A DNA stretch of 64,000 bases from Terriglobus albidus (GTDB lineage: Bacteria; Acidobacteriota; Terriglobia; Terriglobales; Acidobacteriaceae), in the NCBI RefSeq assembly GCF_025685425.1, contig NZ_JAGTAS010000049.1, positions 124,001 through 188,000 of the forward strand, given 5' to 3'. The translations under genes were made by a program, and so were the position numbers. Positions within the stretch are counted from its first letter, which is position 1. Each line of letters opens with the position of its first letter. This document shows, piece after piece, positions 1-64,000 of the stretch. Below the pieces are notes generated by a model. The model saw only the letters and a list, made by a program, of their open reading frames with translations, made no database searches and was not told where the DNA came from.

Positions 1-1
1 C

Positions 2-757
2 GAGCGCAACCCCTATCAGACGCGCACCCGGTTCGATGAGACGGCGCTGGCAGAACTGAGTGCGTCGATCGCGGAGCTCGGTGTGGCGCAGCCGATCCTG
101 GTGCGTCCGCTGCCGGGCGGCAAGTTCCAGCTCATCGCCGGCGAGCGCCGCTGGCTGGCTTCGCAACGCGCAGGTAAGACGACCGTTCCCGCCATCATCA
201 AAGAGGTCTCGAACGAGCAGGCGATGGAGATCACCATCGTTGAGAACCTGCAGCGCGCCGACCTGAACCCAATGGAGCAGGCCAAGGCCTATCAAAGGCT
301 CTCAAGCGAGTTCGGCCTTACCCAGGAACAGATGGCCAAGCGCACCGGCAAAGATCGCGCCAGTGTCGCTAACTTCCTTCGGTTGTTGAAGTTACCGGAA
401 TCGGTCCAGGCCCGTGTGGAAGTGGGAGAGATCAGCTTTGGGCATGCACGTTCGCTGCTGGCCCTTGAAGACGTGCAACTCATTGAAAAGGCTGCACTTA
501 AGGTTGTACAAATGGGCATGTCCGTCCGCGCGACTGAGACGTTTGTACAAAACCAGCTCAACCCGGAGCGGAAGCTGGGCAAGGTCGAGGCGGTGGAAGA
601 TCCGCCGATGGACCCCAACGTAAAAGAAGCCCAGACGAAACTGCAGAGGACGCTTGGGTTGAAGGTGCGGATCGAGGATAAGAACGGCAAGGGCAAAGTC
701 GTCATAGAGTACGCCAATGTCGATGACTTCGATCGCCTGCTTGAGGCGCTGGCATGA
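2..757 (+). CDS. parB: ParB chromosome-partitioning protein (5' truncated by window edge)
   Basis: ParB binds parS sites near the origin and, as a CTP-dependent DNA clamp, works with ParA and SMC in chromosome segregation. The frame is open from the window edge, so the N-terminus (with the ParA-contact peptide) is missing; 251 residues are visible. Seen: an NPYQTR start of the ParB/Srx domain, the CTP-binding GERR box at visible residues 47-50, ENLQRADLNP at 81-90, a helix-turn-helix near LTQEQMAKRTGKDRASV and a C-terminal dimerisation segment. The stop overlaps the next start as ATGA, so the two are probably co-transcribed. parA presumably lies just upstream. No parS 16-mer was found in the window by eye. 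Confidence 0.95.
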   Translation, partial: ERNPYQTRTRFDETALAELSASIAELGVAQPILVRPLPGGKFQLIAGERRWLASQRAGKTTVPAIIKEVSNEQAMEITIVENLQRADLNPMEQAKAYQRLSSEFGLTQEQMAKRTGKDRASVANFLRLLKLPESVQARVEVGEISFGHARSLLALEDVQLIEKAALKVVQMGMSVRATETFVQNQLNPERKLGKVEAVEDPPMDPNVKEAQTKLQRTLGLKVRIEDKNGKGKVVIEYANVDDFDRLLEALA

Positions 758-1476
758 AGTGGCTGCGCGCGACCGCGCTTGAGTATCGTCTGCGGTATCT
801 GATTCACGCTGTCATCTTCATCGTTGGATTTACCGCACCGTGGAACAAGGGCTGGATGAATGTCGGCCGCCAGTCGGTATGGGTCGAGCTCTCCGGCGGC
901 ATGATGAAAGGCGCCGGACTCGGCTTCGCCGCGGCGACCGAGACAGTGCTGGTGCTGGCTGCTCTGCTGGCCTGCGCGGGAGCCTGGCTGCGAATCTGGG
1001 CTGCGGCCTACATCGGCACCGGAATCGTCCAGGACGCCAGCATGCGCGGCGAACGTGTCCTCGCAGATGGCCCGTATCGCTATACACGCAATCCGCTTTA
1101 CCTGGGCACCATTCTGCACACCCTGGGAATTGCCATCCTGATGCAGCCGCTGGCAGCATTGCTGGCCGTGGTGTTGATTACAGCGTTCCAGTTCCGCCTG
1201 ATTCTGCGGGAAGAACTGTTCCTCGAAGAACAGCGTGGCCCCGCGTATCTGAACTATAAGGCAGCCGTGCCCCGGCTGTTTCCTAGTCTTCAGCCGCGGG
1301 TTCCCGCAGGCGGAGCGAAGCCTGCGTGGGGACAGGCGATTCTGGGTGAGATTTATTTCCTTGGGGTTGCGGCTAGTTTTCTTCTGCTGGGCTGGCAATG
1401 GGACGCGTGGCTGATTCTGCGCGGCATCCTCATCTCTTGGGGTGCGGCGTTGGTGGCGCGGGCGTTCACGAATTAG
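754..1476 (+). CDS. Isoprenylcysteine carboxylmethyltransferase (ICMT/PEMT)-family membrane protein
   Basis: Integral membrane methyltransferase-like protein of 240 residues. The family signature GPYRYTRNPLYLG is at about residues 107-119, the segment that binds S-adenosylmethionine in ICMT and phospholipid N-methyltransferases. A second family motif (EELFLEEQRGPAYLNYKAAV) follows the fourth membrane span. Hydrophobic segments lie near residues 13-28, 55-90, 120-150 and 195-235, so about five spans. The substrate cannot be told; bacterial members of this family often act on lipids or are uncharacterised. The start overlaps the parB stop by 4 nt, a translational-coupling arrangement. Confidence 0.82.
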   Translation: MKWLRATALEYRLRYLIHAVIFIVGFTAPWNKGWMNVGRQSVWVELSGGMMKGAGLGFAAATETVLVLAALLACAGAWLRIWAAAYIGTGIVQDASMRGERVLADGPYRYTRNPLYLGTILHTLGIAILMQPLAALLAVVLITAFQFRLILREELFLEEQRGPAYLNYKAAVPRLFPSLQPRVPAGGAKPAWGQAILGEIYFLGVAASFLLLGWQWDAWLILRGILISWGAALVARAFTN

Positions 1477-1520
1477 TTTGCTGGTGGCCGGGGCGTACCC
1501 GCTCGATTAACCACAGAACT

Positions 1521-1735
1521 GGGTGCCCCATCCATTGCAACGCAATGTGGGATTTCTCGTGTACGGACCCTTTTCTTAGGTTGATCACGGCCCGAAAAGT
1601 AGGGGTAGAAAAGCAGATTTCTCCGCCTCCGGTCGCTACGAAATGACAAACCAAAAATAAATCGCGCGAAGTGCGATGCCTCACGCTAAGCCCCACCCTT
1701 CGCGGTAAAGCCGCGAAGGGTGGGGCAACGAGAGC
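1521..1735. repeat. Intergenic palindromic repeat cluster
   Basis: The 288-nt gap between the methyltransferase and the next gene holds no ORF of note. It contains a block resembling GGTGCCCCATCCATTGC with its mirrored partner (1521-1552), an AGCAGATTTCTC...GAAATGACAAA block (1612-1650), and a perfect 16-bp inverted repeat, 1690-1705 against 1711-1726, with loop TAAAG, centred on a run of CCCCACCC. Related blocks occur after many other genes here (for example near 6.85, 16.3, 22.7, 35.4 and 56.45 kb). They are probably REP-like elements that may also act as transcript ends. Confidence 0.7.
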
Positions 1736-1764
1736 ATTTCCGCCTTCAGACTGCGAACTACGGC

Positions 1765-2013
1765 TTAGCGGACGATGCGGAGCTGCGGAACAGCGGTCGG
1801 CATGGACGGGCGGCGGCCGGCGCGCTTGTAGCTGATTGCTCCGATGACGATAGCGCCAAGCATCAGCGGCAGACCGGCGATGAGAAAGAAGACGAAGAAG
1901 GCAAGAAACTCAAGAACGCGTGGGCGCTCCAGGGTGGAGCGCATCGTGGTGGCGTGCATGCCCAGAGCGAGCAGCGTATTCACAGCGAAATAGGCGAAGG
2001 CGAAAGTAGTCAT
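1765..2013 (-). CDS. Small two-span membrane protein, unknown function
   Basis: An 82-residue protein with two hydrophobic helices (about residues 4-20 and 37-62) joined by a basic loop, ending in a basic arginine-rich tail (YKRAGRRPSMP). I do not recognise a family. It stands alone, transcribed away from the TRIC gene, with about 99 bp between the two starts that presumably holds both promoters. The length, the clean hydrophobic pattern and the lack of a longer competing frame support a real gene. There is no strong ribosome binding site that would settle the start. Confidence 0.6.
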   Translation of the reverse strand: MTTFAFAYFAVNTLLALGMHATTMRSTLERPRVLEFLAFFVFFLIAGLPLMLGAIVIGAISYKRAGRRPSMPTAVPQLRIVR

Positions 2014-2112
2014 AATGATGGCTCAATCCGCTCATCGGCGCTGGTTAAGGGAACTTGATAGCAATTTACGCGCGTACGTGCCCAAGGTACCGTTACCTTT
2101 GGGGGAAGCGAG

Positions 2113-2756
2113 ATGGAAGCTCCTAAGCTACGCCGCGGCCTCGACCTCGTGTTGATGACCGCTGACTTCGCCGGCACACTCCTGTTTGCCATGGAGCGCG
2201 CCCTGGCGGGCATTCGCGGTGCTATGGATCTTTCCGGCATTTTGGTGCTCGCCTTTATTACTGCTGTTGGCGGAGGCATCGTCTGCGACCTGCTGATCGG
2301 AGCGACACCGCCGACATCAATCAAAGACTGGCGGTATGGAGCCATCGCTTTTACCGGCGGCATGCTGGCGTTCCTCTTTCATGGAGCCATGGCGCAGCAA
2401 GCCGGTTCCCTCCTGATGAGGGCCTTGGATGCGGCCGGGCTCTCATTGTTTGCCATCGCGGGAGCGACCAAAGCGCTGGAATTCGGCATGCATCCGATCA
2501 TGGCCGTGCTGTTGGGCACGATTACCGGCTGCGGCGTGGCAACCATCCGCGACATTCTTTCTAAATACGATTCCGGGGTGCTACGAGCCGATATCTATGC
2601 CTCGGCGGCGCTACTGGGTGCGCGGTAAGGGTGATTTCAGTGAGAACGCTGCGAGTGCATCCAAGTCTGGCAGCGCTGACCGGCGGCATCTCCTGCTTCG
2701 TCCTGCGCATGCTGAGCGTGTGTCAGGGATGGAGCCTTCCCAAGAGTGGAGCGTGA
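2113..2756 (+). pseudogene. TRIC/UPF0126-type cation channel, frameshifted near its 3' end
   Basis: Trimeric intracellular cation channel family protein (YadS/YicG-like, UPF0126), an inner-membrane monovalent cation channel family built from two triple-helix repeats. The open frame from ATG 2113 (preceded by GGGGGAAGCGAG) gives 171 residues ending YASAALLGAR with a stop at 2626-2628. Both repeats are recognisable (AVGGGIVCDLLIGATPP; GCGVATIRDILS). The missing last helix is intact one frame over: from about 2625 it reads VRVISVRTLRVHPSLAALTG and onward to WSLPKSGA, stopping at 2754-2756. Restoring one base in GGTGCGCGGTAAGG would give a normal 214-residue protein. Either a genuine 1-nt deletion or a sequencing error. 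Confidence 0.8.
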
Positions 2757-2766
2757 TACTACTGCC

Positions 2767-3585
2767 ATGTCATCGAATCCGAAGATGAAAAACCAGGAAC
2801 AGAAGAAACCGCTGGCGCTGGTGACTGGCGCCAGTAGCGGCATTGGATGGGAGCTGGCGCAAGTACTCGCCACGCATGGCTACGATCTGGTCCTGGTAGC
2901 CCGGCGCGAAGAACGGCTTGGGGAACTCGCAGAAACGCTGGCGCGGAAATACGGCGCCGCCACACAGGTGCTGGCCATCGATCTCTCGCAGCCGGGAGCA
3001 GCCGCACAGATCGAAGCAGAGCTCACGGTGCGCGAGGCGGAGATCGATGTGCTGGTAAATAATGCGGGCTTCAGTCAGCACGGACCGGTCACACAGCTTC
3101 GGGTCGAGCAGCTGCATGCGATCGTGCAGGTCAACATCATAGCGCTGATGGAGCTGACGCGATTGATCGCGCCATCCATGATGGCGCGTCACCGCGGACG
3201 CATTCTGAATGTGAGTTCTGTTGTAGGCTTTACGCCAACTCCGTTTGCAACCGTGTATGCGGCGACAAAGGCCTTTGTGCTGAGCTTCAGCGAAGGGCTG
3301 GCAGAGGAGCTGGAGGGTACCGGTATCACCGTCACTGCTTTTTGTCCGGGAACCACGAAGACGGAGTTCGCGGAGACTGCCGGCATGACGAAGACGATCG
3401 CCTTCCGCAGCGGGGCTATGTCCGCGAAAGAAGTTGCTGAGATTGGCTATGCCGGCATGATGCGCGGCGAGCGTGTCGTTATCTCCGGACGGATGAACTG
3501 GTGGATGGTCTTTGGGGTCCGGTTTGCACCAAGAAGGTTGGTGGCGAGGATTGCGAAGAGAATCATGAAACCGGAAAAAAGTTAA
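2767..3585 (+). CDS. Short-chain dehydrogenase/reductase (SDR), DltE/YqjQ-like
   Basis: Classical NAD(P)-dependent SDR of 272 residues with a Rossmann fold. Seen: TGASSGIG nucleotide-binding motif at about residues 19-26, NNAG near 98, a catalytic Ser in the NVSSVVG segment, and the YAATK active-site motif. The arginine-rich segment after strand 2 (VARREERL) suggests NADP preference. The substrate is unknown; similar proteins are broad-specificity oxidoreductases. A GTG in frame at 2746 is an alternative start, but ATG 2767 gives the family-like N-terminus. The start is 10 nt after the restored stop of the TRIC gene, so the two were probably co-transcribed. The stop codon TAA is the first unit of a heptamer repeat. 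Confidence 0.88.
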   Translation: MSSNPKMKNQEQKKPLALVTGASSGIGWELAQVLATHGYDLVLVARREERLGELAETLARKYGAATQVLAIDLSQPGAAAQIEAELTVREAEIDVLVNNAGFSQHGPVTQLRVEQLHAIVQVNIIALMELTRLIAPSMMARHRGRILNVSSVVGFTPTPFATVYAATKAFVLSFSEGLAEELEGTGITVTAFCPGTTKTEFAETAGMTKTIAFRSGAMSAKEVAEIGYAGMMRGERVVISGRMNWWMVFGVRFAPRRLVARIAKRIMKPEKS

Positions 3586-3633
3586 AAGTTAAAAGTTAAA
3601 AGTTGAAAGTTGAAAACGTACAGCATGGGTTGC
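3577..3633 (+). repeat. Heptamer repeat (AGTTRAA)5 with conserved tail
   Basis: Five tandem 7-bp units AGTTAAA/AGTTGAA starting inside the stop codon of the SDR gene, followed by a tail AACGTACAGCATGGGTT. The same arrangement recurs at seven other places in the first 28 kb of the window. Confidence 0.9.
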
Positions 3634-3688
3634 GCCATGTCCGCGAGATCTTATGCACTCCGCTCCCGATGAGCGAGTGCATCACCCT

Positions 3689-6677
3689 CTAGAACGTGAA
3701 GGCGAAGCCCATGGTGGCGCGCTGTTGGAAGAACATGCTGTCGGGTGGGCCGTTGAGGACGAGGACTTCGTAACCGTCCGGAAGGGTATCGGGAAGGAAG
3801 CTTTCGTAGGAGTCGCGGATGATGCGGGGATTGCGGGACCAGGTCTCGCGCCAGTCCATGCGCATGGTAAAGCGAGGCGTCACGCGGTACTTGATGCCGG
3901 CGCCGTACTGAAGTCCGGGCTGAAAGATGCCGCCGCCGTCGAGTGGAGGGGTGTTGCCGAAGTCGAAGGCGGCTTTGAACAGTCCGAGGTTCTTAAGGCC
4001 CAGCGTGTAGTACGAAGACGGTCGCTTCAACGGAGCATCCGCCAGTGCGATCAACTGCAGCACAGGACCGGCAGCAACATAAGGACGCCAGCGTGAGCTC
4101 GGCGGACGGAAATGCACCAGCGAGTTGTACTCGAACTGACGTGTTGTCAGGCCTACGGTTGCGGTGGCCTGGTTGAAATCCGAATCACTGATCGGTGTGT
4201 CTCCCGCGGGGATGGTGATCGCGAAGGCGCCTAGACGGTATTTGCCCTGCTGACGGAAGTAGCTGAACTCGTTTGAGACCCATTTCCAGGTGTTCACCGT
4301 GACCGAGAAACCTGCTGTCCAGCCATCACCAACCTCATCGGCAAGGCCTGCGATGTAAAGCGGATCGGTGTCTTTGCCGGGAACCAGAAGCACAATATCG
4401 GCTTCCAGGCTTTCATTCCGGAAGCGGGTGTAGCCTCCGTGGAACGCGATCTCATACTTTGGCGGAGCCCAGCGGTTGCGGAGAAGCGAGGTGTCGCGCT
4501 CCATGATCTGTTTTGCAGGATGGCTTTGCGGGCGACCGATGTTGTCGGAGCTCTCTTCATCGCTCACATCGGAGGCCTCCGTCCGATACCAGGTTCCGAG
4601 GTTCGCGGGGGCATCGTGCTCTGAGAAGAGAGTGAACCCTTTGCGGCTGTAGTCGATGCCCTGGTAGATGAGATTGCTGCGGTAGAGCTGGCTCCGCAGC
4701 GTAAGCATGGTGTTGCGCACACTGCGCTCGAACTTGTTAGGTCGCGGAGCAGATGTTGGCGCCGTGATGACCGGTGCGGTGCAATCGTTCAGACGAAGCA
4801 CGGCAACCTCACCATCGGTACGCAGACGGTCGCCGGTGGAGTTGTAGGCATCACGCGGAACCCAGGGACGGGGCACCATCTGCAGCGCATCAACACAGCG
4901 GGTAAAGATGAGATCGTTGACCACCTTATCGCGTTCATTGTCGATGTACTGATCGATGACGTGAATGAAGGTACGCTTCTTGCGCGAAAACGCGATGCCG
5001 GTGTCTTGCGTTGCCGAGGCGGTGAGCACAGCCTTTCCATCAAAGGTCTTACCGGTCGTGAAGACACGCAGGTGATGCCGTGCGTTGAAGGTATTGGTGG
5101 TCTTGGTCAGCGTGGTGAGGGGCTCTTGATGATCGAGCAGCAGTGTCGACATGGGAGCTTCGTTGTAGGTCTGGGTGCCACTGATGCTGCGCAGTGTGGA
5201 GAAGGTCGAGGCGGCGGTGAGCGAGTCGGCCGTGACCCACCCGGAGGCTGCAAAGGCGCGCTTGAGAGCATCCGGCGAACCGAGAAAGACGATGCTGGTG
5301 AGATCCGAGGGATGATCGCCAACCTGAGTTGTCGTACGGAAGGGAAGCGTCTGCAGGAAGGACGGGAGCTCTGCCTGAAGCGAGGTGACCTCGCGTGCTG
5401 TGGTGCGGGGATAGGTTGTCGCGGTAAGCAGCGGCAGGTTGAGTGCGCCGATCATCTCGGTGCCGGAAGGGTAGAGGATCTCGCTTTCGGCAAAGCCAAG
5501 CACAGCGATGGAGTCGGCAGTGAGAGCGACGTAAGCAATCGGGTCCACCTGTGCGAGACCGGTGATCTGGCCTTCGGCAGAGTGACCGAGCGTGGCGGTG
5601 GCTCGCTGCCCCTTGATGGTTCCGGCGGTATCGACGGTTTCGCGTGCGTTCTCTACCTGCACGACGCGCACATCGACGGGAAGAGTGGGACCGCTGGGAA
5701 CCTGCGCCTGCTCGAAGTGGAGTGTGACGGCGGCAGACTCATGTCCGAAGCCGTAGTGCACGCCGCGCACTTTCACAATATGTCCAGTGAAGCGGGTGTT
5801 CTGAGGAAGATAGATGTGGCCGTCGACGACGGCGGGAAGAATGAGAGCAGCCTCTACCGGCTTTCCAGCTTTGTCTGTGCGCGAGTTCAAAGGCTGCAGC
5901 AGGCGAAGCGTGAGTCGCGTCTCGGCAGGGACGCCGCTCTGTTGCTGAAGTGAGGAACGCAGGATGGTGTCGGTGCGCGAACCGGAGTGAACAAAGAGAT
6001 CTTCGCCATCCGTAAGCCATGTGGCTGACTCGGGCTTGAAGCCATGTGGCTGACTCGGGCTTGCCGTTGCGAACTACTACAGCGCGTCCATCAGGAAGAA
6101 GCTGCAGGGTCTCGCTACTTGTGAGGAAGATCCGGTGAAACAGATCTTCACCAAGAGCGATGCGCCGCGGAATCTCCTTCACGGTACTGCTACCCGCAGG
6201 AATGTAGCGGAAGGTGTCGCCAGTCAGGGTAGGACGCGTTGCCCCAATCAGACGCATGTGAATCGCAGTGGCGTCTGCGAGGTAGACCGCCGGTTGACCG
6301 TTCTGAATGCCTTTGAGCAGGAAGACAGAGGGCTCGCCACCGTTCTGCACTTCGAGGAACTCGGGGCTGTCGAGGGAAAGATCGCCAAGCGTGTGGCGTT
6401 CGCCCGAATCGAGATCGAAGATACGGAGCTGTAGCTGCGGATGCCCTTTCTCGGGCGGCGCGACGACGATGACCGAATGCGCCTGCTCGGCCAGCCAGGC
6501 ATGTGTGGCGCGTCGGGTGATGAGCTGTGGCTTGGGTTTGCCGTTGATGTGCGCTACCGCGCTTCCGAAGCTATGGCCGGGCTTGATGAGGACGTCGACG
6601 GAGCTTGCCGTCGGCTGTTGCGCGGTAAGTGAGCAGGCAAAGGCAGAAAGAATAAGAGCTGCATTGGGACGGATCAT
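3689..6677 (-). pseudogene. Large secreted protein with C-terminal outer-membrane beta-barrel, broken by a 25-bp tandem duplication
   Basis: Two adjoining frames on the minus strand are one gene. The 5' part starts at ATG 6677 with a signal peptide (MIRPNAALILSAFACSLTAQ) and reads about 200 residues of soluble, probably beta-rich sequence. The 3' part continues to 3689 and ends in an outer-membrane-protein-like domain of about 220 residues with a terminal phenylalanine (MGFAFTF). The frames are joined if one copy of the perfect 25-bp direct repeat at 6014-6063 is removed: the sequence then reads KPESATWLTDGEDLFVHSGS without a stop. Total length minus 25 is exactly 988 codons (987 residues). 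As it stands the protein ends early, out of frame. Function unknown; a surface or export role is inferred only from the signal peptide and barrel. Confidence 0.85.
6014..6063. repeat. Perfect 25-bp tandem duplication inside a CDS
   Basis: Copy 1 is 6014-6038 and copy 2 is 6039-6063; each begins AAGCCATGTGGC and ends CTCGGGCTTG, with no mismatch. 25 is not a multiple of three, so the duplication shifts the frame of the large surface protein gene. A back-to-back perfect repeat of this size can be lost or gained by slippage or recombination. Confidence 0.97.
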
Positions 6678-6734
6678 CGGGGGTGGTACCAATGTAACCC
6701 GACTTATGTTTGCAGGGCGACAGTTTGGGCAGAG

Positions 6735-6910
6735 TTAAAAGTTGAAAGTTAAAAGTTCAAGCGTTAAGACTGAGACGGGGTTGAGAAGTATGCCGGGCTT
6801 TTGCATAAGTACGATTCACGCGAAGCGCGATACCCCACGCTAGCCCAGCGAACAAGTTCGCCCGGGGCCCCACCCTTTCGCTACGCGAAAGAATGGGACA
6901 ACGAGAGCAT
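6735..6910 (+). repeat. Heptamer repeat copy plus palindromic repeat block
   Basis: The gap between the surface protein gene and the NmrA-like gene holds four heptamer units (AGTTAAA AGTTGAA AGTTAAA AGTTCAA, about 6735-6763) without the usual tail. A block of the CGCGAAGCGCG...CCCCAC...GGGACAACGAGAGCA type follows, with an inner CTTTCGC/GCGAAAG hairpin around 6877-6893. No gene is seen here. Confidence 0.75.
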
Positions 6911-6917
6911 CGCCACT

Positions 6918-7775
6918 TCAGGCTTTCTTCTGAATGAGCTCGCGCAGAGCGGTTTCAAGAGAGGTTGTGCCGCGGCGGGGTGTGCCTTCGAAGCGGATCC
7001 AGCCTTCATTGAAGCCGTCGAGCATGCGCATGCGAGGCTCGGGATATTGCATGCCGGCGGCGCGGAACTCTGCCTCCCATGTGTCGCGGGGAATAGCTTG
7101 GGCGCGGACCTCGCGGTTGAAGAGGCGACCGAGCGTGGATGCGATCTCGTTCGGTGTGACGTCGGCTGGTCCGGTGAGTTCGACGGTCCCGGTTGTGCCG
7201 TCTCTCCCGGTAAGCAGGTTAGCGGCGGTAGCGGCGATATCGGCGACTGCAACCATGGGGACAGGCCTGTCGAGAGGATGCAGGTGTGAGGCGAGGATGC
7301 CTTTTTCGCGGGCTTCCGCAAGAAGCCACTGCGTGTTCTCGATGAACCAGGTGGGACGCAGGAAGATAATAGGGCGGTTAAGGGCGCGAAGCTCTTGTTC
7401 CCACTGATGAAGCTGGATGAGGAGGTTATCGCGATTGACCTGGCCGCCGATGGTTGAGAGTGCGACGACCCTCCCGGGCTTTGCAGCTTCCAACGCGGTG
7501 CGGATGGACTTTGTGGCCGCAGTTGATTCTGGATATCCGGGCGCCGGATCGAAGACTGGTGGAAGCATCACGAAGGCAGCTTCGGTATCGGCAAATGCGC
7601 GCGCTAGTGCTGCGGTATCGTCCGTGGATGCGATAGTGACCTCCGCACCGGCGTGTTTCCAAACTTCACCTTTTTCCGCGCTGCGAACGATAACGCGCAC
7701 CTGTTTGCCTTCAGCTAACAGCTTGCGGGCAATCGCTCCACCTACCTGTCCCGTGACTCCCATGACTGCAATCAT
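6918..7775 (-). CDS. NmrA-like NAD(P)-binding SDR (QOR2-type atypical SDR)
   Basis: 285-residue atypical short-chain dehydrogenase of the NmrA/HSCARG/QOR2 group. The N-terminus carries the glycine-rich GVTGQVGGAIAR motif (residues 6-17) followed by VRVIVRS, typical of NADP binding. No YxxxK catalytic pair is obvious, as in redox-sensor and quinone-reductase relatives. ATG 7775 is chosen because GGAGAAAAGAA lies just upstream; an in-frame upstream start at 7841 has no such site and would run into the divergent lysR promoter. It is divergent from a LysR regulator 90 bp away, which probably controls it. Family members respond to or reduce quinones and electrophiles. Confidence 0.88.
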   Translation of the reverse strand: MIAVMGVTGQVGGAIARKLLAEGKQVRVIVRSAEKGEVWKHAGAEVTIASTDDTAALARAFADTEAAFVMLPPVFDPAPGYPESTAATKSIRTALEAAKPGRVVALSTIGGQVNRDNLLIQLHQWEQELRALNRPIIFLRPTWFIENTQWLLAEAREKGILASHLHPLDRPVPMVAVADIAATAANLLTGRDGTTGTVELTGPADVTPNEIASTLGRLFNREVRAQAIPRDTWEAEFRAAGMQYPEPRMRMLDGFNEGWIRFEGTPRRGTTSLETALRELIQKKA

Positions 7776-7852
7776 TTCTTTTCTCCTTCTCTGATCTGCA
7801 GATAGGACGCGGCAGTGCCCAGGGGTGATCCTGATATCCATGCATGGTAGTC

Positions 7853-7867
7853 ATGACATACTGTCAT
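7853..7867. promoter_or_regulatory. Inverted repeat (putative LysR operator)
   Basis: ATGACA-TAC-TGTCAT, a perfect 6-bp dyad in the 90-bp gap between the divergent NmrA-like and lysR genes. The right arm overlaps the first possible lysR start codon (7866). LysR regulators typically bind short dyads in such gaps and control both genes; assignment here is inferred from position. Confidence 0.5.
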
Positions 7868-8783
7868 GCATCCAATGAACTTCGATGAACGGACATTAAA
7901 CGGAGTGGGCGTCCTGGCTGCGGTAGTACGCAGCGGAAGCTTCGCGGCGGCGGGAAAGACGCTGGGTATCTCGCAATCTGGAGTGAGCCGTGCAATCTCG
8001 CGACTGGAGCAGCGGGTCGGGATTCGGCTGCTGGAGCGCACTAGCCGATCTGTGACACTCACGGCAGAGGGCCGCCGTTTGCATGAGCAGATTCTTCCGC
8101 TGCTTGCGGGCCTGGAGGAAGCCGCTGCGTCGATCCAGAGCGATGGCGCGGAGATCTCCGGCAGATTACGGGTGAATGCAGATGCGCTGTTTACACAGTT
8201 ACTGCTGGGTCCGCGGCTGCGAGAGTTTCTGGAACGGTATCCACGACTGACGCTGGAGCTGGATACCGGCGCACGTGCAAGAGACTTGGCAGGAGAGGGA
8301 TACGATCTCGCAATCCGCTTCGGCGATCCGCCGGAGTCGAGCATGATCGCCCGCCGATTGTTGGACACACGTGTTCTGACGGTTGCCTCTCCGGCTTATC
8401 TGAAACGTCATGGACATCCGAAGAGTCCGGAAGAACTGCGCGAGGGACACATGCTGATCGACTATCGCGATCCCGAGAGCGGACAACCATTCGAATGGAT
8501 CTTTCAACGAGGGCGGCGGCAGATCAGCATTGAGACACGCGGACGCCTGATGGTGAATGACGTAGTAACCATGCACGCGGCCTGTCTTTCGGGATATGGC
8601 ATCGCGCAGGTGCTGGAGCTCGGAATGGAAAAACATCTGCATTCGGGGCGATTAGTGGAGCTGTTTCCGGATTGGCCGGAGGAGAGATTCCCGTTGTTTG
8701 CGCTGTATCCATCGAGGAAGCACTTGCCGCAGAGGACGAGAGTGTTTTTGGAATTTGTAGAAGCAGTTGCTGGAAACAGTTGA
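7866..8783 (+). CDS. LysR-family transcriptional regulator
   Basis: 305-residue LTTR. N-terminal winged helix-turn-helix at about residues 8-66 with the family pattern (VVRSGSFAAAGKTLGISQSGVSRAISRLEQRVGIRLLERT read in two parts), then an effector-binding domain resembling the CrgA/AaeR group. Two ATGs compete: 7866 and 7875; neither has a clear ribosome binding site, and the first overlaps the putative operator. Divergent to the NmrA-like oxidoreductase, its likely target. The stop TGA is supplied by the first unit of a heptamer repeat (AACAGTTGAAAG). Confidence 0.93.
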   Translation: MHPMNFDERTLNGVGVLAAVVRSGSFAAAGKTLGISQSGVSRAISRLEQRVGIRLLERTSRSVTLTAEGRRLHEQILPLLAGLEEAAASIQSDGAEISGRLRVNADALFTQLLLGPRLREFLERYPRLTLELDTGARARDLAGEGYDLAIRFGDPPESSMIARRLLDTRVLTVASPAYLKRHGHPKSPEELREGHMLIDYRDPESGQPFEWIFQRGRRQISIETRGRLMVNDVVTMHAACLSGYGIAQVLELGMEKHLHSGRLVELFPDWPEERFPLFALYPSRKHLPQRTRVFLEFVEAVAGNS

Positions 8784-8822
8784 AAGTTAAAAGTTGAAAG
8801 TTGAAGACGTACGACATGGGTG
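8780..8822 (+). repeat. Heptamer repeat (AGTTRAA)4 with conserved tail
   Basis: Four units beginning in the last codons of lysR, then the tail GACGTACGACATGGGT. The lysR stop codon lies inside unit one. Confidence 0.9.
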
Positions 8823-8876
8823 AGGAGAAAGATTGCCACTCATCGAGGGAAGAAAACAGATGACATCCAATGCGGC

Positions 8877-9240
8877 CAACCAACCAGCAACCAGGGTGTA
8901 TCGACAAATTCAGTTGATCTGACACAGCATGACTGAAACTGGTGGGAGCAGCGGGGTCCCCATCCAGCCTTGCTGGATGGGGTGTTCAGCGGGCTTCAGC
9001 CCGCTGATAAAGGCTTAAAAGTAGACGAGCTTTAGCCCTGGGCCTTCTCCGTCCGTGAGGAAAAAGCCCAGGGCTGAAGCCCATTTCTATATGGGCCGAT
9101 AGACCGTGGGCTAAAAGCCCACGGCTCCCACCGATTCGAGCTTCGTTCGAACATCCCACCCATCGCGTTGCGATGGATGGGGCGCCCAGAGTATGGGCTA
9201 TCTGGAATTTGTCGATACGTCTTAGCAACCAGCAACTGCA
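8877..9240. repeat. Composite repeat element with GGTGGGAGC inverted ends and three hairpins
   Basis: This gene-free stretch between lysR and the HU gene is almost wholly repeat. It is bracketed by a 13-bp inverted repeat (TATCGACAAATTC at 8899-8911, GAATTTGTCGATA at 9205-9217) and by heptamers of the CTGGTTG type in opposite strand sense. The core, 8941-9132, starts GGTGGGAGC and ends GCTCCCACC and contains hairpins built on GCGGGCTTCAGCCCGC, on GGGCTNNAGCCC blocks and on GTGGGCTAAAAGCCCAC. Similar cores lie at 41329-41483 and 60369-60521. No coding capacity is apparent. Confidence 0.85.
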
Positions 9241-9249
9241 GTTAAAAGC

Positions 9250-9279
9250 CGAAGGCCAGGACTTGCGTCCTGGCCTTCG
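9250..9279. terminator. Strong hairpin, probable bidirectional terminator
   Basis: 13-bp perfect stem (GAAGGCCAGGAC / GTCCTGGCCTTC plus a closing C-G pair) with loop TTGC. On the minus strand it is followed by GGCTTTTAAC, so it could end HU transcription about 150 nt past the HU stop. Confidence 0.6.
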
Positions 9280-9428
9280 TGTTTCTGTTAGGTCCCGCCG
9301 CCGGTGCTCTCCCGCCCGTTTGCGCGGCGTTCTCCTCTCCGCGAAGAACGTTGGTCCGCGTTCCCAGTCGTGGCCTGCACGTCGGCTGCAAGAAATTGGA
9401 CTGCCAGCCGAAGGGCGAGTTGCCAAAA

Positions 9429-9725
9429 CTACTTCTTGGACGGAGCGATGACGTCCTTAGCGGCCTTAGCGACGCGGAACTTAACCACGGTCTTGGCCTT
9501 GATCTTGATGGTCTCGCCGGTCTGGGGGTTGCGGCCCAGACGAGCCTTGCGCTCAGCCTTCACCAGCTTACCGATGCCGGGGATCGTGAACTCGCCATTC
9601 TTCTTGGTCTCCTTGACCGCGGTCTCAGCCAGGAGGTCAAAGAAAGCGCCGACCTGCTTGTTCGTCAACTCAAGCTTCTCGGCCAGCGTGCGGATGAGGG
9701 CGGTCTTGGTCAGTCCCTTTGCCAT
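9429..9725 (-). CDS. HU-family DNA-binding protein
   Basis: 98-residue HU/IHF-type nucleoid protein. Seen: the N-terminal helical dimerisation part (GLTKTALIRTLAEKL), the PGIGKL turn and the beta-arm signature GRNPQTGETIKIKA, then a lysine-rich C-terminal tail (APSKK). Dimers bend and compact DNA. ATG 9725 is preceded by AAGGAG at good spacing; a longer frame to 9788 has no support. It is a single gene with a long A/T-rich leader side (9726-9950), which fits an abundantly expressed protein. Confidence 0.95.
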   Translation of the reverse strand: MAKGLTKTALIRTLAEKLELTNKQVGAFFDLLAETAVKETKKNGEFTIPGIGKLVKAERKARLGRNPQTGETIKIKAKTVVKFRVAKAAKDVIAPSKK

Positions 9726-10037
9726 TGTGTGTATCTCCTTAGTGCGTTCTACAGAATTCTGGTTGTCAGGATGCTTGCCCGATCCCACGCACCTTTTGGC
9801 AATCGCTAAATCGCCAGTGTTTACGCGGGTGGAAAGAACCTACCGCAACTCACACTGAGGCTTTGGCGAACGAAAGTCAAGGCCCAAACTTCAGTTTCCA
9901 CAGGTTTTTTCCGTGTTTTTTCGGTTTTTGTCGCTTTTTGGGTACCAAAGGGCCAAAAAACGGCGATTTACCAGCGGATTTGGTTCACCGTCAGCGGTCT
10001 GCTCCGGCCAGAGATCTATGGTGAGAACGAGCGTGCG
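9726..10037. other. Gap between HU promoter side and anti-sigma gene end
   Basis: No gene is seen. The HU promoter must be in the 9726-9850 part, though I see no clean -35/-10 pair. 9885-9965 is T-rich (runs such as GGTTTTTTCC and GTGTTTTTTCGG) and could hold the end of the leftward anti-sigma transcript or an HU upstream element. A TTTCCACAG 9-mer here resembles a weak DnaA box but stands alone. Confidence 0.4.
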
Positions 10038-10799
10038 TCAGGACTGAACACGCGCCAATACAGTCAGCAGAGCACCGAGATCACCATCGCCTACATCACC
10101 AACGGCTGTCATCGTGAGTCCATTTGTAGTCGTCGAACGGAGGCGATAGCCATGTCGCTCGATCGACAGCGGTGCGAGGACATCTCGTCGCATGAAGAAG
10201 ACAGAGACGTGGTGCTTCCGCGTCAGAAAAAGAAGCTGCGCTGCAGGCTCGCCGCCGATGTAGGTGAGATCCGCGCCTTGAAGCGTCGTCTCCGCCGGCA
10301 GCTCCGCAGGTTCCGGGAGATTGAAAGAATATGGCAGCTTGCCCTGAAACCAGGGTTTCACGGTGTGCTTGTCTGAGGAGAGAACCTGTGGGACAGAACT
10401 TTCCGGCAGCACAGCCAGATGCTGGTCAAAGAGCTCGGCGACTACGGGCGATAGAGCAGAGGGAATGGCAGGATGGAGCCCCCGCCATGAGATCAGAGAG
10501 ACGGTAAGCAAGACCAGCGCCGCAAGCGCGGCCCAGGTATATGCGCGCATGGGAACGATGCGGGCGCCGGACGTGCGTCCCCGCGTTGTAGCTATGAGAC
10601 GGTCTCGCATCTCCGGCGAGAGCGTGTAGCGCTGCGCTGCGCGCGCCGTTGCGGTTTTGAGCTGTGTGGCCGAGAGAACAGCGAGCGCGCAGGTGTGACA
10701 CGCAGCAAGATGTTCCTGTGCGGCGGCAACCTCCTGTGCCGCGAGCTCATGATCGACCAGCGCGGCAATGGTCGTGGGAGTGAGGTGATCGGTGTTCAT
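10038..10799 (-). CDS. Membrane anti-sigma factor with zinc-binding HC2-type motif
   Basis: 253 residues. The N-terminal cytosolic part carries the anti-sigma zinc motif HLAACHTC (H-x3-C-x2-C, about residues 30-37), then one membrane span (AYTWAALAALVLLTVSLISW, about 86-105) and a C-terminal outer domain. The outer part (VKPWFQGKLPYSFNLPEP, YIGGEPAAQLLFL, HHVSVFFM) is typical of a family of anti-sigma proteins often found next to ECF sigma genes. It is co-translated with the sigma factor gene: the start overlaps the sigma stop by 4 nt. The inferred role is to hold the sigma factor inactive until an envelope or redox signal arrives. Confidence 0.85.
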   Translation of the reverse strand: MNTDHLTPTTIAALVDHELAAQEVAAAQEHLAACHTCALAVLSATQLKTATARAAQRYTLSPEMRDRLIATTRGRTSGARIVPMRAYTWAALAALVLLTVSLISWRGLHPAIPSALSPVVAELFDQHLAVLPESSVPQVLSSDKHTVKPWFQGKLPYSFNLPEPAELPAETTLQGADLTYIGGEPAAQLLFLTRKHHVSVFFMRRDVLAPLSIERHGYRLRSTTTNGLTMTAVGDVGDGDLGALLTVLARVQS

Positions 10800-11431
10800 C
10801 GAGAACCTCCAAATCGCGGCTGCAAAAGTTTGCGTAGTGCCTGCCGGGCGCGGGCGAGACGCGACATGACGGTGCCGATGGGGATATCGAGGACGTCGGC
10901 GATCTCCTTGTACGAGAGCTCTTCCAGGTCGCAGAGCAGCAACACCTCCCGCTGCGGCGTTGAGAGTTGTGCTAACGCATCCTGCACCAGTGCAATGTTG
11001 TCGAGACGGATAAGCTCCTGCTCCGGCGTAAGGCCCGCGCTTGGCGGGTCGAAGGCATCTTCCTGATCTTCAAGAAATACCGTACGTGATTCCGCGATCG
11101 CTGTACGAGAGTTCAGAAAAGCATTGCGCTGAATGCGGAAGACCCATGCCTTGAAGTTAGTTCCGGGCTGAAAGCTGTCGAAGGCGCGCAACGCCTTGGA
11201 CAGTGTCTCCTGCACAAGGTCTTCAGCTTCGGCCTCATCGCGACAGAGCCAGCGGGCATGGTTGTAGAGAGCGGCAAGCTGCGGCAGTGCGAGATCCTCA
11301 AATCCCACACGCGAGCGCCTGCCGAAGTCCATGGCGACGATGTTAGACGATCCCGCATTCGCCGACGAGTTCCCGCCCTTCGTGGAGGAAGGTGGAGGGG
11401 ATCCACGAAGAAGGAAGGTCGCAGACGCCAT
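10796..11431 (-). CDS. ECF-type sigma-70 family RNA polymerase sigma factor
   Basis: 211 residues as drawn. Region 2 (ALYNHARWLCRDEAEAEDLV, then GTNFKAWVFRIQRNAFLN) and region 4 (QLSTPQREVLLLCDLEELSYKEIADVLDIPIGTVMSRLAR in two parts) are clear and there is no region 3, which defines the ECF type. The first 33 residues are low-complexity; ATG 11332 (MDFGRRSRVGF) would give a 178-residue protein closer to the family and may be the true start. Operon with its anti-sigma gene, and divergent from a Tat phosphoesterase-cytochrome c pair that may be its regulon. Confidence 0.88.
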   Translation of the reverse strand: MASATFLLRGSPPPSSTKGGNSSANAGSSNIVAMDFGRRSRVGFEDLALPQLAALYNHARWLCRDEAEAEDLVQETLSKALRAFDSFQPGTNFKAWVFRIQRNAFLNSRTAIAESRTVFLEDQEDAFDPPSAGLTPEQELIRLDNIALVQDALAQLSTPQREVLLLCDLEELSYKEIADVLDIPIGTVMSRLARARQALRKLLQPRFGGSR

Positions 11432-11527
11432 CGCCTGTTAAACCGGTGAACCGCTTTTTTATTCCATCAGTGTCTTTCGCGGAATAATCCAGGCACTGCG
11501 CGGTTCTTTGCCACGGAGGGAAGAGCA
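11432..11527. promoter_or_regulatory. Divergent promoter region with mirrored GGAATAA / GCGGTTC elements
   Basis: GGAATAA followed by GCGGTTC occurs on both strands of this 96-bp gap (plus strand 11481-11487 with 11500-11506; minus strand around 11465 to 11449). ECF sigma factors usually recognise a GGAA-type -35. The spacing differs between the two directions, so this is only a suggestion that the sigma factor controls its own operon and the opposite one. Confidence 0.3.
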
Positions 11528-12490
11528 ATGGCAGAGAACAAAACGCAGGATGAGAACAAGGGAGCCGGTGACGGGATCGACCGTCGTCGATTTCTGGAGT
11601 GCATGGCATGGGCAGGAACAGGACTACTATGGACGATCGCCGGAGGCGTGCCGACGGCGAAGCTGCTGGCACAGGGAACAAAACAACGGATAACAGGGCA
11701 CGAAGCCTTCTCGTTCGTACAGATCAGCGATTCGCATATCGGCTTCAACAAGGGGGCGAATCCAGATGTTACGGGCACGCTGCAAACTGCGATCGAGCGG
11801 GCAAAGATGCCGAGTGGAGCTGCGCCGGAGTTTTTGCTGCACACCGGCGATATCACACAGAACTCAAAGCCGGCGGAGTTCGACACTGCCGCTCAGATCG
11901 TGAAGGGCTTCGGGAAGGAGGTCTTTTACGTTCCGGGAGAGCATGACTTCATCGACGACGGTGAACAGTACAAGCAGCGCTTCGGCAAAGGGACACATGG
12001 CACCGGCTGGTACAGCTTTGATCACAAAGGCGTTCGCTTCCTTGGGCTGAACAACTGCGTTCAGGTCGATGCGATGGGCAACCTTGGCGCCGAGCAGCTT
12101 GCGTGGATGAAGGCAGAGCTGAGCGGACTGAGTGCATCGACGCCGATCGTCGTCTTCGCTCATATCCCGTTATGGATGGTGTACGAGCAATGGGGCTGGG
12201 GCACGAAAGACGGCGAGCAGGCGCTCGCTCTGTTGAAGCGCTTCGGATCGGTGACCGTGCTGAACGGACATATCCACCAGGTGGTGCAGAAGGTGGAAGG
12301 CAATGTGACCTTCCATACAGCACGCGCAACGGCCTTTCCTCAACCAGCGCCGGGATCAGCGCCGAATCCCGGACCGATGGTAGTGCCCGCAGGCAAGCTC
12401 CGCTCTGCTCTTGGCGTGACGCACGTCAAGGTCACGCGCGGGCAGAACCATCTCGCAGTCGTGGATCACGCGCTGACGGAGCAAGTATGA
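11528..12490 (+). CDS. Tat-exported calcineurin-like metallophosphoesterase
   Basis: 320 residues. The N-terminus has a twin-arginine motif (DRRRFLECM, residues 19-27) and hydrophobic segment, so export in folded form is likely. Metallophosphoesterase motifs: DSHIG (D-x-H) near residue 69, HTGDITQNSK near 103, GEHDF (in place of the usual GNHD) near 138, and GHIHQ near 251. The Asn to Glu change in the GNHD motif is worth noting because that Asn normally contacts metal and phosphate. The ribosome site GGAGGGAAGAGCA precedes ATG 11528. It overlaps the next (cytochrome) gene by 4 nt, so the two are translationally coupled. Confidence 0.85.
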   Translation: MAENKTQDENKGAGDGIDRRRFLECMAWAGTGLLWTIAGGVPTAKLLAQGTKQRITGHEAFSFVQISDSHIGFNKGANPDVTGTLQTAIERAKMPSGAAPEFLLHTGDITQNSKPAEFDTAAQIVKGFGKEVFYVPGEHDFIDDGEQYKQRFGKGTHGTGWYSFDHKGVRFLGLNNCVQVDAMGNLGAEQLAWMKAELSGLSASTPIVVFAHIPLWMVYEQWGWGTKDGEQALALLKRFGSVTVLNGHIHQVVQKVEGNVTFHTARATAFPQPAPGSAPNPGPMVVPAGKLRSALGVTHVKVTRGQNHLAVVDHALTEQV

Positions 12491-13251
12491 ACGCGATGAA
12501 GCTTGCCGTGGGCGTGCTGCTGGGCAGCGCGGTCTCGATCGCGGCAGGAAGCTGGCATCCCTGGGGCGATCTGCATACTGTCCCTCCCTCAGACCGCAGC
12601 ACCTTGCTGCAAGCGGCGGGCCTCCGGGTACAGGCACGTGAAGCGCTTGTCACCAAGTGCGCCGACTGTCACTCGGAGACGACGGCGTGGCCTGCCTATG
12701 CACGGTTTGCTCCGGGGAGCTGGCTGATTGAGCGTGACGTCGCGGAAGGGCGGCGTCACCTCGATCTCTCCCAATGGCAGCAGCTCTCGGCCGAGCGTCA
12801 GGAGGTACTGAAGCAGGAGATTGCGCAACAGGCAAAGCGAGGATCGATGCCGCCGATGCAGTATCGCTGGCTGCATCCGGGCGCGGCGCTGACGAAGGAT
12901 GAGATTGCAGCGTTGACGAGTCTGCTGCCGGCGGACGCGGGTGGAAGCGGTGCGGGAGATGCAATGCGTGGTAAAGCGCTCTTCGAACGGCGATGCACGG
13001 GATGTCATGCGTTGGACAGCAATCGTGAGGGGCCGAGGTTGCGGGGTGTCTTTGGGCGCCAGGCGGGGAGTGCTGCGGGGTTTGTCTATTCATCAGCGTT
13101 GCGCGAACGGCATGTCGCGTGGGACAGTGCGGGACTGGAGCGGTGGCTGCGCGATCCGGACGAATTGGTGTCTGGAAACAATATGGATTTCAGTGTGCCG
13201 AAGAGTCAGGAGAGAGCGGATATTGTGGCGTTTTTGGCCTCACTGAAGTGA
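12487..13251 (+). CDS. Dihaem cytochrome c, haem-binding domain plus class I domain
   Basis: 254 residues with an N-terminal signal segment (MKLAVGVLLGSAVSIAAGSW). Two CxxCH haem sites: CADCH near residue 59, in a haem-binding (pfam14376-like) domain that includes PPMQYRWLHP, and CTGCH near 173, in a mono-haem class I cytochrome domain. In the second domain NNMDF supplies the likely axial methionine. Periplasmic electron carrier; the partner is unknown. It overlaps the phosphoesterase stop as ATGA, so both proteins are made from one message, opposite an ECF sigma/anti-sigma pair. The alternative start at 12103 lies inside the phosphoesterase gene and is rejected. Confidence 0.87.
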   Translation: MNAMKLAVGVLLGSAVSIAAGSWHPWGDLHTVPPSDRSTLLQAAGLRVQAREALVTKCADCHSETTAWPAYARFAPGSWLIERDVAEGRRHLDLSQWQQLSAERQEVLKQEIAQQAKRGSMPPMQYRWLHPGAALTKDEIAALTSLLPADAGGSGAGDAMRGKALFERRCTGCHALDSNREGPRLRGVFGRQAGSAAGFVYSSALRERHVAWDSAGLERWLRDPDELVSGNNMDFSVPKSQERADIVAFLASLK

Positions 13252-13255
13252 AGTA

Positions 13256-13396
13256 CGTTGAAAGTTAAAAGTTGAAAGTTGAAGACGTACTGTATGGGTA
13301 AGCTGGGTCTCGTGCCTTCACCGAGTGAAGACAGCTCGCGCGTAGCGCGAATACCCCACGTCCCTAGGGGACCTGGGGCACCCGGGTTTGTGCAGC
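13256..13396 (+). repeat. Heptamer repeat copy with tail, then palindromic repeat
   Basis: Four units (GTTGAA AGTTAAA AGTTGAA AGTTGAA) start 5 nt after the cytochrome stop and run into the tail GACGTACTGTATGGGT (to about 13300). A CGCGCGTAGCGCG...CCCCACGTCCCTAGGGGAC...GGGGCACCCGG block follows to 13391. Confidence 0.85.
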
Positions 13397-13397
13397 G

Positions 13398-14096
13398 TTA
13401 GAGGCCGAAGATTGGTTTGCGCTTCTGGGGTAGCAGGGGAGTGTTGATCAGCGTCACCAGAGGTGCGATGGCTTTGAAGCGCTTGATGATCTCTTTGCCG
13501 ATGGCGGGTGTGAGCGCCGTATCCACCGGCAGCGTGACGGAGCGGCCCCACTGCTTGTTACGAATGAGATCGATCGCCGGGTGATCGGCTGGAAAGCCTT
13601 TCGGAGGGCGAGTAAGCGAGGTGGCTTCATCGTGGGGAAAGAGCTTTACCAGCGGCTTCGCCGTGTAGAGCTTGCGCATCTCTGCATGATGGTCGAGCAG
13701 GTATCGGCGCACAGCAAGCAATTGCTCTGGTTGCGGCATATAGCAGCCGGCGGCGATGAGTAGTTCTTTACCGGAGATGTGGAAGTAGAAGCCTGCGCCC
13801 GAGGTCTTTTCCAGGCCGGTGCGTACCCACCATGCGCCGATGTGCTCTTTGTAGGGTCGCTTGTCGTTGGAGAAGCGGGTATCGCGATAAATGCGGAAGA
13901 GGATCTTCTGCGGAGGACGCACGTGATCGGGAGCGAAGTCTTCCATGGCGTGCGTGATCTCAGAGATCAGCGCCAGCATGGGAGTCTTCAGCTCGCGCTC
14001 AAAGATCTCTTTGCGTGGTTGGAACCAGTCACGATCGTTGTTGCGTTTCAGGTCGCGCAGGAACTTCAGGGCTGCAGGGGTAAAGTGTGTTGCCAT
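13398..14096 (-). CDS. DUF2461 domain protein
   Basis: 232 residues that match the whole DUF2461 (TIGR02453) family: a FLRDLKRNNDRDWFQPRKEIFE N-terminus (given in part), FRIYRDTRFSNDKRPYKEH in the middle, then GAGFYFHISGKELLIAAGCY and RRYLLDHHAEM. Function is unknown in the family; no catalytic motif is established. Its start is 15 nt downstream of the next gene's stop on the same strand, so it is probably the second gene of a two-gene operon with the MDR enzyme. Confidence 0.88.
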   Translation of the reverse strand: MATHFTPAALKFLRDLKRNNDRDWFQPRKEIFERELKTPMLALISEITHAMEDFAPDHVRPPQKILFRIYRDTRFSNDKRPYKEHIGAWWVRTGLEKTSGAGFYFHISGKELLIAAGCYMPQPEQLLAVRRYLLDHHAEMRKLYTAKPLVKLFPHDEATSLTRPPKGFPADHPAIDLIRNKQWGRSVTLPVDTALTPAIGKEIIKRFKAIAPLVTLINTPLLPQKRKPIFGL

Positions 14097-14111
14097 GGCG
14101 TGCTGTAAGGG

Positions 14112-15113
14112 TTACTCCCATCCACTGAGCACCAGCTTACCGCGCACCTTGCCGGTAGCGATGCGTTCGTGTGCAGAGCGCAGATTCGCGGAATTGATGA
14201 TGCCGAGATGATCGCCGGCGGTGGTGCGGATGGCGCCGGAGTCGACCATGGTAGCGACCTGCTTGAGAAGCTCGCCCTGCTGCTCGATGTCCGCCGTCTG
14301 GAACATGGAGCGGGCGAACATGTACTCCCAGTGGAGCGAGGCCGCTTTGCGCTTCAGCAGCTTGACGTCGATGGATGCGGGATCGTCGATAAGCCCCAGA
14401 TGACCCTGCGGAGCGAGCACCTCGGCGAGCTGCGGAAAGTGATCCTGCGTATTGGTGAGGCTGGCGATGAGGTCTGGCTGGCGGCCGTTGAGTTGGGGTG
14501 ACAGCGGTTGGGAGTGGTCGATGACCTGGTGCGCTCCCAGTTGCTCGACCCATGCCTTCGTCTCGGGGCGGGAGGCGGTACCGATGATGTGCAGACCGGT
14601 TAACTGGCGGGCGAGCTGAACCAGAATCGAGCCGACTCCGCCTGCGGCGCCCACAATCAAAAGTGAGCGTGTGTCGTCCTTGCGTCCGGGAATGACACCT
14701 AGCCGGTCGAAGAGCAGCTCCCAGGCGGTGATAGCGGTAAGCGGAAGGGCGGCGGCATGGGCAAAATCCAGCGAGTTCGGCTTCCCGGCGGCGATACGCT
14801 CGTCGACGAGGTGGAGCTGGGCGTTGGTGCCCTGACGCAGCAACGTGCCCGAGTAAAAAACCTCGTCCCCAGGACGGAAGCCTTTGACCTCGGGACCGAC
14901 CGCCTTCACCACGCCGGCGGCGTCGTAGCCAAGAACGCGGTAAGGCTGACCGTCAACGGGACCGGCATTCTGTCGGACCTTCATGTCGACCGGGTTGATT
15001 GAGATGGCTTTGACCTCAACCAGGAGGTCGCGGCCGGCAGCGACCGGGTCTGGGAGGGTGATGTCCTGCAGAACGTCGGGAGGTCCGGGCTGGGTATATC
15101 CAATGGCGCGCAT
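14112..15113 (-). CDS. Zinc-type alcohol dehydrogenase-family (MDR) quinone reductase-like protein
   Basis: 333-residue medium-chain dehydrogenase. N-terminal GroES-like part (MRAIGYTQPGPPDVLQDI, VKAISINPVDMKVRQ, GYDAAGVV, GDEVFYSG) and an NADP-binding Rossmann domain with GAAGGVGSILVQLA near residue 157. The usual catalytic zinc ligands are absent, so it belongs to the zinc-free zeta-crystallin/quinone oxidoreductase side; the best match by eye is the TIGR02817-type family. It likely reduces quinones or enones with NADPH. Upstream of DUF2461 on the same strand. Confidence 0.85.
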   Translation of the reverse strand: MRAIGYTQPGPPDVLQDITLPDPVAAGRDLLVEVKAISINPVDMKVRQNAGPVDGQPYRVLGYDAAGVVKAVGPEVKGFRPGDEVFYSGTLLRQGTNAQLHLVDERIAAGKPNSLDFAHAAALPLTAITAWELLFDRLGVIPGRKDDTRSLLIVGAAGGVGSILVQLARQLTGLHIIGTASRPETKAWVEQLGAHQVIDHSQPLSPQLNGRQPDLIASLTNTQDHFPQLAEVLAPQGHLGLIDDPASIDVKLLKRKAASLHWEYMFARSMFQTADIEQQGELLKQVATMVDSGAIRTTAGDHLGIINSANLRSAHERIATGKVRGKLVLSGWE

Positions 15114-15181
15114 CGTATCCTTTGAGACTCAGATGCCGATAAGGGGTCTGAAGCATCTGATTTATAGATCGAGGTTAGATC

Positions 15182-15613
15182 ATGATTCACACATGCCACC
15201 ATTGCGGGCAGAAGAATCGGATTCCGGTCAGGCATCTGGCAGACATTGGCCGATGTGGCAAGTGCAAGGCTCCGCTGCCGCCGGTGTCGAAGCCGATCAA
15301 TGTGGATGCGACGGAATTCGATGACATCGTGCAGCAGTCTCCAGTACCCGTGCTGGTGGACTTCTGGGCAGACTGGTGCGGTCCGTGCCGCATGGCAGCG
15401 CCATATGTGGCTGAGGTGGCCAGCGCCATGGCGGGAGAGGCTGTGGTGCTGAAAGTCGATACCGAGGCCAATCCGCAGTTGAGTGCGCGTTACCAGGTGC
15501 GCGGGATTCCAAACTTTATCGTCTTCCGCAATGGACGGGTCGTAGCGCAGCAGGCCGGTGTAGTGCCGGCAGAGCAGATGATGCAGTGGATCAGAACAGC
15601 GAAGAACAGTTGA
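15182..15613 (+). CDS. trxC: Thioredoxin 2 (zinc-finger thioredoxin)
   Basis: 143 residues. The N-terminal 30 residues carry two CxxC pairs (CHHC at 5-8, CGKC at 28-31) that bind zinc in TrxC, followed by a standard thioredoxin fold with active site WADWCGPCRMAAPYV (CGPC near residues 65-68) and the cis-proline segment RGIPNFIVF. Cytosolic disulfide reductase; in TrxC of other bacteria the zinc module tunes redox activity. The GAGGTTAGATC upstream of ATG gives a ribosome site. The stop TGA is inside the first unit of a heptamer repeat. Starts 68 bp from the divergent MDR gene. Confidence 0.93.
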   Translation: MIHTCHHCGQKNRIPVRHLADIGRCGKCKAPLPPVSKPINVDATEFDDIVQQSPVPVLVDFWADWCGPCRMAAPYVAEVASAMAGEAVVLKVDTEANPQLSARYQVRGIPNFIVFRNGRVVAQQAGVVPAEQMMQWIRTAKNS

Positions 15614-15700
15614 AAGTTAAAAGTTGAAAGTGAAGACGTACGGCATGGGTTGGCAAGGGAGTCTTGCCTGCCCTATTTGCCAGTTGCCAGTTGCCGTTAA
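15608..15700 (+). repeat. Heptamer repeat copy with tail, then second heptamer type
   Basis: AGTTGAA AGTTAAA AGTTGAA AGTGAAG then ACGTACGGCATGGGTT, beginning inside the trxC stop region. About 25 nt later comes a different 7-bp run (TTGCCAG TTGCCAG TTGCCGT, 15677-15697). Confidence 0.85.
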
Positions 15701-15773
15701 GTTGGCCCTGGCGGTGGAGCTGGAGGTTATCTGGAAGGTTGTTGGAAATTTGGAGGGTTGACGGAGTAAGAAT

Positions 15774-16262
15774 ATGGGCATGCGTTCTGCGCTGGTTGGT
15801 TTGGTCGCCTGTCTTCTTTCTGCCTGTGCCTGGGCGCAGGATGTGTGCCGGCAGATTGGCGCCGACGATTGCCGCGATTCCATTGCCTTTCTGCATGAGT
15901 TCCGGGCGGCGCTGGAAAAGAACGATAAAGTGGCGGTTGCCTTGATGCTGGACTACCCGGTGCGGGCGACTGTGAAGGGTAAGTCGAAGCTGGTCTCGCG
16001 GCAGGGATTGCTGGAACACTTTGACGAGATCTTCGATCCGGTGACGCGGTGCGCCATTCTGAAGTCGGAGGATAAGGACCTCTTCCACAACTGGCAGGGG
16101 TACATGATCGCTGACGGCCGCATCTGGTGGGACAAGCGGGCGCCGAAGGGGACACCGAAGGTCAAGCTGGCCGATGAGGAGTTCGTGCGGCTGCTTCCAT
16201 TCCATGTCATCACCATCAATAACGGTGGACCGACGACGGTGGCAGCCTGCGGCGGAAAATAG
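15774..16262 (+). CDS. Secreted or lipoprotein of unknown function
   Basis: 162 residues (160 if ATG 15780 is used). The N-terminal signal (MRSALVGLVACLLSACAWAQ) contains LSAC, which fits a lipobox, and also AWA-Q, which fits signal peptidase I, so the mature form is uncertain. The mature part is soluble with several cysteines (VCRQIGADDCRD) and a segment resembling an NTF2-like fold (AALEKNDKVAVALMLDYP; LVSRQGLLEHFDEIFD). I do not recognise a named family. Preceded by a palindromic repeat and followed by one at 16290-16378, so it appears to be a single-gene unit. Confidence 0.7.
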   Translation: MGMRSALVGLVACLLSACAWAQDVCRQIGADDCRDSIAFLHEFRAALEKNDKVAVALMLDYPVRATVKGKSKLVSRQGLLEHFDEIFDPVTRCAILKSEDKDLFHNWQGYMIADGRIWWDKRAPKGTPKVKLADEEFVRLLPFHVITINNGGPTTVAACGGK

Positions 16263-16289
16263 AAAGAGACCGTCCTTCGACAAGTGTCG

Positions 16290-16378
16290 GTAGAGAAGCA
16301 GATTTCTCGCTCCCTTTCGGTCGACCGCCTCAACGAGCAAGCTCGCTGGGGACCCCGGGGAGCTACGAAATGACAAAC
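16290..16378. repeat. AGCAGATTTCTC / GAAATGACAAA repeat with nested hairpin
   Basis: AGAAGCAGATTTCTCGCT ... GAGCTACGAAATGACAAAC with an inserted AGCAAGCTCGCTGGGGACCCC block. It is the longest version of a repeat seen also near 1.63, 18.8, 26.03, 35.4, 43.0, 48.05 and (reverse) 56.37 kb. Confidence 0.7.
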
Positions 16379-16418
16379 AAAAAATCTGAGGTATTCTCAA
16401 GACCGCTGAGGTTCTCCT

Positions 16419-17366
16419 ATGGACACTGCTGCCACCTTTCTGCTCTTTCTCGCCTTTGTGATTGGCATTGTGCTGCTGGTCACGATTCTCAAAACGCTGT
16501 ACACGGTCCGCACCTATTCCGCGGGTGTGGTGGAACGCTTTGGTAAGTTTCATCGCATTACCAAGCCCGGCCTGCATCTCCTGATTCCATATGCCGAGCG
16601 GGTCTTCTTTGTGGACCTGCAGGTACAGCAGGCGCAGTTCTCGGTTGAGACCAAGACACGCGATAACGTCTTCGTGCAGATTCCGGTAAGCGTGCAGTAC
16701 CAGGTGCTGGAAGAGCGCATCTTTGACGCCTTTTACAAGCTCAGCAAACCACAGAAGCAGATCGAGTCATTCGTCTTTAACTCCATCCTCGGACACGTGC
16801 CTAAGCTCACGTTAGATGAGACCTTCGAGCAGCAGAGCGGTATCTCGGTGGCGGTAAAGAGCGAGCTCGACTCGATCATGAAAGAGTTTGGCTTCAACAT
16901 TCTGACTGCGCTAGTCACCGATATCGTTCCGGATGTGAAGGTAAAGACGGCGATGAACGATATCAACGCCGCACAGCGTTCCCAGGTGGCGGCACAGGCT
17001 CGCGGCGAGGCGGAGAAGGTGCTGAAGGTGAAGCAGGCCGAGGCAGAGGCGCAGTCGAAGGCCCTGCAGGGCCAGGGCATTGCGGCTGAGCGGCAGGCGA
17101 TTATTGACGGTCTGCGCAGCTCCATTGAACACTTCCGTGAAGCGGTTCCGGGGACAACCGCCGAAGACGTCATGGCGCTGGTACTGGTGACACAATATTT
17201 CGACACGCTGAAGGATATTGGCCTGCGCAGCGGAACGAATACGCTGTTCCTGCCGAACAATCCCGGTGCGGCCAACGACTTCCTGCAGCAGATCGTTGCG
17301 GGACTGCGCGCGGGCCGTACCCCGGACATCAGCGGCGCGACCAACGCGGCACAACCGACCAAGTAG
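16419..17366 (+). CDS. SPFH/Band 7 membrane-scaffold protein (HIR-like)
   Basis: 315 residues: one N-terminal membrane helix (FLLFLAFVIGIVLLVTIL, residues 6-23), then an SPFH domain (AGVVERFGKFHRITKPGLHLLIP ... VQIPVSVQYQVLEE ... GHVPKLTLDETFEQ) and a coiled region rich in Ala, Glu and Lys (RGEAEKVLKVKQAEAEAQSKAL). The domain resembles plant hypersensitive-induced-reaction proteins more than slipins. SPFH proteins form large membrane-attached oligomers that organise lipids or proteases; here no NfeD or protease gene is adjacent. The stop lies 7 bp before the GTG of mnmE. Confidence 0.87.
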   Translation: MDTAATFLLFLAFVIGIVLLVTILKTLYTVRTYSAGVVERFGKFHRITKPGLHLLIPYAERVFFVDLQVQQAQFSVETKTRDNVFVQIPVSVQYQVLEERIFDAFYKLSKPQKQIESFVFNSILGHVPKLTLDETFEQQSGISVAVKSELDSIMKEFGFNILTALVTDIVPDVKVKTAMNDINAAQRSQVAAQARGEAEKVLKVKQAEAEAQSKALQGQGIAAERQAIIDGLRSSIEHFREAVPGTTAEDVMALVLVTQYFDTLKDIGLRSGTNTLFLPNNPGAANDFLQQIVAGLRAGRTPDISGATNAAQPTK

Positions 17367-17373
17367 GGATTTC

Positions 17374-18702
17374 GTGGAACAGGAGACAATTGTCGCTATC
17401 GCCACACCGCCGGGACGCGGCGGCATCGGCGTCGTACGCATCAGCGGCCCCCAAGCACGCAGCATCGCCGAGCCGATGCTGCATCTGCGTGCGCCGATGG
17501 AAGCGGGACGCGCCCGCTTTGGCGATCTGCTGGACGAGGATGGCAGCAAACTCGACGAGGTAGTCACAACCTACTTTGCAGGCCCTCACTCGTACACCAG
17601 CGATGATGTGGTGGAGATTGCGGCGCATGGGTCGCCGCTGGTGCTGGAGATGATCCTCCGTAGAGCGACCGCAGCCGGTGCACGGCTGGCGCGGCCCGGA
17701 GAGTTTACCGAGCGAGCCTTCCTTTCAGGACGTCTGGACCTTACGCAGGCCGAGGCAGTGCGTGACCTGATCGAAGCACAGACGCTGCACCAGGCGCGTG
17801 TCGCCGCACAGCAGCTTGGTGGAGCGCTGGCGGAACAGGTGCGTCCGGTGAAGGATGCTCTGGTGAAACTGATCGCCACGCTGGAGGCGGGCATCGACTT
17901 CGCCGAAGACGATGTCGATGTCATGCCGCAGCAGGCAATCCTCGATGCGCTGAAGGACGTACGCGCGCCTCTGGTCGAGTTGGCGGCAAGCTATACGCAG
18001 GGACGCCTGGTGCGCGAAGGTGTAACCATGGCGATTGTAGGCAGGCCCAACGCGGGGAAGAGTTCGCTCTTCAATCGCCTGGTAGAGCGCGAGCGTGCCA
18101 TCGTAACGGCGGCCGAGGGAACGACGCGCGACCTGGTGACGGAGCGCGTCTCTCTGGGCGGCATTCCAGTCGAATTGGTAGATACAGCAGGCATTCGCGA
18201 GAGCAGAGACGAGGCCGAAAGCATCGGCATTCGCAAGACACGCGAGGCGATGGCCGATGCCGATCTGGTGCTTCTGGTTCTCGATGCGACACAGGCGATC
18301 AGCGACGAAGAACGTGCCTGGATGGAAGAGCTGCAGCAGCGCGAGGCGGTGGTGGTGTGGAACAAGATCGATATTGCCACGACGGCGGGAGAAGGGATCG
18401 AAGTCTCAGCCCTGACCGGCGAGGGCATTGGAGATCTGCGCGATCTATTACTGGCGAAACTGAAGGCCGGCGCGGTCACCAGTGAGACTGCGATGCTCAC
18501 CAATCTGCGGCAGCAGCAGGCGGTGCAACAGGCGATTGATGGCCTGGATGCTGCAATCACCGCTGTAGACGCCGGGATTCCGCATGAGATGGTGCTGCTG
18601 GATATCTATGGCGCGTTGCGTGGGCTGGACGAGCTAACCGGAGCCACGACAGCGGATGATGTGTTGAATTTGATCTTTTCGAGCTTCTGTATTGGCAAGT
18701 GA
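17374..18702 (+). CDS. mnmE: tRNA modification GTPase MnmE (TrmE)
   Basis: 442 residues. With MnmG it makes the 5-carboxymethylaminomethyl modification of U34 in certain tRNAs. Seen: N-terminal folate-binding domain starting TIVAIATPPGRGGIGVVRISG, helical domain, inserted Ras-like G domain with GRPNAGKSSLFN (G1), DTAG (G3) and NKID (G4), and the C-terminal CIGK whose cysteine is essential. The start is GTG 17374; a longer frame from 17218 overlaps the SPFH gene and is not supported. mnmE usually sits beside yidC/khpB near the origin, but here is about 17 kb from them. No mnmG is seen. Confidence 0.96.
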   Translation: MEQETIVAIATPPGRGGIGVVRISGPQARSIAEPMLHLRAPMEAGRARFGDLLDEDGSKLDEVVTTYFAGPHSYTSDDVVEIAAHGSPLVLEMILRRATAAGARLARPGEFTERAFLSGRLDLTQAEAVRDLIEAQTLHQARVAAQQLGGALAEQVRPVKDALVKLIATLEAGIDFAEDDVDVMPQQAILDALKDVRAPLVELAASYTQGRLVREGVTMAIVGRPNAGKSSLFNRLVERERAIVTAAEGTTRDLVTERVSLGGIPVELVDTAGIRESRDEAESIGIRKTREAMADADLVLLVLDATQAISDEERAWMEELQQREAVVVWNKIDIATTAGEGIEVSALTGEGIGDLRDLLLAKLKAGAVTSETAMLTNLRQQQAVQQAIDGLDAAITAVDAGIPHEMVLLDIYGALRGLDELTGATTADDVLNLIFSSFCIGK

Positions 18703-19274
18703 GGGGAGCGCCTGCGGCGCTCGTTGAAAGTTGAAAGTTGAAGACGTACGGCATTGGTCGATTGAATGCTGTGCCTCGCTACACTTCTTAAAAGCAGATC
18801 CCTACTTGCCACAAACAGCAAAGCTGGTCGGGGATTCCGTTGCGGGATGACAAATTCTCCTAGAGCTGTTCTCCATCATCTATAGAGCAGCCAAAGGGAG
18901 TCTGAACCAAGCAGTTTGTCATTTGGTGTGATGGAAGGGAGGATCTGGGTTCTTGCAAAAGAAACAAGCTCTATGCCCCAAGAAAACCGCTCTGAAGCCG
19001 GTGGAGACGCGTTCTATACCAGCCTGCGGCAAAAGCCCAGGTTTTCGTGCTACACCAAAGTCCGCTTCTGTTTTGCTTAAGGGCACGGCTTCAGCCGTGC
19101 CATATAAAGTTGGCAAGACACGCGGCTTTAGCCGCTGAGGTCATGGTTCGGTACCTCAGCGGCTAAAGCCGCATATCTTCTGAGCTCAGTACGGGACGGC
19201 TGAAGCCGTCCCCTTAACCAAGGCATTCGCGCCAAAGGCGCGAACTAGAGAGCAATTCATTCGTGCACCTGTAT
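18703..19274. repeat. Repeat-rich intergenic region after mnmE
   Basis: No gene is seen. Contents in order: GGGAGCGCCTGCGGCGCTC palindrome directly after mnmE; three heptamer units and the tail GACGTACGGCATTGGT (18723-18760); an AGCAGATCC...GGGATGACAAA block (about 18790-18855); a block shared with 56.24-56.31 kb (TATACCAGCCTG, CCCAGGTTTTCG; about 19013-19060); and a cluster of nested hairpins 19081-19214. Confidence 0.8.
19081..19214. repeat. Triple-hairpin repeat with a perfect 20-bp inverted repeat
   Basis: Central perfect 20-bp arms at 19122-19141 and 19153-19172 (arm begins GCGGCTTTAGCCGCTG; loop 11 nt). Flanked by smaller hairpins based on ACGGCTTCAGCCGT (around 19085-19098) and GACGGCTGAAGCCGTC (around 19196-19211). 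As RNA it would fold into a long rod on either strand, downstream of both mnmE and the convergent Spy-like gene, so a bidirectional transcript-end role is plausible. Confidence 0.8.
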
Positions 19275-19763
19275 CTATCGATACGGTCTATCGTCGCTGC
19301 TGCCGATCCTGTCGGCAAAACGATCCAGATGTGCGCTCCACTTCTTCTCGAGTTCTTCCGCTTTGATGCGCTGTTCCGGAGTGAGAATCTCAGAATAGAC
19401 CCTGGATTTGAAATGCTGCTTCTCCAACAGGAGCTTGGTTATCGTCGTGCCCTGACGAGAAGCAATCGCCTGAATCTGGGCATCGTCCGCGCTTCGTGTT
19501 GTTGCCGCGTCCATCTCTTTGCTCTCTGAAGCCAGCTCTTTGACCAACGATGCAACAGTTGGCCTCTCCGATTGCCAGAGTGTCTGGATCTGGGCTTTCT
19601 GCGGGTCACTCAAATGCAGCTCATGGCTGAGATAGCCCAAAGGGCCATGAAAGCCCCACTCTCTTCCGCGCCATCCGTGATGTCTCCAACTATCGGCGCG
19701 GGCGATACCGAAGATCGACAGCAGCACCAGGAACACCAGGCTCGACCAAACCACAATTCTCAT
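19275..19763 (-). CDS. Spy/CpxP-like periplasmic stress protein
   Basis: 162 residues: signal peptide (MRIVVWSSLVFLVLLSIF... ARA) followed by a helical protein with the family features LHLSDPQKAQIQTLWQSERP, SRQGTTITKLLLEK and SEILTPEQRIKAEEL, the last matching the LTPEQR motif of Spy/CpxP and ZraP relatives. Such proteins act as periplasmic chaperones and damp the Cpx sensor. ATG 19763 has GAGAGG seven nt upstream; longer starts (19799, 19910) run into a dispersed repeat and are rejected. Together with the secreted protein and the two-component genes at 20.5-22.6 kb it forms a Cpx-like cluster. Confidence 0.85.
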   Translation of the reverse strand: MRIVVWSSLVFLVLLSIFGIARADSWRHHGWRGREWGFHGPLGYLSHELHLSDPQKAQIQTLWQSERPTVASLVKELASESKEMDAATTRSADDAQIQAIASRQGTTITKLLLEKQHFKSRVYSEILTPEQRIKAEELEKKWSAHLDRFADRIGSSDDRPYR

Positions 19764-19838
19764 AGGAAGACCTCTCTTCATTTCACTTTTGAGTTTCATG
19801 GCGCCTCTGTAACGTGACAAGCAGCGCCACCACCAATC

Positions 19839-19953
19839 AGAGCATTTTCCCTGTTGCTGGGTATCCCGTAAGGGCCGTGCAGCGGCGTTTTCATTGCGGA
19901 AAACGCCCATAGATGCGGATGCTCTGGACTACACCTACAGGGAAAATGCTCTA
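19839..19953. repeat. 115-bp MITE-like element (copy 1)
   Basis: Begins AGAGCATTTTCCCTGT and ends ACAGGGAAAATGCTCT, i.e. perfect 16-bp inverted ends, with an inner hairpin GGCGTTTTCATTGCGGAAAACGCC. Another 115-bp copy in reverse orientation lies at 46517-46631, a decayed copy at 63855-63970 and a fragment at 28216-28272. The right end supplies the stop codon (TAG, minus strand 19953-19951) of the adjoining gene. No coding capacity. Confidence 0.85.
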
Positions 19954-20382
19954 GCGCAGAGCTATCGACGTTGTACTGCTTGTCCCACAAGCTCTGGCGT
20001 CGGAACGTCCGTGCTCATGTCCTTGAACCAGTTCGCTGGACATACCTGTTCCCGGAATCCGCACTTCGCTTAAGACGCTGCGACCGCCGCATTCTAAAAA
20101 GACGAGTTGTCCATGAGCTTCGCCGAGTTGTTGCCGGCCGGGACGCATCGCCAGCAGGCTGCGGTGGCCGGTCTTCACATCCACAAGCAACAACGAGAAA
20201 GTTCCGGAGGCCTGCTCGACGGTATAGACGCCGGCTGCCATGTCCTGCCCTCCGGCGGTGAACGCGAATGGGATATGAACGGTGATGCCGGAGTTGTACT
20301 GCGCTTCCAGCGTGATTGATGCGACGCTGCCAATCAGAAGCAGCAGCAGCGCTTGATATGCAATCGATGTGATTCGCCTCAT
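19951..20382 (-). CDS. Secreted protein of unknown function in Cpx-like cluster
   Basis: 143 residues with a signal peptide (MRRITSIAYQALLLLLIGSV...) and a compact beta-rich mature part (ITVHIPFAFTAGGQDMAAGVYTVE read in part; FLECGGRSVLSEVRIPG). Short secreted proteins of this pattern (PFAF.AGG....AG.Y) are common in Acidobacteriota but have no known role. ATG 20382 is supported by GAGGAAAACC just upstream. The C-terminus STTSIALR ends at a TAG provided by the end of a 115-bp repeat element, so the natural C-terminus may have been altered. Divergent from the response regulator, sharing its CpxR-box-like array. Confidence 0.7.
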   Translation of the reverse strand: MRRITSIAYQALLLLLIGSVASITLEAQYNSGITVHIPFAFTAGGQDMAAGVYTVEQASGTFSLLLVDVKTGHRSLLAMRPGRQQLGEAHGQLVFLECGGRSVLSEVRIPGTGMSSELVQGHEHGRSDARACGTSSTTSIALR

Positions 20383-20464
20383 GGTTTTCCTCGATTCAGC
20401 GGCGAGAGTGAAATGACTTTCTCTTGCCACATCTCGATTTCAGCGCCGCACCGAGGCCAGTGCG

Positions 20465-20499
20465 ATAAAGGTTGGTAAAGCAAAGTTAAGTTGTGTAAA
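20465..20499. promoter_or_regulatory. Array of four CpxR-box-like half sites at 10-bp steps
   Basis: ATAAA (20465), GTAAA (20475), GTTAA (20485) and GTAAA (20495), each followed by G and starting exactly 10 bp apart. The enterobacterial CpxR box is GTAAA-N5-GTAAA. The array sits between the secreted-protein gene and the response regulator gene, 62 bp before the latter, on the face expected for control of one or both. Confidence 0.6.
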
Positions 20500-20560
20500 G
20501 ACAGAGCGGGGCTGCGCTTTTATGGTCTAGCATCAAGCTGGAGGCCGCTGGCGTTGGAGA

Positions 20561-21286
20561 ATGGATCGAGTTCTCATCGTCGATGATGATGTTCAGCTAT
20601 GTAGTCTTCTGGCCGAGCGTTTAGGGACGGAAGGCTTCACCATCGAGGCTGTACATGATGGGCCTCGCGGACTTGAGCGGGCTCTCTCGAAAGAACATGC
20701 GCTCGTTGTTCTCGACGTTATGCTGCCCGGCATGGGAGGGCTCGATGTACTGCGCCGGCTGCGCAGGTCCTCGACTGTACCGGTACTACTGCTTACGGCG
20801 CGCGGTGAAGACTCCGATCGGATACAGGGACTGGAGATCGGTGCGGACGACTACGTTCCCAAACCTTTCAACCCACGGGAACTTATCGCCCGCATTCGTG
20901 CAATCCTGCGCCGAACGGCGAGAACTGTAACACCCTCTGGACCATTGGTGGTGGGAGATATCCGCATGGAACCCACAATCCGTGAAGCATGGTTAGATGG
21001 CTCGCCTCTCAACCTGACCAGCGTGGAGTTTACGCTGCTCGAGGTATTGATTCGCGGGGCCGGACAGATTCTCTCGCGGGAACAGCTCACCGAAGCTGTA
21101 CTGGGGCGGAAGCTCGGACCATTCGACCGCGTCATCGATGTCCATGTCAGCAATCTGCGTAAGAAACTCGGGGTGGCACAGCACGGCCAGCGCATTAAGG
21201 CAGTCCGGGGCAGCGGATATCTCTTTATCTCGCGCCGCGAGGAAAGAAACGACCCCGATGAAAGAGGTGACCATGACACGCCCTAA
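20561..21286 (+). CDS. OmpR/CpxR-like response regulator
   Basis: 241 residues. Receiver domain with acidic pocket (VDDD, residues 7-10), phospho-acceptor Asp in LVVLDVMLPG (near 53) and conserved Lys in VPKPF (near 103), then a winged-helix OmpR-type DNA-binding domain (LTSVEFTLLEVLIRGAGQILSREQL in part; DVHVSNLRKKLG; VRGSGYLF). The CpxR assignment rests on the adjacent Spy/CpxP-like gene, the partner kinase and the GTAAA-type half sites upstream, not on sequence identity. Overlaps the kinase gene by 14 nt. Confidence 0.92.
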   Translation: MDRVLIVDDDVQLCSLLAERLGTEGFTIEAVHDGPRGLERALSKEHALVVLDVMLPGMGGLDVLRRLRRSSTVPVLLLTARGEDSDRIQGLEIGADDYVPKPFNPRELIARIRAILRRTARTVTPSGPLVVGDIRMEPTIREAWLDGSPLNLTSVEFTLLEVLIRGAGQILSREQLTEAVLGRKLGPFDRVIDVHVSNLRKKLGVAQHGQRIKAVRGSGYLFISRREERNDPDERGDHDTP

Positions 21287-22649
21287 CCTCTTTCTCAAGA
21301 TCTTTCTCTGCTTCTGGCTCACCGTCATCGCTACCGCCGTCGCGGTCGTTATCACCTTCATTGTCGAACCACGCAGTGTTCCTTCGCAGTGGCATGCGAC
21401 CCTGACAGATACGGCACAATCTTCGGGAATGATTGCCGCGGCGATGTATGAGCAGGGCGGCAAACCTTCAGCGTCGGCATATATCGAACGCATTGCACAG
21501 GAGACACATCTGAAGGCATGCCTTCTTGATGCAACGGCGAACGCTATCGCGGGAAAAGATTGTGCGTCATTCCGTGATATGACAACGCGAGTGATCGCGA
21601 CCCTGGCCACGTCACGGGCCTCAAGCTTCAATATGAAGTACGGCATCGCCCGCGTTGCCCTGGTGGTAAAGGGACAGAGCGGCCGCGATTACATCTTTGC
21701 CACCGAACTCCCTGCCGGTCCAAGAGCAGTTGTGGGTATCCATCGGGGAGCGGCGATTCTGCAGTGGAGTGTCGCTCTTTGTGTTTCGGGTCTTATCTGT
21801 TATCTGCTGGCGCGATACCTGACAGCCCCGATCCTTCAGCTACGCGAGGCATCGCAACAGCTCGCGGGCGGAAATCTGAGCACACGCGCGGCGCCCGCCA
21901 TAAGCCTCAGAAAAGATGAACTTGGAGACCTGGTACGCGACTTCAATTCCATGGCTATGCGTCTCGAAGAGTTGATCTCGCGGCAACGCCAGCTTATCTC
22001 TGATGTTTCCCATGAGCTGCGCTCGCCGCTCGCACGCCTGAATGTCGCGCTTGATCTTGGGCGCGAACGAAAAGGCAGTGATCCTGCTTTCGATCACATG
22101 GAAGAAGACCTCGGTCTCCTCGACGAGATGATCGGCCGCTTGCTGACCATTGCGAAATTAGATATGTCGGCCCCGCAGGTTCCGATGACAAGCGTCGATG
22201 TCACTGCACTTGTCCGGCAGGTCGTCCGGAATGCAGAGTTCGAATCGCGCGAAGCGACCGGTGGTGTCCGAATGCTAGTAGAGGGGCAATGCTTCGTTCA
22301 TGGCAACGCGGAGCTATTGCAGAGCGCCATCGAGAATGTCGTCCGGAATGCAATCCGCTACTCCGAGCCCGGTACCTCCGTGGAGGTCTCTCTGACATGC
22401 GATGGATCGTTTACTCGCCTGACGGTCAGTGACCATGGGCCTGGAGTTCCGGAAACCGAGCTGTCGCGTATCTTCGAGCCGTTCTATCGCGTGAAAGACG
22501 CCCGTGACCGCCAATCCGGCGGCGCAGGGCTCGGGCTGGCGATCGCCGAGCGCGTGATCCGGATTCACGGTGGAACGATACGCGCCGAGAACGCCTCACC
22601 GCATGGTCTGCAGATTGAGATGGTCTTGCCGCAACCTGCGAAGGAATGA
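21273..22649 (+). CDS. Membrane sensor histidine kinase (CpxA-like)
   Basis: 458 residues: TM1 (FLKIFLCFWLTVIATAVAVV), a periplasmic domain of about 125 residues with two cysteines, TM2 (SVALCVSGLICYLLARYL), HAMP (LTAPILQLREASQQLAGGNL), a dimerisation box with the phospho-accepting His in SDVSHELRSPLARL, and an ATPase domain with N box (VVRNAIRYSEPG), G1 (DHGPGVP), F box (FEPFYRV) and G2 (GGAGLGLAIA). Start ATG 21273 has GAGGTGACC upstream; ATG 21258 is an alternative. Cognate kinase of the preceding regulator by overlap. Confidence 0.92.
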   Translation: MTRPNLFLKIFLCFWLTVIATAVAVVITFIVEPRSVPSQWHATLTDTAQSSGMIAAAMYEQGGKPSASAYIERIAQETHLKACLLDATANAIAGKDCASFRDMTTRVIATLATSRASSFNMKYGIARVALVVKGQSGRDYIFATELPAGPRAVVGIHRGAAILQWSVALCVSGLICYLLARYLTAPILQLREASQQLAGGNLSTRAAPAISLRKDELGDLVRDFNSMAMRLEELISRQRQLISDVSHELRSPLARLNVALDLGRERKGSDPAFDHMEEDLGLLDEMIGRLLTIAKLDMSAPQVPMTSVDVTALVRQVVRNAEFESREATGGVRMLVEGQCFVHGNAELLQSAIENVVRNAIRYSEPGTSVEVSLTCDGSFTRLTVSDHGPGVPETELSRIFEPFYRVKDARDRQSGGAGLGLAIAERVIRIHGGTIRAENASPHGLQIEMVLPQPAKE

Positions 22650-22679
22650 TGTCAATACCGCAATAGAAACGATGTTACC

Positions 22680-22757
22680 GTTCGTTCCAAAAACCATTCG
22701 AGCGTAGCTCGAACATCCCACTCATGCTTCGCATGAATGGGGCACCCAGAGTTGTGG
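22680..22757. repeat. Palindromic repeat between convergent genes
   Basis: TTCGAGCGTAGCTCGAAC, then CCCACTCATGCTTCGCATGAATGGGGCACCCAGAG (split here as two hairpins). It lies between the kinase and the convergent permease gene; the same layout is seen at 9.13-9.19 and 41.48-41.57 kb. Confidence 0.75.
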
Positions 22758-22857
22758 TTGCTTTAGCGAATAGCGGCCAGATGATGCGGAAAGAGTTGTT
22801 CTCGGTCGGCGATGGTGGATACCTGCTTCAACGCAGTTTCCGTCCTTTTTGCTTAAA

Positions 22858-25503
22858 TCATTCCGCTCGCAATGCCTGCATGGGATCAGAGCGCGTGGCG
22901 CGTAGCGCGGGCAACCAGGTAGCCGCCAACGAGACCACTACGAGCAGGACGGCGGATACTCCTAAGACAAATGGGGCGAGGCCACGCAAAAGGAGCGGAG
23001 ACCCCCTCTGAACAAATCGGGCCAGTGCCCACATCCCGGGTTCTGCGATTGCGGCGCCGCAGAGAAGCCCGAGGATGGTATTGCGAACGGCCTGGAGCGT
23101 CACGGAACGGAAGATCGTCCGGCGACTTGCGCCGAGCACCATCTTGATTCCGAACTCGCGGGAGCGATGGTTGACGGCAAACGAAAGAACGCCGTAGACG
23201 CCTACGACCGCCATAAGTAACCCCACGGAAGCCATAAAGAGAATGATCCCGGCCAGCGAACTTATCTGCTCCGCGTTGGCTTCGAGAGATTCCCAGATGG
23301 TCTCCGGGGCAATGATCTGTGTGCGATCGAGAGCCTTCACCGTATCTCTTATCGCGTTTTCAATGGGCTTCGGGTCGCCGTAAAAACGCACATACATCCT
23401 ACCTCCCGGCGCGGACGCATCGCGAAGCGTATAGAGACGCGGACCGTCGAGGACGTCGAAGCTTTCGGACCGGGTATCCGCTGCAACTCCAACGACGATG
23501 AGGCGGCGGTTATCGGGGGTAACGATCGACTTACCCAATGGATCGCCGTCAGGCCAGAACTCCTTTGCGAATGCCTGGGAGACGATTGCGACCGAATCGG
23601 CAGTCGGCGAGGTTGGATCAGCGGAGTTGAAGGGACGCCCTCTCAACAAAGGAATATCAAAGGTTGAAAAGAAGTTACTCGAAATATCGTCAACCGAGAC
23701 AGGCTTGCCGTGTCCCGCTGTCTGCCCTGGAAGGCGAACCTCCTGCGGAGGAACCGGGCGGAATTGTCCAAGACTGGCATAGGCCAACGACTGCACGCCC
23801 GGCAGAGCAAGGATTCGCGACTCGAGGGTGCGGTAAAACGTGAGCGCGCCGGTACGGTTTGCAGCGGGTGTATCAACTGCCAGTGGCACATATATCGTGT
23901 GGTGGGTGTCGAAGCCCGCATTCACGCCGGTAATCAGGCTGGGCAGACGGCCGAACATCACAGCCACACACACAAGTACAAACCCCAGGGCGACCTGCAC
24001 GACGATTAGTCCACTCGTGGTTCGAGAACGCACGGTAGCGGCGCTCTCCCGCCCCTTCAATGCAGTCAGCAGGTCAAGTTTCCATGCGGCGCGAATCGGC
24101 ATGAGCGAAGAGAGGATGGTTGCCGCTGCGACGAGAGCAGCAAGATAGCCAAAGACACGCCAATCGGGGTGAATGAGCAATACAAATCTGGACTGATGTG
24201 AACCGATGGCATTCATGATCAACAACGGCACCCGGTAAACGAGCAGGATGCTGAGAGCTCCGCCGATGGTAGATGTAAGCAGGCTCTCCGCTAGCAGCAT
24301 ACGAGCGAGCTGCCCGCGACCGGCTCCCAGCGCGAGACGCGTTGCAATCTCACCGCGGCGTGTGACTGTGCGTGACAGGAAAAGCATCGTCACGTTGCAG
24401 CATGCCAGCAGCAGGATGAGTGTCAGCGGCCCCAGAATCAACGCCATCATCGCAACCACACGGTCGCGAATGGCCGGGTCTTCAATAAACGATCCATTTG
24501 TAAGAACGAGATTCGTCTTGCGATTGAAGGCAGAGGTATGGCGCTTCACGTAGGCGCGATCCTGCTGGCTCATGATGGTCGATAGCTCAGCCTGTGCATC
24601 GGCTCGCGAGAATCCTGAGCGTAGTCGGCCTGCCACGCCAAGCCAGGGCGCATCTGGACTATTGAGCAGATCTTTGCCCCGATCGAGCAGCGGCTCCATC
24701 GTGTAGGGAACAAAAATACCGCCGGGCAGGTAATTGGCCGCATCCGAGGAAACGATGCCGATGACCTGGAAGGGTGCTCCGTTCAGGTGGATCGTCTTTC
24801 CGATGATGTGGGAGTCGCTGCCGAAGTCGGTCGTCCAGGTCGCTTCGCTGAGCACCGCTACCTGCGCAGCGGAGCCGCGGCTACAGTCTCCGGAGACAAA
24901 AAATCGCCCGATAAGCGGGCGATCGACGCCGAAGACACGAAAGTAATTACAGGTGACCGTCTGCGCGGCATTCGGTCTGTTCCCCTCTTCGAGCACCACG
25001 GACGATCCCTGCGATGCGGCCACGTCTTCAAGCACCTTTGAGCGATCACGAATAGCGTCATAATCTTCCGTGGTGAACGGGGAATACTGATTCTCCCGCG
25101 TAGACCATCCCGTGTAACGCGCATAGACCTGAACGAAGCTGCCTGGATCTTTGAAGGTAGGCGGCTGCAGAAAGATCGAGTTCAATAGCGTGAAAACGCC
25201 TGCGTTGAGCCCGATGCCAAACGCCAGTGCGAGAATGGCGACGACGAAGAGCAGAGGCGCTCGCCGCACGGAGCGCAGGGCATAGCGAAGATCTTCCCAG
25301 AAGCGTTCTAGGGGCGCCAGACCCCAGGCTTCATGTGTCTGATCGCGAATGAGCGCAATATTCCCGAAGGCACGGCGGGCAGCGTCTGCCGCTTTCTCCG
25401 GTGGCACTCCGCGGTCGCGTTGCTCTTCTTCTTCGAGTTCAAGGTCAGAGAGCAGCTCTCGCTCCAGGTCATCATTGCGTTTTTTGATCTGCCACCATCG
25501 CAT
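22858..25503 (-). CDS. ADOP-type duplicated ABC-transporter permease (MacB/FtsX domains), paralog 1
   Basis: 881 residues, the Acidobacterial Duplicated Orphan Permease layout. N-terminal cytosolic segment (ERELLSDLELEEEEQRDRG, then ARRAFGN), TM (APLLFVVAILALAFGIGLNA), a periplasmic MacB-PCD domain, three TMs of the first FtsX domain (TRRGEIATRLALGAGRGQLAR), a second MacB-PCD and FtsX domain (NHRSREFGIKMVLGASRRTI) and a C-terminal DPMQALRAE. No ATPase gene is nearby, hence orphan. ATG 25503 has GAGGAGAGCTGAG upstream and follows the PadR stop by 1 nt. Same length as the second copy at 61.1 kb. Substrate unknown. Confidence 0.92.
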   Translation of the reverse strand: MRWWQIKKRNDDLERELLSDLELEEEEQRDRGVPPEKAADAARRAFGNIALIRDQTHEAWGLAPLERFWEDLRYALRSVRRAPLLFVVAILALAFGIGLNAGVFTLLNSIFLQPPTFKDPGSFVQVYARYTGWSTRENQYSPFTTEDYDAIRDRSKVLEDVAASQGSSVVLEEGNRPNAAQTVTCNYFRVFGVDRPLIGRFFVSGDCSRGSAAQVAVLSEATWTTDFGSDSHIIGKTIHLNGAPFQVIGIVSSDAANYLPGGIFVPYTMEPLLDRGKDLLNSPDAPWLGVAGRLRSGFSRADAQAELSTIMSQQDRAYVKRHTSAFNRKTNLVLTNGSFIEDPAIRDRVVAMMALILGPLTLILLLACCNVTMLFLSRTVTRRGEIATRLALGAGRGQLARMLLAESLLTSTIGGALSILLVYRVPLLIMNAIGSHQSRFVLLIHPDWRVFGYLAALVAAATILSSLMPIRAAWKLDLLTALKGRESAATVRSRTTSGLIVVQVALGFVLVCVAVMFGRLPSLITGVNAGFDTHHTIYVPLAVDTPAANRTGALTFYRTLESRILALPGVQSLAYASLGQFRPVPPQEVRLPGQTAGHGKPVSVDDISSNFFSTFDIPLLRGRPFNSADPTSPTADSVAIVSQAFAKEFWPDGDPLGKSIVTPDNRRLIVVGVAADTRSESFDVLDGPRLYTLRDASAPGGRMYVRFYGDPKPIENAIRDTVKALDRTQIIAPETIWESLEANAEQISSLAGIILFMASVGLLMAVVGVYGVLSFAVNHRSREFGIKMVLGASRRTIFRSVTLQAVRNTILGLLCGAAIAEPGMWALARFVQRGSPLLLRGLAPFVLGVSAVLLVVVSLAATWLPALRATRSDPMQALRAE

Positions 25504-25504
25504 C

Positions 25505-25870
25505 TCAGCTCTCCTCACTGGTAGGCCACATCACGCGGGCAACGGCTTCCATCATCTGCTTCCACTGCGACTCTTCCACCTGGAGCTGTTTCCTGCCTTT
25601 TTCGGTCAGCCGGTAGTACTTGAACTCGCGGTTGCGGTCAGGAGCTGTCTCCCATTTCGAAGTCACCCAGCCTCGCCGTTCCAGGCGATGCAGCGCTGGA
25701 TAGAGCGAACCATGCTGCATCTGCAGGAAATCGTTTGTCGTTTGCTGGATGTGCTTCCCGATATGGTGGCCGTGGGCTGGGCCATAGAGCAGAGTTCGGA
25801 GGATCAGCATGTCCAGCGTTCCCTGTAGAACTGCACTGCGTTGCTTTGTTTGGTCCTTGATGGAAGACAT
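25505..25870 (-). CDS. PadR-family transcriptional regulator, paralog 1
   Basis: 121 residues: winged-helix PadR domain (QGTLDMLILRTLLYGPAHGHHIGKHI in part, QHGSLYPALHRLERRGWV, YYRLTEKGRKQL) and a C-terminal dimerisation helix. ATG 25870 is preceded by GAGGGTCGA. First gene of an operon with the ADOP permease, whose start is 1 nt beyond this stop, so it probably controls that transporter and itself. Confidence 0.92.
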   Translation of the reverse strand: MSSIKDQTKQRSAVLQGTLDMLILRTLLYGPAHGHHIGKHIQQTTNDFLQMQHGSLYPALHRLERRGWVTSKWETAPDRNREFKYYRLTEKGRKQLQVEESQWKQMMEAVARVMWPTSEES

Positions 25871-25890
25871 TCGACCCTCGATGATTGGCG

Positions 25891-25920
25891 ATGGTAGATA
25901 TCCGACTGTCAAAGTGTCAA
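25891..25920 (-). promoter_or_regulatory. Possible promoter of PadR-ADOP operon 1
   Basis: On the minus strand TTGACA (25920-25915), 18-bp spacer, TACCAT (25896-25891). The spacer contains a second TTGACA. The -10 is a weak match, so this is tentative. Confidence 0.35.
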
Positions 25921-26130
25921 GGGAGCGCCTGCGGCGCTCGTCGAAAGTTAAAAGTTGAAAGTTGAAGACGTACGGTGTGGTTTGTTGGATACCCGCGCCT
26001 CACGACACTTCTCAAAAAGCAGATCCGTACGGGATGACAAACGAAAAGACGTCGCGCACAGCGTGATCGGTTCGAACGCTGTGCCACGGCGAGAAAGCGG
26101 GTCCTTCGCTACGCTCAGGATGACACGTAA
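25921..26130 (+). repeat. Repeat block between ruvA and padR: palindrome, heptamer copy, GATGACA blocks
   Basis: GGAGCGCCTGCGGCGCTC palindrome, four heptamer units from about 25940 and tail GACGTACGGTGTGGTT, then AAGCAGATCC...GGGATGACAAA (26020-26045) and GGGTCCTTCGCTACGCTCAGGATGACA-type (26098-26125). This is the same palindrome plus heptamer pairing as after mnmE. Confidence 0.8.
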
Positions 26131-26148
26131 AAAACGCTAGCTGTCCGG

Positions 26149-26745
26149 CTAGCGGATGGCGGCCAAGGTGGCGCGGAAGAGTTGCTCGAAGTCGTCGGCG
26201 ATGTTGGGTTCTTTCTTCAGTGCCGCTTCCATCGCCTTTTCGGCTGCCGGTTTCTGGTAACCCAGGTTGGTAAGGGCGGAGAGGACGTCTTCCGTTGCTG
26301 CGCCAGCCGGCAGAGTGGGGATCTGCGATGTGGGCAGGGCGAACTCTTCCAGCTTGTCCTTCAGCTCCAACACGACGCGCTCGGCGGTCTTTTTGCCGAT
26401 GCCCGGTACCCTGGTCAGCGTGGCGTGGTCCTGCGCGCGAATGGCGGCGACAAGGCGCTGTGAGGGAAGGCCGGAGAGAACCGTCACGGCCAGCTTTGGG
26501 CCAATGCCGCTGACAGTAATCAGCTTTTCGAAGAGCTTCTTTTCGTCACGCTCGAGAAAGCCGAAAAGAGCAATCGCGTCCTCGCGCACATGGGTATGGA
26601 TGTGCAGCTTCACCTCACGGCCTTCCTCGGGAAGGTGAGTGAAGGTCTCAATCGAGATGGTGACGTCGTAGCCCACACCTGAGGCCTCGACGATGGCCTG
26701 GTTGGGATGTTTGGCGAGGAGCATTCCGCGAAGGTGAGCAATCAT
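26149..26745 (-). CDS. ruvA: Holliday junction branch migration protein RuvA
   Basis: 198 residues, normal length. RuvA tetramers hold Holliday junctions for the RuvB motor. Seen: N-terminal OB domain (MIAHLRGMLLAK ... VGYDV), tandem helix-hairpin-helix motifs (TVSGIGPKLAVTVLSG; RVPGIGKKTAERVVLEL) and the C-terminal RuvB-binding domain (EDVLSALTNLGYQKPAAEKAM). Neither ruvB nor ruvC is adjacent. The ATG follows directly on a run of heptamers (AACCAGC) that also forms the end of the upstream gene, so no standard ribosome site precedes it. Confidence 0.96.
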   Translation of the reverse strand: MIAHLRGMLLAKHPNQAIVEASGVGYDVTISIETFTHLPEEGREVKLHIHTHVREDAIALFGFLERDEKKLFEKLITVSGIGPKLAVTVLSGLPSQRLVAAIRAQDHATLTRVPGIGKKTAERVVLELKDKLEEFALPTSQIPTLPAGAATEDVLSALTNLGYQKPAAEKAMEAALKKEPNIADDFEQLFRATLAAIR

Positions 26746-26746
26746 G

Positions 26747-26781
26747 CTGGTTGCTAGTTCCTGGTTGCTAGTTGCTGGTGG
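26747..26781. repeat. Second-type heptamer repeat (CTRGTTG)5 at a gene boundary
   Basis: CTGGTTG CTAGTTC CTGGTTG CTAGTTG CTGGTGG, five 7-bp units filling the gap between ruvA and the upstream membrane protein gene. The complement of CTA at 26768-26770 is the stop codon of that gene. Similar runs occur at 8877-8895, 9223-9236 and 41245-41275. Confidence 0.85.
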
Positions 26782-27040
26782 TTCTGTCTGGAGGCAAAAG
26801 CCGTCCGATCACGAAACCGAGAATGGCGTAAAGGACGATGTTGGCCAGAAGCAACAGGGGCCAGAGTCTGGTTGCGTACGGCAGCCAGTGCGCGGGTGGA
26901 CAGGTGATGGTGGTCACCAGGGTCCAGAAGCCGCCGAGAGGAATGCCGTAGCGGATGCTGTTACCTGCGGTCCACAGGCTGAAGGCGCCTGCGAAGAGGC
27001 CGAGGAAGGCGAAGACCGCTGTGATGATCTTCGTACGCAT
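26768..27040 (-). CDS. Small membrane protein, unknown function
   Basis: 90 residues with two to three hydrophobic segments (IITAVFAFLGLFAGAFSLW, FWTLVTTITCP, LWPLLLLANIVLYAILGFVIG) and a short basic tail. No family recognised. It lies 5 nt after the 253-residue gene on the same strand and 22 nt before ruvA, so all three are probably one transcript. The last residues (RTTSN, stop TAG) are encoded by a heptamer repeat, so the C-terminus may have been remodelled by it. Confidence 0.65.
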   Translation of the reverse strand: MRTKIITAVFAFLGLFAGAFSLWTAGNSIRYGIPLGGFWTLVTTITCPPAHWLPYATRLWPLLLLANIVLYAILGFVIGRLLPPDRTTSN

Positions 27041-27045
27041 GGGGG

Positions 27046-27807
27046 TTAGCGGCGGCGGTACTTGATGGCGAACTCGTAGCCAGGGTTAGGCGGGAAGAGC
27101 TGGGCGACGAGCTTCAGGCGCTCGGCCAGCGCCGTGGGAGCCAGCAGCGGGTACTCACGCTCGCGGAGCTCGGCGTAGTCGAAGTCGATGGCCAGCGAAA
27201 GCAGATAGATGGCGATGGAATCGGCGAAGGCCAGCGCCGCAAAGTCACTCCTGGCCTTTTCGTCGTTATTGGTGCGGGCCTGCTTGCGGCTGTCGAAGGC
27301 GTCCTGGCTGGTCTCACCCCGGACATCGGCCTGGGCCTGCTTCCAGACAAGCTCTGAGAAGCTCTCGGGCACACCGGCCTGATCTACAAAGGCGTGGCCG
27401 ACATTGATGAAGAACTCGAAAGCCAGGGCAAAGCGGTCGTGCATCAGGCGCGCTGAGATGAAGACACCCTCGGAGGTGCCAAAATCCACGTTGCGGTGGC
27501 AACTGGCGCGGTCGCCGAGCTCGGTCGTGAAGTCGGAGGAGATAAGAATGTCTTCGGGGGTATTGGCGCGGGTGGCGACATCGCCCCGCATCTCGGCGAT
27601 CGCCAGGGGAACGAAGTAGTAAGCCTTGCGCTTCAGCGCGTCAGCCATGGCGGCGGGAACGGCATTGATGATCTGTTCCAGATCGGCGCCGGCGAGCTTG
27701 GCTTCTCCGTAGACCGCGTAGCAGACGCCGTTGCTTCCCTGGCGCACGGAAGCCTCCCGTGCCACCTGCGAGGCTGTAATCAGTTGCGACTGCACACGTT
27801 CCGACAT
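27046..27807 (-). CDS. Conserved-looking soluble protein of unknown function
   Basis: 253 residues, no signal peptide or membrane span, acidic and helix-rich. I see no known motif; features include a segment with two cysteines (GVCYAVYGEAK; DRASCHRNVDFG), FALAFEFFINVGHAFV and a C-terminus FAIKYRRR. GTG 27810 and ATG 27807 both fit as starts. First gene of a likely operon with the small membrane protein and ruvA; divergent from a small membrane protein gene 25 bp away. Coding quality (long frame, clean codon use) is good, function cannot be inferred. Confidence 0.7.
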   Translation of the reverse strand: MSERVQSQLITASQVAREASVRQGSNGVCYAVYGEAKLAGADLEQIINAVPAAMADALKRKAYYFVPLAIAEMRGDVATRANTPEDILISSDFTTELGDRASCHRNVDFGTSEGVFISARLMHDRFALAFEFFINVGHAFVDQAGVPESFSELVWKQAQADVRGETSQDAFDSRKQARTNNDEKARSDFAALAFADSIAIYLLSLAIDFDYAELREREYPLLAPTALAERLKLVAQLFPPNPGYEFAIKYRRR

Positions 27808-27832
27808 CACGGTTTATTCTAAAGGAGCAATG

Positions 27833-28132
27833 ATGACGCGGGCACAGCAAATCCCAGGGAGTTCACACGGCCGGATCTTCGGCGTTCCGTTCGGCGATCT
27901 GGGCTGGTTTGCCAGCCTGTTGATGACGCTGGCCTCCGGCTTTCTGGTCTTCTTCGCAGCGACCTTCGTGGGCATCTTCAGCCTGCTGTTCTACGGCGCC
28001 TTTACGCACAAAACGGTGAACTACACCGTGGCGTATATGAAGATCGGGATTCCAGCCGGCGCGGTGGCCCTGGTGGTGGCTGGCGGCTTCCTCGGTACCC
28101 TGTGGGTGAAGCGAATCGCACGCAAAAGCTAG
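27833..28132 (+). CDS. Small two-span membrane protein
   Basis: 99 residues with two strong hydrophobic helices (WFASLLMTLASGFLVFFAATFVG and IGIPAGAVALVVAGGFLGTLW), a cytosolic basic C-terminus (VKRIARKS), and a soluble N-terminus of about 25 residues. ATG 27833 (spaced 5 nt from AAAGGAG) is preferred over ATG 27830. Divergent from the 253-residue gene with only 25 bp between the starts, so the promoters overlap. Followed at once by a heptamer repeat copy. No family recognised. Confidence 0.65.
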   Translation: MTRAQQIPGSSHGRIFGVPFGDLGWFASLLMTLASGFLVFFAATFVGIFSLLFYGAFTHKTVNYTVAYMKIGIPAGAVALVVAGGFLGTLWVKRIARKS

Positions 28133-28511
28133 TTGAAAGTTCCAAGTTGAAAGTTGAAGACGTACGGTATGGGGTGGGGTAAGGACCTTGCCTCCTCTCG
28201 ACTTGTGCCTTGGCGCATGAAAACGCCAACACACACCCTTCCGGGATACCCAGCAACAGGGAAATACTCTAGCCGTTCCCTCTGGCAAGACGGAATGCGG
28301 TAATTTCCTCGACAATCTCGAAAGTTCTAAAAGGCGGTTCGCGCGTAGCCCGAATACCCATGTCCCTGAGAGACATATGGGGCACCCGAATTCGGGGCTG
28401 CCTTGGGACAAACGTTTTGCTGAAACACTTTCCGGCAGTGGTCCGTCCTGTTAGCATCCGTACACATCACCGCATCCCCTACATCTGGCGTTTCTTTCTG
28501 GAGGTTGAGTC
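28133..28511. repeat. Repeat-filled gap before the M28 peptidase
   Basis: No gene is seen. Contents: heptamer copy with tail GACGTACGGTATGGGGT (28133-28175); a 3' fragment of the 115-bp element (28216-28272, ending ACAGGGAAATACTCTA); and a CGCGCGTAGCCCGAATACCC...GGGGCACCCGAA block (28340-28392). The promoter of the peptidase gene should be in 28395-28500; GGAGGTTGAGTC gives its ribosome site. Confidence 0.75.
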
Positions 28512-30284
28512 ATGCATTTTGTACGTTCTGTCGTGCGCTGGAGCTTGCCTGTAGCCGCTCTCAGCGTCTTTGCGCTGCCGTCTGTCGCGGCGGACAAAAA
28601 GCCTGTGGCTGCGCCTGCTGCCGCTACCGCCAAGGCCTGGGAGGCCGAGCAGCCCACCGTTGAGAAGATCGATCTCGATGCCTACATGCGTATCCGCGAG
28701 GAGGGTATGCAGCACGGACGGGTGATGCAGTTCGCCTCGGCCCTGGTAGACGGCATTGGACCCCGCCTGACCGGTTCGCCCAACATGGCCAAGGCCAATG
28801 AGTGGACCAAGGAGACCCTTACCAAGATCGGCCTGGAGAATGCGCACCTGGAGGACTGGGGCGAGTTCGGCATGGGCTGGCAGCAGATCAATAGCTGGGC
28901 GCGGATGATCTCTCCCGATCCGGAGCCGCTCTGGATCCAGGCCGCTCCCTGGTCGCCGGCGACCAAAGGCCCCGTGAGCTGTGAGGCTGTCCTGGTCGAC
29001 ATTCAGGAAACAAAGGACATCGAGAAGTACAAAGGCAAGCTGGGAGGTAAGATCGTGCTCTTCGGAGCTCCGCGAGCCGTGCCTGATCTGGACAAGCCTC
29101 TCTTCCGCCGCTACACCGATGACGAACTGAAGGAGATGGAGACCTATCCGGCGCCTCGCGCCGGCAGTCCGGCCTTCAATCCAGCAGCATTGGCAGAGCG
29201 TGCCCGTCTGCGCGCCGAGGCGTTGAAGATGATGACCGACGAGGGCGTAGCCGTGATTATCACGCCGAGCCGCGATGGAGCTCTGGGCGGTGGCACCGGC
29301 ATCATCTTCGACGACAACGGGGCCAACCTGGTGCGTGGAGCACAGACGGCGGCCAACGCCGTGAAGATTCCCAATGCCGTGATGACCATTGAGAACTATG
29401 GCCGCTTGTCGCGTCTGCTGGCGGCGAATGTGCCCATCGAGCTCGAGGTAAATATCGAAGCGAAGTTCACCGGTGATCACGAGCACGGCTTCAATACGGT
29501 TGCCGAGATTCCAGGGAACGATCCCAAGCTGAAGGATCAGGTCGTCATGGTGGGCGGACATCTGGATAGCTGGATAAGCGCTACCGGAGCAACGGATAAT
29601 GCCGCCGGATCGGTTGTCGCCATGGAGGCCCTCCGTATCCTGAAGGCGATCGGCTACAAGCCGAAGCGCACCATCCGCATCGCTCTGTGGACGGGTGAGG
29701 AGCAGGGTCTCTGCGGCTCGCGCGGCTATGTGCGCACGCACTTCGGCGGACCGGAGGGTCCTGCACCTGCCTGCGGCGCGGGCGGCGGCGGCCCTCAGTC
29801 GCGTGCGGAGCAGCAACCGCCCATCAAGACCACCAAGGAGTGGGAGACGCTGGACGGCTACTTCAACGTCGATAACGGCACGGGTAAACTTCGTGGCGTC
29901 TACACGCAGGAGAACTATGCCATCGGCAACGTCTTTGCGCAGTGGATTGCTCCGCTGAAGGATCTGGGCATCTCCACTATCAGCTACCGCAATACGGGCG
30001 GAACGGACCACCTGTCCTTCGATGCCGTGGGGCTGCCGGGCTTCCAGTTCATCCAGGACCCGATGGACTACGACACCCGTACCCACCACTCCAACATGGA
30101 TACCTACGAGCGTCTGCACCAGGCCGACCTGGAACAGGCCGCGATCATTGAGGCGATCTTCCTGTACAACACCAGCGAGCGTGAGGCGATGCTGCCACGC
30201 AAGGCCTTCCCACATCCGGAGCTGACCAAGCAGAAGGATGCGCCGATTCCGGGACTCTTCCCAAACGCCATCGAGAAGAAGTAG
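28512..30284 (+). CDS. Secreted M28-family zinc aminopeptidase/carboxypeptidase
   Basis: 590 residues. Signal peptide (MHFVRSVVRWSLPVAALSVF...), a protease-associated insert (residues about 150-330) and an M28 catalytic domain. Metal and catalytic motifs seen: GGHLDSW near 346, TDNAAG near 359, GEEQGL near 395 and HHSNMDT near 526, the His/Asp/Glu/Asp/His set of a co-catalytic di-zinc site with a general-base Glu. A glycine-rich insertion (ACGAGGGGPQSR) follows the third motif. Resembles carboxypeptidase Q/glutamate carboxypeptidase-like enzymes of Acidobacteriota. Probably periplasmic peptide breakdown. Followed by a clear terminator. Confidence 0.92.
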   Translation: MHFVRSVVRWSLPVAALSVFALPSVAADKKPVAAPAAATAKAWEAEQPTVEKIDLDAYMRIREEGMQHGRVMQFASALVDGIGPRLTGSPNMAKANEWTKETLTKIGLENAHLEDWGEFGMGWQQINSWARMISPDPEPLWIQAAPWSPATKGPVSCEAVLVDIQETKDIEKYKGKLGGKIVLFGAPRAVPDLDKPLFRRYTDDELKEMETYPAPRAGSPAFNPAALAERARLRAEALKMMTDEGVAVIITPSRDGALGGGTGIIFDDNGANLVRGAQTAANAVKIPNAVMTIENYGRLSRLLAANVPIELEVNIEAKFTGDHEHGFNTVAEIPGNDPKLKDQVVMVGGHLDSWISATGATDNAAGSVVAMEALRILKAIGYKPKRTIRIALWTGEEQGLCGSRGYVRTHFGGPEGPAPACGAGGGGPQSRAEQQPPIKTTKEWETLDGYFNVDNGTGKLRGVYTQENYAIGNVFAQWIAPLKDLGISTISYRNTGGTDHLSFDAVGLPGFQFIQDPMDYDTRTHHSNMDTYERLHQADLEQAAIIEAIFLYNTSEREAMLPRKAFPHPELTKQKDAPIPGLFPNAIEKK

Positions 30285-30295
30285 CTTCTGAAACA

Positions 30296-30331
30296 ACAAG
30301 ACCCACGCCTGAGGGCGTGGGTCTTGTTTAA
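30296..30331 (+). terminator. Rho-independent terminator of the M28 peptidase gene
   Basis: AACAAGACCCACGCC / GGCGTGGGTCTTGTT stem with loop TGAG directly after the stop codon, followed by a short T-rich end (GTTTAAG). It would also work on the minus strand for the convergent gene. Confidence 0.85.
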
Positions 30332-30391
30332 GAGAAAACGGGCGGAAGCACAAAGCCTCCGCCCGCCACTTCCTGGGAGAAGCGGTGATAG

Positions 30392-30667
30392 CTACGCAGC
30401 CTGGAAGGTGGTTGCCGGGGCGTTGCCCAAAAGGGCAGCGCCGGAGTACTTCGGCGAGCCATTCCATTCCGGCAGGTTGAAACATGCACCATGGGCATCC
30501 GTCCCGCGATTCGTGGTGTGCTGCGCCTTCAGAGCGGCGAGGATCTCCTCGCGGGCAGCTTCCCGCTCAGTCGGATTGGTGCGCTCCCAGAAAACCTGGA
30601 AGTATTGTCCGCACACGCTGCACTGAATATCGGTTGCCATCGTGGATGCTTTGCAAAGTACCTGCAT
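30392..30667 (-). CDS. Small protein with a CxxC motif, unknown function
   Basis: 91 residues, soluble, one CSVCGQYF motif near residue 17 that could be half of a zinc site or a redox pair, plus two more cysteines (VLCKAS, HGACFN). The N-terminal half is charged (ERTNPTEREAAREEILAALK). ATG 30667 is chosen because AAGGAGCGGACA precedes it; ATG 30640 is an alternative. No family recognised. Single gene convergent with the M28 peptidase. Confidence 0.65.
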   Translation of the reverse strand: MQVLCKASTMATDIQCSVCGQYFQVFWERTNPTEREAAREEILAALKAQHTTNRGTDAHGACFNLPEWNGSPKYSGAALLGNAPATTFQAA

Positions 30668-31345
30668 TGTCCGCTCCTTAAAAAATCCTTGAACGACGTT
30701 CTCGTTCCTTCGATCTGTTCTGATTGACAACGTTGAATGTACGCCGTGAGATGGCCTCGCTCCATGCCACTTTGCGCGTTCGGCGATACATCGTTTGGGG
30801 GAGTTTTGAGCTGCGGGTGGTCTAACCGCGTCTCTACCACTATATAAAACGCCAACTCCCGCTTTTTTGTTGCCTCCAAACGGTTAATTAATTGTCTGAA
30901 TTCTTATCGCATTACCGCTCCCGCGGGAAACGGGATCCTGCAGTGCTGCAAGTGCCATTGGTAACGGGTATGCCCCAAAATGGTGCTGCGAAAGTCGGCT
31001 CTCGCACAAAAAGCCGTATGGCATCACCAGGCTTCAGAGCATCGCGTACCTCCCGGGAGGGTAAGGCCTTAGTGCAGAGCGCTCATCGGCGTGTTTCTGT
31101 CATCCTTCGCGCCGGTATTCCGGCTCTCATGCAAAAGACGCAGTCTTCGCGAGATGGTTCAAAGCCGTCCAGGCAGGCGGAAAGCGGCCCGTCTACTCCT
31201 AGCGGGTATGCCTTGCGAAGTGACCTGACAATACACCCGGGGCCAGAGTGGCTGCAACTGTAATTTTTGGGGAATTTTTGGGCGCGGACGCGTTCCGGCA
31301 CCCCAATCTCGACGCTATGGGAGTCGAACCAATATCCTGTTAAAC
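30668..31345. other. Gene-poor stretch between the CxxC protein and thrS
   Basis: 678 bp without a convincing gene. It has a long-range GGGGGAGTTTT / AACTCCC pairing followed by GCTTTTTTGTT (30795-30872) and a TATATAA sequence (30841-30847) that could be a promoter for either side. A 123-codon frame at 30892-31263 has biased composition, no ribosome site and no recognisable fold, and I do not accept it. I see no T-box or other known leader for thrS. Confidence 0.5.
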
Positions 31346-33376
31346 GTGAGTCCTGAGAATATCCGCATCCAGCTTCCTGATGGTTCCGTGCGCGAGGTGC
31401 CCAAAGGCACCACACCGCTTGATGTCGCTAACGGCATCTCTCCGCGCCTTGCCGCCGCCGTGGTCGTGGCAAAGATTCGCCCACTGACGAACCCCAACGC
31501 GGAGACCACGGCCACCGAGACTGGCAGCGAAGACGCCATGTATGCCGCACACGAGAGCGGCGAGCGGTTAGTGGATCTCTCGGCCCCGCTGAACGAGGAT
31601 GTCGCCCTGTGGCTGCTGAAGGAAGATGCACCGGAGGCGCTGAAGGTCGTCCGCCACTCGGCTGCGCACGTAATGGCGACGGCAGTGCTGGAGCTGTTTC
31701 CGGAGACCAAGCTGGGCCATGGCCCCGCCACGGATACCGGCTTCTTCTACGACTTCTATCGCGAAAAGCCCTTCACTCCCGATGATCTGGAGAAGATCGA
31801 GCAGCGCATGGCCGAGGTGGTGGCGCGCGATGAGAAGTTTGTACGGGAGTACGAGCCGCGTGAACAGGCGCTCCGCGAGTTCAAGGCAAACGGCGATTTC
31901 ATGAAGCAGCACTTCGTGGAGAAGTTCACCAAAGATGGCGAGCAGGTCTCGCTGTATAAGAACGGGAGCTTCATCGACTTCTGCCGCGGACCGCATGTAC
32001 CTTCAACGGGGCGCGTCAAAGCGTTCAAAGTGACGAACCTGGCCGGAGCCTACTGGCTGGGCGATGAGAAGAATCCGCAGTTGCAGCGCGTCTACGGCAC
32101 AGCCTTCTACAACAAGAAAGACCTGGACGCGCACTTCAAGCACCTGGAGGAGATCAAGGCGCGCGATCACCGTGTGCTGGGCAAGCAGCTCGACCTGTAT
32201 TCGATCCAGGAGGTCGCTGGATCGGGCCTGATCTTCTGGCATCCGAAGGGCGGCATCATCCGCAAGACGATGGAAGACTGGATGCGTGAAGAGTGCCTCC
32301 GTCGCGGCTACAACCTGGTCTTTACGCCGCACATCATGAAGCGCGAGCTCTGGAAGATCTCAGGCCACGACGGCGTGTACTCCAAGGACATGTTCCCGCC
32401 GATGGAGCTGGATGACGCAGAGTATCGGGTAAAGCCGATGAACTGCCCCGGCCACATCCTGATCTACAAATCCACGCCTAAGAGCTATCGCGATCTACCC
32501 GCTCGTTATGCGGAGCTGGGCAACGTGTACCGCTTCGAGCGCAGTGGAACCATGCATGGCCTGCTGCGCGTGCGCGGCTTTACGCAGGATGATGCGCATA
32601 TCTTCTGCACGCCCGATCAGGTCAAGGGCGAGATTGAGGCGTGCCTTGATTTTGCCGAGTCGGTGCTGAAGACCTTTGGCTTCTCGGAGTATCGCGTGGA
32701 GCTGTCGACCCGCGATCCCAACAAGCCTGGTGAGTTCTTCGGAACTGCAGATGATTGGGCACACGCCGAGGGAGCTCTGCAGGAGGTGCTGGTTGGCCGC
32801 GGATTGAGCTTCCAGACCTTCCCCGGAGAGGCCGCATTCTATGGACCGAAGATCGATGTGAAGCTCGTCGATGTACTGGGCCGTCTGTGGCAGCTCTCGA
32901 CGGTACAGTTCGATTTCAACCTGCCCCGCCGCTTCGAGCTGGAGTATGTCGGTGAAGATGGCGAGCGCCATCAACCGGTGATGGTGCACCGCGCTCTGTT
33001 TGGAAGCGTGGAACGTTTCTTCGGTGTGTTGATCGAGCACTATGCCGGAGCGTTCCCGCTGTGGCTGTCGCCGGTGCAGATTGGTCTGGTGCCAATCAGC
33101 GAAAAGCATCACGAGTATGCCGAGCAGGTAAAGCAGAAGCTTGAGGCCGCTGGATTGCGTGTGGAGCTGGATGTGCGCAACGAAAAGATGAATGCAAAGA
33201 TCCGCGACTTTACGTTGCAGAAGTTTCCGTTCGTGCTGGTGATGGGTGACAAGGAAGCCGCCAGTGAGGCGGTAAGCGTGCGTACACGCGGCGTGGGCGA
33301 CCAGGGCAGTGTATCTCTGGCAGAGTTCATCACGCGTGCGCAGGGGCTGCTGGAGTCGAAGTCGCCGACGCTGTGA
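31346..33376 (+). CDS. thrS: Threonyl-tRNA synthetase
   Basis: 676 residues, class II synthetase of full bacterial layout: TGS domain (IQLPDGSVREVPKGTTPLDVANGIS in part), editing domain with the HSAAHVMA segment, catalytic core with motif 2 and zinc-binding residues (PMNCPGHILIY, GNVYRFERSGTMHGLLRVRGF in part, motif 3 HRALFGSVERFFGVLIEHY in part) and anticodon-binding domain (GLVPISEKHHEYA). The start is GTG 31346. About 30 residues between TGS and editing domains are rich in Ala, Thr and Glu. Its stop overlaps the next start by one base (TGATG). Confidence 0.97.
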   Translation: MSPENIRIQLPDGSVREVPKGTTPLDVANGISPRLAAAVVVAKIRPLTNPNAETTATETGSEDAMYAAHESGERLVDLSAPLNEDVALWLLKEDAPEALKVVRHSAAHVMATAVLELFPETKLGHGPATDTGFFYDFYREKPFTPDDLEKIEQRMAEVVARDEKFVREYEPREQALREFKANGDFMKQHFVEKFTKDGEQVSLYKNGSFIDFCRGPHVPSTGRVKAFKVTNLAGAYWLGDEKNPQLQRVYGTAFYNKKDLDAHFKHLEEIKARDHRVLGKQLDLYSIQEVAGSGLIFWHPKGGIIRKTMEDWMREECLRRGYNLVFTPHIMKRELWKISGHDGVYSKDMFPPMELDDAEYRVKPMNCPGHILIYKSTPKSYRDLPARYAELGNVYRFERSGTMHGLLRVRGFTQDDAHIFCTPDQVKGEIEACLDFAESVLKTFGFSEYRVELSTRDPNKPGEFFGTADDWAHAEGALQEVLVGRGLSFQTFPGEAAFYGPKIDVKLVDVLGRLWQLSTVQFDFNLPRRFELEYVGEDGERHQPVMVHRALFGSVERFFGVLIEHYAGAFPLWLSPVQIGLVPISEKHHEYAEQVKQKLEAAGLRVELDVRNEKMNAKIRDFTLQKFPFVLVMGDKEAASEAVSVRTRGVGDQGSVSLAEFITRAQGLLESKSPTL

Positions 33377-34074
33377 TGCAGATGGTGGAACAGGTTCGAG
33401 AGCACGGCTTCGCGATTGTCGAAGACGTGCTCTTGCCATTTCAGGTGAAAGCGTTGATTGACTCAGTCTCCACGGAGGCCATACCAGAGGCATTGCGCGG
33501 CGGTGTTCGCAACCTCATGGACATCGTTCCCGAGGTCCGCACACTGACAGAGTCTGAGGCAATGCGTGCGCTGGTGGCGCCTGTTCTAGGCGATCGTTTC
33601 ACGATGGTGAGGGCGATCCTCTTTGATAAGACGCCAGATGCAAACTGGAAGGTGCCGTGGCATCAAGATGTCACCATTGCGGTACGCGAACGGATTGAGT
33701 GTGAGGGGTATGGACCATGGTCTGTAAAGGCAGATGTGCTGCAAGTACAGCCACCCGCGGAGATTCTGGAACAGATGATCTCGGTGCGGCTACATCTTGA
33801 TCCTTGCCCGGCAATCAATGGAGCGCTGAAGGTTATTCCTGGCTCGCATCGTAGCGGAAAACTCAGTGTGGCGGAGACAGAAAAACTGACGATGCAACAG
33901 GCTGTTATCTGCGAAGCTTCGCAGGGAAGTGCACTGTTAATGCGGCCATTGCTACTGCACGCATCATCTCCATCAGCCTCTCCGCATCACAGGCGCGTGA
34001 TTCATCTGGATTACGCGGCCGTGAAATTGCCATGCGGACTCGAATGGCGTGAAACGCAAACACTCTCGCTTTAG
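33376..34074 (+). CDS. Phytanoyl-CoA dioxygenase (PhyH)-family Fe(II)/2-oxoglutarate enzyme
   Basis: 232 residues. Non-haem iron motif WHQD (H-x-D) near residues 95-98 and a distal His in LLLHASSPS near 195, followed by a conserved Arg (RRVIHLDYA) likely to hold 2-oxoglutarate; SVRLHLDP and GALKVIPGSHRSG are typical of the family. Substrate unknown; bacterial members hydroxylate many small molecules. Overlaps the thrS stop by 1 nt, so it is probably expressed with thrS. GTG 33373 is an alternative start. Confidence 0.85.
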   Translation: MQMVEQVREHGFAIVEDVLLPFQVKALIDSVSTEAIPEALRGGVRNLMDIVPEVRTLTESEAMRALVAPVLGDRFTMVRAILFDKTPDANWKVPWHQDVTIAVRERIECEGYGPWSVKADVLQVQPPAEILEQMISVRLHLDPCPAINGALKVIPGSHRSGKLSVAETEKLTMQQAVICEASQGSALLMRPLLLHASSPSASPHHRRVIHLDYAAVKLPCGLEWRETQTLSL

Positions 34075-34086
34075 ATGGATCGCTGG

Positions 34087-35130
34087 TCAGAGAATCGTGA
34101 CCTTGTGATCGGTGGTCTTCGTAAATGCATGTACGACATTCCCGTTGAGATCGACGTGTCGTAGTGTCATCAGGGAAGGTGTCACCGTCACATGGGTGAA
34201 GCCGTTGATCTGTACAGCGTAGGGGCCGCGCACTGACTCATCGATCATGATGCGATATAGCGGAGCACCGCCGCCGCCGGAGAGAACGAAGGATGTGGGG
34301 TGGCCGGCAAACTCCAGGTGCTGCAGGTCATGATCGTGTCCACACAGATAGACATGCGCGCCGGAGGAGCGGAGCAGCGGATCCCAATCCTGCATCAGGA
34401 TCGGCGAATCGCCATACATGCCGTTGGAATAGATCGGGTGATGTCCTAAGGCCACCAGAAAAGGTGTGGTGAGCGGCTTCGCCAGCTCATCTTTGAGCCA
34501 GGCCAGTTCGTCGAGACGTTGCTGTTCCGTCATGCAATAGAACGTACCCTTACGGGTAACGTCGTTGCCGAATGGCATATTGCTGTCCAGGGCAAGGAAG
34601 GTCACGAGCGGGTTGGCCGCCGGCCAGGCGACGCGATACCACTGTGACGGCATCGTCCAGCGAGTGCCTGCCTTTCGGGCGTATTCCAACTCGGCCGGGT
34701 ATTTGGGGATGGGCAGGTATTCATAGTCGTGATTTCCCGGGATCGCATACACGGGACAATTGAAGACGCCGGCGGGATACATCTGTTCAAACTGGGTCTG
34801 CCAGCGTTTGTCGTTCGCGCCGTCCTCCATCGGCGTATAAAAGTTATCGCCGATCATCAGCATGGCGCTTGCGGTGATGTTCTGTTGTGTGACATAGTGC
34901 TGCATCGCAGTAGCAACCAGGGCCTGATTGGCATCGCCGGTTCCCCAATCGCCGATGACAAGGAAGTCCGCGGTCGCGGCATTGCCCGGATGCTGGTCTT
35001 CCGGATGCGAGCCGGAACCGCATCTCAGCAGTGGACTCGTAACTGCCGCAAGGGCACTGAATGCAAATGTCTGCTTGAGGAAACGCCGTCTGCTTACGAC
35101 GGGTATGTCGGGATGGTCCCGCACAGCCAT
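34087..35130 (-). CDS. Tat-exported purple acid phosphatase-like metallophosphoesterase
   Basis: 347 residues. Twin-arginine signal SRRRFLKQTFAFSALAAV (from about residue 13). Phosphoesterase motifs: IGDWGTGD, IGDNFYTPMED (GDN.Y), PGNHDY, LGHHPIYSNG, CGHDHDLQH. The GDWG...GDNFY pattern matches tartrate-resistant (ACP5-type) purple acid phosphatases, which use a di-iron centre and a metal-bound Tyr. Probably a periplasmic or secreted phosphatase for phosphate supply. An in-frame GTG at 35139 is an alternative start. Convergent with the PhyH gene with only 12 bp between stops. Confidence 0.9.
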   Translation of the reverse strand: MAVRDHPDIPVVSRRRFLKQTFAFSALAAVTSPLLRCGSGSHPEDQHPGNAATADFLVIGDWGTGDANQALVATAMQHYVTQQNITASAMLMIGDNFYTPMEDGANDKRWQTQFEQMYPAGVFNCPVYAIPGNHDYEYLPIPKYPAELEYARKAGTRWTMPSQWYRVAWPAANPLVTFLALDSNMPFGNDVTRKGTFYCMTEQQRLDELAWLKDELAKPLTTPFLVALGHHPIYSNGMYGDSPILMQDWDPLLRSSGAHVYLCGHDHDLQHLEFAGHPTSFVLSGGGGAPLYRIMIDESVRGPYAVQINGFTHVTVTPSLMTLRHVDLNGNVVHAFTKTTDHKVTIL

Positions 35131-35550
35131 AGAACCCACCCGGAAAGCAGGACCTCGGTAGCGTACGAGAGAGGTATGTTGCCCCGCTCCGGTTACTGCT
35201 GTAAATAGATGCCGTCTATTGTTTTCAGGTGGCCGTAAGCTTGTGTTTTCAGCGCGGCGCCATCACCTGCTCGCTGCCGTATCGATAGGACCTACCGGCG
35301 TATCCGCGATAACCCATGCAACAGATATCCATGTCCGGAGCTCGCAATGAAACCCGTTCGCCGGTATCGACAAATTCGTTGTGGACCGGGGTGCCCTGGG
35401 AGAAAAGCAGATTTCTCGCTACGCTGCGAAATGACAAACAAAAGTGCAATGGCTCCGAGCGCTGAAGGGCCGGGGTCGCAGCAAACAGTCTAGAAACGAA
35501 AACAGGCGGCTATGATGGCCGCCTGTTTTTTAGATGCGTGTTTGTTCTGT
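35131..35550. repeat. Gene-free stretch with repeat blocks
   Basis: 420 bp between the phosphatase start and the khpB stop. It holds a TATCGACAAATTC block (35364-35376) like the ends of the 8.9-9.2 kb composite element, a copy of AGCAGATTTCTCGCTACGCTG...GAAATGACAAAC (35402-35442) and the khpB terminator. The phosphatase promoter must be in the first 80 bp, but I see no clean match. Confidence 0.65.
35500..35534. terminator. Terminator downstream of khpB
   Basis: AACAGGCGGC / GCCGCCTGTT stem with a 6- to 7-nt loop. T-rich on the plus strand (TTTTTTAG); on the minus strand, the direction of the rpmH-khpB operon, it ends CCTGTTTTCG. Probably closes the operon, 17 nt after the khpB stop. Confidence 0.75.
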
Positions 35551-36162
35551 TTAGTAGCGACGGCCGTAGCCGCCTCGCCCACCGCCGCTGCGTCCACCAC
35601 CACCTCGTCCACCGCGGCCGCGGCCAAAGCCGGCACGGTCATCGCGGCGTGGAGCGCGAACGGTGCCCTGGTAGTCGGCTGGATACAGCACAACGAAGCG
35701 ATCGCGGCCTTCGCCGCTGGACTCCGTGCGCAGATCGGTCTGTTCGCTCAACGCCATGTGCAGCATACGGCGTTCGCGGCTGCTCATGGGAGGGAAGCTG
35801 TAGGGGCGGTTGGTCTCGCGGACGCGTTCGGCGGCGTCTTCGGCGCTCTCGCGCAGGTCACGTGCCCGTTCGGCCTTGAAGCCATTGGCATCGAAGGAGA
35901 TGCGGTCGTGCTCCTCGGGTTCAAGGCGCAGGATCTTCGCGGCGATGTGCTCGAGCGCACGCAGCCCCTCGCCATTACGCTCCGTCAATTGTGGAGCGTC
36001 GGGACCGGCAAGCTCGACATAGATGTCGCGCCGTTCGAGACCGTCCGGGTCAGAGGCTCCGGCGCCGGCGGTGATGCGGTACTTCAGACGCATGCCACCG
36101 GTGGTGGTCAGCGTCTGCACAAACGCAGCTACCTTCTTTGCAGCCTGAGAAAGATCTTCCAT
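35551..36162 (-). CDS. khpB: KhpB/Jag-type RNA-binding protein (KH-R3H) with RGG tail
   Basis: 203 residues. KH-like domain (IYVELAGPDAPQLTERNGEG ... ALEHIAAKILRL) followed by an R3H domain (SSRERRMLHMALSEQTDLRTES in part; R-x3-H present) and a glycine/arginine-rich tail of about 26 residues (GRGRGGRGGGGRSGG...). In KhpB proteins the KH loop is GKRG; here the aligned residues read ERNG, so the first glycine is lost. The N-terminal Jag domain of Firmicutes is missing. It binds RNA, probably with a KhpA partner, and is linked to cell division control elsewhere. Last gene of the rpmH operon, 24 nt after yidC. GAGGAAC supports ATG 36162. Confidence 0.88.
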   Translation of the reverse strand: MEDLSQAAKKVAAFVQTLTTTGGMRLKYRITAGAGASDPDGLERRDIYVELAGPDAPQLTERNGEGLRALEHIAAKILRLEPEEHDRISFDANGFKAERARDLRESAEDAAERVRETNRPYSFPPMSSRERRMLHMALSEQTDLRTESSGEGRDRFVVLYPADYQGTVRAPRRDDRAGFGRGRGGRGGGGRSGGGRGGYGRRY

Positions 36163-36186
36163 GGTTCTGTTCCTCGAGCGGCCGCT

Positions 36187-37923
36187 CTAGCGACGGCCCT
36201 GAATGGTTGCCGGCTGGCGACGGCGCGCACGCTTGGCTGCCAGCTGTTTCATCTCGCGGCCAAGGCTGGTGCGGTTCATCACCTGCTGCTGGATGATTCC
36301 GATAAGGTTACCGATTGACCAGTAGAGGGCCAGGCCGGAGGCATAGTTCCAGGTAATGTAGCCAGAGAAGGCCGGCATCATGAAGGCCATCATCTTCTGC
36401 TGTGCAGGATCCATACCCGGTGAGGGCGTATAGAACTGCATCAGGAACTGCGAGACGATCATGATGATGGGCAGAATGTGATACGGATCGGCTGCTGTGA
36501 GGTCATGCAGCCAGTACCAGTGCGCCCCGCGAAGCTCAACGACTTTGGGCAGCATCCCCAGGAAGGCGAAGAGTAACGGGAGCTGAATCAGTGTGGGCAG
36601 GCAGCCGCCGAAGACATTCACGCCCTCGCGCTTCTGCAGGTCCATAATCTCGGCGTTCATCTCCGCGCGCTTCGGATCGGTGACCTTGTACTTGGCGTAC
36701 TTGGCCTTGATGGCGTCCATCTGCGGCTGGATACGCTGCATCTTCAGCGCCGACTGCATGGTCTTGTAGCGCAGCGGCAGCAGAATCAGGTTGATGATCA
36801 CCGTGAGAACAATGATCGACCAGCCCCAGTTGGGAACGTACTTGTGTACGGCCTGCAGCGCGAGGAAGAGATACTTGCCGAAGAATCCGAAGAAACCGAA
36901 GTCGAGTAACGGCTCAAGCGTCGTCTTACCATCGGCAGCCTTGATGTTCTTCAGCACACTGACGGCCTTGGGGCCGGCGAAGATGCGCAGCGATGAGGCT
37001 CCACTCACATCACCCATGCCGGCGCCCAGCGACGGAAGAGAAAGGATGTTCTTGCCGTCGCCGTCTTTGGAGACATCGATCGGATGATTCAGCGTCACCA
37101 CGCTTGCCGTAGCAGGGTTGTCCGGAAGAAAGATGGCGGCGAAGTGGAGGTCACTCACACCTGCCCAGTCAAATGGGCCATTCAGCGTGTTGCCGCCGCT
37201 TACCTTCTTGGCAGCGACGTGCGTCTCGCTGCCGTTCTGGGAGCTGTCCAACTGGTCGTAGGTGTGGTGCGATGCGTTTTCCTGATCACCGAAGCCCGCA
37301 GGCCAGGAGAGCAGGGCGCGAACCGGAGAGCCGTTCTGCTTCACCTCTATGCGTGAACCGAGGACATAGGTGTTGTCGAAAGTGAAGGTCTTCTTCACTT
37401 CGAGTCCGCCGGCGGCGTAGGTGAAGGTCAGGGTCGCCGGAGCGGTGATGTTGCCAGTGGCGGAGGCTACGTAGAGACCGCTGTTGAGCTTCGCCATCGC
37501 GCCGGTGTCATAGGAGTAGAGCGACAGCGGATAGCCGTACTTCGCGGCGGCGGTCTTGTGGACCAGGTCCAAAGGTGCGCCGTGGGAGTCCTTGTAGTCC
37601 TTGAGGATCCAGTGGGTCACCTGGGCTCCTCGATTGGTGAAGGTGATGCGGTAGACGGCATTCTCGATCGTCGTCGTCTGCTCACCTTCAGCGGCAACCG
37701 ATGCCGCAGTGGGACTGGTTACAGCAGGCGTGGTCGCCTGCTGCAGGGCCTCCTGGTGTTGCTGGGCCTGTTGCTGCTGCGCGGGGGTGGCCGGCGTAGG
37801 CTGCTTCTTCGGGCCGAAGTAGCGAAGGCCAAAGAATACGCCGAGAAAGACCACCATCATCACCAGCATTGTGGTGGAGCTGCCGGCGTTTGCCTGCTGA
37901 TTGGGATTCTTGATTTCTGCCAA
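36187..37923 (-). CDS. yidC: Membrane protein insertase YidC
   Basis: 578 residues, Gram-negative type: N-terminal TM (MLVMMVVFLGVFFGLRYFG), a Gln/Pro/Ala-rich linker, a periplasmic beta-sandwich domain of about 270 residues, and a conserved five-TM insertase core (KREGVNVFGGCLPTLIQLP, GYITWNYASGLALYWSIGN) with a basic C-terminal tail for ribosome contact. There is no ATG at the expected N-terminus: the frame is open to TTG 37983, and TTG 37923 (LAEIKNPNQQ) gives the start expected from relatives. It inserts inner-membrane proteins with or without SecYEG. Within the rpmH operon. Confidence 0.95.
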   Translation of the reverse strand: MAEIKNPNQQANAGSSTTMLVMMVVFLGVFFGLRYFGPKKQPTPATPAQQQQAQQHQEALQQATTPAVTSPTAASVAAEGEQTTTIENAVYRITFTNRGAQVTHWILKDYKDSHGAPLDLVHKTAAAKYGYPLSLYSYDTGAMAKLNSGLYVASATGNITAPATLTFTYAAGGLEVKKTFTFDNTYVLGSRIEVKQNGSPVRALLSWPAGFGDQENASHHTYDQLDSSQNGSETHVAAKKVSGGNTLNGPFDWAGVSDLHFAAIFLPDNPATASVVTLNHPIDVSKDGDGKNILSLPSLGAGMGDVSGASSLRIFAGPKAVSVLKNIKAADGKTTLEPLLDFGFFGFFGKYLFLALQAVHKYVPNWGWSIIVLTVIINLILLPLRYKTMQSALKMQRIQPQMDAIKAKYAKYKVTDPKRAEMNAEIMDLQKREGVNVFGGCLPTLIQLPLLFAFLGMLPKVVELRGAHWYWLHDLTAADPYHILPIIMIVSQFLMQFYTPSPGMDPAQQKMMAFMMPAFSGYITWNYASGLALYWSIGNLIGIIQQQVMNRTSLGREMKQLAAKRARRRQPATIQGRR

Positions 37924-38084
37924 GGAGACTTCGACTCTCTTCCTGAGTAGATCCTGCGAGCGGGCGCGTGATTTTAGGCGCAAAATCGCTCATTTCCATT
38001 GTATTGGGGAAGGGAATTGTTTGCTCGCATACGGTGCCTGAATACACACTACGAAACGCACCATTCATGGGGCAGTGATTGTTT

Positions 38085-38324
38085 TTATCGTGCGTGCTTT
38101 GTCTTTGGAACCGGGTCCAGACCGCCTTTACTGAAGGGGTTGCAGCGGAGAATCCGCCAGACCGCAAGCGCAGTGCCTTTGAAGACACCGTGGCGATAAA
38201 GGGCGACCTCCGCATATTCGGAGCAGGTGGGCTGATATTTGCAGTTGCCGAGGCCGAAGCTGTGCAGCAGGGGAGAGAGCGTCCAGCGGTAGAGCGTAAA
38301 GAGACCGCGGAGCAGCCAGCTCAT
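38085..38324 (-). CDS. yidD: Membrane protein insertion efficiency factor YidD
   Basis: 79 residues, family-typical: [27 protein letters not shown] with its conserved cysteines, [26 protein letters not shown]. Small amphipathic inner-membrane-associated protein that helps YidC. It overlaps the rnpA stop by 4 nt. Between it and yidC is a 161-bp gap with no clear gene. Confidence 0.95.
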
Positions 38325-38677
38325 GACCGGACCCTGGAGGTGGCGCGCTGGACGGCACGGAAGACGTCGGCGACATCAGCCTTCAGCTTTTCGAACTCGA
38401 CCTCGAGTACGGTGCGCCGGGGATGCAGGATCACGTCGACCGGGGAGGTGAGCAGGGCGGCATTGGCTCGTATGGCGGCACGGAGCCGGCGCTTGATGCG
38501 GTTGCGGTCGTGCGCCTTGCCCATAACCTTGCCGACGGTCAGGCCGACGCGCGGACCTGTGCCCTCGTCCTCGCGGGGAGCGAAGAAGTAAGCCATCTGC
38601 CGGGCGTGCTGCTTGCGGCTGCGGCCGTACACGCTCAGAAAGTCGGCGTGTTTGCGAAGGCGGAGATCGGCGTACAT
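38321..38677 (-). CDS. rnpA: Ribonuclease P protein component
   Basis: 118 residues. Seen: [19 protein letters not shown]-terminus, [22 protein letters not shown] (given in part; the RNR signature that contacts RNase P RNA) and DVILHPRR. It is the protein subunit for tRNA 5' processing. ATG 38677 is supported by AGGAG 11 nt upstream. That AGGAG lies in one arm of a perfect 13-bp inverted repeat whose other arm is 88 nt upstream in the same message. Overlaps yidD by 4 nt. Separated from rpmH by a cupin gene. Confidence 0.95.
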
Positions 38678-38679
38678 AA

Positions 38680-38793
38680 AAAGCAATTCTCCTAATACTG
38701 TAGCTCTCGATAAAGTCGGCGAATGCCGTTTTCTTCGAGGGAAACGGCGCAAACAGACAGGACTCCGCTCGACATCATTGGGAGAATTGCTTT
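38680..38793 (-). promoter_or_regulatory. Inverted repeat sequestering the rnpA ribosome binding site
   Basis: In the leftward message the sequence AAAGCAATTCTCC (complement of 38793-38781) is followed 88 nt later by GGAGAATTGCTTT (complement of 38692-38680), a perfect 13-bp pair. The second arm holds the rnpA Shine-Dalgarno (GGAG) and ends 3 nt before the start codon. Pairing would block rnpA initiation; the effector, if any, is unknown. Confidence 0.6.
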
Positions 38794-38806
38794 AGGGTTC
38801 GGTTCC

Positions 38807-39190
38807 TCAGAGCGGACGGAGCTGTTCTTCCAGGGTGCGTGCCCGGTCGGTCTTCTCGCCACCGGCATGCGCGGTGGTGACGGTCTCGATGAGCACGATC
38901 CAGGTCTCTTCTTCGGCGGCGGTGTTGTGGCGGATGCCACGGGGCACCACGAAGAACTCGCCGGGACCGACGAAGACCGGGCCGCCGTCGGCGGCTTCAC
39001 GGCCGATACGCAGGCGTCCGCGGAGGACGAGAAACATCTCGTCCTCACGTTCATGCGCGTGCCAGGGAAACTCTCCCTGGATCTTCGCTACCTTGATGTA
39101 CTGGTCATTGACCCGGCCTACGATACGCGGCGACCAAAGCTCGGTCAGCTTCGCGCATGCCTGCTCCAGCGAGATGGGGCCGGGCTGCAT
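38807..39190 (-). CDS. Small cupin-domain protein inserted between rpmH and rnpA
   Basis: 127-residue single cupin. Motif 1 WHAHEREDEMFLVLRGRL carries the H-x-H...E metal ligands, motif 2 PGEFFVVPRGIRHNT carries the second His. No enzyme family is evident; such proteins range from isomerases to ligand sensors. It starts 18 nt after the rpmH stop on the same strand and ends 129 nt before rnpA, so it is transcribed within the ribosomal protein/RNase P operon, where most bacteria have rpmH and rnpA side by side. Whether it has a role in that operon is unknown. Confidence 0.88.
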   Translation of the reverse strand: MQPGPISLEQACAKLTELWSPRIVGRVNDQYIKVAKIQGEFPWHAHEREDEMFLVLRGRLRIGREAADGGPVFVGPGEFFVVPRGIRHNTAAEEETWIVLIETVTTAHAGGEKTDRARTLEEQLRPL

Positions 39191-39208
39191 GGGAAGAACG
39201 GGGTAAAA

Positions 39209-39364
39209 CTAGTCGCGGTAACCGGCGCTGACGGCGATCTTATGACGGCCCTTGGCGCGGCGGCGGCTCAGAACGGCGCGTCCGGCCTTGCTGGCCATAC
39301 GGGTCAGGAAACCATGAACCTTCGAGCGGCGGCGGCGGTTGGGTTGAAAGGTACGCTTGGGCAT
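39209..39364 (-). CDS. rpmH: 50S ribosomal protein L34
   Basis: 51 residues starting [20 protein letters not shown], then [20 protein letters not shown] and ending SAGYRD; unmistakable L34. Ribosome site AGGAGAGGC precedes ATG 39364. First gene of the leftward operon rpmH - cupin - rnpA - yidD - yidC - khpB, divergent from dnaA. Confidence 0.97.
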
Positions 39365-39411
39365 GGGATAGCCTCTCCTACATCAAATCCTTGAAGTTGC
39401 AACAGCTTTTT

Positions 39412-39440
39412 ATTCTACCCTGATTTCCACTTTCGGCCAA
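39412..39440 (-). promoter_or_regulatory. Promoter of the rpmH operon
   Basis: Minus strand: -35 TTGGCC (39440-39435), 17-bp spacer, -10 TAGAAT (39417-39412). Transcription would start near 39405, about 40 nt before the rpmH ATG. Confidence 0.6.
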
Positions 39441-39542
39441 GCTAAGTCTGCCTTTTGGACTCAGATTCGTTCACACTTTTTGAGCACCTGGCGGAAGTTT
39501 CACAATGCATGGTGCAACTGAAAATTAATTGGTGAATGCCGC

Positions 39543-39573
39543 TTGAATTGGTCCCGGTTCAGCGTGCTACTAT
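39543..39573 (+). promoter_or_regulatory. Possible dnaA promoter (extended -10)
   Basis: TGCTACTAT at 39565-39573 is an extended -10 (TG-N-TACTAT); TTGAAT at 39543-39548 is a -35 candidate with a long 19-bp spacer. It would give a leader of about 220 nt before dnaA. The rest of the 435-bp rpmH-dnaA gap shows no gene and no good DnaA box. Confidence 0.4.
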
Positions 39574-39799
39574 CGGCACTGTTCGATAGAGACACGACAG
39601 TTCATCGGCTGTCTTTTTCACCACGCAGGACCCTCAACGAAACAACCTCTCGCGCAGCGCAGCGCGGAGCTTCCAGGCAAACGTTCTCCCCCCTCACCCG
39701 CATGAGATTTCCTCAAGCAGGCAAGGATGGTCGTTTGCTGTTTCTTGCTCTTTCAGGGTCTCGTTGTGCCAGACAGCCGTTCGGACCGATAGGAAAGAC

Positions 39800-41215
39800 A
39801 TGTCCTTTGCACCGACTGCTACCGTTGTTTTGAATCACTGGGTCCGTATTCTTGAAGCGTTGCAGAAGAAGGTGAACCGGCAATCGTACGACACCTGGTT
39901 CAAGCCCACACGCTTCTCCCATATCAACGGCACGACCCTGTACGTCCGCATCCCCTCGACTGAGTTTCAACATGTAGGGGATCGTTATGAAAATCTGATC
40001 ATGGAGGCAATCGACAACCTCGGCCTCGAGGTTGAGAAGGTGCTCTTCGTGACACCCCAGGAAGACCCCTCGCTGCCCAAGGTGCGCGAGGACGGCGGAT
40101 TTGCGCCACAGCCTGACCGCTCGCTGACCAATGCACGCAACAACAATGCCCGGCAGAGTACGAATCTTCCGGAGCAGTCTCGCTTTGACTGGAACACGGC
40201 AGCGCAGCTGAACCCGCGTTACATCTTCGACGGCTTCGTTATCGGCAGCGGCAACCAGTTCGCCCACGCAGCCGCGCTCGCGGTGGCGGAGCGTCCTTCC
40301 AAGGCATACAACCCCCTCTTCCTGTACGGCGGCGTGGGTATGGGCAAGACCCACCTGATGCAGGCGATCGGTCACGAGGTGAAGCGCCGCAATCCCCATG
40401 CAGCCATCAGCTACGTCTCGGGTGAGAAGTTCACCAACGAGATGATCAACTCGGTGCGCTATGACAAGATGACCAGCTTCCGCGACAAGTATCGCAACGT
40501 CGACGTGCTGTTGATCGACGATATCCAGTTCCTGGCCGGCAAGGAGCGTACGCAGGAAGAGTTTTTCCATACTTTCAATGCATTGCACGAGTCGATGAAG
40601 CAGATCGTCATCGCATCGGATCGTCCGCCCAAAGAGCTTGCCGATTTTGAAGACCGTCTGCGTTCGCGCTTCGAGTGGGGATTGATTGCCGACATTCAGC
40701 CGCCCGATCTCGAGACCAAGGTTGCCATTCTGCAGAAGAAGGCCGAGAGCGAGCACACGCCGCTGCCGACCGATGTGGCATTGTTCATTGCATCGAATGT
40801 GCGCACTAACGTGCGTGAGTTGGAAGGCGCACTCGTACGCTTGATCGCATGGTGCTCGCTGCATGGCGTAGAGATCACACTGCCGACAGCGCAGCAGTGC
40901 CTGAAGCAGTTCATCGATACGCAGGTGCGCAAGATTACGATCGAGGCGATTCAGCGCGCGGTTGCGGAGCAGTTCGGTATGCGCGTGGCGGAGCTGAAGC
41001 AGAAGAACAACTCACGCCAGATCGTAGTTCCGCGCCAGATTGCGATGTATCTCGCAAAGCAGATGACCGAGGCTTCGCTTCCTGAGATCGGCCGCCAGTT
41101 CGGTGGCAAACATCACACCACCGTAATGCACTCGATTGCGAAGATCGACGAGCAGCGCCGGACGGATAAAGATCTGAACCGCACGATCAACAAACTGATG
41201 GAGACGCTGAACTGA
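39800..41215 (+). CDS. dnaA: Chromosomal replication initiator protein DnaA
   Basis: 471 residues. Domain I (LNHWVRILEALQKKVNRQSYDTWF in part), a short linker, AAA+ domain with Walker A GVGMGKTHL, Walker B LLIDDIQF and the sensor region (EDRLRSRFEWGL), and domain IV with the DnaA signature (FGGKHHTTVMHSIAKIDE in part). It opens oriC by binding DnaA boxes. Start ATG 39800 is supported by AGGAAAG; an upstream frame to 39764 is less likely. dnaN is not next to it: a perfect hairpin and then repeats follow. Confidence 0.97.
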   Translation: MSFAPTATVVLNHWVRILEALQKKVNRQSYDTWFKPTRFSHINGTTLYVRIPSTEFQHVGDRYENLIMEAIDNLGLEVEKVLFVTPQEDPSLPKVREDGGFAPQPDRSLTNARNNNARQSTNLPEQSRFDWNTAAQLNPRYIFDGFVIGSGNQFAHAAALAVAERPSKAYNPLFLYGGVGMGKTHLMQAIGHEVKRRNPHAAISYVSGEKFTNEMINSVRYDKMTSFRDKYRNVDVLLIDDIQFLAGKERTQEEFFHTFNALHESMKQIVIASDRPPKELADFEDRLRSRFEWGLIADIQPPDLETKVAILQKKAESEHTPLPTDVALFIASNVRTNVRELEGALVRLIAWCSLHGVEITLPTAQQCLKQFIDTQVRKITIEAIQRAVAEQFGMRVAELKQKNNSRQIVVPRQIAMYLAKQMTEASLPEIGRQFGGKHHTTVMHSIAKIDEQRRTDKDLNRTINKLMETLN

Positions 41216-41245
41216 GAAACGAGCCACCAAAAGGTGGCTCGTTTC
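41216..41245 (+). terminator. Hairpin after dnaA
   Basis: GAAACGAGCCACC / GGTGGCTCGTTTC, 13-bp perfect stem with an AAAA loop, 0 nt after the dnaA stop. There is no T run behind it, but position and strength suggest transcript end or mRNA protection. Confidence 0.7.
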
Positions 41246-41574
41246 AGTTGCTAGTTGCTGGTTCCTGGTTGCTAGATAGGGCGCGACGAATTCGATTGAT
41301 CTGAGACCGCCAGAGCATGGCAGAAATCGGTGGGAGCAGCGGGCTTCAACCCGCTGATAAAGGCGTAAAAGTAGATGGGCTTTAGCCCTGGGTCTTCTTT
41401 GTCTGACAGGAAAAGGCCCGGGGCTAAAGCCCATTTTTTATATTGAGCCAATAGACCGAGGGCTGAAGCCCTCGGCTCCCACCTGTTCGAGCTACGCTCG
41501 ATATCTTCGACATAAGCTTCGCTTGAATTTCCCACCCATTGCGATGCAATGGATGGGGCACCCAGTGTAATGCG
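41246..41574. repeat. Heptamer run plus composite GGTGGGAGC repeat (copy 2)
   Basis: No gene is seen. After the dnaA hairpin come four CTRGTTG-type heptamers (to 41275), then a 5' flank shared with 8.9 kb (TTGATCTGA, GCATGGCAGAAA), then the core 41329-41483 with GGTGGGAGC/GCTCCCACC ends and hairpins on GGGCTTTAGCCC and GAGGGCTGAAGCCCTC. TTCGAGCTACGCTCGA and CCCATTGCGATGCAATGG palindromes follow. Confidence 0.85.
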
Positions 41575-42555
41575 TTATGGAGCATCGTCGATTGGAGCAG
41601 TACCTATAGGGTCCGTAATGATCCTCACGTTTGCCTTATAGAGGCGGTAGTTGGAGTAGCGGTGGATCTCTCCGCCGTTATGGGCGTTCATGGTCCACAG
41701 AAGTTCTACGCGGCGGGGAAGCCATAGCCTTTCCTCCAGGCGGGGCAGATGGATCTCGGAATATTCCACGGTGGACGTAAGACGGGTAGTACTGATCTGC
41801 GGCAGAGGTGTCAGAAGGTCGGTGCGGATGCGGAGAATCCGTGATGTCTCTTCGTCGACCCAGACAATGCCCTGGTGCAGCATCGGAACGTCGCCGTCCA
41901 CACTGCGGATGAGGCCCGGGATCTTCACGCGCTCCGGCACCTGCGCAAACGCAATTACTGCTGCTTGCCGCCCGTGGATCTTCTGCGTGCCGAGATAGCG
42001 GAATCTCTGCTCTTCGAGGATGCCAGGAGTAAAGAGGATCCAAAGACCGCTGAAGCCGGTAGCCTGTGGCGGCAGGATCGGGTCTTTCGAGGTACCCATC
42101 TCTTTGCGCGATTCTTCGAAGATCTGGAGATCATCGGAGGGTTTTCTGAGGATGACGAACTCGTAGCGCCGTTCCGCTTTAAGCACCATTTGAGATGAGG
42201 TAGCGGCCAGCCGTCCACGGCTTTGAACCTGCATGCTTTCTTCCTCGAGAGCAATATCCTCACGAGCTACGAGATTCGGAATGCGAGGCAGTTGCGCGGA
42301 GACGGACTCACCCATGCGTTGCAGCAGAGAACTGAGTCCGGTCTGATCGTCGTCGATCTTCAAGCCATCCAGATCATCGATCTGATGCTGCACCTTTTTG
42401 ATCGGCAGATCGAGATACGGCTGCGCCTGCCCGTAGATCTCGATCACCTGCTGGTGTATCCGATCGCTGGCCATCTGCGCCTGGCCACTGGTCTGCGCAG
42501 GAGCAGGCAACACGGTAAACAGGCCGACAGCCAGAACTTGGAAAGCGAATCGCAT
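41575..42555 (-). CDS. Secreted protein of unknown function
   Basis: 326 residues with a signal peptide (MRFAFQVLAVGLFTVLPAPA). The mature part is beta-rich with conserved-looking segments (RRYEFVILRKPSDD, GFSGLWILFTPG, RYLGTQKIHGRQAAVIAFAQ, QGIVWVDEETSRILRIRTDL). I recall similar proteins in Acidobacteriota genomes as hypothetical; the pattern (a value, its variance in outer-membrane lipoprotein-like folds) suggests a LolA/LppX-type lipid-binding fold, but this is a guess. Lies directly beside the candidate origin region. Confidence 0.72.
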   Translation of the reverse strand: MRFAFQVLAVGLFTVLPAPAQTSGQAQMASDRIHQQVIEIYGQAQPYLDLPIKKVQHQIDDLDGLKIDDDQTGLSSLLQRMGESVSAQLPRIPNLVAREDIALEEESMQVQSRGRLAATSSQMVLKAERRYEFVILRKPSDDLQIFEESRKEMGTSKDPILPPQATGFSGLWILFTPGILEEQRFRYLGTQKIHGRQAAVIAFAQVPERVKIPGLIRSVDGDVPMLHQGIVWVDEETSRILRIRTDLLTPLPQISTTRLTSTVEYSEIHLPRLEERLWLPRRVELLWTMNAHNGGEIHRYSNYRLYKANVRIITDPIGTAPIDDAP

Positions 42556-43033
42556 GGATTAACAGGTGACGTCCTGGTTGTCAATTAAGCTTCAGTTTCC
42601 TCATTAAGGAAAAACCTGTGGAAACCGAGGATAATACGCTTTTTCCTACACCCTTGTGGAACACGGGCCATTAACGAATCCCAGCAATCACGCGGGCTGG
42701 ACCGTGATTTCCGTTAAACACATCCTGTCTTTCGCACTGTGGATCGCCTGGTGGTGTGGAGAACGGGGATTTAATGGTCGTTCCCATAGCTCTGAGGGGG
42801 TAAACGTCCGCAACTTTCGTATAACGAGGACACGTTTTCTAAATCGGGACACAGACTGAAGTAACTGAAACTAAGTCGCTTCAGCCTGTTATCCACTTTT
42901 CCGCGACAAACGGTTAAGACTACGGAATAACTCTTATCTTTCAACTACAGTTCTTAAAGGCATCCTTACCTGGAAGCTCAGTGGAAGAAAATCAGGTCCT
43001 TCGCCTACGGCTCAGGATGACAAAAGACACCGC
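42556..43033. other. Candidate replication origin (oriC) region
   Basis: 478 bp without a gene, visibly richer in A/T than its surroundings and free of the palindromic repeats, except near 43.0 kb. Five 9-mers resemble the DnaA box TTATCCACA or its complement: 42617-42625 (7/9), 42655-42663 (7/9), 42738-42746 (7/9), 42755-42763 TGTGGAGAA (8/9) and 42889-42897 TTATCCACT (8/9). A/T-rich stretches lie at 42590-42650 and 42920-42960. It is 1.3 kb beyond dnaA. Position and box clustering suggest oriC, but strand-composition data are needed. Confidence 0.45.
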
Positions 43034-43468
43034 CTATCGGCTGGCGACTGCGGGACCTTTTGTTCCCACCTTCATCACGGCGCGATCGACAACCACGTAG
43101 AGCAACTGGTCTGGATCCTTTCTGGCTTCCTTCTTGATCCACTCGCCTGCTTTCTGACCGGCGGCTTCGTTTTCCGGCAGAGTGAGTCCGCGCTTCTGTG
43201 CGCTTAGCTCTGCGAGCTGTTTGACCATGTCGAAGAAGCGGTCTTCGTTGCGTCCGCTCTGCACCCAGGCCTCGTGCACGGTCAAGGGGAGCAACTGTTC
43301 GTTGGTCAATCCGGTGGTGTATTCCCCGGGATGGCTCATATTCGGGTTTTGAGAGGTTACGGAGGGCTTCGGCTCCTCGCCGTTCATCCGCTGCGTTCCG
43401 CTGACTCCTTGGGCTACTACGGCCGCAGGAATCGTCATCAGGAATGCTGCCAACACCATCGTCTTCAT
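43034..43468 (-). CDS. Small secreted protein of unknown function
   Basis: 144 residues with a signal peptide (MKTMVLAAFLMTIPAAVVAQ). The mature part has a flexible N-terminus (GEEPKPSVTSQNPNMSHPGE) and a helical C-terminal part (DRFFDMVKQLAELSAQKRGL, AGQKAGEWIKKEARKDPDQ). No family recognised. Stop-to-start gap of 12 nt from the glycine-zipper gene on the same strand, so they probably share a transcript. Confidence 0.7.
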   Translation of the reverse strand: MKTMVLAAFLMTIPAAVVAQGVSGTQRMNGEEPKPSVTSQNPNMSHPGEYTTGLTNEQLLPLTVHEAWVQSGRNEDRFFDMVKQLAELSAQKRGLTLPENEAAGQKAGEWIKKEARKDPDQLLYVVVDRAVMKVGTKGPAVASR

Positions 43469-43480
43469 CGTGGGTCTCCT

Positions 43481-43864
43481 TTACCGGTAGCCGTAGCGGT
43501 AGTCGCGATAGTCGCGGGAACGGTCGCTGCGGCGCTTGTTCTGGGCGGCTTTGCCGGCAAGGGCGCCGACACCCGCACCGGCGGCACCGCCGATGAGTGC
43601 ACCTTTCATGCCGCCGCCGAAGACAGCTCCAAGAGCAGCCCCACCGGCTCCCCCGATCAAAGCGCCCTTTCCGGGGCCGATGCCGTGATCTTTGCGCTGC
43701 TCATAGTAGCGGCGGTCGTAGCGGTCGTCGTAGCCGTTGCGGGAGTAACTGCGGCGTGCTCCGTCATAGAAGCGGCCGTGGCGGTCGTACTGCTGGGAAA
43801 ATGCCGGTGCGGCCACAGGGGCCAACATCGCCGAGCAAAGTATCAGGGTTGCGAGTCTGCGCAT
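43481..43864 (-). CDS. Secreted glycine-zipper protein
   Basis: 127 residues: signal peptide (MRRLATLILCSAMLAPVAAPAF), a Tyr/Arg/Asp-rich segment (RHGRFYDGARRSYSRNGYDD) and a glycine-zipper region of two repeats (GALIGGAGGAALGAVFGGG, GALIGGAAGAGVGALAG), then a basic Tyr/Arg tail. Glycine zippers of the YMGG/OmpA-like type insert in or span membranes; envelope role inferred. Preceded by GGAGAGAAAGCG. Divergent from mutM, whose start is about 100 bp away. Confidence 0.78.
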   Translation of the reverse strand: MRRLATLILCSAMLAPVAAPAFSQQYDRHGRFYDGARRSYSRNGYDDRYDRRYYEQRKDHGIGPGKGALIGGAGGAALGAVFGGGMKGALIGGAAGAGVGALAGKAAQNKRRSDRSRDYRDYRYGYR

Positions 43865-43968
43865 CGCTTTCTCTCCTTTTGAACCGTGAGGGCGCCAGAA
43901 GATCTGGTCGTCCCCGGTTCAGAGAGCGTGAGATGCCACGTCAGGGAGAAATGCTGTCTAATCGAGAG

Positions 43969-44763
43969 GTGCCTGAGCTTCCCGAAGTCGAAACTGTTGC
44001 GAATGGGCTACACGAACGTGTCTCTGGAGACACGGTAGTCAGCGTGTGGCTGGGAGAGAAGCCGGAGCCTCTCAAGTCGCCGGCCGACGAGATCGCGGAG
44101 ACCCTGAAGGGAAAGAAGATCGAGCAGGTTCACCGGATCGGTAAGACTGTGGTCTTCGAGCTTGCCGGAGGAGCCCAGTTCCTGGTGCACCTGGGGATGA
44201 CAGGCCGGCTGCTGGTGAATGACAGCGATGTTCCGTTACCTCCGCATACGCATGGTGTGCTGCACCTGAAATCGGGCCGTGAGATTCGCTTTATCGATCC
44301 GCGGCGGTTTGGCCGCATGAGCGTGACGCGCGGCTATACCGGGCCTGGCAAGGAACCGTTGAAGATCGGCATCGACGAGTTTGTAGAGCTCTTCAAAGGC
44401 CGCAAGACGCCGATCAAGAGTGCGTTGTTGAACCAGAAGCTGCTGCACGGCGTCGGGAATATCTATGCCGATGAAAGCCTGCACCGTGCCGGGATTCGGC
44501 CGACTCGTCAGGCAGGGCGGCTGAAGCGGGTAGAGTTGGAGCGCCTGCACAAGGCTGTGAAGGCGGTACTGCAGCATGCGATCAAGCTGGGCGGATCGTC
44601 TGTTTCAGACTACGTGGACGCGGACGGGATGCGGGGATTCTTCCAGTTGGAGCACCGGGTGTACCTTCGTACCGGCGAACCTTGCCGGACGTGCAAGACG
44701 CCGATCAAGCGTCTGTTGTTGGCGGGACGGGGAACCCATTACTGTCCGCTGTGTCAGAAATAG
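43969..44763 (+). CDS. mutM: Formamidopyrimidine-DNA glycosylase
   Basis: 264 residues. The start must be GTG 43969, since the mature N-terminus PELPEVETVANGL supplies the catalytic Pro and Glu. Also seen: the lyase/recognition segment LLNQKLLHGVGNIYADESLH and a C-terminal four-cysteine zinc finger (CRTC ... CPLC). Removes 8-oxoguanine and ring-opened purines from DNA. A longer frame from 43597 runs antisense through the glycine-zipper gene and is a shadow. GAGAG lies very close to the start, so the ribosome site is unusual. Confidence 0.95.
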   Translation: MPELPEVETVANGLHERVSGDTVVSVWLGEKPEPLKSPADEIAETLKGKKIEQVHRIGKTVVFELAGGAQFLVHLGMTGRLLVNDSDVPLPPHTHGVLHLKSGREIRFIDPRRFGRMSVTRGYTGPGKEPLKIGIDEFVELFKGRKTPIKSALLNQKLLHGVGNIYADESLHRAGIRPTRQAGRLKRVELERLHKAVKAVLQHAIKLGGSSVSDYVDADGMRGFFQLEHRVYLRTGEPCRTCKTPIKRLLLAGRGTHYCPLCQK

Positions 44764-44783
44764 CTCACTCCGAGGGTAGTTCT

Positions 44784-44870
44784 ATGGAAAACCGTAGAAA
44801 TAGCATCTATGACATTCCAAAGCAAATAGAACGGGTTCCCAGGATTATCTCTAAGTTATTGAATTTATAA
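44784..44870 (+). CDS. Possible 28-residue small protein
   Basis: ATG 44784 has GAGGG seven nt upstream and opens a 28-codon frame reading MENRRNSIYDIPKQIERVPR and ending ISKLLNL, amphipathic and basic. It follows mutM by 20 nt and ends 14 nt before the sigma-54-type promoter. Too short to judge by codon use; it may be a chance frame. Confidence 0.25.
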   Translation: MENRRNSIYDIPKQIERVPRIISKLLNL

Positions 44871-44882
44871 GGAATAACAGTT

Positions 44883-44898
44883 TGGCACGGGCCGTGCT
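44883..44898 (+). promoter_or_regulatory. Sigma-54 (RpoN)-type promoter
   Basis: TTTGGCACGGGCCGTGCTTA has GG at 44884-44885 and GC at 44896-44897 with exactly 10 bp between, the fixed spacing of -24/-12 promoters, and the -24 block TGGCACG is the consensus. Transcription would start near 44909 and run through the structured leader to the receiver-domain gene at 45482. No enhancer-binding activator gene is visible nearby. Confidence 0.65.
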
Positions 44899-44908
44899 TA
44901 TAGGAAGG

Positions 44909-45480
44909 GTGGTTCGCAGATGCGCGAGACGCACGCACCGAACGAGCCGGAGAGATATCACAGCCCAAAGAGGCTTTGTGAACCCCGGATCGGTTCTGGT
45001 TCCTGGTTAGGAACCACTTTATGGGAGGCCAGTGATGGCCATTACGAAAGGCTACCGGGGCGGTAGCCTTTCGTCGTTAAGGGGAGTGACTTGCCAAGCA
45101 CCTCCCCCTCGGGTAGTATGGTGTTGCCTATCGGAAGGCTGAGAAGGCTGAGGCCGTGATCGACTCTTTACTCCTAGGGGAGCGATTTGAACGGCCCGCC
45201 AGGTTCCAAATTCTTACAGGCAGATAGACAAAGGTTTCACCAAGACACTGGTGTGCCAAAGGGTTGTGGGGAAGCGCCTGCATGAACTGCCGGCGAACGC
45301 AGCCGAGATAAGACGAGACGAAGTTCCTTTCGAGTAGAACTTGAGACTGTTTTCTCCGAGAAAGATATTCCGGTTTTAGAAGCCAAGGTTGCGCAGGACG
45401 CGGCTGCGATGCGGCTGCGCCTGAGGGCAGCCGAAGGGCTTTTCGATCCGAAGAAATGTAAGTGAACCAGGAAGTGGAAG
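44909..45480 (+). ncRNA. Structured transcript or long leader of unknown class
   Basis: Between the sigma-54-type promoter and the receiver-domain gene there is no gene but many hairpins: AGCC...GGCT (about 44964-44977), TGGTTCC/GGAACCA (44997-45016), GGCC/GGCC (45027-45040), a perfect 13-bp stem ACGAAAGGCTACC/GGTAGCCTTTCGT with 5-nt loop (45044-45074), GGGGAG/CTCCCC (45080-45106), CTCC/GGAG (45171-45182) and CACCA/TGGTG (45239-45254). The 13-bp stem could end a small RNA of about 165 nt, or the whole could be an mRNA leader. It does not match a riboswitch I know, and I could not make 6S RNA fit. Confidence 0.4.
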
Positions 45481-45481
45481 C

Positions 45482-46519
45482 ATGAATTCAGAGCAGAACC
45501 TGCCCGAGGCAACGACGCCTCAGGGCCCTCCACCTGTAAGTTCCGAAAACGGACAAGCCACTGCACCGGGTCAGGGCACATCGCGTAGCAGCCGTCGCCG
45601 CCGCCGCCGCCGTAAAAACAAGCCTACCGATGCCGCGGCTTCCCCTGAGGGTCAGATTGTGATCCAGAGCGGGGAAGACAGCGACTTTGTGCCCCAGCCC
45701 AAGACGCAGCAGGCCGGCACCCAGCCACAGCAGGGACAACAGAATAGTGCCAGCGCCAAACGCTGGAAGAAGAAGCAACGTCGCCGCGAACGCCAGCGTA
45801 CCGACGGTGGTGGCTACAGCCCCGGTAACCAGATCGAGCCCGGAAACAGCGTCAACGGTGGCGGATTCGGCCGCCGCAAGCAGAAGACAAAGGGTCCGCG
45901 CAGCTTTGTGGGACCGATGGACCACAGCTATCGCGAGGCAAACGGTAACTACGCCGAAGTCTCGCCGTCGACGATGGAGATGAACGGCAACGTCCGCGGC
46001 GGGCATGGCGGACACAGCAAGCAGCGCCGTAACTATGACTTCGAAGGTGGCAATGTCGATCGTCTGCCGCCCGAGCTGCGTGCCCCGGTCAGTAACGCGG
46101 TGATCCGCGAAGATGCTCCCACACACATCTACTTCTTCGTGGACGACCTGTTCCTGACGGCGAAGATCAACGAGGCCGCGCGCAAGCTGGGCGTGAAGGT
46201 CTGCTTCCTGAAGAACGATCCCGAGCAGTTGGCGCAATTGTTCTCCGGCGAGGAGCGCACCAAGCCATCGCTGATCGTCTTCGACTTGAATAGCACGAGT
46301 GTGAAGCCGCTGACGCTGGTGCCGAAGATCCGCACCAAGCTCAAGCGTACGGTCTCGATTCTTGGCTTCCTGTCGGTGCTGCAGGGTGACCTTAAGGCCA
46401 AAGCCACTGAGGCGGGATGTGATACGGTCATGCCGAAGGCGGCGTTCAGCCAGAATCTACCGAACCTGCTACGCCGCTACGGCGCAGAGGACGAGGAAGA
46501 ACCAAACTTCAATCAGTAG
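45482..46519 (+). CDS. Receiver-domain protein with Arg-rich disordered N-terminus
   Basis: 345 residues. About residues 1-195 are low-complexity, with basic clusters (SRSSRRRRRRRKNKP, KRWKKKQRRRERQR, GGFGRRKQKTKG) typical of nucleic-acid-binding tails. Residues about 215-335 look like a response-regulator receiver fold: FFVDD acidic pair, phospho-acceptor Asp in SLIVFDLNS, and Lys in DTVMPKAAF; the usual Thr/Ser strand reads SILGFLS. The order (disordered basic part first) and fusion are unusual. It may link a phosphorylation or ligand signal to RNA. The stop codon TAG is the first three bases of a 115-bp repeat element. Confidence 0.7.
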   Translation: MNSEQNLPEATTPQGPPPVSSENGQATAPGQGTSRSSRRRRRRRKNKPTDAAASPEGQIVIQSGEDSDFVPQPKTQQAGTQPQQGQQNSASAKRWKKKQRRRERQRTDGGGYSPGNQIEPGNSVNGGGFGRRKQKTKGPRSFVGPMDHSYREANGNYAEVSPSTMEMNGNVRGGHGGHSKQRRNYDFEGGNVDRLPPELRAPVSNAVIREDAPTHIYFFVDDLFLTAKINEAARKLGVKVCFLKNDPEQLAQLFSGEERTKPSLIVFDLNSTSVKPLTLVPKIRTKLKRTVSILGFLSVLQGDLKAKATEAGCDTVMPKAAFSQNLPNLLRRYGAEDEEEPNFNQ

Positions 46520-46631
46520 AAGCATTTTCCCTGTAGGTGTAGTCCAGAGCATTCGGATTATGGGCGTTTTCCGCAATGAAAACGCCGCTTCACGCCCCTT
46601 CCGGGGTACCAGCAACAGGGAAAGTGCTCTA
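46517..46631. repeat. 115-bp MITE-like element (copy 2)
   Basis: Reverse-orientation copy of the 19839-19953 element, same length, ends AGAAGCATTTTCCCTGT / ACAGGGAAAGTGCTCT (one or two mismatches in the arms), inner GGCGTTTTCCGCAATGAAAACGCC hairpin. Its first TAG is the stop codon of the receiver-domain gene. The 329-bp gap up to the GGDEF gene otherwise holds only the terminator below. Confidence 0.85.
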
Positions 46632-46654
46632 ACGTCCAGGTGGTGGACATGCTG

Positions 46655-46687
46655 AAAAGGGGACGGCCTGATGCCGTCCCCTTTTTT
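46655..46687 (+). terminator. Rho-independent terminator
   Basis: AAAAGGGGACGGC / GCCGTCCCCTTTT stem with a CTGAT loop followed by TT; ends the receiver-domain transcript just beyond the repeat element. Confidence 0.85.
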
Positions 46688-46848
46688 CTTCCTCATAGAG
46701 AGGGACGATGGTTTCTTTCGTCACCAGGGGACAATAAAAAAGATTGGCAGTCGGGACGTGTCGATGAGAGTATGACGCAAGCCCTTCCCCCGGTCTGCCT
46801 TATGTTGCTACGTGTCTTTCGGAAGCAGACGGGGAGGTCCAGACCGGG

Positions 46849-48000
46849 ATGGATATGCGGACGCTGCTGCTGGAGCGGGTTTGCCTGCTGAGCTTCTGCA
46901 CGCTGCTGGTTCTGGTTAATCTGCGTCAGCATCGCGCCATGCGCGGCCTGCTTGCATTTGCGGCGAGCAATGTTGGGTATCTGGTCGGCGGAATCCTGAT
47001 TGCAAGCCGTGAGCATCTGCCGGTATGGGCAGCGGTCGTGCTTTCGAACTTCCTATACAGCATGGGATATGTATTGCTGCACCGTTGTCTGGCGGCGTTC
47101 TTTGGAGAACGGCGCTGGTACTGGCGAGGGCAGTGCGTCATAGCAGCACTCTCACTGCTGTTGTGCCTGACGTTTACCTATGGATATCCGAATATACGGC
47201 TGCGGCTGGCGGGTATCGGCCTGGCGACAGGTTTTCAGTTCGCCTTTGCCGGACTGGTAGCAGCGCATGGCTGGTATACGCGCATGCGCGCTCCGGCCCT
47301 CACGATGAGCGCGGTCCTGTTCTTCTCCGCGGCGCTGAACCTGCTGCGCATTCTGCTGACGCTGGTGTGGGGAACTACGCAGACTTACCTGAAGGCTGAC
47401 GAGATCCAGACAACGACCGTAATGTTGAACACGACGATCTTCGTGTCGATCGATCTTGCGTTTCTCTGGATGATGGCAACCTCGCTGCGCGATGAGCTGC
47501 AAATGCAGGCGATGACGGATCCGCTGACAGGAGTGATGAATCGTCGTGCCTTTGAAGAGGCTTTGACCAATGCGGTGATCCGCAGCCGCGAGACCCGCCA
47601 GCCATTGTCTGTAGTGATGATGGACCTGGACGATTTCAAGGGAATCAACGATACCTTCGGACATCGTGCCGGCGACAAGGCATTGATGGCTGCGGCGCAA
47701 TGCCTCCGCGAAGGGCTGAGAGAGGCGGACGCCATAGCGAGGATGGGCGGCGATGAGTTCGTGATTCTGCTGCCGAACTGTCCACAGAACGGCGCGCATG
47801 AGATTGCGGAGCGGCTGCGCGCGGCGCTCGAAACCAGGAGTATTCCATTTGCCGAAGAGGCGATCACGCTGAAGGCAAGCTTCGGTGTAGCTACCCTGAG
47901 CGAACCTACGATGGAGGGAGACACACTCCTGATCGAATGTGACCGGGCGCTGTATACAGCGAAACGCGTCGGCGGGAATTTTGTATATGTGACCGGGTGA
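46849..48000 (+). CDS. Membrane diguanylate cyclase (GGDEF)
   Basis: 383 residues. About 205 N-terminal residues form six or seven membrane helices (LLSFCTLLVLVNL, LLAFAASNVGYLVGGILIA and others) without a known sensor name, followed by a GGDEF domain. The catalytic motif is intact (RMGGDEFVILLP near residue 305), and the product-inhibition I-site RxxD (READ) sits five residues before it, so c-di-GMP feedback is expected. DPLTGVMNRRAFEEAL and DDFKGINDTFGH are typical. Makes cyclic di-GMP in response to an unknown membrane signal. Single gene; ATG 46855 is an alternative start. Confidence 0.92.
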   Translation: MDMRTLLLERVCLLSFCTLLVLVNLRQHRAMRGLLAFAASNVGYLVGGILIASREHLPVWAAVVLSNFLYSMGYVLLHRCLAAFFGERRWYWRGQCVIAALSLLLCLTFTYGYPNIRLRLAGIGLATGFQFAFAGLVAAHGWYTRMRAPALTMSAVLFFSAALNLLRILLTLVWGTTQTYLKADEIQTTTVMLNTTIFVSIDLAFLWMMATSLRDELQMQAMTDPLTGVMNRRAFEEALTNAVIRSRETRQPLSVVMMDLDDFKGINDTFGHRAGDKALMAAAQCLREGLREADAIARMGGDEFVILLPNCPQNGAHEIAERLRAALETRSIPFAEEAITLKASFGVATLSEPTMEGDTLLIECDRALYTAKRVGGNFVYVTG

Positions 48001-48002
48001 AC

Positions 48003-48120
48003 TATTCGAGCGAAGTTCGAACCGGGTTTTGCCACGCGAAGCGCTGAAAAGCAGGTCCTTCACGAAATACGCCGGGGTACAGGTTCCCCGGGGACCCGAA
48101 CGTTCAGCGATGACAAGGTT
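48003..48120. repeat. Palindromic repeat between convergent genes
   Basis: TATTCGAGCGAAGTTCGAAC, then AAGCAGGTCCTTCACGAAATACGCC with a GGTTCCCCGGGGACC hairpin and a terminal CGATGACAAGG. Lies between the GGDEF gene and the convergent TIGR03435 gene; it may end both transcripts. Confidence 0.65.
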
Positions 48121-48147
48121 TATGACAGGAACCTCTGGGACACTGCC

Positions 48148-48936
48148 CTAGTTTTCCGAGGGTTTCTCCACCGAATCGATAACTAGTATTTCGACGGGAC
48201 CTTTCTGAGGAGTGAGCACGAGTCCGAGCTGATCCTTCAATGCATCGAAGATAGATGGGCGATTGTCTTGCTCGGAACTGTTTACGTCCATAGATGCGTT
48301 CGGAGCGAGCTGAGGCCGGAACGACAGTCTGAAATCGTACGCTCCTGTGAGGCCAGTCTGATCGATCACCGGGCGTTGATCGTTCTGTAGCCTTAGCCCA
48401 AGCCACCAGCAGAAGAAACTCATGCGCACACTGTTGCCAATGAACTCATTGTTTCCGCCATTTGTGATCGGGATGTTGTGATCCTGCGCGGCGGTAGCTT
48501 CCACCATCTTCAAACCGGACTTGGCGATAGCGAGGACGTAGGCCGGAGCCAGTCTGGTCTCTTTGTGCAGCTTCAGATGGAAGCGGTCTGCCAGCAGGTT
48601 CTGAAACATGAGGTGGAGATCGTCGGTGCTGTAAGGTGTCTCCGTGATGGCCTGGACATCAAACCTCTCGTCGTTGAGCCAGTCCGGCCCACCAACGATC
48701 TGCCGCAGAGGAACTCTGTACATCACGCTGAGCATGACCTTGACGGAGACGCCTTCGCCTTTGTAGCCGGTTCCACCCGGGAGCGGATCAATGCCTCCGG
48801 CAGGAGCATTCGGTCCGGACGGCCTGATGGAGGCGAGATCGTAAACCAGGCGGGGCTGATTGTTCTGGCCCACAGCGATAGGAATCGACACAAGTCCGAA
48901 ACCCAGCAATATCAGGCGCCTCTTGAGCCAAAACAT
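48148..48936 (-). CDS. TIGR03435-family soil Acidobacteriota secreted protein
   Basis: 262 residues. A signal/TM segment (MFWLKRRLILLGFGLVSIPIA) precedes the family features: YDLASIRPS near the start, GEGVSVKVMLSVMYRVPLRQI, GGPDWLNDERFDV, MFQNLLADRFHLKLHKETR and the C-terminal VEILVIDSVEKPSEN. TIGR03435 proteins occur in many copies in Acidobacteriota and Verrucomicrobia; function unknown. ATG 48936 gives the signal peptide at the N-terminus and is preferred to the 48996 start. Divergent from the tannase gene. Confidence 0.88.
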   Translation of the reverse strand: MFWLKRRLILLGFGLVSIPIAVGQNNQPRLVYDLASIRPSGPNAPAGGIDPLPGGTGYKGEGVSVKVMLSVMYRVPLRQIVGGPDWLNDERFDVQAITETPYSTDDLHLMFQNLLADRFHLKLHKETRLAPAYVLAIAKSGLKMVEATAAQDHNIPITNGGNNEFIGNSVRMSFFCWWLGLRLQNDQRPVIDQTGLTGAYDFRLSFRPQLAPNASMDVNSSEQDNRPSIFDALKDQLGLVLTPQKGPVEILVIDSVEKPSEN

Positions 48937-49042
48937 GCGGAACCGTCCATAGGAACTCACTCTTGTAGGGCCGAGTCTATCAAGTCTTGGTAACAATCAA
49001 GTTCGAAGGTCAGTGATATTGTTGGCACGGGCGAAAGAGATC

Positions 49043-50542
49043 ATGATGACTCGGTGGACATTTTCCGCGGCTGTGCTTATGGCGGCGTTGGCAACAGCGT
49101 GCGCATGGGGGCAGGTGTGCGAGCGGCTGCAACAGGCGGGTTCTTCGTCCGTTTCCATTGCGACAGCGAAGACCATTGCTGCGGGTGCATTTACGACGCC
49201 GGAAGGTAAGGGCAGCTTGACCAGTCTTCCCGCCTTCTGCCGTGTGGCTGCCAGGCTGAAGCCGACGAGTGATTCCGCCATCGGGATTGAAGTCTGGCTT
49301 CCGGTCATGGGATGGAACGGCAAGTATCTCGCTGTCGGCAGCGGCGGTTGGGGTGGATCGATTGCCTATGATGCGATGGCGGAGGCTCTGCGCCGCGGCT
49401 ATGCGACCAGCGCGACTGACGATGGCCACACAGGGAGCAGCGGCAGCTTCCTGATGGGGCATCCTGAAAAGTTCGTGGACTTTGCCTATCGCGCCGAACA
49501 CGAGATGACGGTGGAGGCAAAGGTCTTGATCAAGGCCTTTTATGGACGCGATGCTCGCTACTCCTATTGGAATGGATGCTCCGGCGGCGGGCGTGAGGGT
49601 TTGCTGCAGGCAGCGCGTTTCCCTGATGAGTTTGACGGCATCATTGCCGGCGATCCGGCGAATGTGCGCCGCAATGCCTGGGCTCTGTGGCTTGCAAACC
49701 GGACCTTCAAAGATCCTGCTGATGCGATTCCGCCAAGCAAGTATCCGATCATCCATCAAGCAGTGCTCAATGCCTGTGACGCGAAGGATGGCGTGAAAGA
49801 CGGCCTGATCGAGGATCCAGAAAGCTGTCAGGTTGATTTCGGTCAGCTCGCATGCAAAGCGGAGGACAGAGCCGACTGTCTGACAGAGCGGCAGGTTCAC
49901 ACCGCGCAGACGATCATCAGCCCGGCGACCGATGCGAAAGGCAATGTGTACTTCCCGCGTCTGGAGCCCGGGACAGAGCTTCGCTGGGCGCGTCTGGCCG
50001 GCGGGCCTGCGCCGGCAGACCTGTTCCTCGATCAGTTCCGCTACCTGGTCTATCAGGACCCCAACTGGGACTGGCGCAGCTTCGATCTGGAGCGCGATGC
50101 GGCAAAGGCAAACGCAATCAACAAAGATGTCGACGAGCTGGATTCGAATCTGGCGGCGTTCGCCAGGCATCACGGGAAGCTGCTTCTCTATCATGGTTGG
50201 GCAGACCAGCAGGTGGCTCCGGGCTCGACGATTGAGTTCTACAAATCTGTACTCCAGGAGACCGGCAACTCTGCCGATCTGCCGGAGTGGATCCGGTTGT
50301 ACATGATGCCGGGCATGGGACATTGTTCCGGCGGAGAAGGACCTGACACCTTCGATAAGATCGGCGTCCTAGAAGATTGGGTAGAGCACGGCAAAGCGCC
50401 CAAGGAGATCGTGGCAGCGCATCGAAGCAGTGGCAAGGTCGACCGTACACGTCCGCTCTGTCCTTACCCTCAGGCCTCGCACTACAAGGGCAGCGGCAGC
50501 ATCGATGACGCGAAGAACTTTTCGTGTGTCTCTGCGCCTTGA
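49043..50542 (+). CDS. Secreted tannase/feruloyl esterase-family hydrolase
   Basis: 499 residues. Signal peptide (MMTRWTFSAAVLMAALATAC...), possibly a lipoprotein. Tannase-family alpha/beta hydrolase: nucleophile in GCSGGGREGL (near residue 182), acid Asp in YHGWADQQV, and catalytic His in MPGMGHCSGG; the cysteines flanking the Ser and His form the known CS-D-HC disulfide arrangement of the family. Hydrolyses esters of gallic, ferulic or related phenolic acids, or other bulky esters; the substrate cannot be fixed. AAAGAGA precedes the start (ATG 49043 or 49046). Confidence 0.9.
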   Translation: MMTRWTFSAAVLMAALATACAWGQVCERLQQAGSSSVSIATAKTIAAGAFTTPEGKGSLTSLPAFCRVAARLKPTSDSAIGIEVWLPVMGWNGKYLAVGSGGWGGSIAYDAMAEALRRGYATSATDDGHTGSSGSFLMGHPEKFVDFAYRAEHEMTVEAKVLIKAFYGRDARYSYWNGCSGGGREGLLQAARFPDEFDGIIAGDPANVRRNAWALWLANRTFKDPADAIPPSKYPIIHQAVLNACDAKDGVKDGLIEDPESCQVDFGQLACKAEDRADCLTERQVHTAQTIISPATDAKGNVYFPRLEPGTELRWARLAGGPAPADLFLDQFRYLVYQDPNWDWRSFDLERDAAKANAINKDVDELDSNLAAFARHHGKLLLYHGWADQQVAPGSTIEFYKSVLQETGNSADLPEWIRLYMMPGMGHCSGGEGPDTFDKIGVLEDWVEHGKAPKEIVAAHRSSGKVDRTRPLCPYPQASHYKGSGSIDDAKNFSCVSAP

Positions 50543-50554
50543 TTTAAGCTCCGT

Positions 50555-51529
50555 CTACCTTCTCCAGTACGACGCGCGTGCGGAGACCCGCAGCTCGGGA
50601 TGCTGGGGTATACGGACGTTGAGTGTGTGCAGCCCCGGTTCGGAGGAGTGCGGTGGGAACGAGAGAAGATACGTATTACGGATGTGCTGGGTGATGGTTG
50701 CGAGCTGATGTTCCAGGTCCGCACGGCCGGCGAAGGGAAGGCCTTCGCCTCCTGAAAGAGTGGCTGCCTCGGTTCCGGCATTCTTCTGCAGCGCTCCGAT
50801 GGCGAGTGACAACGGCGTCCCGAGATCCCAATACGCCTGTCCGATTCCAGGGATCGGCGGGTTGAGGTGCGGAGGATCGCGGAAGGCCTGTTTAATCTTT
50901 GCTCCTTCCGCGGAGAACGAGAGGCTATAGATCTGGATATTCGCCTCTCCGACAGCGCGCAGAATTTCGTCTGCTTTCGCCTTGCTTCCATTGTCCTGAT
51001 GCTGCGACAGCAGAAGCATTACCCGCCTCCGGTCGGCAGGCTGCTGTTCCAACAGCTGAACGCCGGTTGCGATCGCGTCAAAGATCGCCGCTCCGCTATC
51101 TCCCTGCTCCGGATGATCAATCGCCTGGTTCCAACGGGAGAGATCTGAGGTGAACGGCATCGCCGCTTCCGGCTTGCTGTCGAAGGTCATGATGGCCACG
51201 CGGTTTCCCGGCTGTTCCGTTATCTGGTTGAGCATGGTGCTGAGATGGATGTAATCCCGGAAGTGAGTACGAGCAGTTCCTCCGGTCTGCATAACGACCA
51301 GCAGGGACAACGGCAGCGATTGCTCTTCGTCAAGAGAAATAGTCTGGGCCACACCATCGTCGGTTACGAGGAAGTCCTTCGCCTCCAGGCCGAAGACCGT
51401 GTCACGCTGGGAGGTCTGCACCATGACCGGCACCACGACGAGGGCTGCGTTGCGCTCGATCGTGGTTTGTCCAGGCATCGTGCCACACAGGAACCCGCCG
51501 ACGATGAGTGCGAACCGCCTTCCACGCAT
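50555..51529 (-). CDS. VWFA-related secreted protein (TIGR03436-like)
   Basis: 324 residues with a signal peptide (MRGRRFALIVGGFLCGTMPG). N-terminal part (ALVVVPVMVQTSQRDTVFGL, DFLVTDDGVAQTISL) and a von Willebrand A-like domain matching the Acidobacterial VWFA-related family. The metal-binding DxSxS motif is lost: the aligned site reads MQTGGTA. The C-terminus (YLLSFPPHSSEPGLHTLNVRI in part) is family-typical. Function unknown. Convergent with the tannase gene, 12 bp between stops. Confidence 0.87.
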   Translation of the reverse strand: MRGRRFALIVGGFLCGTMPGQTTIERNAALVVVPVMVQTSQRDTVFGLEAKDFLVTDDGVAQTISLDEEQSLPLSLLVVMQTGGTARTHFRDYIHLSTMLNQITEQPGNRVAIMTFDSKPEAAMPFTSDLSRWNQAIDHPEQGDSGAAIFDAIATGVQLLEQQPADRRRVMLLLSQHQDNGSKAKADEILRAVGEANIQIYSLSFSAEGAKIKQAFRDPPHLNPPIPGIGQAYWDLGTPLSLAIGALQKNAGTEAATLSGGEGLPFAGRADLEHQLATITQHIRNTYLLSFPPHSSEPGLHTLNVRIPQHPELRVSARASYWRR

Positions 51530-51606
51530 GACTGTGAGACGTCTGTGTTTCTGAAAAGAGTGAGCTGGTGATCCGAATAGGATTTGCGTCAGCCCTCAAA
51601 TTATTG

Positions 51607-51641
51607 TTGACATGTACTAGTTAAATAGTACATTTGTTGTC
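51607..51641 (+). promoter_or_regulatory. Promoter and dyad operator of the GntR-slipin operon
   Basis: -35 TTGACA (51607-51612), 16-bp spacer, -10 TACATT (51629-51634). Within it a perfect 8-bp dyad ATGTACTA-GTTAAA-TAGTACAT (51612-51633) covers spacer and -10, a layout known for YtrA-type GntR repressors. The start codon is 8 nt after the -10, so the mRNA is probably leaderless. Confidence 0.75.
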
Positions 51642-52064
51642 ATGAAATCCCGGTCAGAGAAGCCGCGCCCGCCGTTCCGTTTCCGCCTCGACACGGTCAG
51701 CGGCGTTCCAGTCTACCGGCAGGTTATCGATCAGGTGTGCGGTGGGCTGGCTACGGGAGCGTTGATTGCAGGGGATCAATTGCCCACGGTGCGTCAGCTT
51801 GCGGTCGATCTGGCGATCAATCCAAACACAGTTGCACGAGCCTATCGTGAGCTTGAGATAAGCGGGCTTATCGAGACGCAGCAGGGTTCGGGTACGTTCA
51901 TTGGCGAGGGCCGGCTGCGCAATGCCGACGCCGAACGCGAGCGGCAGTTGAATCAGATCGCAGAGGAAACCATTGCACGTGCGGGCGCAGGCGGGTTTTC
52001 GATCGATGAGCTTCTTGCAGTATTACGAGCGGTAAAGGAACGGGTTCGGAAGGAGAGATCATGA
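51642..52064 (+). CDS. GntR-family regulator, YtrA subfamily
   Basis: 140 residues: N-terminal winged helix-turn-helix (VPVYRQVIDQVCGGLATGAL, LPTVRQLAVDLAINPNTVARAYRELE in part, GLIETQQGSGTFI) and a short helical C-terminal part, the YtrA architecture without a ligand domain of usual size. No ribosome site precedes ATG 51642, consistent with leaderless translation. Probably represses its own operon through the dyad upstream. Overlaps the slipin gene by 4 nt. Confidence 0.92.
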   Translation: MKSRSEKPRPPFRFRLDTVSGVPVYRQVIDQVCGGLATGALIAGDQLPTVRQLAVDLAINPNTVARAYRELEISGLIETQQGSGTFIGEGRLRNADAERERQLNQIAEETIARAGAGGFSIDELLAVLRAVKERVRKERS

Positions 52065-52948
52065 CGGCCAGAACGAGCACCTATAGAGGAACGAACCAAG
52101 TCGCTTTGATGGCGTTTGGAGTGTGTTGTGTCGTTGGAGTGATCGGAAGCAAGGTAACGGATAGCCCTCTCCCGGCGGTGGTGGGAATTCTGGTGGGTTT
52201 TTACCTGCTTAACGCCATTAAGGTCGTAAAGCAATGGGAGAAGGTGGCGTTATTGCGTTTCGGCCGCTACCGGCGTCTCCAGGGAGCCGGCATTTTCTTC
52301 ATCATTCCGATTGTCGATACGCTGACTCCATATGTGGATCAGAGAATTCGCCTTGCGAGTGTTACCGCTGAATCTACCCTGACCCGCGACACGGTACCGG
52401 TAAATGTGGACGCGATTGTCTTCTGGATGGTCTGGAACGCGGAGAAGGCGATTCTGGAGGTGGAGGATTACTTTGATGCAATCTCGTTGAGCGCGCAGAC
52501 AGCGCTGCGTGAATCGATCGGGCGTCATGAGCTGGCGCAACTGGTGGCCGAGCGTGAGACGCTTGGCCGCGAGCTGCAAAAGATTCTGGATGAGAAGACG
52601 ACTCCATGGGGAATTACCGTGCAATCGGTCGAGGTCCGTGATGTGCAGATTCCCGCGAGCCTGCAGGACGCGATGTCACGGCAGGCACAGGCGGAACGGG
52701 AACGACAGGCACGCATCATTCTGGGCCTCGCAGAGACAGAGATCTCCGATAAATTCGTCCAGGCTGCGGCAGCGTACGAGGAGAATCCCGTTGCACTCCA
52801 TCTTCGTGCGATGAACATGCTGTATGAGGCGATCAAAGAACGTGGGTCGATGGTGATCGTGCCTTCATCCGCGGTGGAGACCATGGGATTGGGAGGGATG
52901 CTCGCAACCACGGCTCTGAATGCAGCGAAGGGTCAGGAACTCGGATGA
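52061..52948 (+). CDS. Slipin (stomatin-like SPFH protein)
   Basis: 295 residues: two close hydrophobic helices near the N-terminus (VALMAFGVCCVVGVIG; AVVGILVGFYLLNAI), SPFH domain (KVALLRFGRYRRLQGAGIFFIIP in part; VNVDAIVFWMVWNAEKA; GITVQSVEVRDVQIPASLQDAM in part), a coiled QAQAERERQARII segment and a C-terminal part with hydrophobic end (GLGGMLATTALNAA). Organises membrane domains; no NfeD partner is adjacent. Co-expressed with the YtrA-type regulator (ATGA overlap), so its level is controlled by an unknown signal. Confidence 0.9.
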   Translation: MTARTSTYRGTNQVALMAFGVCCVVGVIGSKVTDSPLPAVVGILVGFYLLNAIKVVKQWEKVALLRFGRYRRLQGAGIFFIIPIVDTLTPYVDQRIRLASVTAESTLTRDTVPVNVDAIVFWMVWNAEKAILEVEDYFDAISLSAQTALRESIGRHELAQLVAERETLGRELQKILDEKTTPWGITVQSVEVRDVQIPASLQDAMSRQAQAERERQARIILGLAETEISDKFVQAAAAYEENPVALHLRAMNMLYEAIKERGSMVIVPSSAVETMGLGGMLATTALNAAKGQELG

Positions 52949-52970
52949 GCTAGTCCTCCGGACGGAGGAC

Positions 52971-53495
52971 TCATCCATTCTGCGGGCGGTGTTGATCGCG
53001 ATAGCGGACAGGCAGCACTAGATACAGAACGACGGCCGCCAGCAGAACAATGACGCCTGCAGCGGCGAGGACGGGCAGCAGTCCCCAGGCATCCAGCAAC
53101 CACGACCAGGTGCTTGAAGTCGTCGCCGCACCGCCGGTCTCGATGCCGCTCGTCAGCACACCGCGGCTGTAAAGCGTCACGAAGCCCACGATGATCGAAA
53201 AAACGATCGCCAGCGCAACGAGCTGTCCGGCGAGCAGGGGCCGTTCCATCTGTTGCAGCATGGCGCTTCTGCGGCGGGCCTGGGCCTTCCACCAAAGCAG
53301 GCTGGCGCTGCCGGGCTGTACGGTCGCAATGCTCTGTGCACGCAGCATCTGGAGATGCTTTGTGACCAGCACCTCTTCCGTGCATCGCGCGCAGGTCCGC
53401 GCATGGGCCTGCAATTCGGGGCAGGCCTGCGGCCAGTGACCCTGCGAGAGCGCATGCCGTACCTCTTCCAAACGAGCGCATCCGTTCAGATTCAT
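52971..53495 (-). CDS. Membrane anti-sigma-like protein with HxxxCxxC motif
   Basis: 174 residues. Cytosolic N-terminus with HARTCARC (H-x3-C-x2-C, residues about 31-38), a linker, then two membrane spans (LLAGQLVALAIVFSIIVGFVTLY in part; LPVLAAAGVIVLLAAVVLYLVL). This is the zinc-binding anti-sigma pattern. The start overlaps the ECF sigma gene stop (ATGA); a longer frame is rejected. Inferred to hold the ECF factor at the membrane. Two spans instead of one is less common for these proteins. Confidence 0.78.
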   Translation of the reverse strand: MNLNGCARLEEVRHALSQGHWPQACPELQAHARTCARCTEEVLVTKHLQMLRAQSIATVQPGSASLLWWKAQARRRSAMLQQMERPLLAGQLVALAIVFSIIVGFVTLYSRGVLTSGIETGGAATTSSTWSWLLDAWGLLPVLAAAGVIVLLAAVVLYLVLPVRYRDQHRPQNG

Positions 53496-54049
53496 ACTGT
53501 TCCCCTGCCGTTCTTCTCCAGAGCCTGCGCCATCTGTCGCCTGGCTCGGAAGAGCAGCAGCCGGATGCTTGTCACACCCAGCCCTGTGATCTCCGCGATC
53601 TCGCGGTGAGAGTAGTTTTCCGCGTGCGCCAGCCAAAGCAGTTGGCGGTCCCGCGGCCGCAGTGCAGCCATGGCGGGTTCGAGCGAGAGGCGCGACTCCA
53701 TCTGTACTGAGGTATCCTGCGCCAGCCGCTCCACCGGTGCGTCTTCGATGGAGAGGGTGCGCGGACGCCGCCAGTGATCGCGCAACAGATTGCTGGCGAT
53801 GCGGAAGAGGTATCTGCGCGAGGCGATCTCTCCCTCAGCAAGGGGTCTGACGCAGAGAAAGCGTACATAGCTCTCCTGCATCAGGTCATCTGCCAGCGCC
53901 GCGTCGCCTGAGGTCCGGGCCAGATAGGCCCATAGCTGTCGAGAAGAGCGCTCATAGAAGGCTGCGAACTGATCGCTGTCCATAGCAGGATCTGCCGTCT
54001 GAGCCGCGGCGCCAGTCATGATTCCCGGAATGACGTTTTCCCAGTTCAT
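53492..54049 (-). CDS. ECF sigma factor (second system)
   Basis: 185 residues, regions 2 (FAAFYERSSRQLWAYLAR, ADDLMQESYVRFL, RRYLFRIASNLLRDHWRR) and 4 (MAALRPRDRQLLWLAHAENYSHREIAEITGLGVTSIRLLLFRAR in two parts). Ser-His-Arg in place of the common Ser-Tyr-Glu turn before region 4.2. Between an unknown membrane protein gene 30 nt upstream and its anti-sigma gene downstream. Distinct in sequence from the ECF factor at 11 kb. Confidence 0.9.
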   Translation of the reverse strand: MNWENVIPGIMTGAAAQTADPAMDSDQFAAFYERSSRQLWAYLARTSGDAALADDLMQESYVRFLCVRPLAEGEIASRRYLFRIASNLLRDHWRRPRTLSIEDAPVERLAQDTSVQMESRLSLEPAMAALRPRDRQLLWLAHAENYSHREIAEITGLGVTSIRLLLFRARRQMAQALEKNGRGTV

Positions 54050-54079
54050 CGTGAAGCTCCCTGCGGCCCAGCGCGCTTG

Positions 54080-54991
54080 TTAGATGTGATCCTGCTGCGC
54101 ATCATTCTGGTTCTCTGATAGTAGTCCCAAACGGGAGCTGACTCGCCAGGTAATTGCGGCAGAGAGCAGGAGAGCGATACCGGGCATCATGGTCACCACG
54201 CCGGCCACCAGAAGCGGTGCGGCAAACTCCTGCACGCTGTGGCGGAGCAACACCAGACCCAGGCCGAGGAGTGAGAGCACCAGGCCGATCTGCAGCGATG
54301 CGATCACTCGCGCGAGTCCGCCCGACATCCGCTGACGGTCCATGCCCATGGGAATGGGAGCGGCTTCCAGGAAGCGTCTTCCGGACTCGGTACTCATGTA
54401 CTGCATCAGGTTGTCGGTGGTGGCAAAGCGCTCGATCAGCTTGTTGTGAATCTCGCTCTGCAGGCGGAAGACGCGGCTCCATCTGCGGTTTTCGAGAAGG
54501 ATATGGATCAGCCATAAGAGGCTTCCTACGACTCCGATGAAGATCAGCGTTTGCAGGGCATTCTGCATATACTGCCGCCGCAGTTCGAGCTGATTCATCT
54601 GATTGTTGTTGTTTCCGCGACGCCGAAGCGGTTCGGTATGCCGGCCACGCTGCTCCGGAAACTCGGCGAAGAGATAAAACTCGGGATTCCTTGTGATCTC
54701 CGGATGCTGCGCCAGGAACCGCGCCAGTTCCGGGTTGACGCGGTTGATGTAGGCATCGTCCGCCAGCAGGGTCGGATCGGTGATGAGCACCTGTGTCAGC
54801 GTGGGACTCATGCGAAGGAGCGCCAGCAACTGGTCCCGCTTAACCGCCAGATCATCGTCTGTGGGCGCCGGCGGAACCGGCACAACCTGTTTGGCTGTTT
54901 CCTTCGCTTGCGAGAAGACGTGGCCAGGGCAGATTGTCATTGCCAGCAGAAGTGTCATCGCGGGCATCAGCTTCGAACGGTTAAGACCCAT
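54080..54991 (-). CDS. Membrane protein of unknown function in ECF operon
   Basis: 303 residues: signal peptide (LMPAMTLLLAMTICPGHVFS), a periplasmic part of about 130 residues (AKQVVPVPPAPTDDDLAVKR; MSPTLTQVLITDPTLL; ELARFLAQHPEITRNPEFYL) and an asparagine-rich hinge (RRRGNNNNQMNQLELRRQ), then one membrane helix, an internal helical part (LIERFATTDNLMQYMSTESG) and two more helices at the C-terminus. No family recognised. First gene of the ECF operon, so it may sense or transmit the signal. ATG 54991 has AAGGATG at good distance; ATG 55000 abuts AAGG. Confidence 0.72.
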   Translation of the reverse strand: MGLNRSKLMPAMTLLLAMTICPGHVFSQAKETAKQVVPVPPAPTDDDLAVKRDQLLALLRMSPTLTQVLITDPTLLADDAYINRVNPELARFLAQHPEITRNPEFYLFAEFPEQRGRHTEPLRRRGNNNNQMNQLELRRQYMQNALQTLIFIGVVGSLLWLIHILLENRRWSRVFRLQSEIHNKLIERFATTDNLMQYMSTESGRRFLEAAPIPMGMDRQRMSGGLARVIASLQIGLVLSLLGLGLVLLRHSVQEFAAPLLVAGVVTMMPGIALLLSAAITWRVSSRLGLLSENQNDAQQDHI

Positions 54992-55143
54992 TGCAGTCAT
55001 CCTTGGAAAAGTTCATTTGGAAATGTTCTTCGCCTATACAACGGAGAACGTTCGGCTTTGGTTAACAAACTTTTTTCGATTTCTTTCTGCGGTGTGTAGA
55101 GAGATTTTGTTAACCACTCGATGCTTCAGCACGTTGTCTGGGC

Positions 55144-56130
55144 ATGAAGACGCCCGACGTATCCTACCCACTTCATGCGGACCGCCCTTCGCCCTTCCTC
55201 TGTGCCTTTGTCATCGTTTCGGTTCTTCTGTCGTTCATGGTGAAGGTGCAGGCGCAGCGGGCCTCGGCTCGTTCTATTGCGCTGAGACAGCAGATTGCGA
55301 ATGCCGAAGAGCAGCACGCTTCTGAGGGACAGATCGGAGCACTATGGCTGCGGCTCGCTAACGAATATCAGAGTCAACTGGACCTGGGCAGCGCAGAGGA
55401 AGCTTTCACGCGTGCCATTCCGCTGCTTCGATCCCCGGATTCTCATCGAGATCTGGCTGATGCATTGGATGGGCTGGGATCGGTCTATCTCTCCACCGGC
55501 CGTACCCAGGAATCGAGAACACTGCTGCGCAAGTCGCTCCTGCTCAATCGGGAGCTGCATGATGGCCCGCAGGAGGCGCATCTGCATGAGGCGATCGCGA
55601 TCGGGCTTCTTCTTGAGAGGCACTATCGCGACGCGGAACAGGAGGCCTCTGAGACTTTGTCAGAGCTGCAAGGTCAGCAAAGCACAGATAGCTCTGAGAA
55701 AGAGGCCGCGTTGCTGACACGCAGCTATGCGCGTACCTATCAGGGCCGTTGTCCGGGCGCACTTCAGGATATCCAGCAGGCACGGACGCTGGTGTCCACC
55801 AGCCTGAAGGCGAACTCTCTGGAGGCCGCAACCTTCTGGGCGGCACAGAGTTTTTCACTGTGGAAGTGCGGTGTTCATGATGGCGCCGAAGAGGCCGTGC
55901 TCAAGGCTCTCGAGATCGTGAACAGCCATACCGACCTGCCGCGGCCTCTGCTGCTCTCGTATCGGCTTTCCGTGTTGCAGCAGTATCTGGCGTATTTGAA
56001 GGACACACATCGCAAGCCGGAGGCTGCGCGAGTGGAAGCGGATATCCGCCAGATTCAGGAGGAGATGCCGCCTGTGTGTTCCAACTGCGCGGTGAGTACG
56101 GCGGCGCTTTCGATGGCGATGTTGCCCTAG
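55144..56130 (+). CDS. TPR-repeat protein, membrane-anchored or secreted
   Basis: 328 residues: N-terminal hydrophobic segment (FLCAFVIVSVLLSFMVKVQA, residues about 18-37) and a helical repeat region of tetratricopeptide type (ASEGQIGALWLRLANEYQSQLDLGSAEEAFTRAI in parts; DALDGLGSVYLSTGRTQESRTLL; GLLLERHYRDAEQEASETL). The C-terminus has a CSNC motif. TPR folds mediate protein contacts; partner unknown. Divergent from the ECF operon with about 150 bp between, so regulation by that sigma factor is possible. Confidence 0.8.
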   Translation: MKTPDVSYPLHADRPSPFLCAFVIVSVLLSFMVKVQAQRASARSIALRQQIANAEEQHASEGQIGALWLRLANEYQSQLDLGSAEEAFTRAIPLLRSPDSHRDLADALDGLGSVYLSTGRTQESRTLLRKSLLLNRELHDGPQEAHLHEAIAIGLLLERHYRDAEQEASETLSELQGQQSTDSSEKEAALLTRSYARTYQGRCPGALQDIQQARTLVSTSLKANSLEAATFWAAQSFSLWKCGVHDGAEEAVLKALEIVNSHTDLPRPLLLSYRLSVLQQYLAYLKDTHRKPEAARVEADIRQIQEEMPPVCSNCAVSTAALSMAMLP

Positions 56131-56519
56131 CTTGTGCAGGAGACGTTAATGGCAATGTCCCGCAAGTCTTCGCGAGCCTCTTTGTAGCGCTTTTGGTATT
56201 CATAGCTGAAGAACTATGGAGCGGGCCTTCAGCCCTTTAACATCTTGTGGGCACCGAAACCTGGGGCGTTGCCCCAGGCTGGTATAGAGCGCGCCTTCAG
56301 CGCTTTTCTACCCGATATGCCCAATCCGGCGCTCAGGGTGATGGCCCTTTTGTTGTCATTTCGGAGCGTAGCGGAGAAATCTGCTTCTCTACCGAGATCT
56401 TTCCGGTATCCAATAGCGTGGAAAAGCGGTCGCGCATAGCGCGATACCCCATTCTTCGCGACAAAGCCGCGAAGAATGGGGCAACGAGTGCATACCGTTT
56501 CCAAATCCATCGACACACT
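56131..56519. repeat. Repeat-rich gap between TPR and methyltransferase genes
   Basis: No gene is seen. Contents: a GGGCCTTCAGCCC hairpin (56223 on), a CCTGGGGCGTTGCCCCAGG hairpin, TATAGAGCGCGCCTTCAGCGC, a reversed copy of the GTCATTTCG...GAAATCTGCTTCTC repeat (56354-56390), and CGCGCATAGCGCG plus a 14-bp inverted repeat CCCCATTCTTCGCG (56447-56460) / (56468-56481). Confidence 0.75.
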
Positions 56520-57371
56520 CTACGTCGTGGCTACCAACATCTCTTCGCCATTCTCCGGCGGATGGAGACCGTCGGTCCTTCCTGCGAAGTAGCGCCCGGT
56601 GAGATCAGCAGCTGAGACGTGGTGGACCTCCCTGAAGCCGGCTTCGCGAGCGAGGTGCAGTATTTCGTCCGGCGTAAAGAAGCTGAGGAAAGGTGTTCCT
56701 CCGGCTCGCGCTCCTTTCTCCGCCATTTGAAGTCCAGGTTGCAGCTCACGGGAAGCGAGATTGAGCGGCAGAAGAAAGGTCATCGCGAAGGTAGATCCCG
56801 GAGCCAGCTCTGCGGCCTGATGCAGCATGGAGTCTACGGCATTCCTGGTGAGATACATGCTCACACCGGCTACGGCCACGACGGCGGGCTCACGCCGATC
56901 GAAGCCGGCCTCATTGAGGCGCTGCCACCAGGTGTCGCCCGCTTCGAAGTTCACCGGAACGAATCGCAGCCACTCCGGAATACCGAAGCCGAGTTCGATG
57001 AGGCGTTGTTGCTTCCATGCCTGGGGCTCTGGTTGGTCTACTTCGAAGACGCGCATGCGGGAGGCGATCTCCGGCCGGCGCTGAGCGAAGGTGTCGAGGC
57101 CCGCGCCCAGCAGGACATACTGGCGAATACCGCGGCCGGCCTGTTGGAGGACCAGATCTTCGATGAAGCGGGCCCGGGCAACGATGGAGGCACGGAAGAG
57201 CCGCGTCGCCTGCGAATCCATGTCGGGGCGTTGTTGCCAGCCGTCAGGGGGAGCCGCCAATCGCAAGCCGATCTCATCTTCGATGACATGCGGTGGCTCA
57301 TCGATCTGGACGTGCAATGCGCGCCACAGAGCGACGCGCACTGCGGTGCTGTCTGGCTGCGGTGCGGACAT
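56520..57371 (-). CDS. Class I SAM-dependent methyltransferase (leucine carboxyl methyltransferase-like, TIGR00027 type)
   Basis: 283 residues. Family pattern: MDSQATRLFRASIVARARFIEDLV (in part), QYVLLGAGLDTFAQRRP as the SAM-binding loop, VFEVDQPEPQAWKQQRL, and VAVAGVSMYLTRNAVDSML. These enzymes methylate small molecules or polyketide intermediates; the substrate is unknown. GGGAGGATCC precedes ATG 57371. Third gene of the leftward RHH-VOC-methyltransferase operon (39 nt after the VOC stop). Confidence 0.88.
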   Translation of the reverse strand: MSAPQPDSTAVRVALWRALHVQIDEPPHVIEDEIGLRLAAPPDGWQQRPDMDSQATRLFRASIVARARFIEDLVLQQAGRGIRQYVLLGAGLDTFAQRRPEIASRMRVFEVDQPEPQAWKQQRLIELGFGIPEWLRFVPVNFEAGDTWWQRLNEAGFDRREPAVVAVAGVSMYLTRNAVDSMLHQAAELAPGSTFAMTFLLPLNLASRELQPGLQMAEKGARAGGTPFLSFFTPDEILHLAREAGFREVHHVSAADLTGRYFAGRTDGLHPPENGEEMLVATT

Positions 57372-57410
57372 GGATCCTCCCTTCTGTTCTGACGAATCAG
57401 CTTTTCGTGA

Positions 57411-57767
57411 TCAGCTTTTTCTGGACGGCAGTGGCGCATCGACTGCAATATGCCGGCCGTCGGGATCGGCGAGCATCATCTGCAGTGCCGGCCAGTGTTG
57501 TTCCTCAAAGGGATGCACCACCGTACCGCTGTGCGGAGGAGTGAATCGCTCGGCATCGTCGACAGCAAGGCCAAGCGTGACCTGAAGAGGCTGGTGGGCC
57601 GGGCGCTCGGCGATGAAGAGGTAGGGACCTCCCCTGGGATGACGCAGACGGCCCGAATTGTGATCGGTTTCGAACTCGATCTCGTAACCGAGGTCACGCC
57701 AGAAGGCTACGGTGGCGCCCCAGTTGTGTGTCTCGATCAGAATTCCGTCGATGCCTTTAGTTCTCAT
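57411..57767 (-). CDS. VOC (glyoxalase/bleomycin-resistance)-family protein
   Basis: 118 residues, single vicinal-oxygen-chelate domain: [27 protein letters not shown] (in part), [20 protein letters not shown], and [18 protein letters not shown] near the end (family motif DPDGR). Metal ligands are not complete by eye, so enzyme or binding protein cannot be decided. GGAGGAAGC supports ATG 57767; the gene overlaps the RHH gene by 11 nt. Confidence 0.87.
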
Positions 57768-57924
57768 GCTTCCTCCGTTTCCGCTTGTGCTCGTCGAGAT
57801 AGGCGCGTAATGCTTCGGCAACGATGGCCGAGAGCGATTGTTCCGTTTCGACGGCGTGATACTTGACCGCGCGAATCAGGTCCGTCGGCAGGTATACGTT
57901 GAACTGTTTCACGTCGTCGGGCAT
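57757..57924 (-). CDS. Ribbon-helix-helix (CopG/MetJ-fold) regulator
   Basis: 55 residues: [20 protein letters not shown] forms the beta strand and first helix, followed by [20 protein letters not shown] as the second helix, and a basic tail ([10 protein letters not shown]). This is a standard RHH DNA-binding unit, like antitoxins and MetJ. No toxin gene follows; the next genes are VOC and methyltransferase. Start at ATG 57924 has no ribosome site and is 7 nt from an extended -10, so a leaderless mRNA is likely. Likely autorepressor through the CTAG repeats upstream. Confidence 0.85.
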
Positions 57925-57926
57925 TG

Positions 57927-57946
57927 CTAGCATACTAGCACACTAG
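57927..57946 (-). promoter_or_regulatory. 8-bp tandem CTAG operator over the RHH promoter
   Basis: CTAG at 57927, 57935 and 57943, exactly 8 bp apart, within GCTAGCATACTAGCACACTA. On the minus strand TGCTAGTAT (57940-57932) is an extended -10 lying between repeats, 7 nt before the RHH start codon. Eight-bp tandem sites are how the RHH repressor MetJ arranges its dimers. Confidence 0.7.
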
Positions 57947-58087
57947 TAATAAGGTGAAAGCGAATATTCACCGGCGAAAAACTGTCCTTGTGAACCGCAT
58001 TTGTCGTCGCGTACACTTTGGCCGCCGAATTGTTGATAGCAACAAATCTGAATTCCGTTCTGGCTCCCGTCAGTCAGGAGGTACGGT

Positions 58088-59197
58088 ATGCGGTTGACGC
58101 GACGACAGTTCTCGAAGCTAAGTGCGCTCAGTCTGGGCGCGGCGCACGTGCCCCGGGCGATTGGCGGGCAGGAACCGCCACGAATCGGCTACTGCGTGAT
58201 CGGTCTTGGCCGTATTGCGACGCACTTTCTTGAAGGTGTCAGGAACTCACAGCACTCGAAGATCACGGCGCTGGTCAGTGGACATCGCGATAAGGCCGAG
58301 CGCATTGCCGCCCAGTATGGCGTCCCACGCGAGTCGATCTACAGCTATGAAGAGTTCGACCGCATCGGGCAGAACAAGGCGATCGATGCCGTCTATGTCG
58401 CGCTGCCCAACAGCATGCACGCGGAGTACACCATCCGTGCGGCCAAAGCCGGAAAGCATGTTCTTTGCGAGAAGCCGATGGCTATCAGCTCGGCTGAGTG
58501 CCACCTGATGATCGATGCCTGCAAGGCGGCGAAGGTAAAGTTGATGATCGCCTATCGCCTGCACTACGAGCCGATTACGCTGAAGACTCTGGAGATCGTG
58601 CGCAGCGGCCGCATCGGACCGCTGCAGGCGATGGAGGCCGCGAACGGCTTCAATATCAAATTCGGCGAGTGGCGCTATACCAAGGCCCTGGGTGGTGGCG
58701 GTTCGCTCTTCGATGTCGGTATCTACTGCCTGAACGCCTTCCGCATGTTCGCCGGGCAGGAGCCTATCGGCTTCCAGGGAGAGGTGGCGACCATCGATCG
58801 CGATGAACGCTTCAAGGAGGTGGAAGAGAATGTCTCGTGGCTGATGCGTTTCCCCTCCGGAGCACTGGCAACCGGCGCTTCCACCTACGGCGCCGATATG
58901 GCCGGCTTTTATCGGCTGCACGGAGCATATGGCTGGCTTCAGGTCGGTACCTATACCTATCAGGGCCAGCACCTGCAGGGCAGATATGCTGAAGAGCCTC
59001 ATCGGGATGCAAAGCGGATCGATATTGACGAGACCAACCAGGAGAAGGATCCGATGCACTTTGTGCGCGAGGCCGATCACTTCTCGCAGTGCATTCTGCA
59101 GAACACCGAACCGAAGACACCCGGAGAAGAAGGTCTCGCCGATCTCCGTTGTATTGAAGCCATCTATAAAGCCGCAGGAGCTCCGCTGCACGCATGA
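58088..59197 (+). CDS. Tat-exported Gfo/Idh/MocA oxidoreductase (glucose-fructose oxidoreductase-like)
   Basis: 369 residues. Twin-arginine signal (LTRRQFSKLSALSLGAAH). Rossmann motif VIGLGRIATHF near residue 38, catalytic Lys in CEKPMA near 124, and GGGSLFDVGIYCLNAFR near 204, the latter with Tyr where many relatives have His, as in glucose-fructose oxidoreductase. Probably periplasmic with a tightly held NADP. AGGAGGTACGGT gives a strong ribosome site. Overlaps the mannonate dehydratase-like gene by 4 nt, so it belongs to a two-gene sugar or sugar-acid unit. Confidence 0.9.
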   Translation: MRLTRRQFSKLSALSLGAAHVPRAIGGQEPPRIGYCVIGLGRIATHFLEGVRNSQHSKITALVSGHRDKAERIAAQYGVPRESIYSYEEFDRIGQNKAIDAVYVALPNSMHAEYTIRAAKAGKHVLCEKPMAISSAECHLMIDACKAAKVKLMIAYRLHYEPITLKTLEIVRSGRIGPLQAMEAANGFNIKFGEWRYTKALGGGGSLFDVGIYCLNAFRMFAGQEPIGFQGEVATIDRDERFKEVEENVSWLMRFPSGALATGASTYGADMAGFYRLHGAYGWLQVGTYTYQGQHLQGRYAEEPHRDAKRIDIDETNQEKDPMHFVREADHFSQCILQNTEPKTPGEEGLADLRCIEAIYKAAGAPLHA

Positions 59198-60282
59198 ACC
59201 GACGTCAATTTCTCTCCAGCACCGGTCTCGCGAGCATCGCCGCCGCGGGCTCAAAGGCTGCCGCGGCATTTGCGGCAGCGCCGAAGCGCGCCACCATGAA
59301 GCTCGGCTGTCAAAGCGCTCCGACGAATGATACGCACCTCAAGTACCTGGCTCGATATGGTGTGCGCAACATCTGCGGCTATCCGCAGATTGCCGATGGC
59401 CGCATCTACGCAACGGTGGAAGAGCTGAGCCGCATGAAGGATCTGGCTCAGAAGAATGGCATCGAGATCGACTGCGTGGGGCCGCCAATTCTTACCTCCA
59501 GCCACATCGACAGTGAGAAGCATCCGGCGATCATGCTGGCGAAGAGCCCCGAGCGCGACCGCGATATCGAGGACTTTCAGAAGCTCATCCGCAACTGCGG
59601 GCAGGTTGGTCTGCCGGCAATCAAATACAACATGAGCATTCTCGGTGTGCTGCGCATCGGCCGCGTCCAGGGGCGTGGCGATTGTACTTACAGCCAATGG
59701 AAGCTTTCAGAGGCACATCCTAAGACACCGCTCACCAGTGCCGGGCATGTGAATGCAGACATGTTCTGGGAGCGCATCACCTACTTCCTCGAGCGCGTTG
59801 TTCCTGTCGCGGATGAGTACAAAGTTCGCCTGGCCTGCCATCCGCATGATCCCGGTGTTCCGCCGGAGGGGTACCAGGGAGTCGACCGTGTGCTCGGAAC
59901 GGTGGATGGCCTGAAACGCTTCATTAGCATTCAGGAGAACCCGTATCACGGTCTCAACTTCTGCCAGGGAACGGTCTCGGAGATGCTTGCCGATCCCGGT
60001 AAAGAGATCTATGACGTCATCCGCTACTTCGGTACGCGGAAGAAGATCTTCAACGTGCACTTCCGCAATATCCGCGGACATCGTGATGACTTCATCGAGG
60101 TGTATCCGGATGAAGGCGATGTCGATATGGTGAAGGCGATCCGGGTGTATCAGGAGGTGGAGTATCCGTATCTGCTGATGCCGGATCATGTGCCGCAGGC
60201 GGCGAACGATCCGGATGGACTGCAGTCGTTTGCCTTCAGCTATGGTTATATCCGTGGGTTGATTCAGTCCCTGGAAGGTTGA
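59194..60282 (+). CDS. Tat-exported mannonate dehydratase (UxuA)-like TIM-barrel protein
   Basis: 362 residues. Tat-type N-terminus (MNRRQFLSSTGLASIAAAGS), then a xylose isomerase-like barrel with UxuA-type metal residues: CHPHDPG (compare HPDDP), GLNFCQGTVSEM, NVHFRNIRG and LLMPDHVPQ. Classical UxuA is a cytosolic D-mannonate dehydratase of about 390 residues; an exported form suggests action on oligosaccharide-derived acids in the periplasm or a changed reaction. Coupled to the Gfo/Idh gene. Confidence 0.85.
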   Translation: MNRRQFLSSTGLASIAAAGSKAAAAFAAAPKRATMKLGCQSAPTNDTHLKYLARYGVRNICGYPQIADGRIYATVEELSRMKDLAQKNGIEIDCVGPPILTSSHIDSEKHPAIMLAKSPERDRDIEDFQKLIRNCGQVGLPAIKYNMSILGVLRIGRVQGRGDCTYSQWKLSEAHPKTPLTSAGHVNADMFWERITYFLERVVPVADEYKVRLACHPHDPGVPPEGYQGVDRVLGTVDGLKRFISIQENPYHGLNFCQGTVSEMLADPGKEIYDVIRYFGTRKKIFNVHFRNIRGHRDDFIEVYPDEGDVDMVKAIRVYQEVEYPYLLMPDHVPQAANDPDGLQSFAFSYGYIRGLIQSLEG

Positions 60283-60761
60283 TTTAGCAAGTTATGCGCT
60301 CGGTGAGATGTTCGGGTCTCCACCGAACTTGATTCGCTGAGGTGACTATTCGAGCGAAGCTCGAACCGGGTGGGAGCCGTGGGCTTCAGCCCACGGTTTA
60401 CCGGCCCTAAAATGAACGGGCTTTTAGCCCTGGGCTTTCATTCTCTAGAGAGAAGGCCCCAAGGCTAAAGCCCATTTACTTCTAGCCCTTTGTCAGCGGG
60501 CTGGAAGCCCGCTGCTCCCCAGCGTTACGACTTGTAGAGCTCCCACTACTGCAAGGGAAACACAACACCTGCGCCTCGGCGCAGGTTGTTCTGCACATTG
60601 GTGTTGCTGTTGGAGAAGCCGGTCCTGACCCAATTGGCTTCGATCGGCCGAAAGCTGATACGGTGACATCTTCACAGCGCATGACGTGCCGAAACTGGTT
60701 CCAATGACCCGCCTAAAGTAATTTTGCTTTTCTATGCATAGATTGTCTATGATACGCAGCC
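60283..60761. repeat. Composite GGTGGGAGC repeat (copy 3) and padR promoter
   Basis: No gene is seen. TTCGAGCGAAGCTCGAAC (60343-60366), then the core 60369-60521 with hairpins on GTGGGCTTCAGCCCAC, on GGGCTTTTAGCCC paired with GGCTAAAGCCC, and on GCGGGCTGGAAGCCCGC, but with the hairpin order inverted relative to the copies at 8.9 and 41.3 kb and a decayed right end (GCTCCCCA). The last 40 bp hold the promoter of the PadR gene. Confidence 0.8.
60724..60753 (+). promoter_or_regulatory. Promoter with overlapping dyads (PadR operator)
   Basis: -35 TTGCTT (60724-60729), 18-bp spacer, -10 TATGAT (60748-60753). TCTATGCATAGA (60731-60742) is a perfect palindrome, and CATAGA-TTG-TCTATG (60737-60751) is a second dyad sharing its right half. 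The -10 ends 8 nt before the padR ATG. Confidence 0.7.
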
Positions 60762-61103
60762 ATGAGCAGAAAAGCAGACCTGATGCCAGGAACCCTGGAC
60801 ATGATGATCCTCAAAACGCTGACCCGTTGTCCGTTACATGGATATGCCATTGCGCAGTCGATCCGGCAGATGTCGGACGAGGTGCTGACGGTAGAAGAGG
60901 GTTCGTTGTATCCGGCGTTGCAGCGTCTGCTGCTGGAGGCTTGGGTAAAGGCGGAGTGGAAGAGGACTCCGTCGAACCGGAGGGTACGTGTCTATACGCT
61001 GACGACAGCAGGCCGGAAGCAGCTAGGGGTCGAGTTGTCGCGCTTTGAGCAGATGGTTGCGGCTATCGGGCGGGTGATGCGCGATGTGGAGGTAGAGGGA
61101 TGA
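60762..61103 (+). CDS. PadR-family transcriptional regulator, paralog 2
   Basis: 113 residues: winged-helix PadR domain (PGTLDMMILKTLTRCPLHGYAIAQSIRQ in part; EEGSLYPALQRLLLEAWV; YTLTTAGRKQLGVE). No ribosome site precedes ATG 60762 and the -10 is 8 nt away, so leaderless translation is likely. It should repress its own operon, including the ADOP permease gene with which it overlaps by 4 nt, through the dyads upstream. Confidence 0.93.
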   Translation: MSRKADLMPGTLDMMILKTLTRCPLHGYAIAQSIRQMSDEVLTVEEGSLYPALQRLLLEAWVKAEWKRTPSNRRVRVYTLTTAGRKQLGVELSRFEQMVAAIGRVMRDVEVEG

Positions 61104-63745
61104 GCGCTGCTGGGCGGTGGATGAATCGGCTGCTGTATCTGTTTCGGCGTAGCAGGTTTGAGGCGGAGCTGCGGGAAGAGATGGAGTTCCACCGCGAGCA
61201 GATTGAAGCGGAGCTGCGGTCTGACGGAACGGCTCGGCAGGAGGCTCACAGAAGGGCCGCCGTCCAGTTCGGCAATACGACCCGCTTGAGAGAACGCAGC
61301 CACGATGTTGTGGCCTTCCGCTGGGAGACGGTCGTGCAGGATGTGCGGTACGCCGTGCGGCAGATGACCCACAGTCCCGGCTTTGCGATTACGGCAATTC
61401 TGATGCTGGCTCTCGGCATCGGTGCGAGTGTCACCATCTTTGCGTTTGTTGACGCGGCGCTGCTGCAGCCTTTGCCTTATGCGCAGCCTGACCGGCTGAT
61501 GGATGTTACGGAGAGCCTGGCGTTGTTTCCGCGAGGGAACCTCTCGTATCAGGATTACCTCGACTGGAAGCGGATGAATTCGGTGTTTACCTCGCTCGAG
61601 ATCTATACCGGATCGGGTTATCTGCTGCAGACGCCGGACGGAACCGAAGCGGTTCCTGGGGCGAGAGTCAGCGCAGGCTTCTTTCGCACCCTGGGAGTGA
61701 CGCCGGTAGAAGGCCGCGACTTCCGGCCCGGAGAAGATGCGGTCTCGGAACTACCCGTAGGCATGCTCAGTTACGCCACCTGGCAGAAGCGGTTCGGTGG
61801 GCGAAGAGACGTTATCGGCCAGACGCTGAAGCTGAGCGGGGTTCCAACCACGATCATTGGCGTCCTGCCATCGGACTTTCAGTTCGCTCCACGGGGAAAT
61901 GCAGAGCTCTTTACAACCGCGCAACCAACAAACGGATGCGAGAGACGGCGAAGCTGCCATAACCTCTATGGCATCGGCCGTCTGAAGGATGGTGTGACGG
62001 TCGCCACCGCCCTGGCGGAGATGAAGGGAATCGCGCAGCAGTTGGAGCGCCAGTATCCCGATTCGAACCGCGGACAGGGAGCCAGTGTGATGCCACTGGC
62101 AAGGGCGATCACCGGGGACGTCCGTCCCATCCTGTTTGTGCTGCTGGGCGGTGCGGGGCTGTTGCTGCTGATTGCGTGCGTGAACGTTTCGAACCTGCTG
62201 CTGGTGCGGGCGGAGAAACGCCGGCAGGAGATGGCGGTGCGCGGAGCACTGGGAGCTTCGCGGGTTCGTCTGGCCAGACAATATGTCACGGAAGGCCTGG
62301 TCCTGGTGCTGCTGGGGACGGTGGCGGGCCTGGCTGTGGCCACAGTCATGATGCGTGTGCTGCACGCCATGATCTCGAAGCAGATGCTTGCCGGCATGCC
62401 GTATCTCCAGGGCATGGGGCTGACACCGCATGTCTGGGCCTTTACCGCCACCGTATCGTTGCTGGCAGCGGGGCTATTCTCAATCGCGCCGATTCTTCGG
62501 CTGCCCGTGGCGGCGCTGCGGCAGAGTCTGAGCGACGGTGGACGGTCCGGTGGAAGCACGTTCTGGCGGCGGTTGGGAGCAAACCTGGTCATCGTGGAGG
62601 TAGCGATTGCGGTTGTCCTGTTGTCTGGGGCCGGGCTGCTGTCGAAGAGCCTATGGAAGATGCTGCATATCGACCTGGGATTCGAGCCAGATCACATCGC
62701 CACTCTTTCGGTCGACCTGCCGGCCAGAGGTTTCGAGAAGGACGCCCAGCGGGCGCAGTTCGCGCAGACGTTGCTGGAGCGGGTCCAGAACATGCCTGGT
62801 GTGCAGTCAGTTGGGCTGACGACGACTCTACCTGTCAGTTGCAACTGCAATACAGACTGGGTCCGATTTGTCGGCAAGCCTTATAACGGCATCCACAATG
62901 AGGTGAATAACCGCGAGGTCAGCACGGCGTTCTTCCAGACGCTGCGGGCAAAGCTGCTCCGCGGACGCCTTTTCACCGAGACAGACGATGCCGCTCATCC
63001 GAAAGTCGTACTGATCAACGAATCACTCGCGAAGAAGTACTTTCCGGGTGAGGACCCTATCGGGAAGAAGATCGGCGATACGGAGCTGACACCGCAGTCG
63101 CTGCGCGAGATCGTTGGCGTCGTGAGTGACATCAAAGACAGTGCTCTCGATGCGGAGGAGTGGCCCGCGGAGTATGAAGCCTTCGCGCAGGATCCGTCGT
63201 CATATTTCTCTGTCCTGGTGAGGACGTCTCCGAAGCCGGAGTCGATGCTGCCGGCGTTATCGGCCGCGGTGCGGGCGCTGAATCCCGAGGTTGGTGTCGA
63301 AGATCAGACCACGCTGGAGCAGCGGATTCATAATTCACCCTCAGCCTGGCTGCATCGCTCGGCGGCCTGGCTGATGGGCGGTTTCGCGGGCATCGCATTT
63401 CTACTCAGCATGATTGGGTTGTATGGGACGATCTCCTACTCGGTTAGCCAGCGGAAACGTGAGATCGGCGTGCGCATGGCGCTGGGAGCGCAGCGGAGCA
63501 CCATCCACAGCATGATTCTGCGTGAGGCTGGCCGGCTAAGCTGCTTCGGCATCGTCGCGGGCATTGGTTGCTCGATCGCGGCGGCAAACCTGATGGGGTC
63601 GTTGCTGTTCGGGGTACGGACCTGGGATGTGGCGACGTTGGCAGTCGTGGTGGCGCTGCTGGCGGCAGCTTCTCTGCTTGCCTGCTATCTTCCGTCGCGC
63701 CGCGCCGCTACCGTAAATCCGGTGGAGGCGTTGCGGGCGGAGTAG
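61100..63745 (+). CDS. ADOP-type duplicated ABC-transporter permease (MacB/FtsX domains), paralog 2
   Basis: 881 residues, same length as paralog 1. N-terminal cytosolic segment (FEAELREEMEFHREQIEAEL), TM (GFAITAILMLALGIGASVTIF), MacB-PCD domain, FtsX domain 1 (RRQEMAVRGALGASRVRLARQY), second PCD, FtsX domain 2 (QRKREIGVRMALGAQRSTIH), ending ATVNPVEALRAE. An unusual cysteine cluster (LPVSCNCNTDW) lies in the second periplasmic domain, and another pair (CERRRSC) in the first. No ATPase gene is adjacent. Probably moves a substrate across or out of the inner membrane; substrate unknown. Confidence 0.92.
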   Translation: MSAAGRWMNRLLYLFRRSRFEAELREEMEFHREQIEAELRSDGTARQEAHRRAAVQFGNTTRLRERSHDVVAFRWETVVQDVRYAVRQMTHSPGFAITAILMLALGIGASVTIFAFVDAALLQPLPYAQPDRLMDVTESLALFPRGNLSYQDYLDWKRMNSVFTSLEIYTGSGYLLQTPDGTEAVPGARVSAGFFRTLGVTPVEGRDFRPGEDAVSELPVGMLSYATWQKRFGGRRDVIGQTLKLSGVPTTIIGVLPSDFQFAPRGNAELFTTAQPTNGCERRRSCHNLYGIGRLKDGVTVATALAEMKGIAQQLERQYPDSNRGQGASVMPLARAITGDVRPILFVLLGGAGLLLLIACVNVSNLLLVRAEKRRQEMAVRGALGASRVRLARQYVTEGLVLVLLGTVAGLAVATVMMRVLHAMISKQMLAGMPYLQGMGLTPHVWAFTATVSLLAAGLFSIAPILRLPVAALRQSLSDGGRSGGSTFWRRLGANLVIVEVAIAVVLLSGAGLLSKSLWKMLHIDLGFEPDHIATLSVDLPARGFEKDAQRAQFAQTLLERVQNMPGVQSVGLTTTLPVSCNCNTDWVRFVGKPYNGIHNEVNNREVSTAFFQTLRAKLLRGRLFTETDDAAHPKVVLINESLAKKYFPGEDPIGKKIGDTELTPQSLREIVGVVSDIKDSALDAEEWPAEYEAFAQDPSSYFSVLVRTSPKPESMLPALSAAVRALNPEVGVEDQTTLEQRIHNSPSAWLHRSAAWLMGGFAGIAFLLSMIGLYGTISYSVSQRKREIGVRMALGAQRSTIHSMILREAGRLSCFGIVAGIGCSIAAANLMGSLLFGVRTWDVATLAVVVALLAAASLLACYLPSRRAATVNPVEALRAE

Positions 63746-63854
63746 GAGGGTTTTACCTAGCCTTATTTCGGCTGATACGAGCCAGACCGGAGGAGAAAAG
63801 CCGGTCCCAGGGAGTCACCGCTGCGCGGCAACTGGTTTGCAGGATCAGTGCGTT

Positions 63855-63970
63855 TAGAGCATTTTCCCTGCTGCCGGGTATCCAGGAAGGGGCGTGCAGT
63901 GGCGTTTTCATTGCGGAAAACGCTCATAAATGAGGATGCTATGGACTACACCTACAAGGAATAAGCTCTA
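63855..63970. repeat. MITE-like element (decayed copy 3)
   Basis: Left end TAGAGCATTTTCCCTG intact, right end decayed (ACAAGGAATAAGCTCTA), inner GGCGTTTTCATTGCGGAAAACGC hairpin split by substitutions. Same orientation as the 19.8 kb copy. The flanking 63746-63854 and 63971-64000 show no gene. Confidence 0.75.
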
Positions 63971-64000
63971 TTCATCACCTGTAGGACAACTGCTCTCGAT

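Follow-up and report, generated by a model that had tools for sequence, protein, structure and literature searches.

The broken gene and its repeat

The window analysed here, meaning the whole stretch of DNA, is 64,000 nucleotides of the Terriglobus albidus genome, which is available as a 6.10-Mb draft of 58 contigs. As listed below, a gene on the minus strand of the window runs from an ATG at 6677 to a stop codon at 3689-3691, but in two frames. Two perfect 25-bp copies lie in tandem at 6014-6063 inside this gene. The sequence is in frame with the ATG as far as the repeat, the open frame downstream is 6013-3689, and the extra copy puts the gene out of frame once 213 residues have been read.

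6039..6677, minus strand: intact 5' part of the gene, with ATG 6677, a putative signal peptide (by eye), an all-beta N-terminal domain and 213 authentic residues (translation, match to G002, AlphaFold, weak propeller-type PDB matches)
6039..6063, minus strand: the 25-bp copy that is read first in the direction of the gene, still in the original frame (Tandem Repeats Finder, perfect-tandem scan, sequence)
6014..6038, minus strand: second 25-bp copy, adjoining the first; single copy in G002 and G017 (Tandem Repeats Finder, alignment to relatives)
5739..6038, minus strand: out-of-frame tail past the shift; the predicted truncated product, 312 aa from ATG 6677, ends at 5739 (ORF list, arithmetic)
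3689..6013, minus strand: 3' part, which is read in the second frame and is open throughout, with 774 codons and a stop (ORF list, translation)
4808..5338, minus strand: LssY_C domain, PF14067 (Pfam, E 5.1e-40; the genome scan gives the same position)
3692..4456, minus strand: putative C-terminal outer-membrane beta-barrel, ending in Phe (long strands in the AlphaFold model, PDB matches, Pfam OMP_b-brl below its cut-off)

The gene spans 2989 bases including the stop codon. Subtraction of 25 bases leaves 2964, which is 988 codons, or 987 residues and a stop. The original prediction had stated that the frames join to 988 codons when one copy is removed, and this is upheld by the coordinate arithmetic as well as by the one-copy ortholog of G002, which has 987 aa from its first ATG. 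The ORF list gives the upstream frame as 5739-6692 with 317 aa from a TTG, and the 312 aa from ATG 6677 follow by coordinate arithmetic. In the downstream frame, no evident start with an export signal was seen by eye, and the first listed start is a TTG at 5890. Since such a start is not evident, loss of the protein naturally suggests itself.

The two identical copies back to back, which had been described from the letters alone, were found again by Tandem Repeats Finder (6014-6063, period 25, 2.0 copies, 100% match, score 100), which lists 18 rows for the window, the runner-up scoring 64. In a scan for units of 10-300 bp, 6014-6063 is the sole perfect tandem repeat in the window. Order-2 Markov versions of the window, five in number and scanned for units up to 60 bp, together contained a single 10-bp unit and a single 11-bp unit. 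Thus, a chance origin of the repeat is ruled out by the Tandem Repeats Finder score and by the perfect-repeat scan against the Markov versions. The copies have no further common bases beyond their outer edges; ACGG is present on both flanks of the repeat and absent between the copies. The 25-bp unit has short inverted ends (AAGCC/GGCTT). Folding of 81 bases at the repeat with DNA parameters gave a z of -1.6, and 14 of 200 shuffles were as good. Since this fold is not remarkable, a hairpin was rejected as the cause of the duplication.

The LssY_C domain was detected by Pfam with 137.5 bits against a cut-off of 25, while OMP_b-brl remained at 18.7 bits, under its cut-off of 28.7. The N-terminal piece has no Pfam match, and neither the N-terminal nor the C-terminal piece has a match in NCBIfam. 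In the AlphaFold model of the C-terminal piece (mean pLDDT 78.0, 37 sequences), long strands begin at residue 520 and continue to the end; the protein closes with the residues MGFAFTF. The best Foldseek match of the barrel region is a porin subunit belonging to a secretion machine of Legionella (E 1.7e-6), and further matches are OmpA, OprG, and OmpW (E 2e-5 to 1.2e-4). The PDB matches of the barrel have target-normalised TM-scores of roughly 0.3-0.7 and an rmsd of about 8 to 21 Angstrom, which supports a predicted membership in the class of C-terminal barrels and, the rmsd being large, no closer relationship. The model, the PDB matches, and the terminal Phe speak for an outer-membrane barrel, whereas the Pfam score below the cut-off and a pLDDT under 50 at residues 660-693 of the C-terminal piece speak against it. 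The exported protein with a C-terminal outer-membrane barrel that had been proposed can therefore be retained as a putative one, with a signal peptide recognised by eye.

The N-terminal piece of 221 residues gave an AlphaFold model (mean pLDDT 79.2, 14 sequences) with 18 strands, which is all beta except for one short helix. Its PDB matches are weak (best E 3.3e-4, TM-scores under 0.5). They are mostly designed propellers, NirN, WD-repeat, and TolB, names that I take to denote the propeller fold class, and the immunity protein Tsi1 is also among them. The source genome encodes one other LssY_C protein elsewhere, about 30% identical over the common part.

Orthologs and constraint past the break

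Is the second copy present in the relatives? A survey of 101 genomes, the source genome included, was performed with the C-terminal part as the query. This part was matched in 50 of the 101 genomes (again with the source genome), many matches being weak and confined to the LssY_C region, and the alignment search gave 76 loci. The nearest ortholog is found in the same genus, in G002, with 95% amino acid identity over the C-terminal part; the ortholog of G017 has 83%. Both orthologs, which are the two aligned at the DNA level across the repeat site, have one 25-bp copy and one open frame, of 1061 codons in G002 and 1011 codons in G017 from stop to stop. Thus, a repeat common to the nearest relatives is ruled out, and on the sequences compared the duplication is private to the source genome among the genomes examined. 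A blastn comparison of the window with 160 kb of G002 revealed synteny across most of the window. At 3690-6732, the identity is 87.5% and the 25-base gap is the single gap. Close relatives have an intact ortholog, while one disabling lesion is found here. The claim that the gene has no other damage is supported by this comparison with G002, in which it has no other indel. A look at close relatives had been suggested as a check, and it turned out that they do not all carry the duplication.

The number of full-length relatives, defined as rows in which 650 or more of the 774 C-terminal residues are covered, is 49, corresponding to about 44 distinct loci because five contigs, to judge by their lengths, came in twice via two collections. 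The N-terminal domain was detected in 18 of these 49 rows (17 distinct) and is in frame with the rest in 17 of the 18 (16 distinct). The exception, L046, is from a metagenome-assembled genome, and its frame changes at another place, around residues 203-213 of the C-terminal query. Within the genus, the N-terminal domain was matched in 3 of 19 genomes, the source genome included. Its residues 1-213 are matched at 86% in G002, compared with 95% for the C-terminal part, so that this domain diverges faster than the rest. The window protein is similar to the LssY_C (PF14067) proteins of Acidobacteriota in having LssY_C well over the cut-off, a predicted C-terminal barrel, and orthologs in the same genus and family. 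It differs in the all-beta N-terminal domain, which only part of the relatives have, and in the broken state of its gene. The coding parts of the 49 full-length relatives were scanned for perfect tandem duplications with units of 10-199 bp, in L046 over its longer piece, and none was found.

Substitutions were counted on the branches leading to the window and to G002, with G017 as the outgroup. Past the break, the window branch has 75 synonymous and 17 nonsynonymous changes and the G002 branch has 87 and 19 (Fisher p = 1), and thus there is no excess amino-acid change on the window branch. In a simple likelihood treatment, the unconstrained fraction of the window branch was estimated at 0.3%, with an upper bound of 5.3% (one-sided) or 6.3% (two-sided). 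Since the constraint past the break is normal, the gene can have been broken for no more than about 6% of the window branch, and an old pseudogene is ruled out. Before the break, where numbers are small, the window branch has 20 synonymous and 16 nonsynonymous changes and the G002 branch has 19 and 9. Here amino-acid change is somewhat greater on the window branch than on that of G002, which the frameshift does not explain. The very recent event of the original prediction is well supported by the kept constraint and by the intact one-copy ortholog of 987 aa in G002. In short, these counts fit a young break, an unreal one or one that is often reversed, and the intact constraint suits an artefact or a switch equally well.

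Other lesions, other repeats, and a possible assembly error

A second gene of the window, at 2113-2753 on the plus strand, which I take from its sequence to be UPF0126/TRIC-like, lacks 1 base at 2622 compared with G002 and has a +1/-1 pair at 2555/2579. Its last 46 residues or so are in another frame. This is a second private frameshift within 4 kb, and thus private breaks are not unique to the LssY_C gene. When 63 frames of G002 with at least 120 codons were compared with the window, 44 were matched over at least 90% of their length, 9 were matched partly, and 10 were not matched at all. Among the 9 partial matches, the LssY_C gene and the UPF0126-like gene were judged to be the two that are truly broken. 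Of the others, two seem to differ in their starts according to the DNA alignment, one is cut by the window edge, and the remaining four have differing starts or doubtful frames by eye.

Outside the window, 60 further stretches of the source genome (961,933 bases, of which 11,025 are N) contain 16 other perfect tandem repeats, the units being 10-114 bp long. None of the 16 was seen to break a gene, 10 of them having been looked at for frames open across the repeat; such duplications are therefore not shown to be a common lesion here. In G002, no perfect tandem repeat was found in 400 kb. However, the sample is weighted towards contig starts, with 49 of the 60 stretches (8 of these all N) starting at base 1. 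Since this favours repeats, the rates in the two genomes (16 in 962 kb and 0 in 400 kb) cannot be fairly compared.

Repeats of other kinds were also observed. A 7-base unit (AGTTGAA and variants) forms tandem arrays at 3577, 6733, 8778, 13257, 15608, 18723, 25943, and 28131 of the window. The ortholog in G002 has AACTGGC units over 141 bases upstream of its ATG, the only array found among the relatives scanned. It is possibly a length-variable array of the promoter region and perhaps a better contingency candidate than the 25-mer. A dispersed element of about 115 bp, which looks REP/MITE-like by eye, is present at 19839-19956, 46514-46632, and 63846-63970, and several copies of it exist in G002. 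A 114-bp tandem unit lies at the end of contig C42 of the source genome (L170), and another stretch (L139), which has words like those of the 115-bp element, holds a 22-bp triple repeat.

The second 25-bp copy may have been produced in the assembly, either by the joining of contig ends with an uncollapsed 25-base overlap or by a graph error that doubled the sequence, and the real gene would then be intact. The draft state of the genome, with its 58 contigs, is compatible with such an error. A perfect repeat that has no further bases in common with its flanks has the look of an uncollapsed overlap, constraint past the break is not relaxed, and the privately frameshifted gene 3.4 kb away, with three 1-base differences in 70 bases, may hint at local sequence error. 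On the other hand, none of the perfect tandem pairs found in the 60 further stretches (962 kb, 11 kb N) has a 25-bp unit, so that no systematic overlap length is seen, and there are no N runs within the window or inside the readable stretches. I regard an assembly error as the main rival explanation, although a rather unlikely one.

Possible switching, possible frame restoration, and probable recent loss

Phase variation, by which the second copy would be gained and lost at an appreciable rate and the outer-membrane protein turned on and off, was the central proposal of the original prediction. A unit not divisible by three within a coding region resembles the coding tandem repeats of contingency loci in surface-protein genes, since a change in copy number alters the frame. 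The perfect match of the copies, a product that the model and the PDB matches make a surface protein, and the intact constraint are all compatible with it. However, the locus differs from contingency loci in having two copies only, of a 25-bp unit, private to one genome among those examined. The copy number does not vary at the same site in the relatives compared there, as G002 and G017 both have one copy, no perfect coding tandem duplication of at least 10 bp recurs in the 49 relatives, and the family is intact in 17 of 18 rows. In addition, no flanking homology is visible that would drive one copy to two. The proposed on/off switch is thus not substantiated; switching is a candidate only, and an improbable one.

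In PMC12817950, the copy number of long-unit repeats was found by deep sequencing to differ within a strain, and part of the structural differences was put down to errors in an older reference. Phase variation and reference error are also the two alternatives for the 25-bp repeat. The repeats there are in promoters and have within-population evidence; the present one is a coding two-copy repeat. In the open-licence PMC literature, searches for a like reversible frameshifting duplication in bacteria led to papers on phase variation in general and on deletion between repeats, otherwise to nothing to the point, and its absence from print is not claimed.

The second copy could be lost precisely at a low rate, as with any short tandem duplication, although nothing shows that the organism uses such loss. 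In a metastable version of the lesion, rare cells would lose the second copy precisely and regain the outer-membrane protein, and the strain would be mixed, its mostly OFF state having been selected under the conditions of isolation. I give this version only a slim chance.

Might the gene still work by restoration of the frame in expression? Ribosomes could bypass 25 nt, or the transcript could slip, between the identical copies. With the same codon context recurring 25 bases further on, the sites of take-off and landing would be matched, and the persisting constraint also fits. Against this, the local fold (81 bases, z -1.6) is unremarkable, and neither of the two nearest orthologs contains a repeat that would need bypassing. 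I know of no case of a 25-nt bypass or of slippage between such copies, and this explanation is hardly credible.

On balance, and with the sequence as the basis, the repeat is probably a very recent private duplication of 25 bp, a real mutation whose frameshift is null in effect. The duplication would put the gene of the LssY_C-domain outer-membrane protein out of frame. Its product would end at about 312 residues, of which 213 are authentic, and the LssY_C and barrel parts, for which no separate start with an export signal is evident, would not be made as a mature protein. The mutation may have arisen recently, in nature or in culture, via an accident of replication or end joining. Simple slippage between flanking microhomologies does not fit, since there are no extra common bases at the edges and ACGG is not at the junction; because ACGG is on both sides but not between the copies, a microhomology-mediated duplication is unsupported. 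The papers found in open-licence PMC on this process deal with fungi and with human or mammalian cells. Fill-in and end joining of a staggered break would fit the duplication. Taken alone, the 25-bp duplication gives no pointer to a new mechanism.

Should the second copy be an artefact, a pseudogene read from this draft would be false, which is a warning. If it is real, the locus would represent a clean, age-bounded loss of a surface-protein gene in a soil acidobacterium via a potentially reversible lesion.
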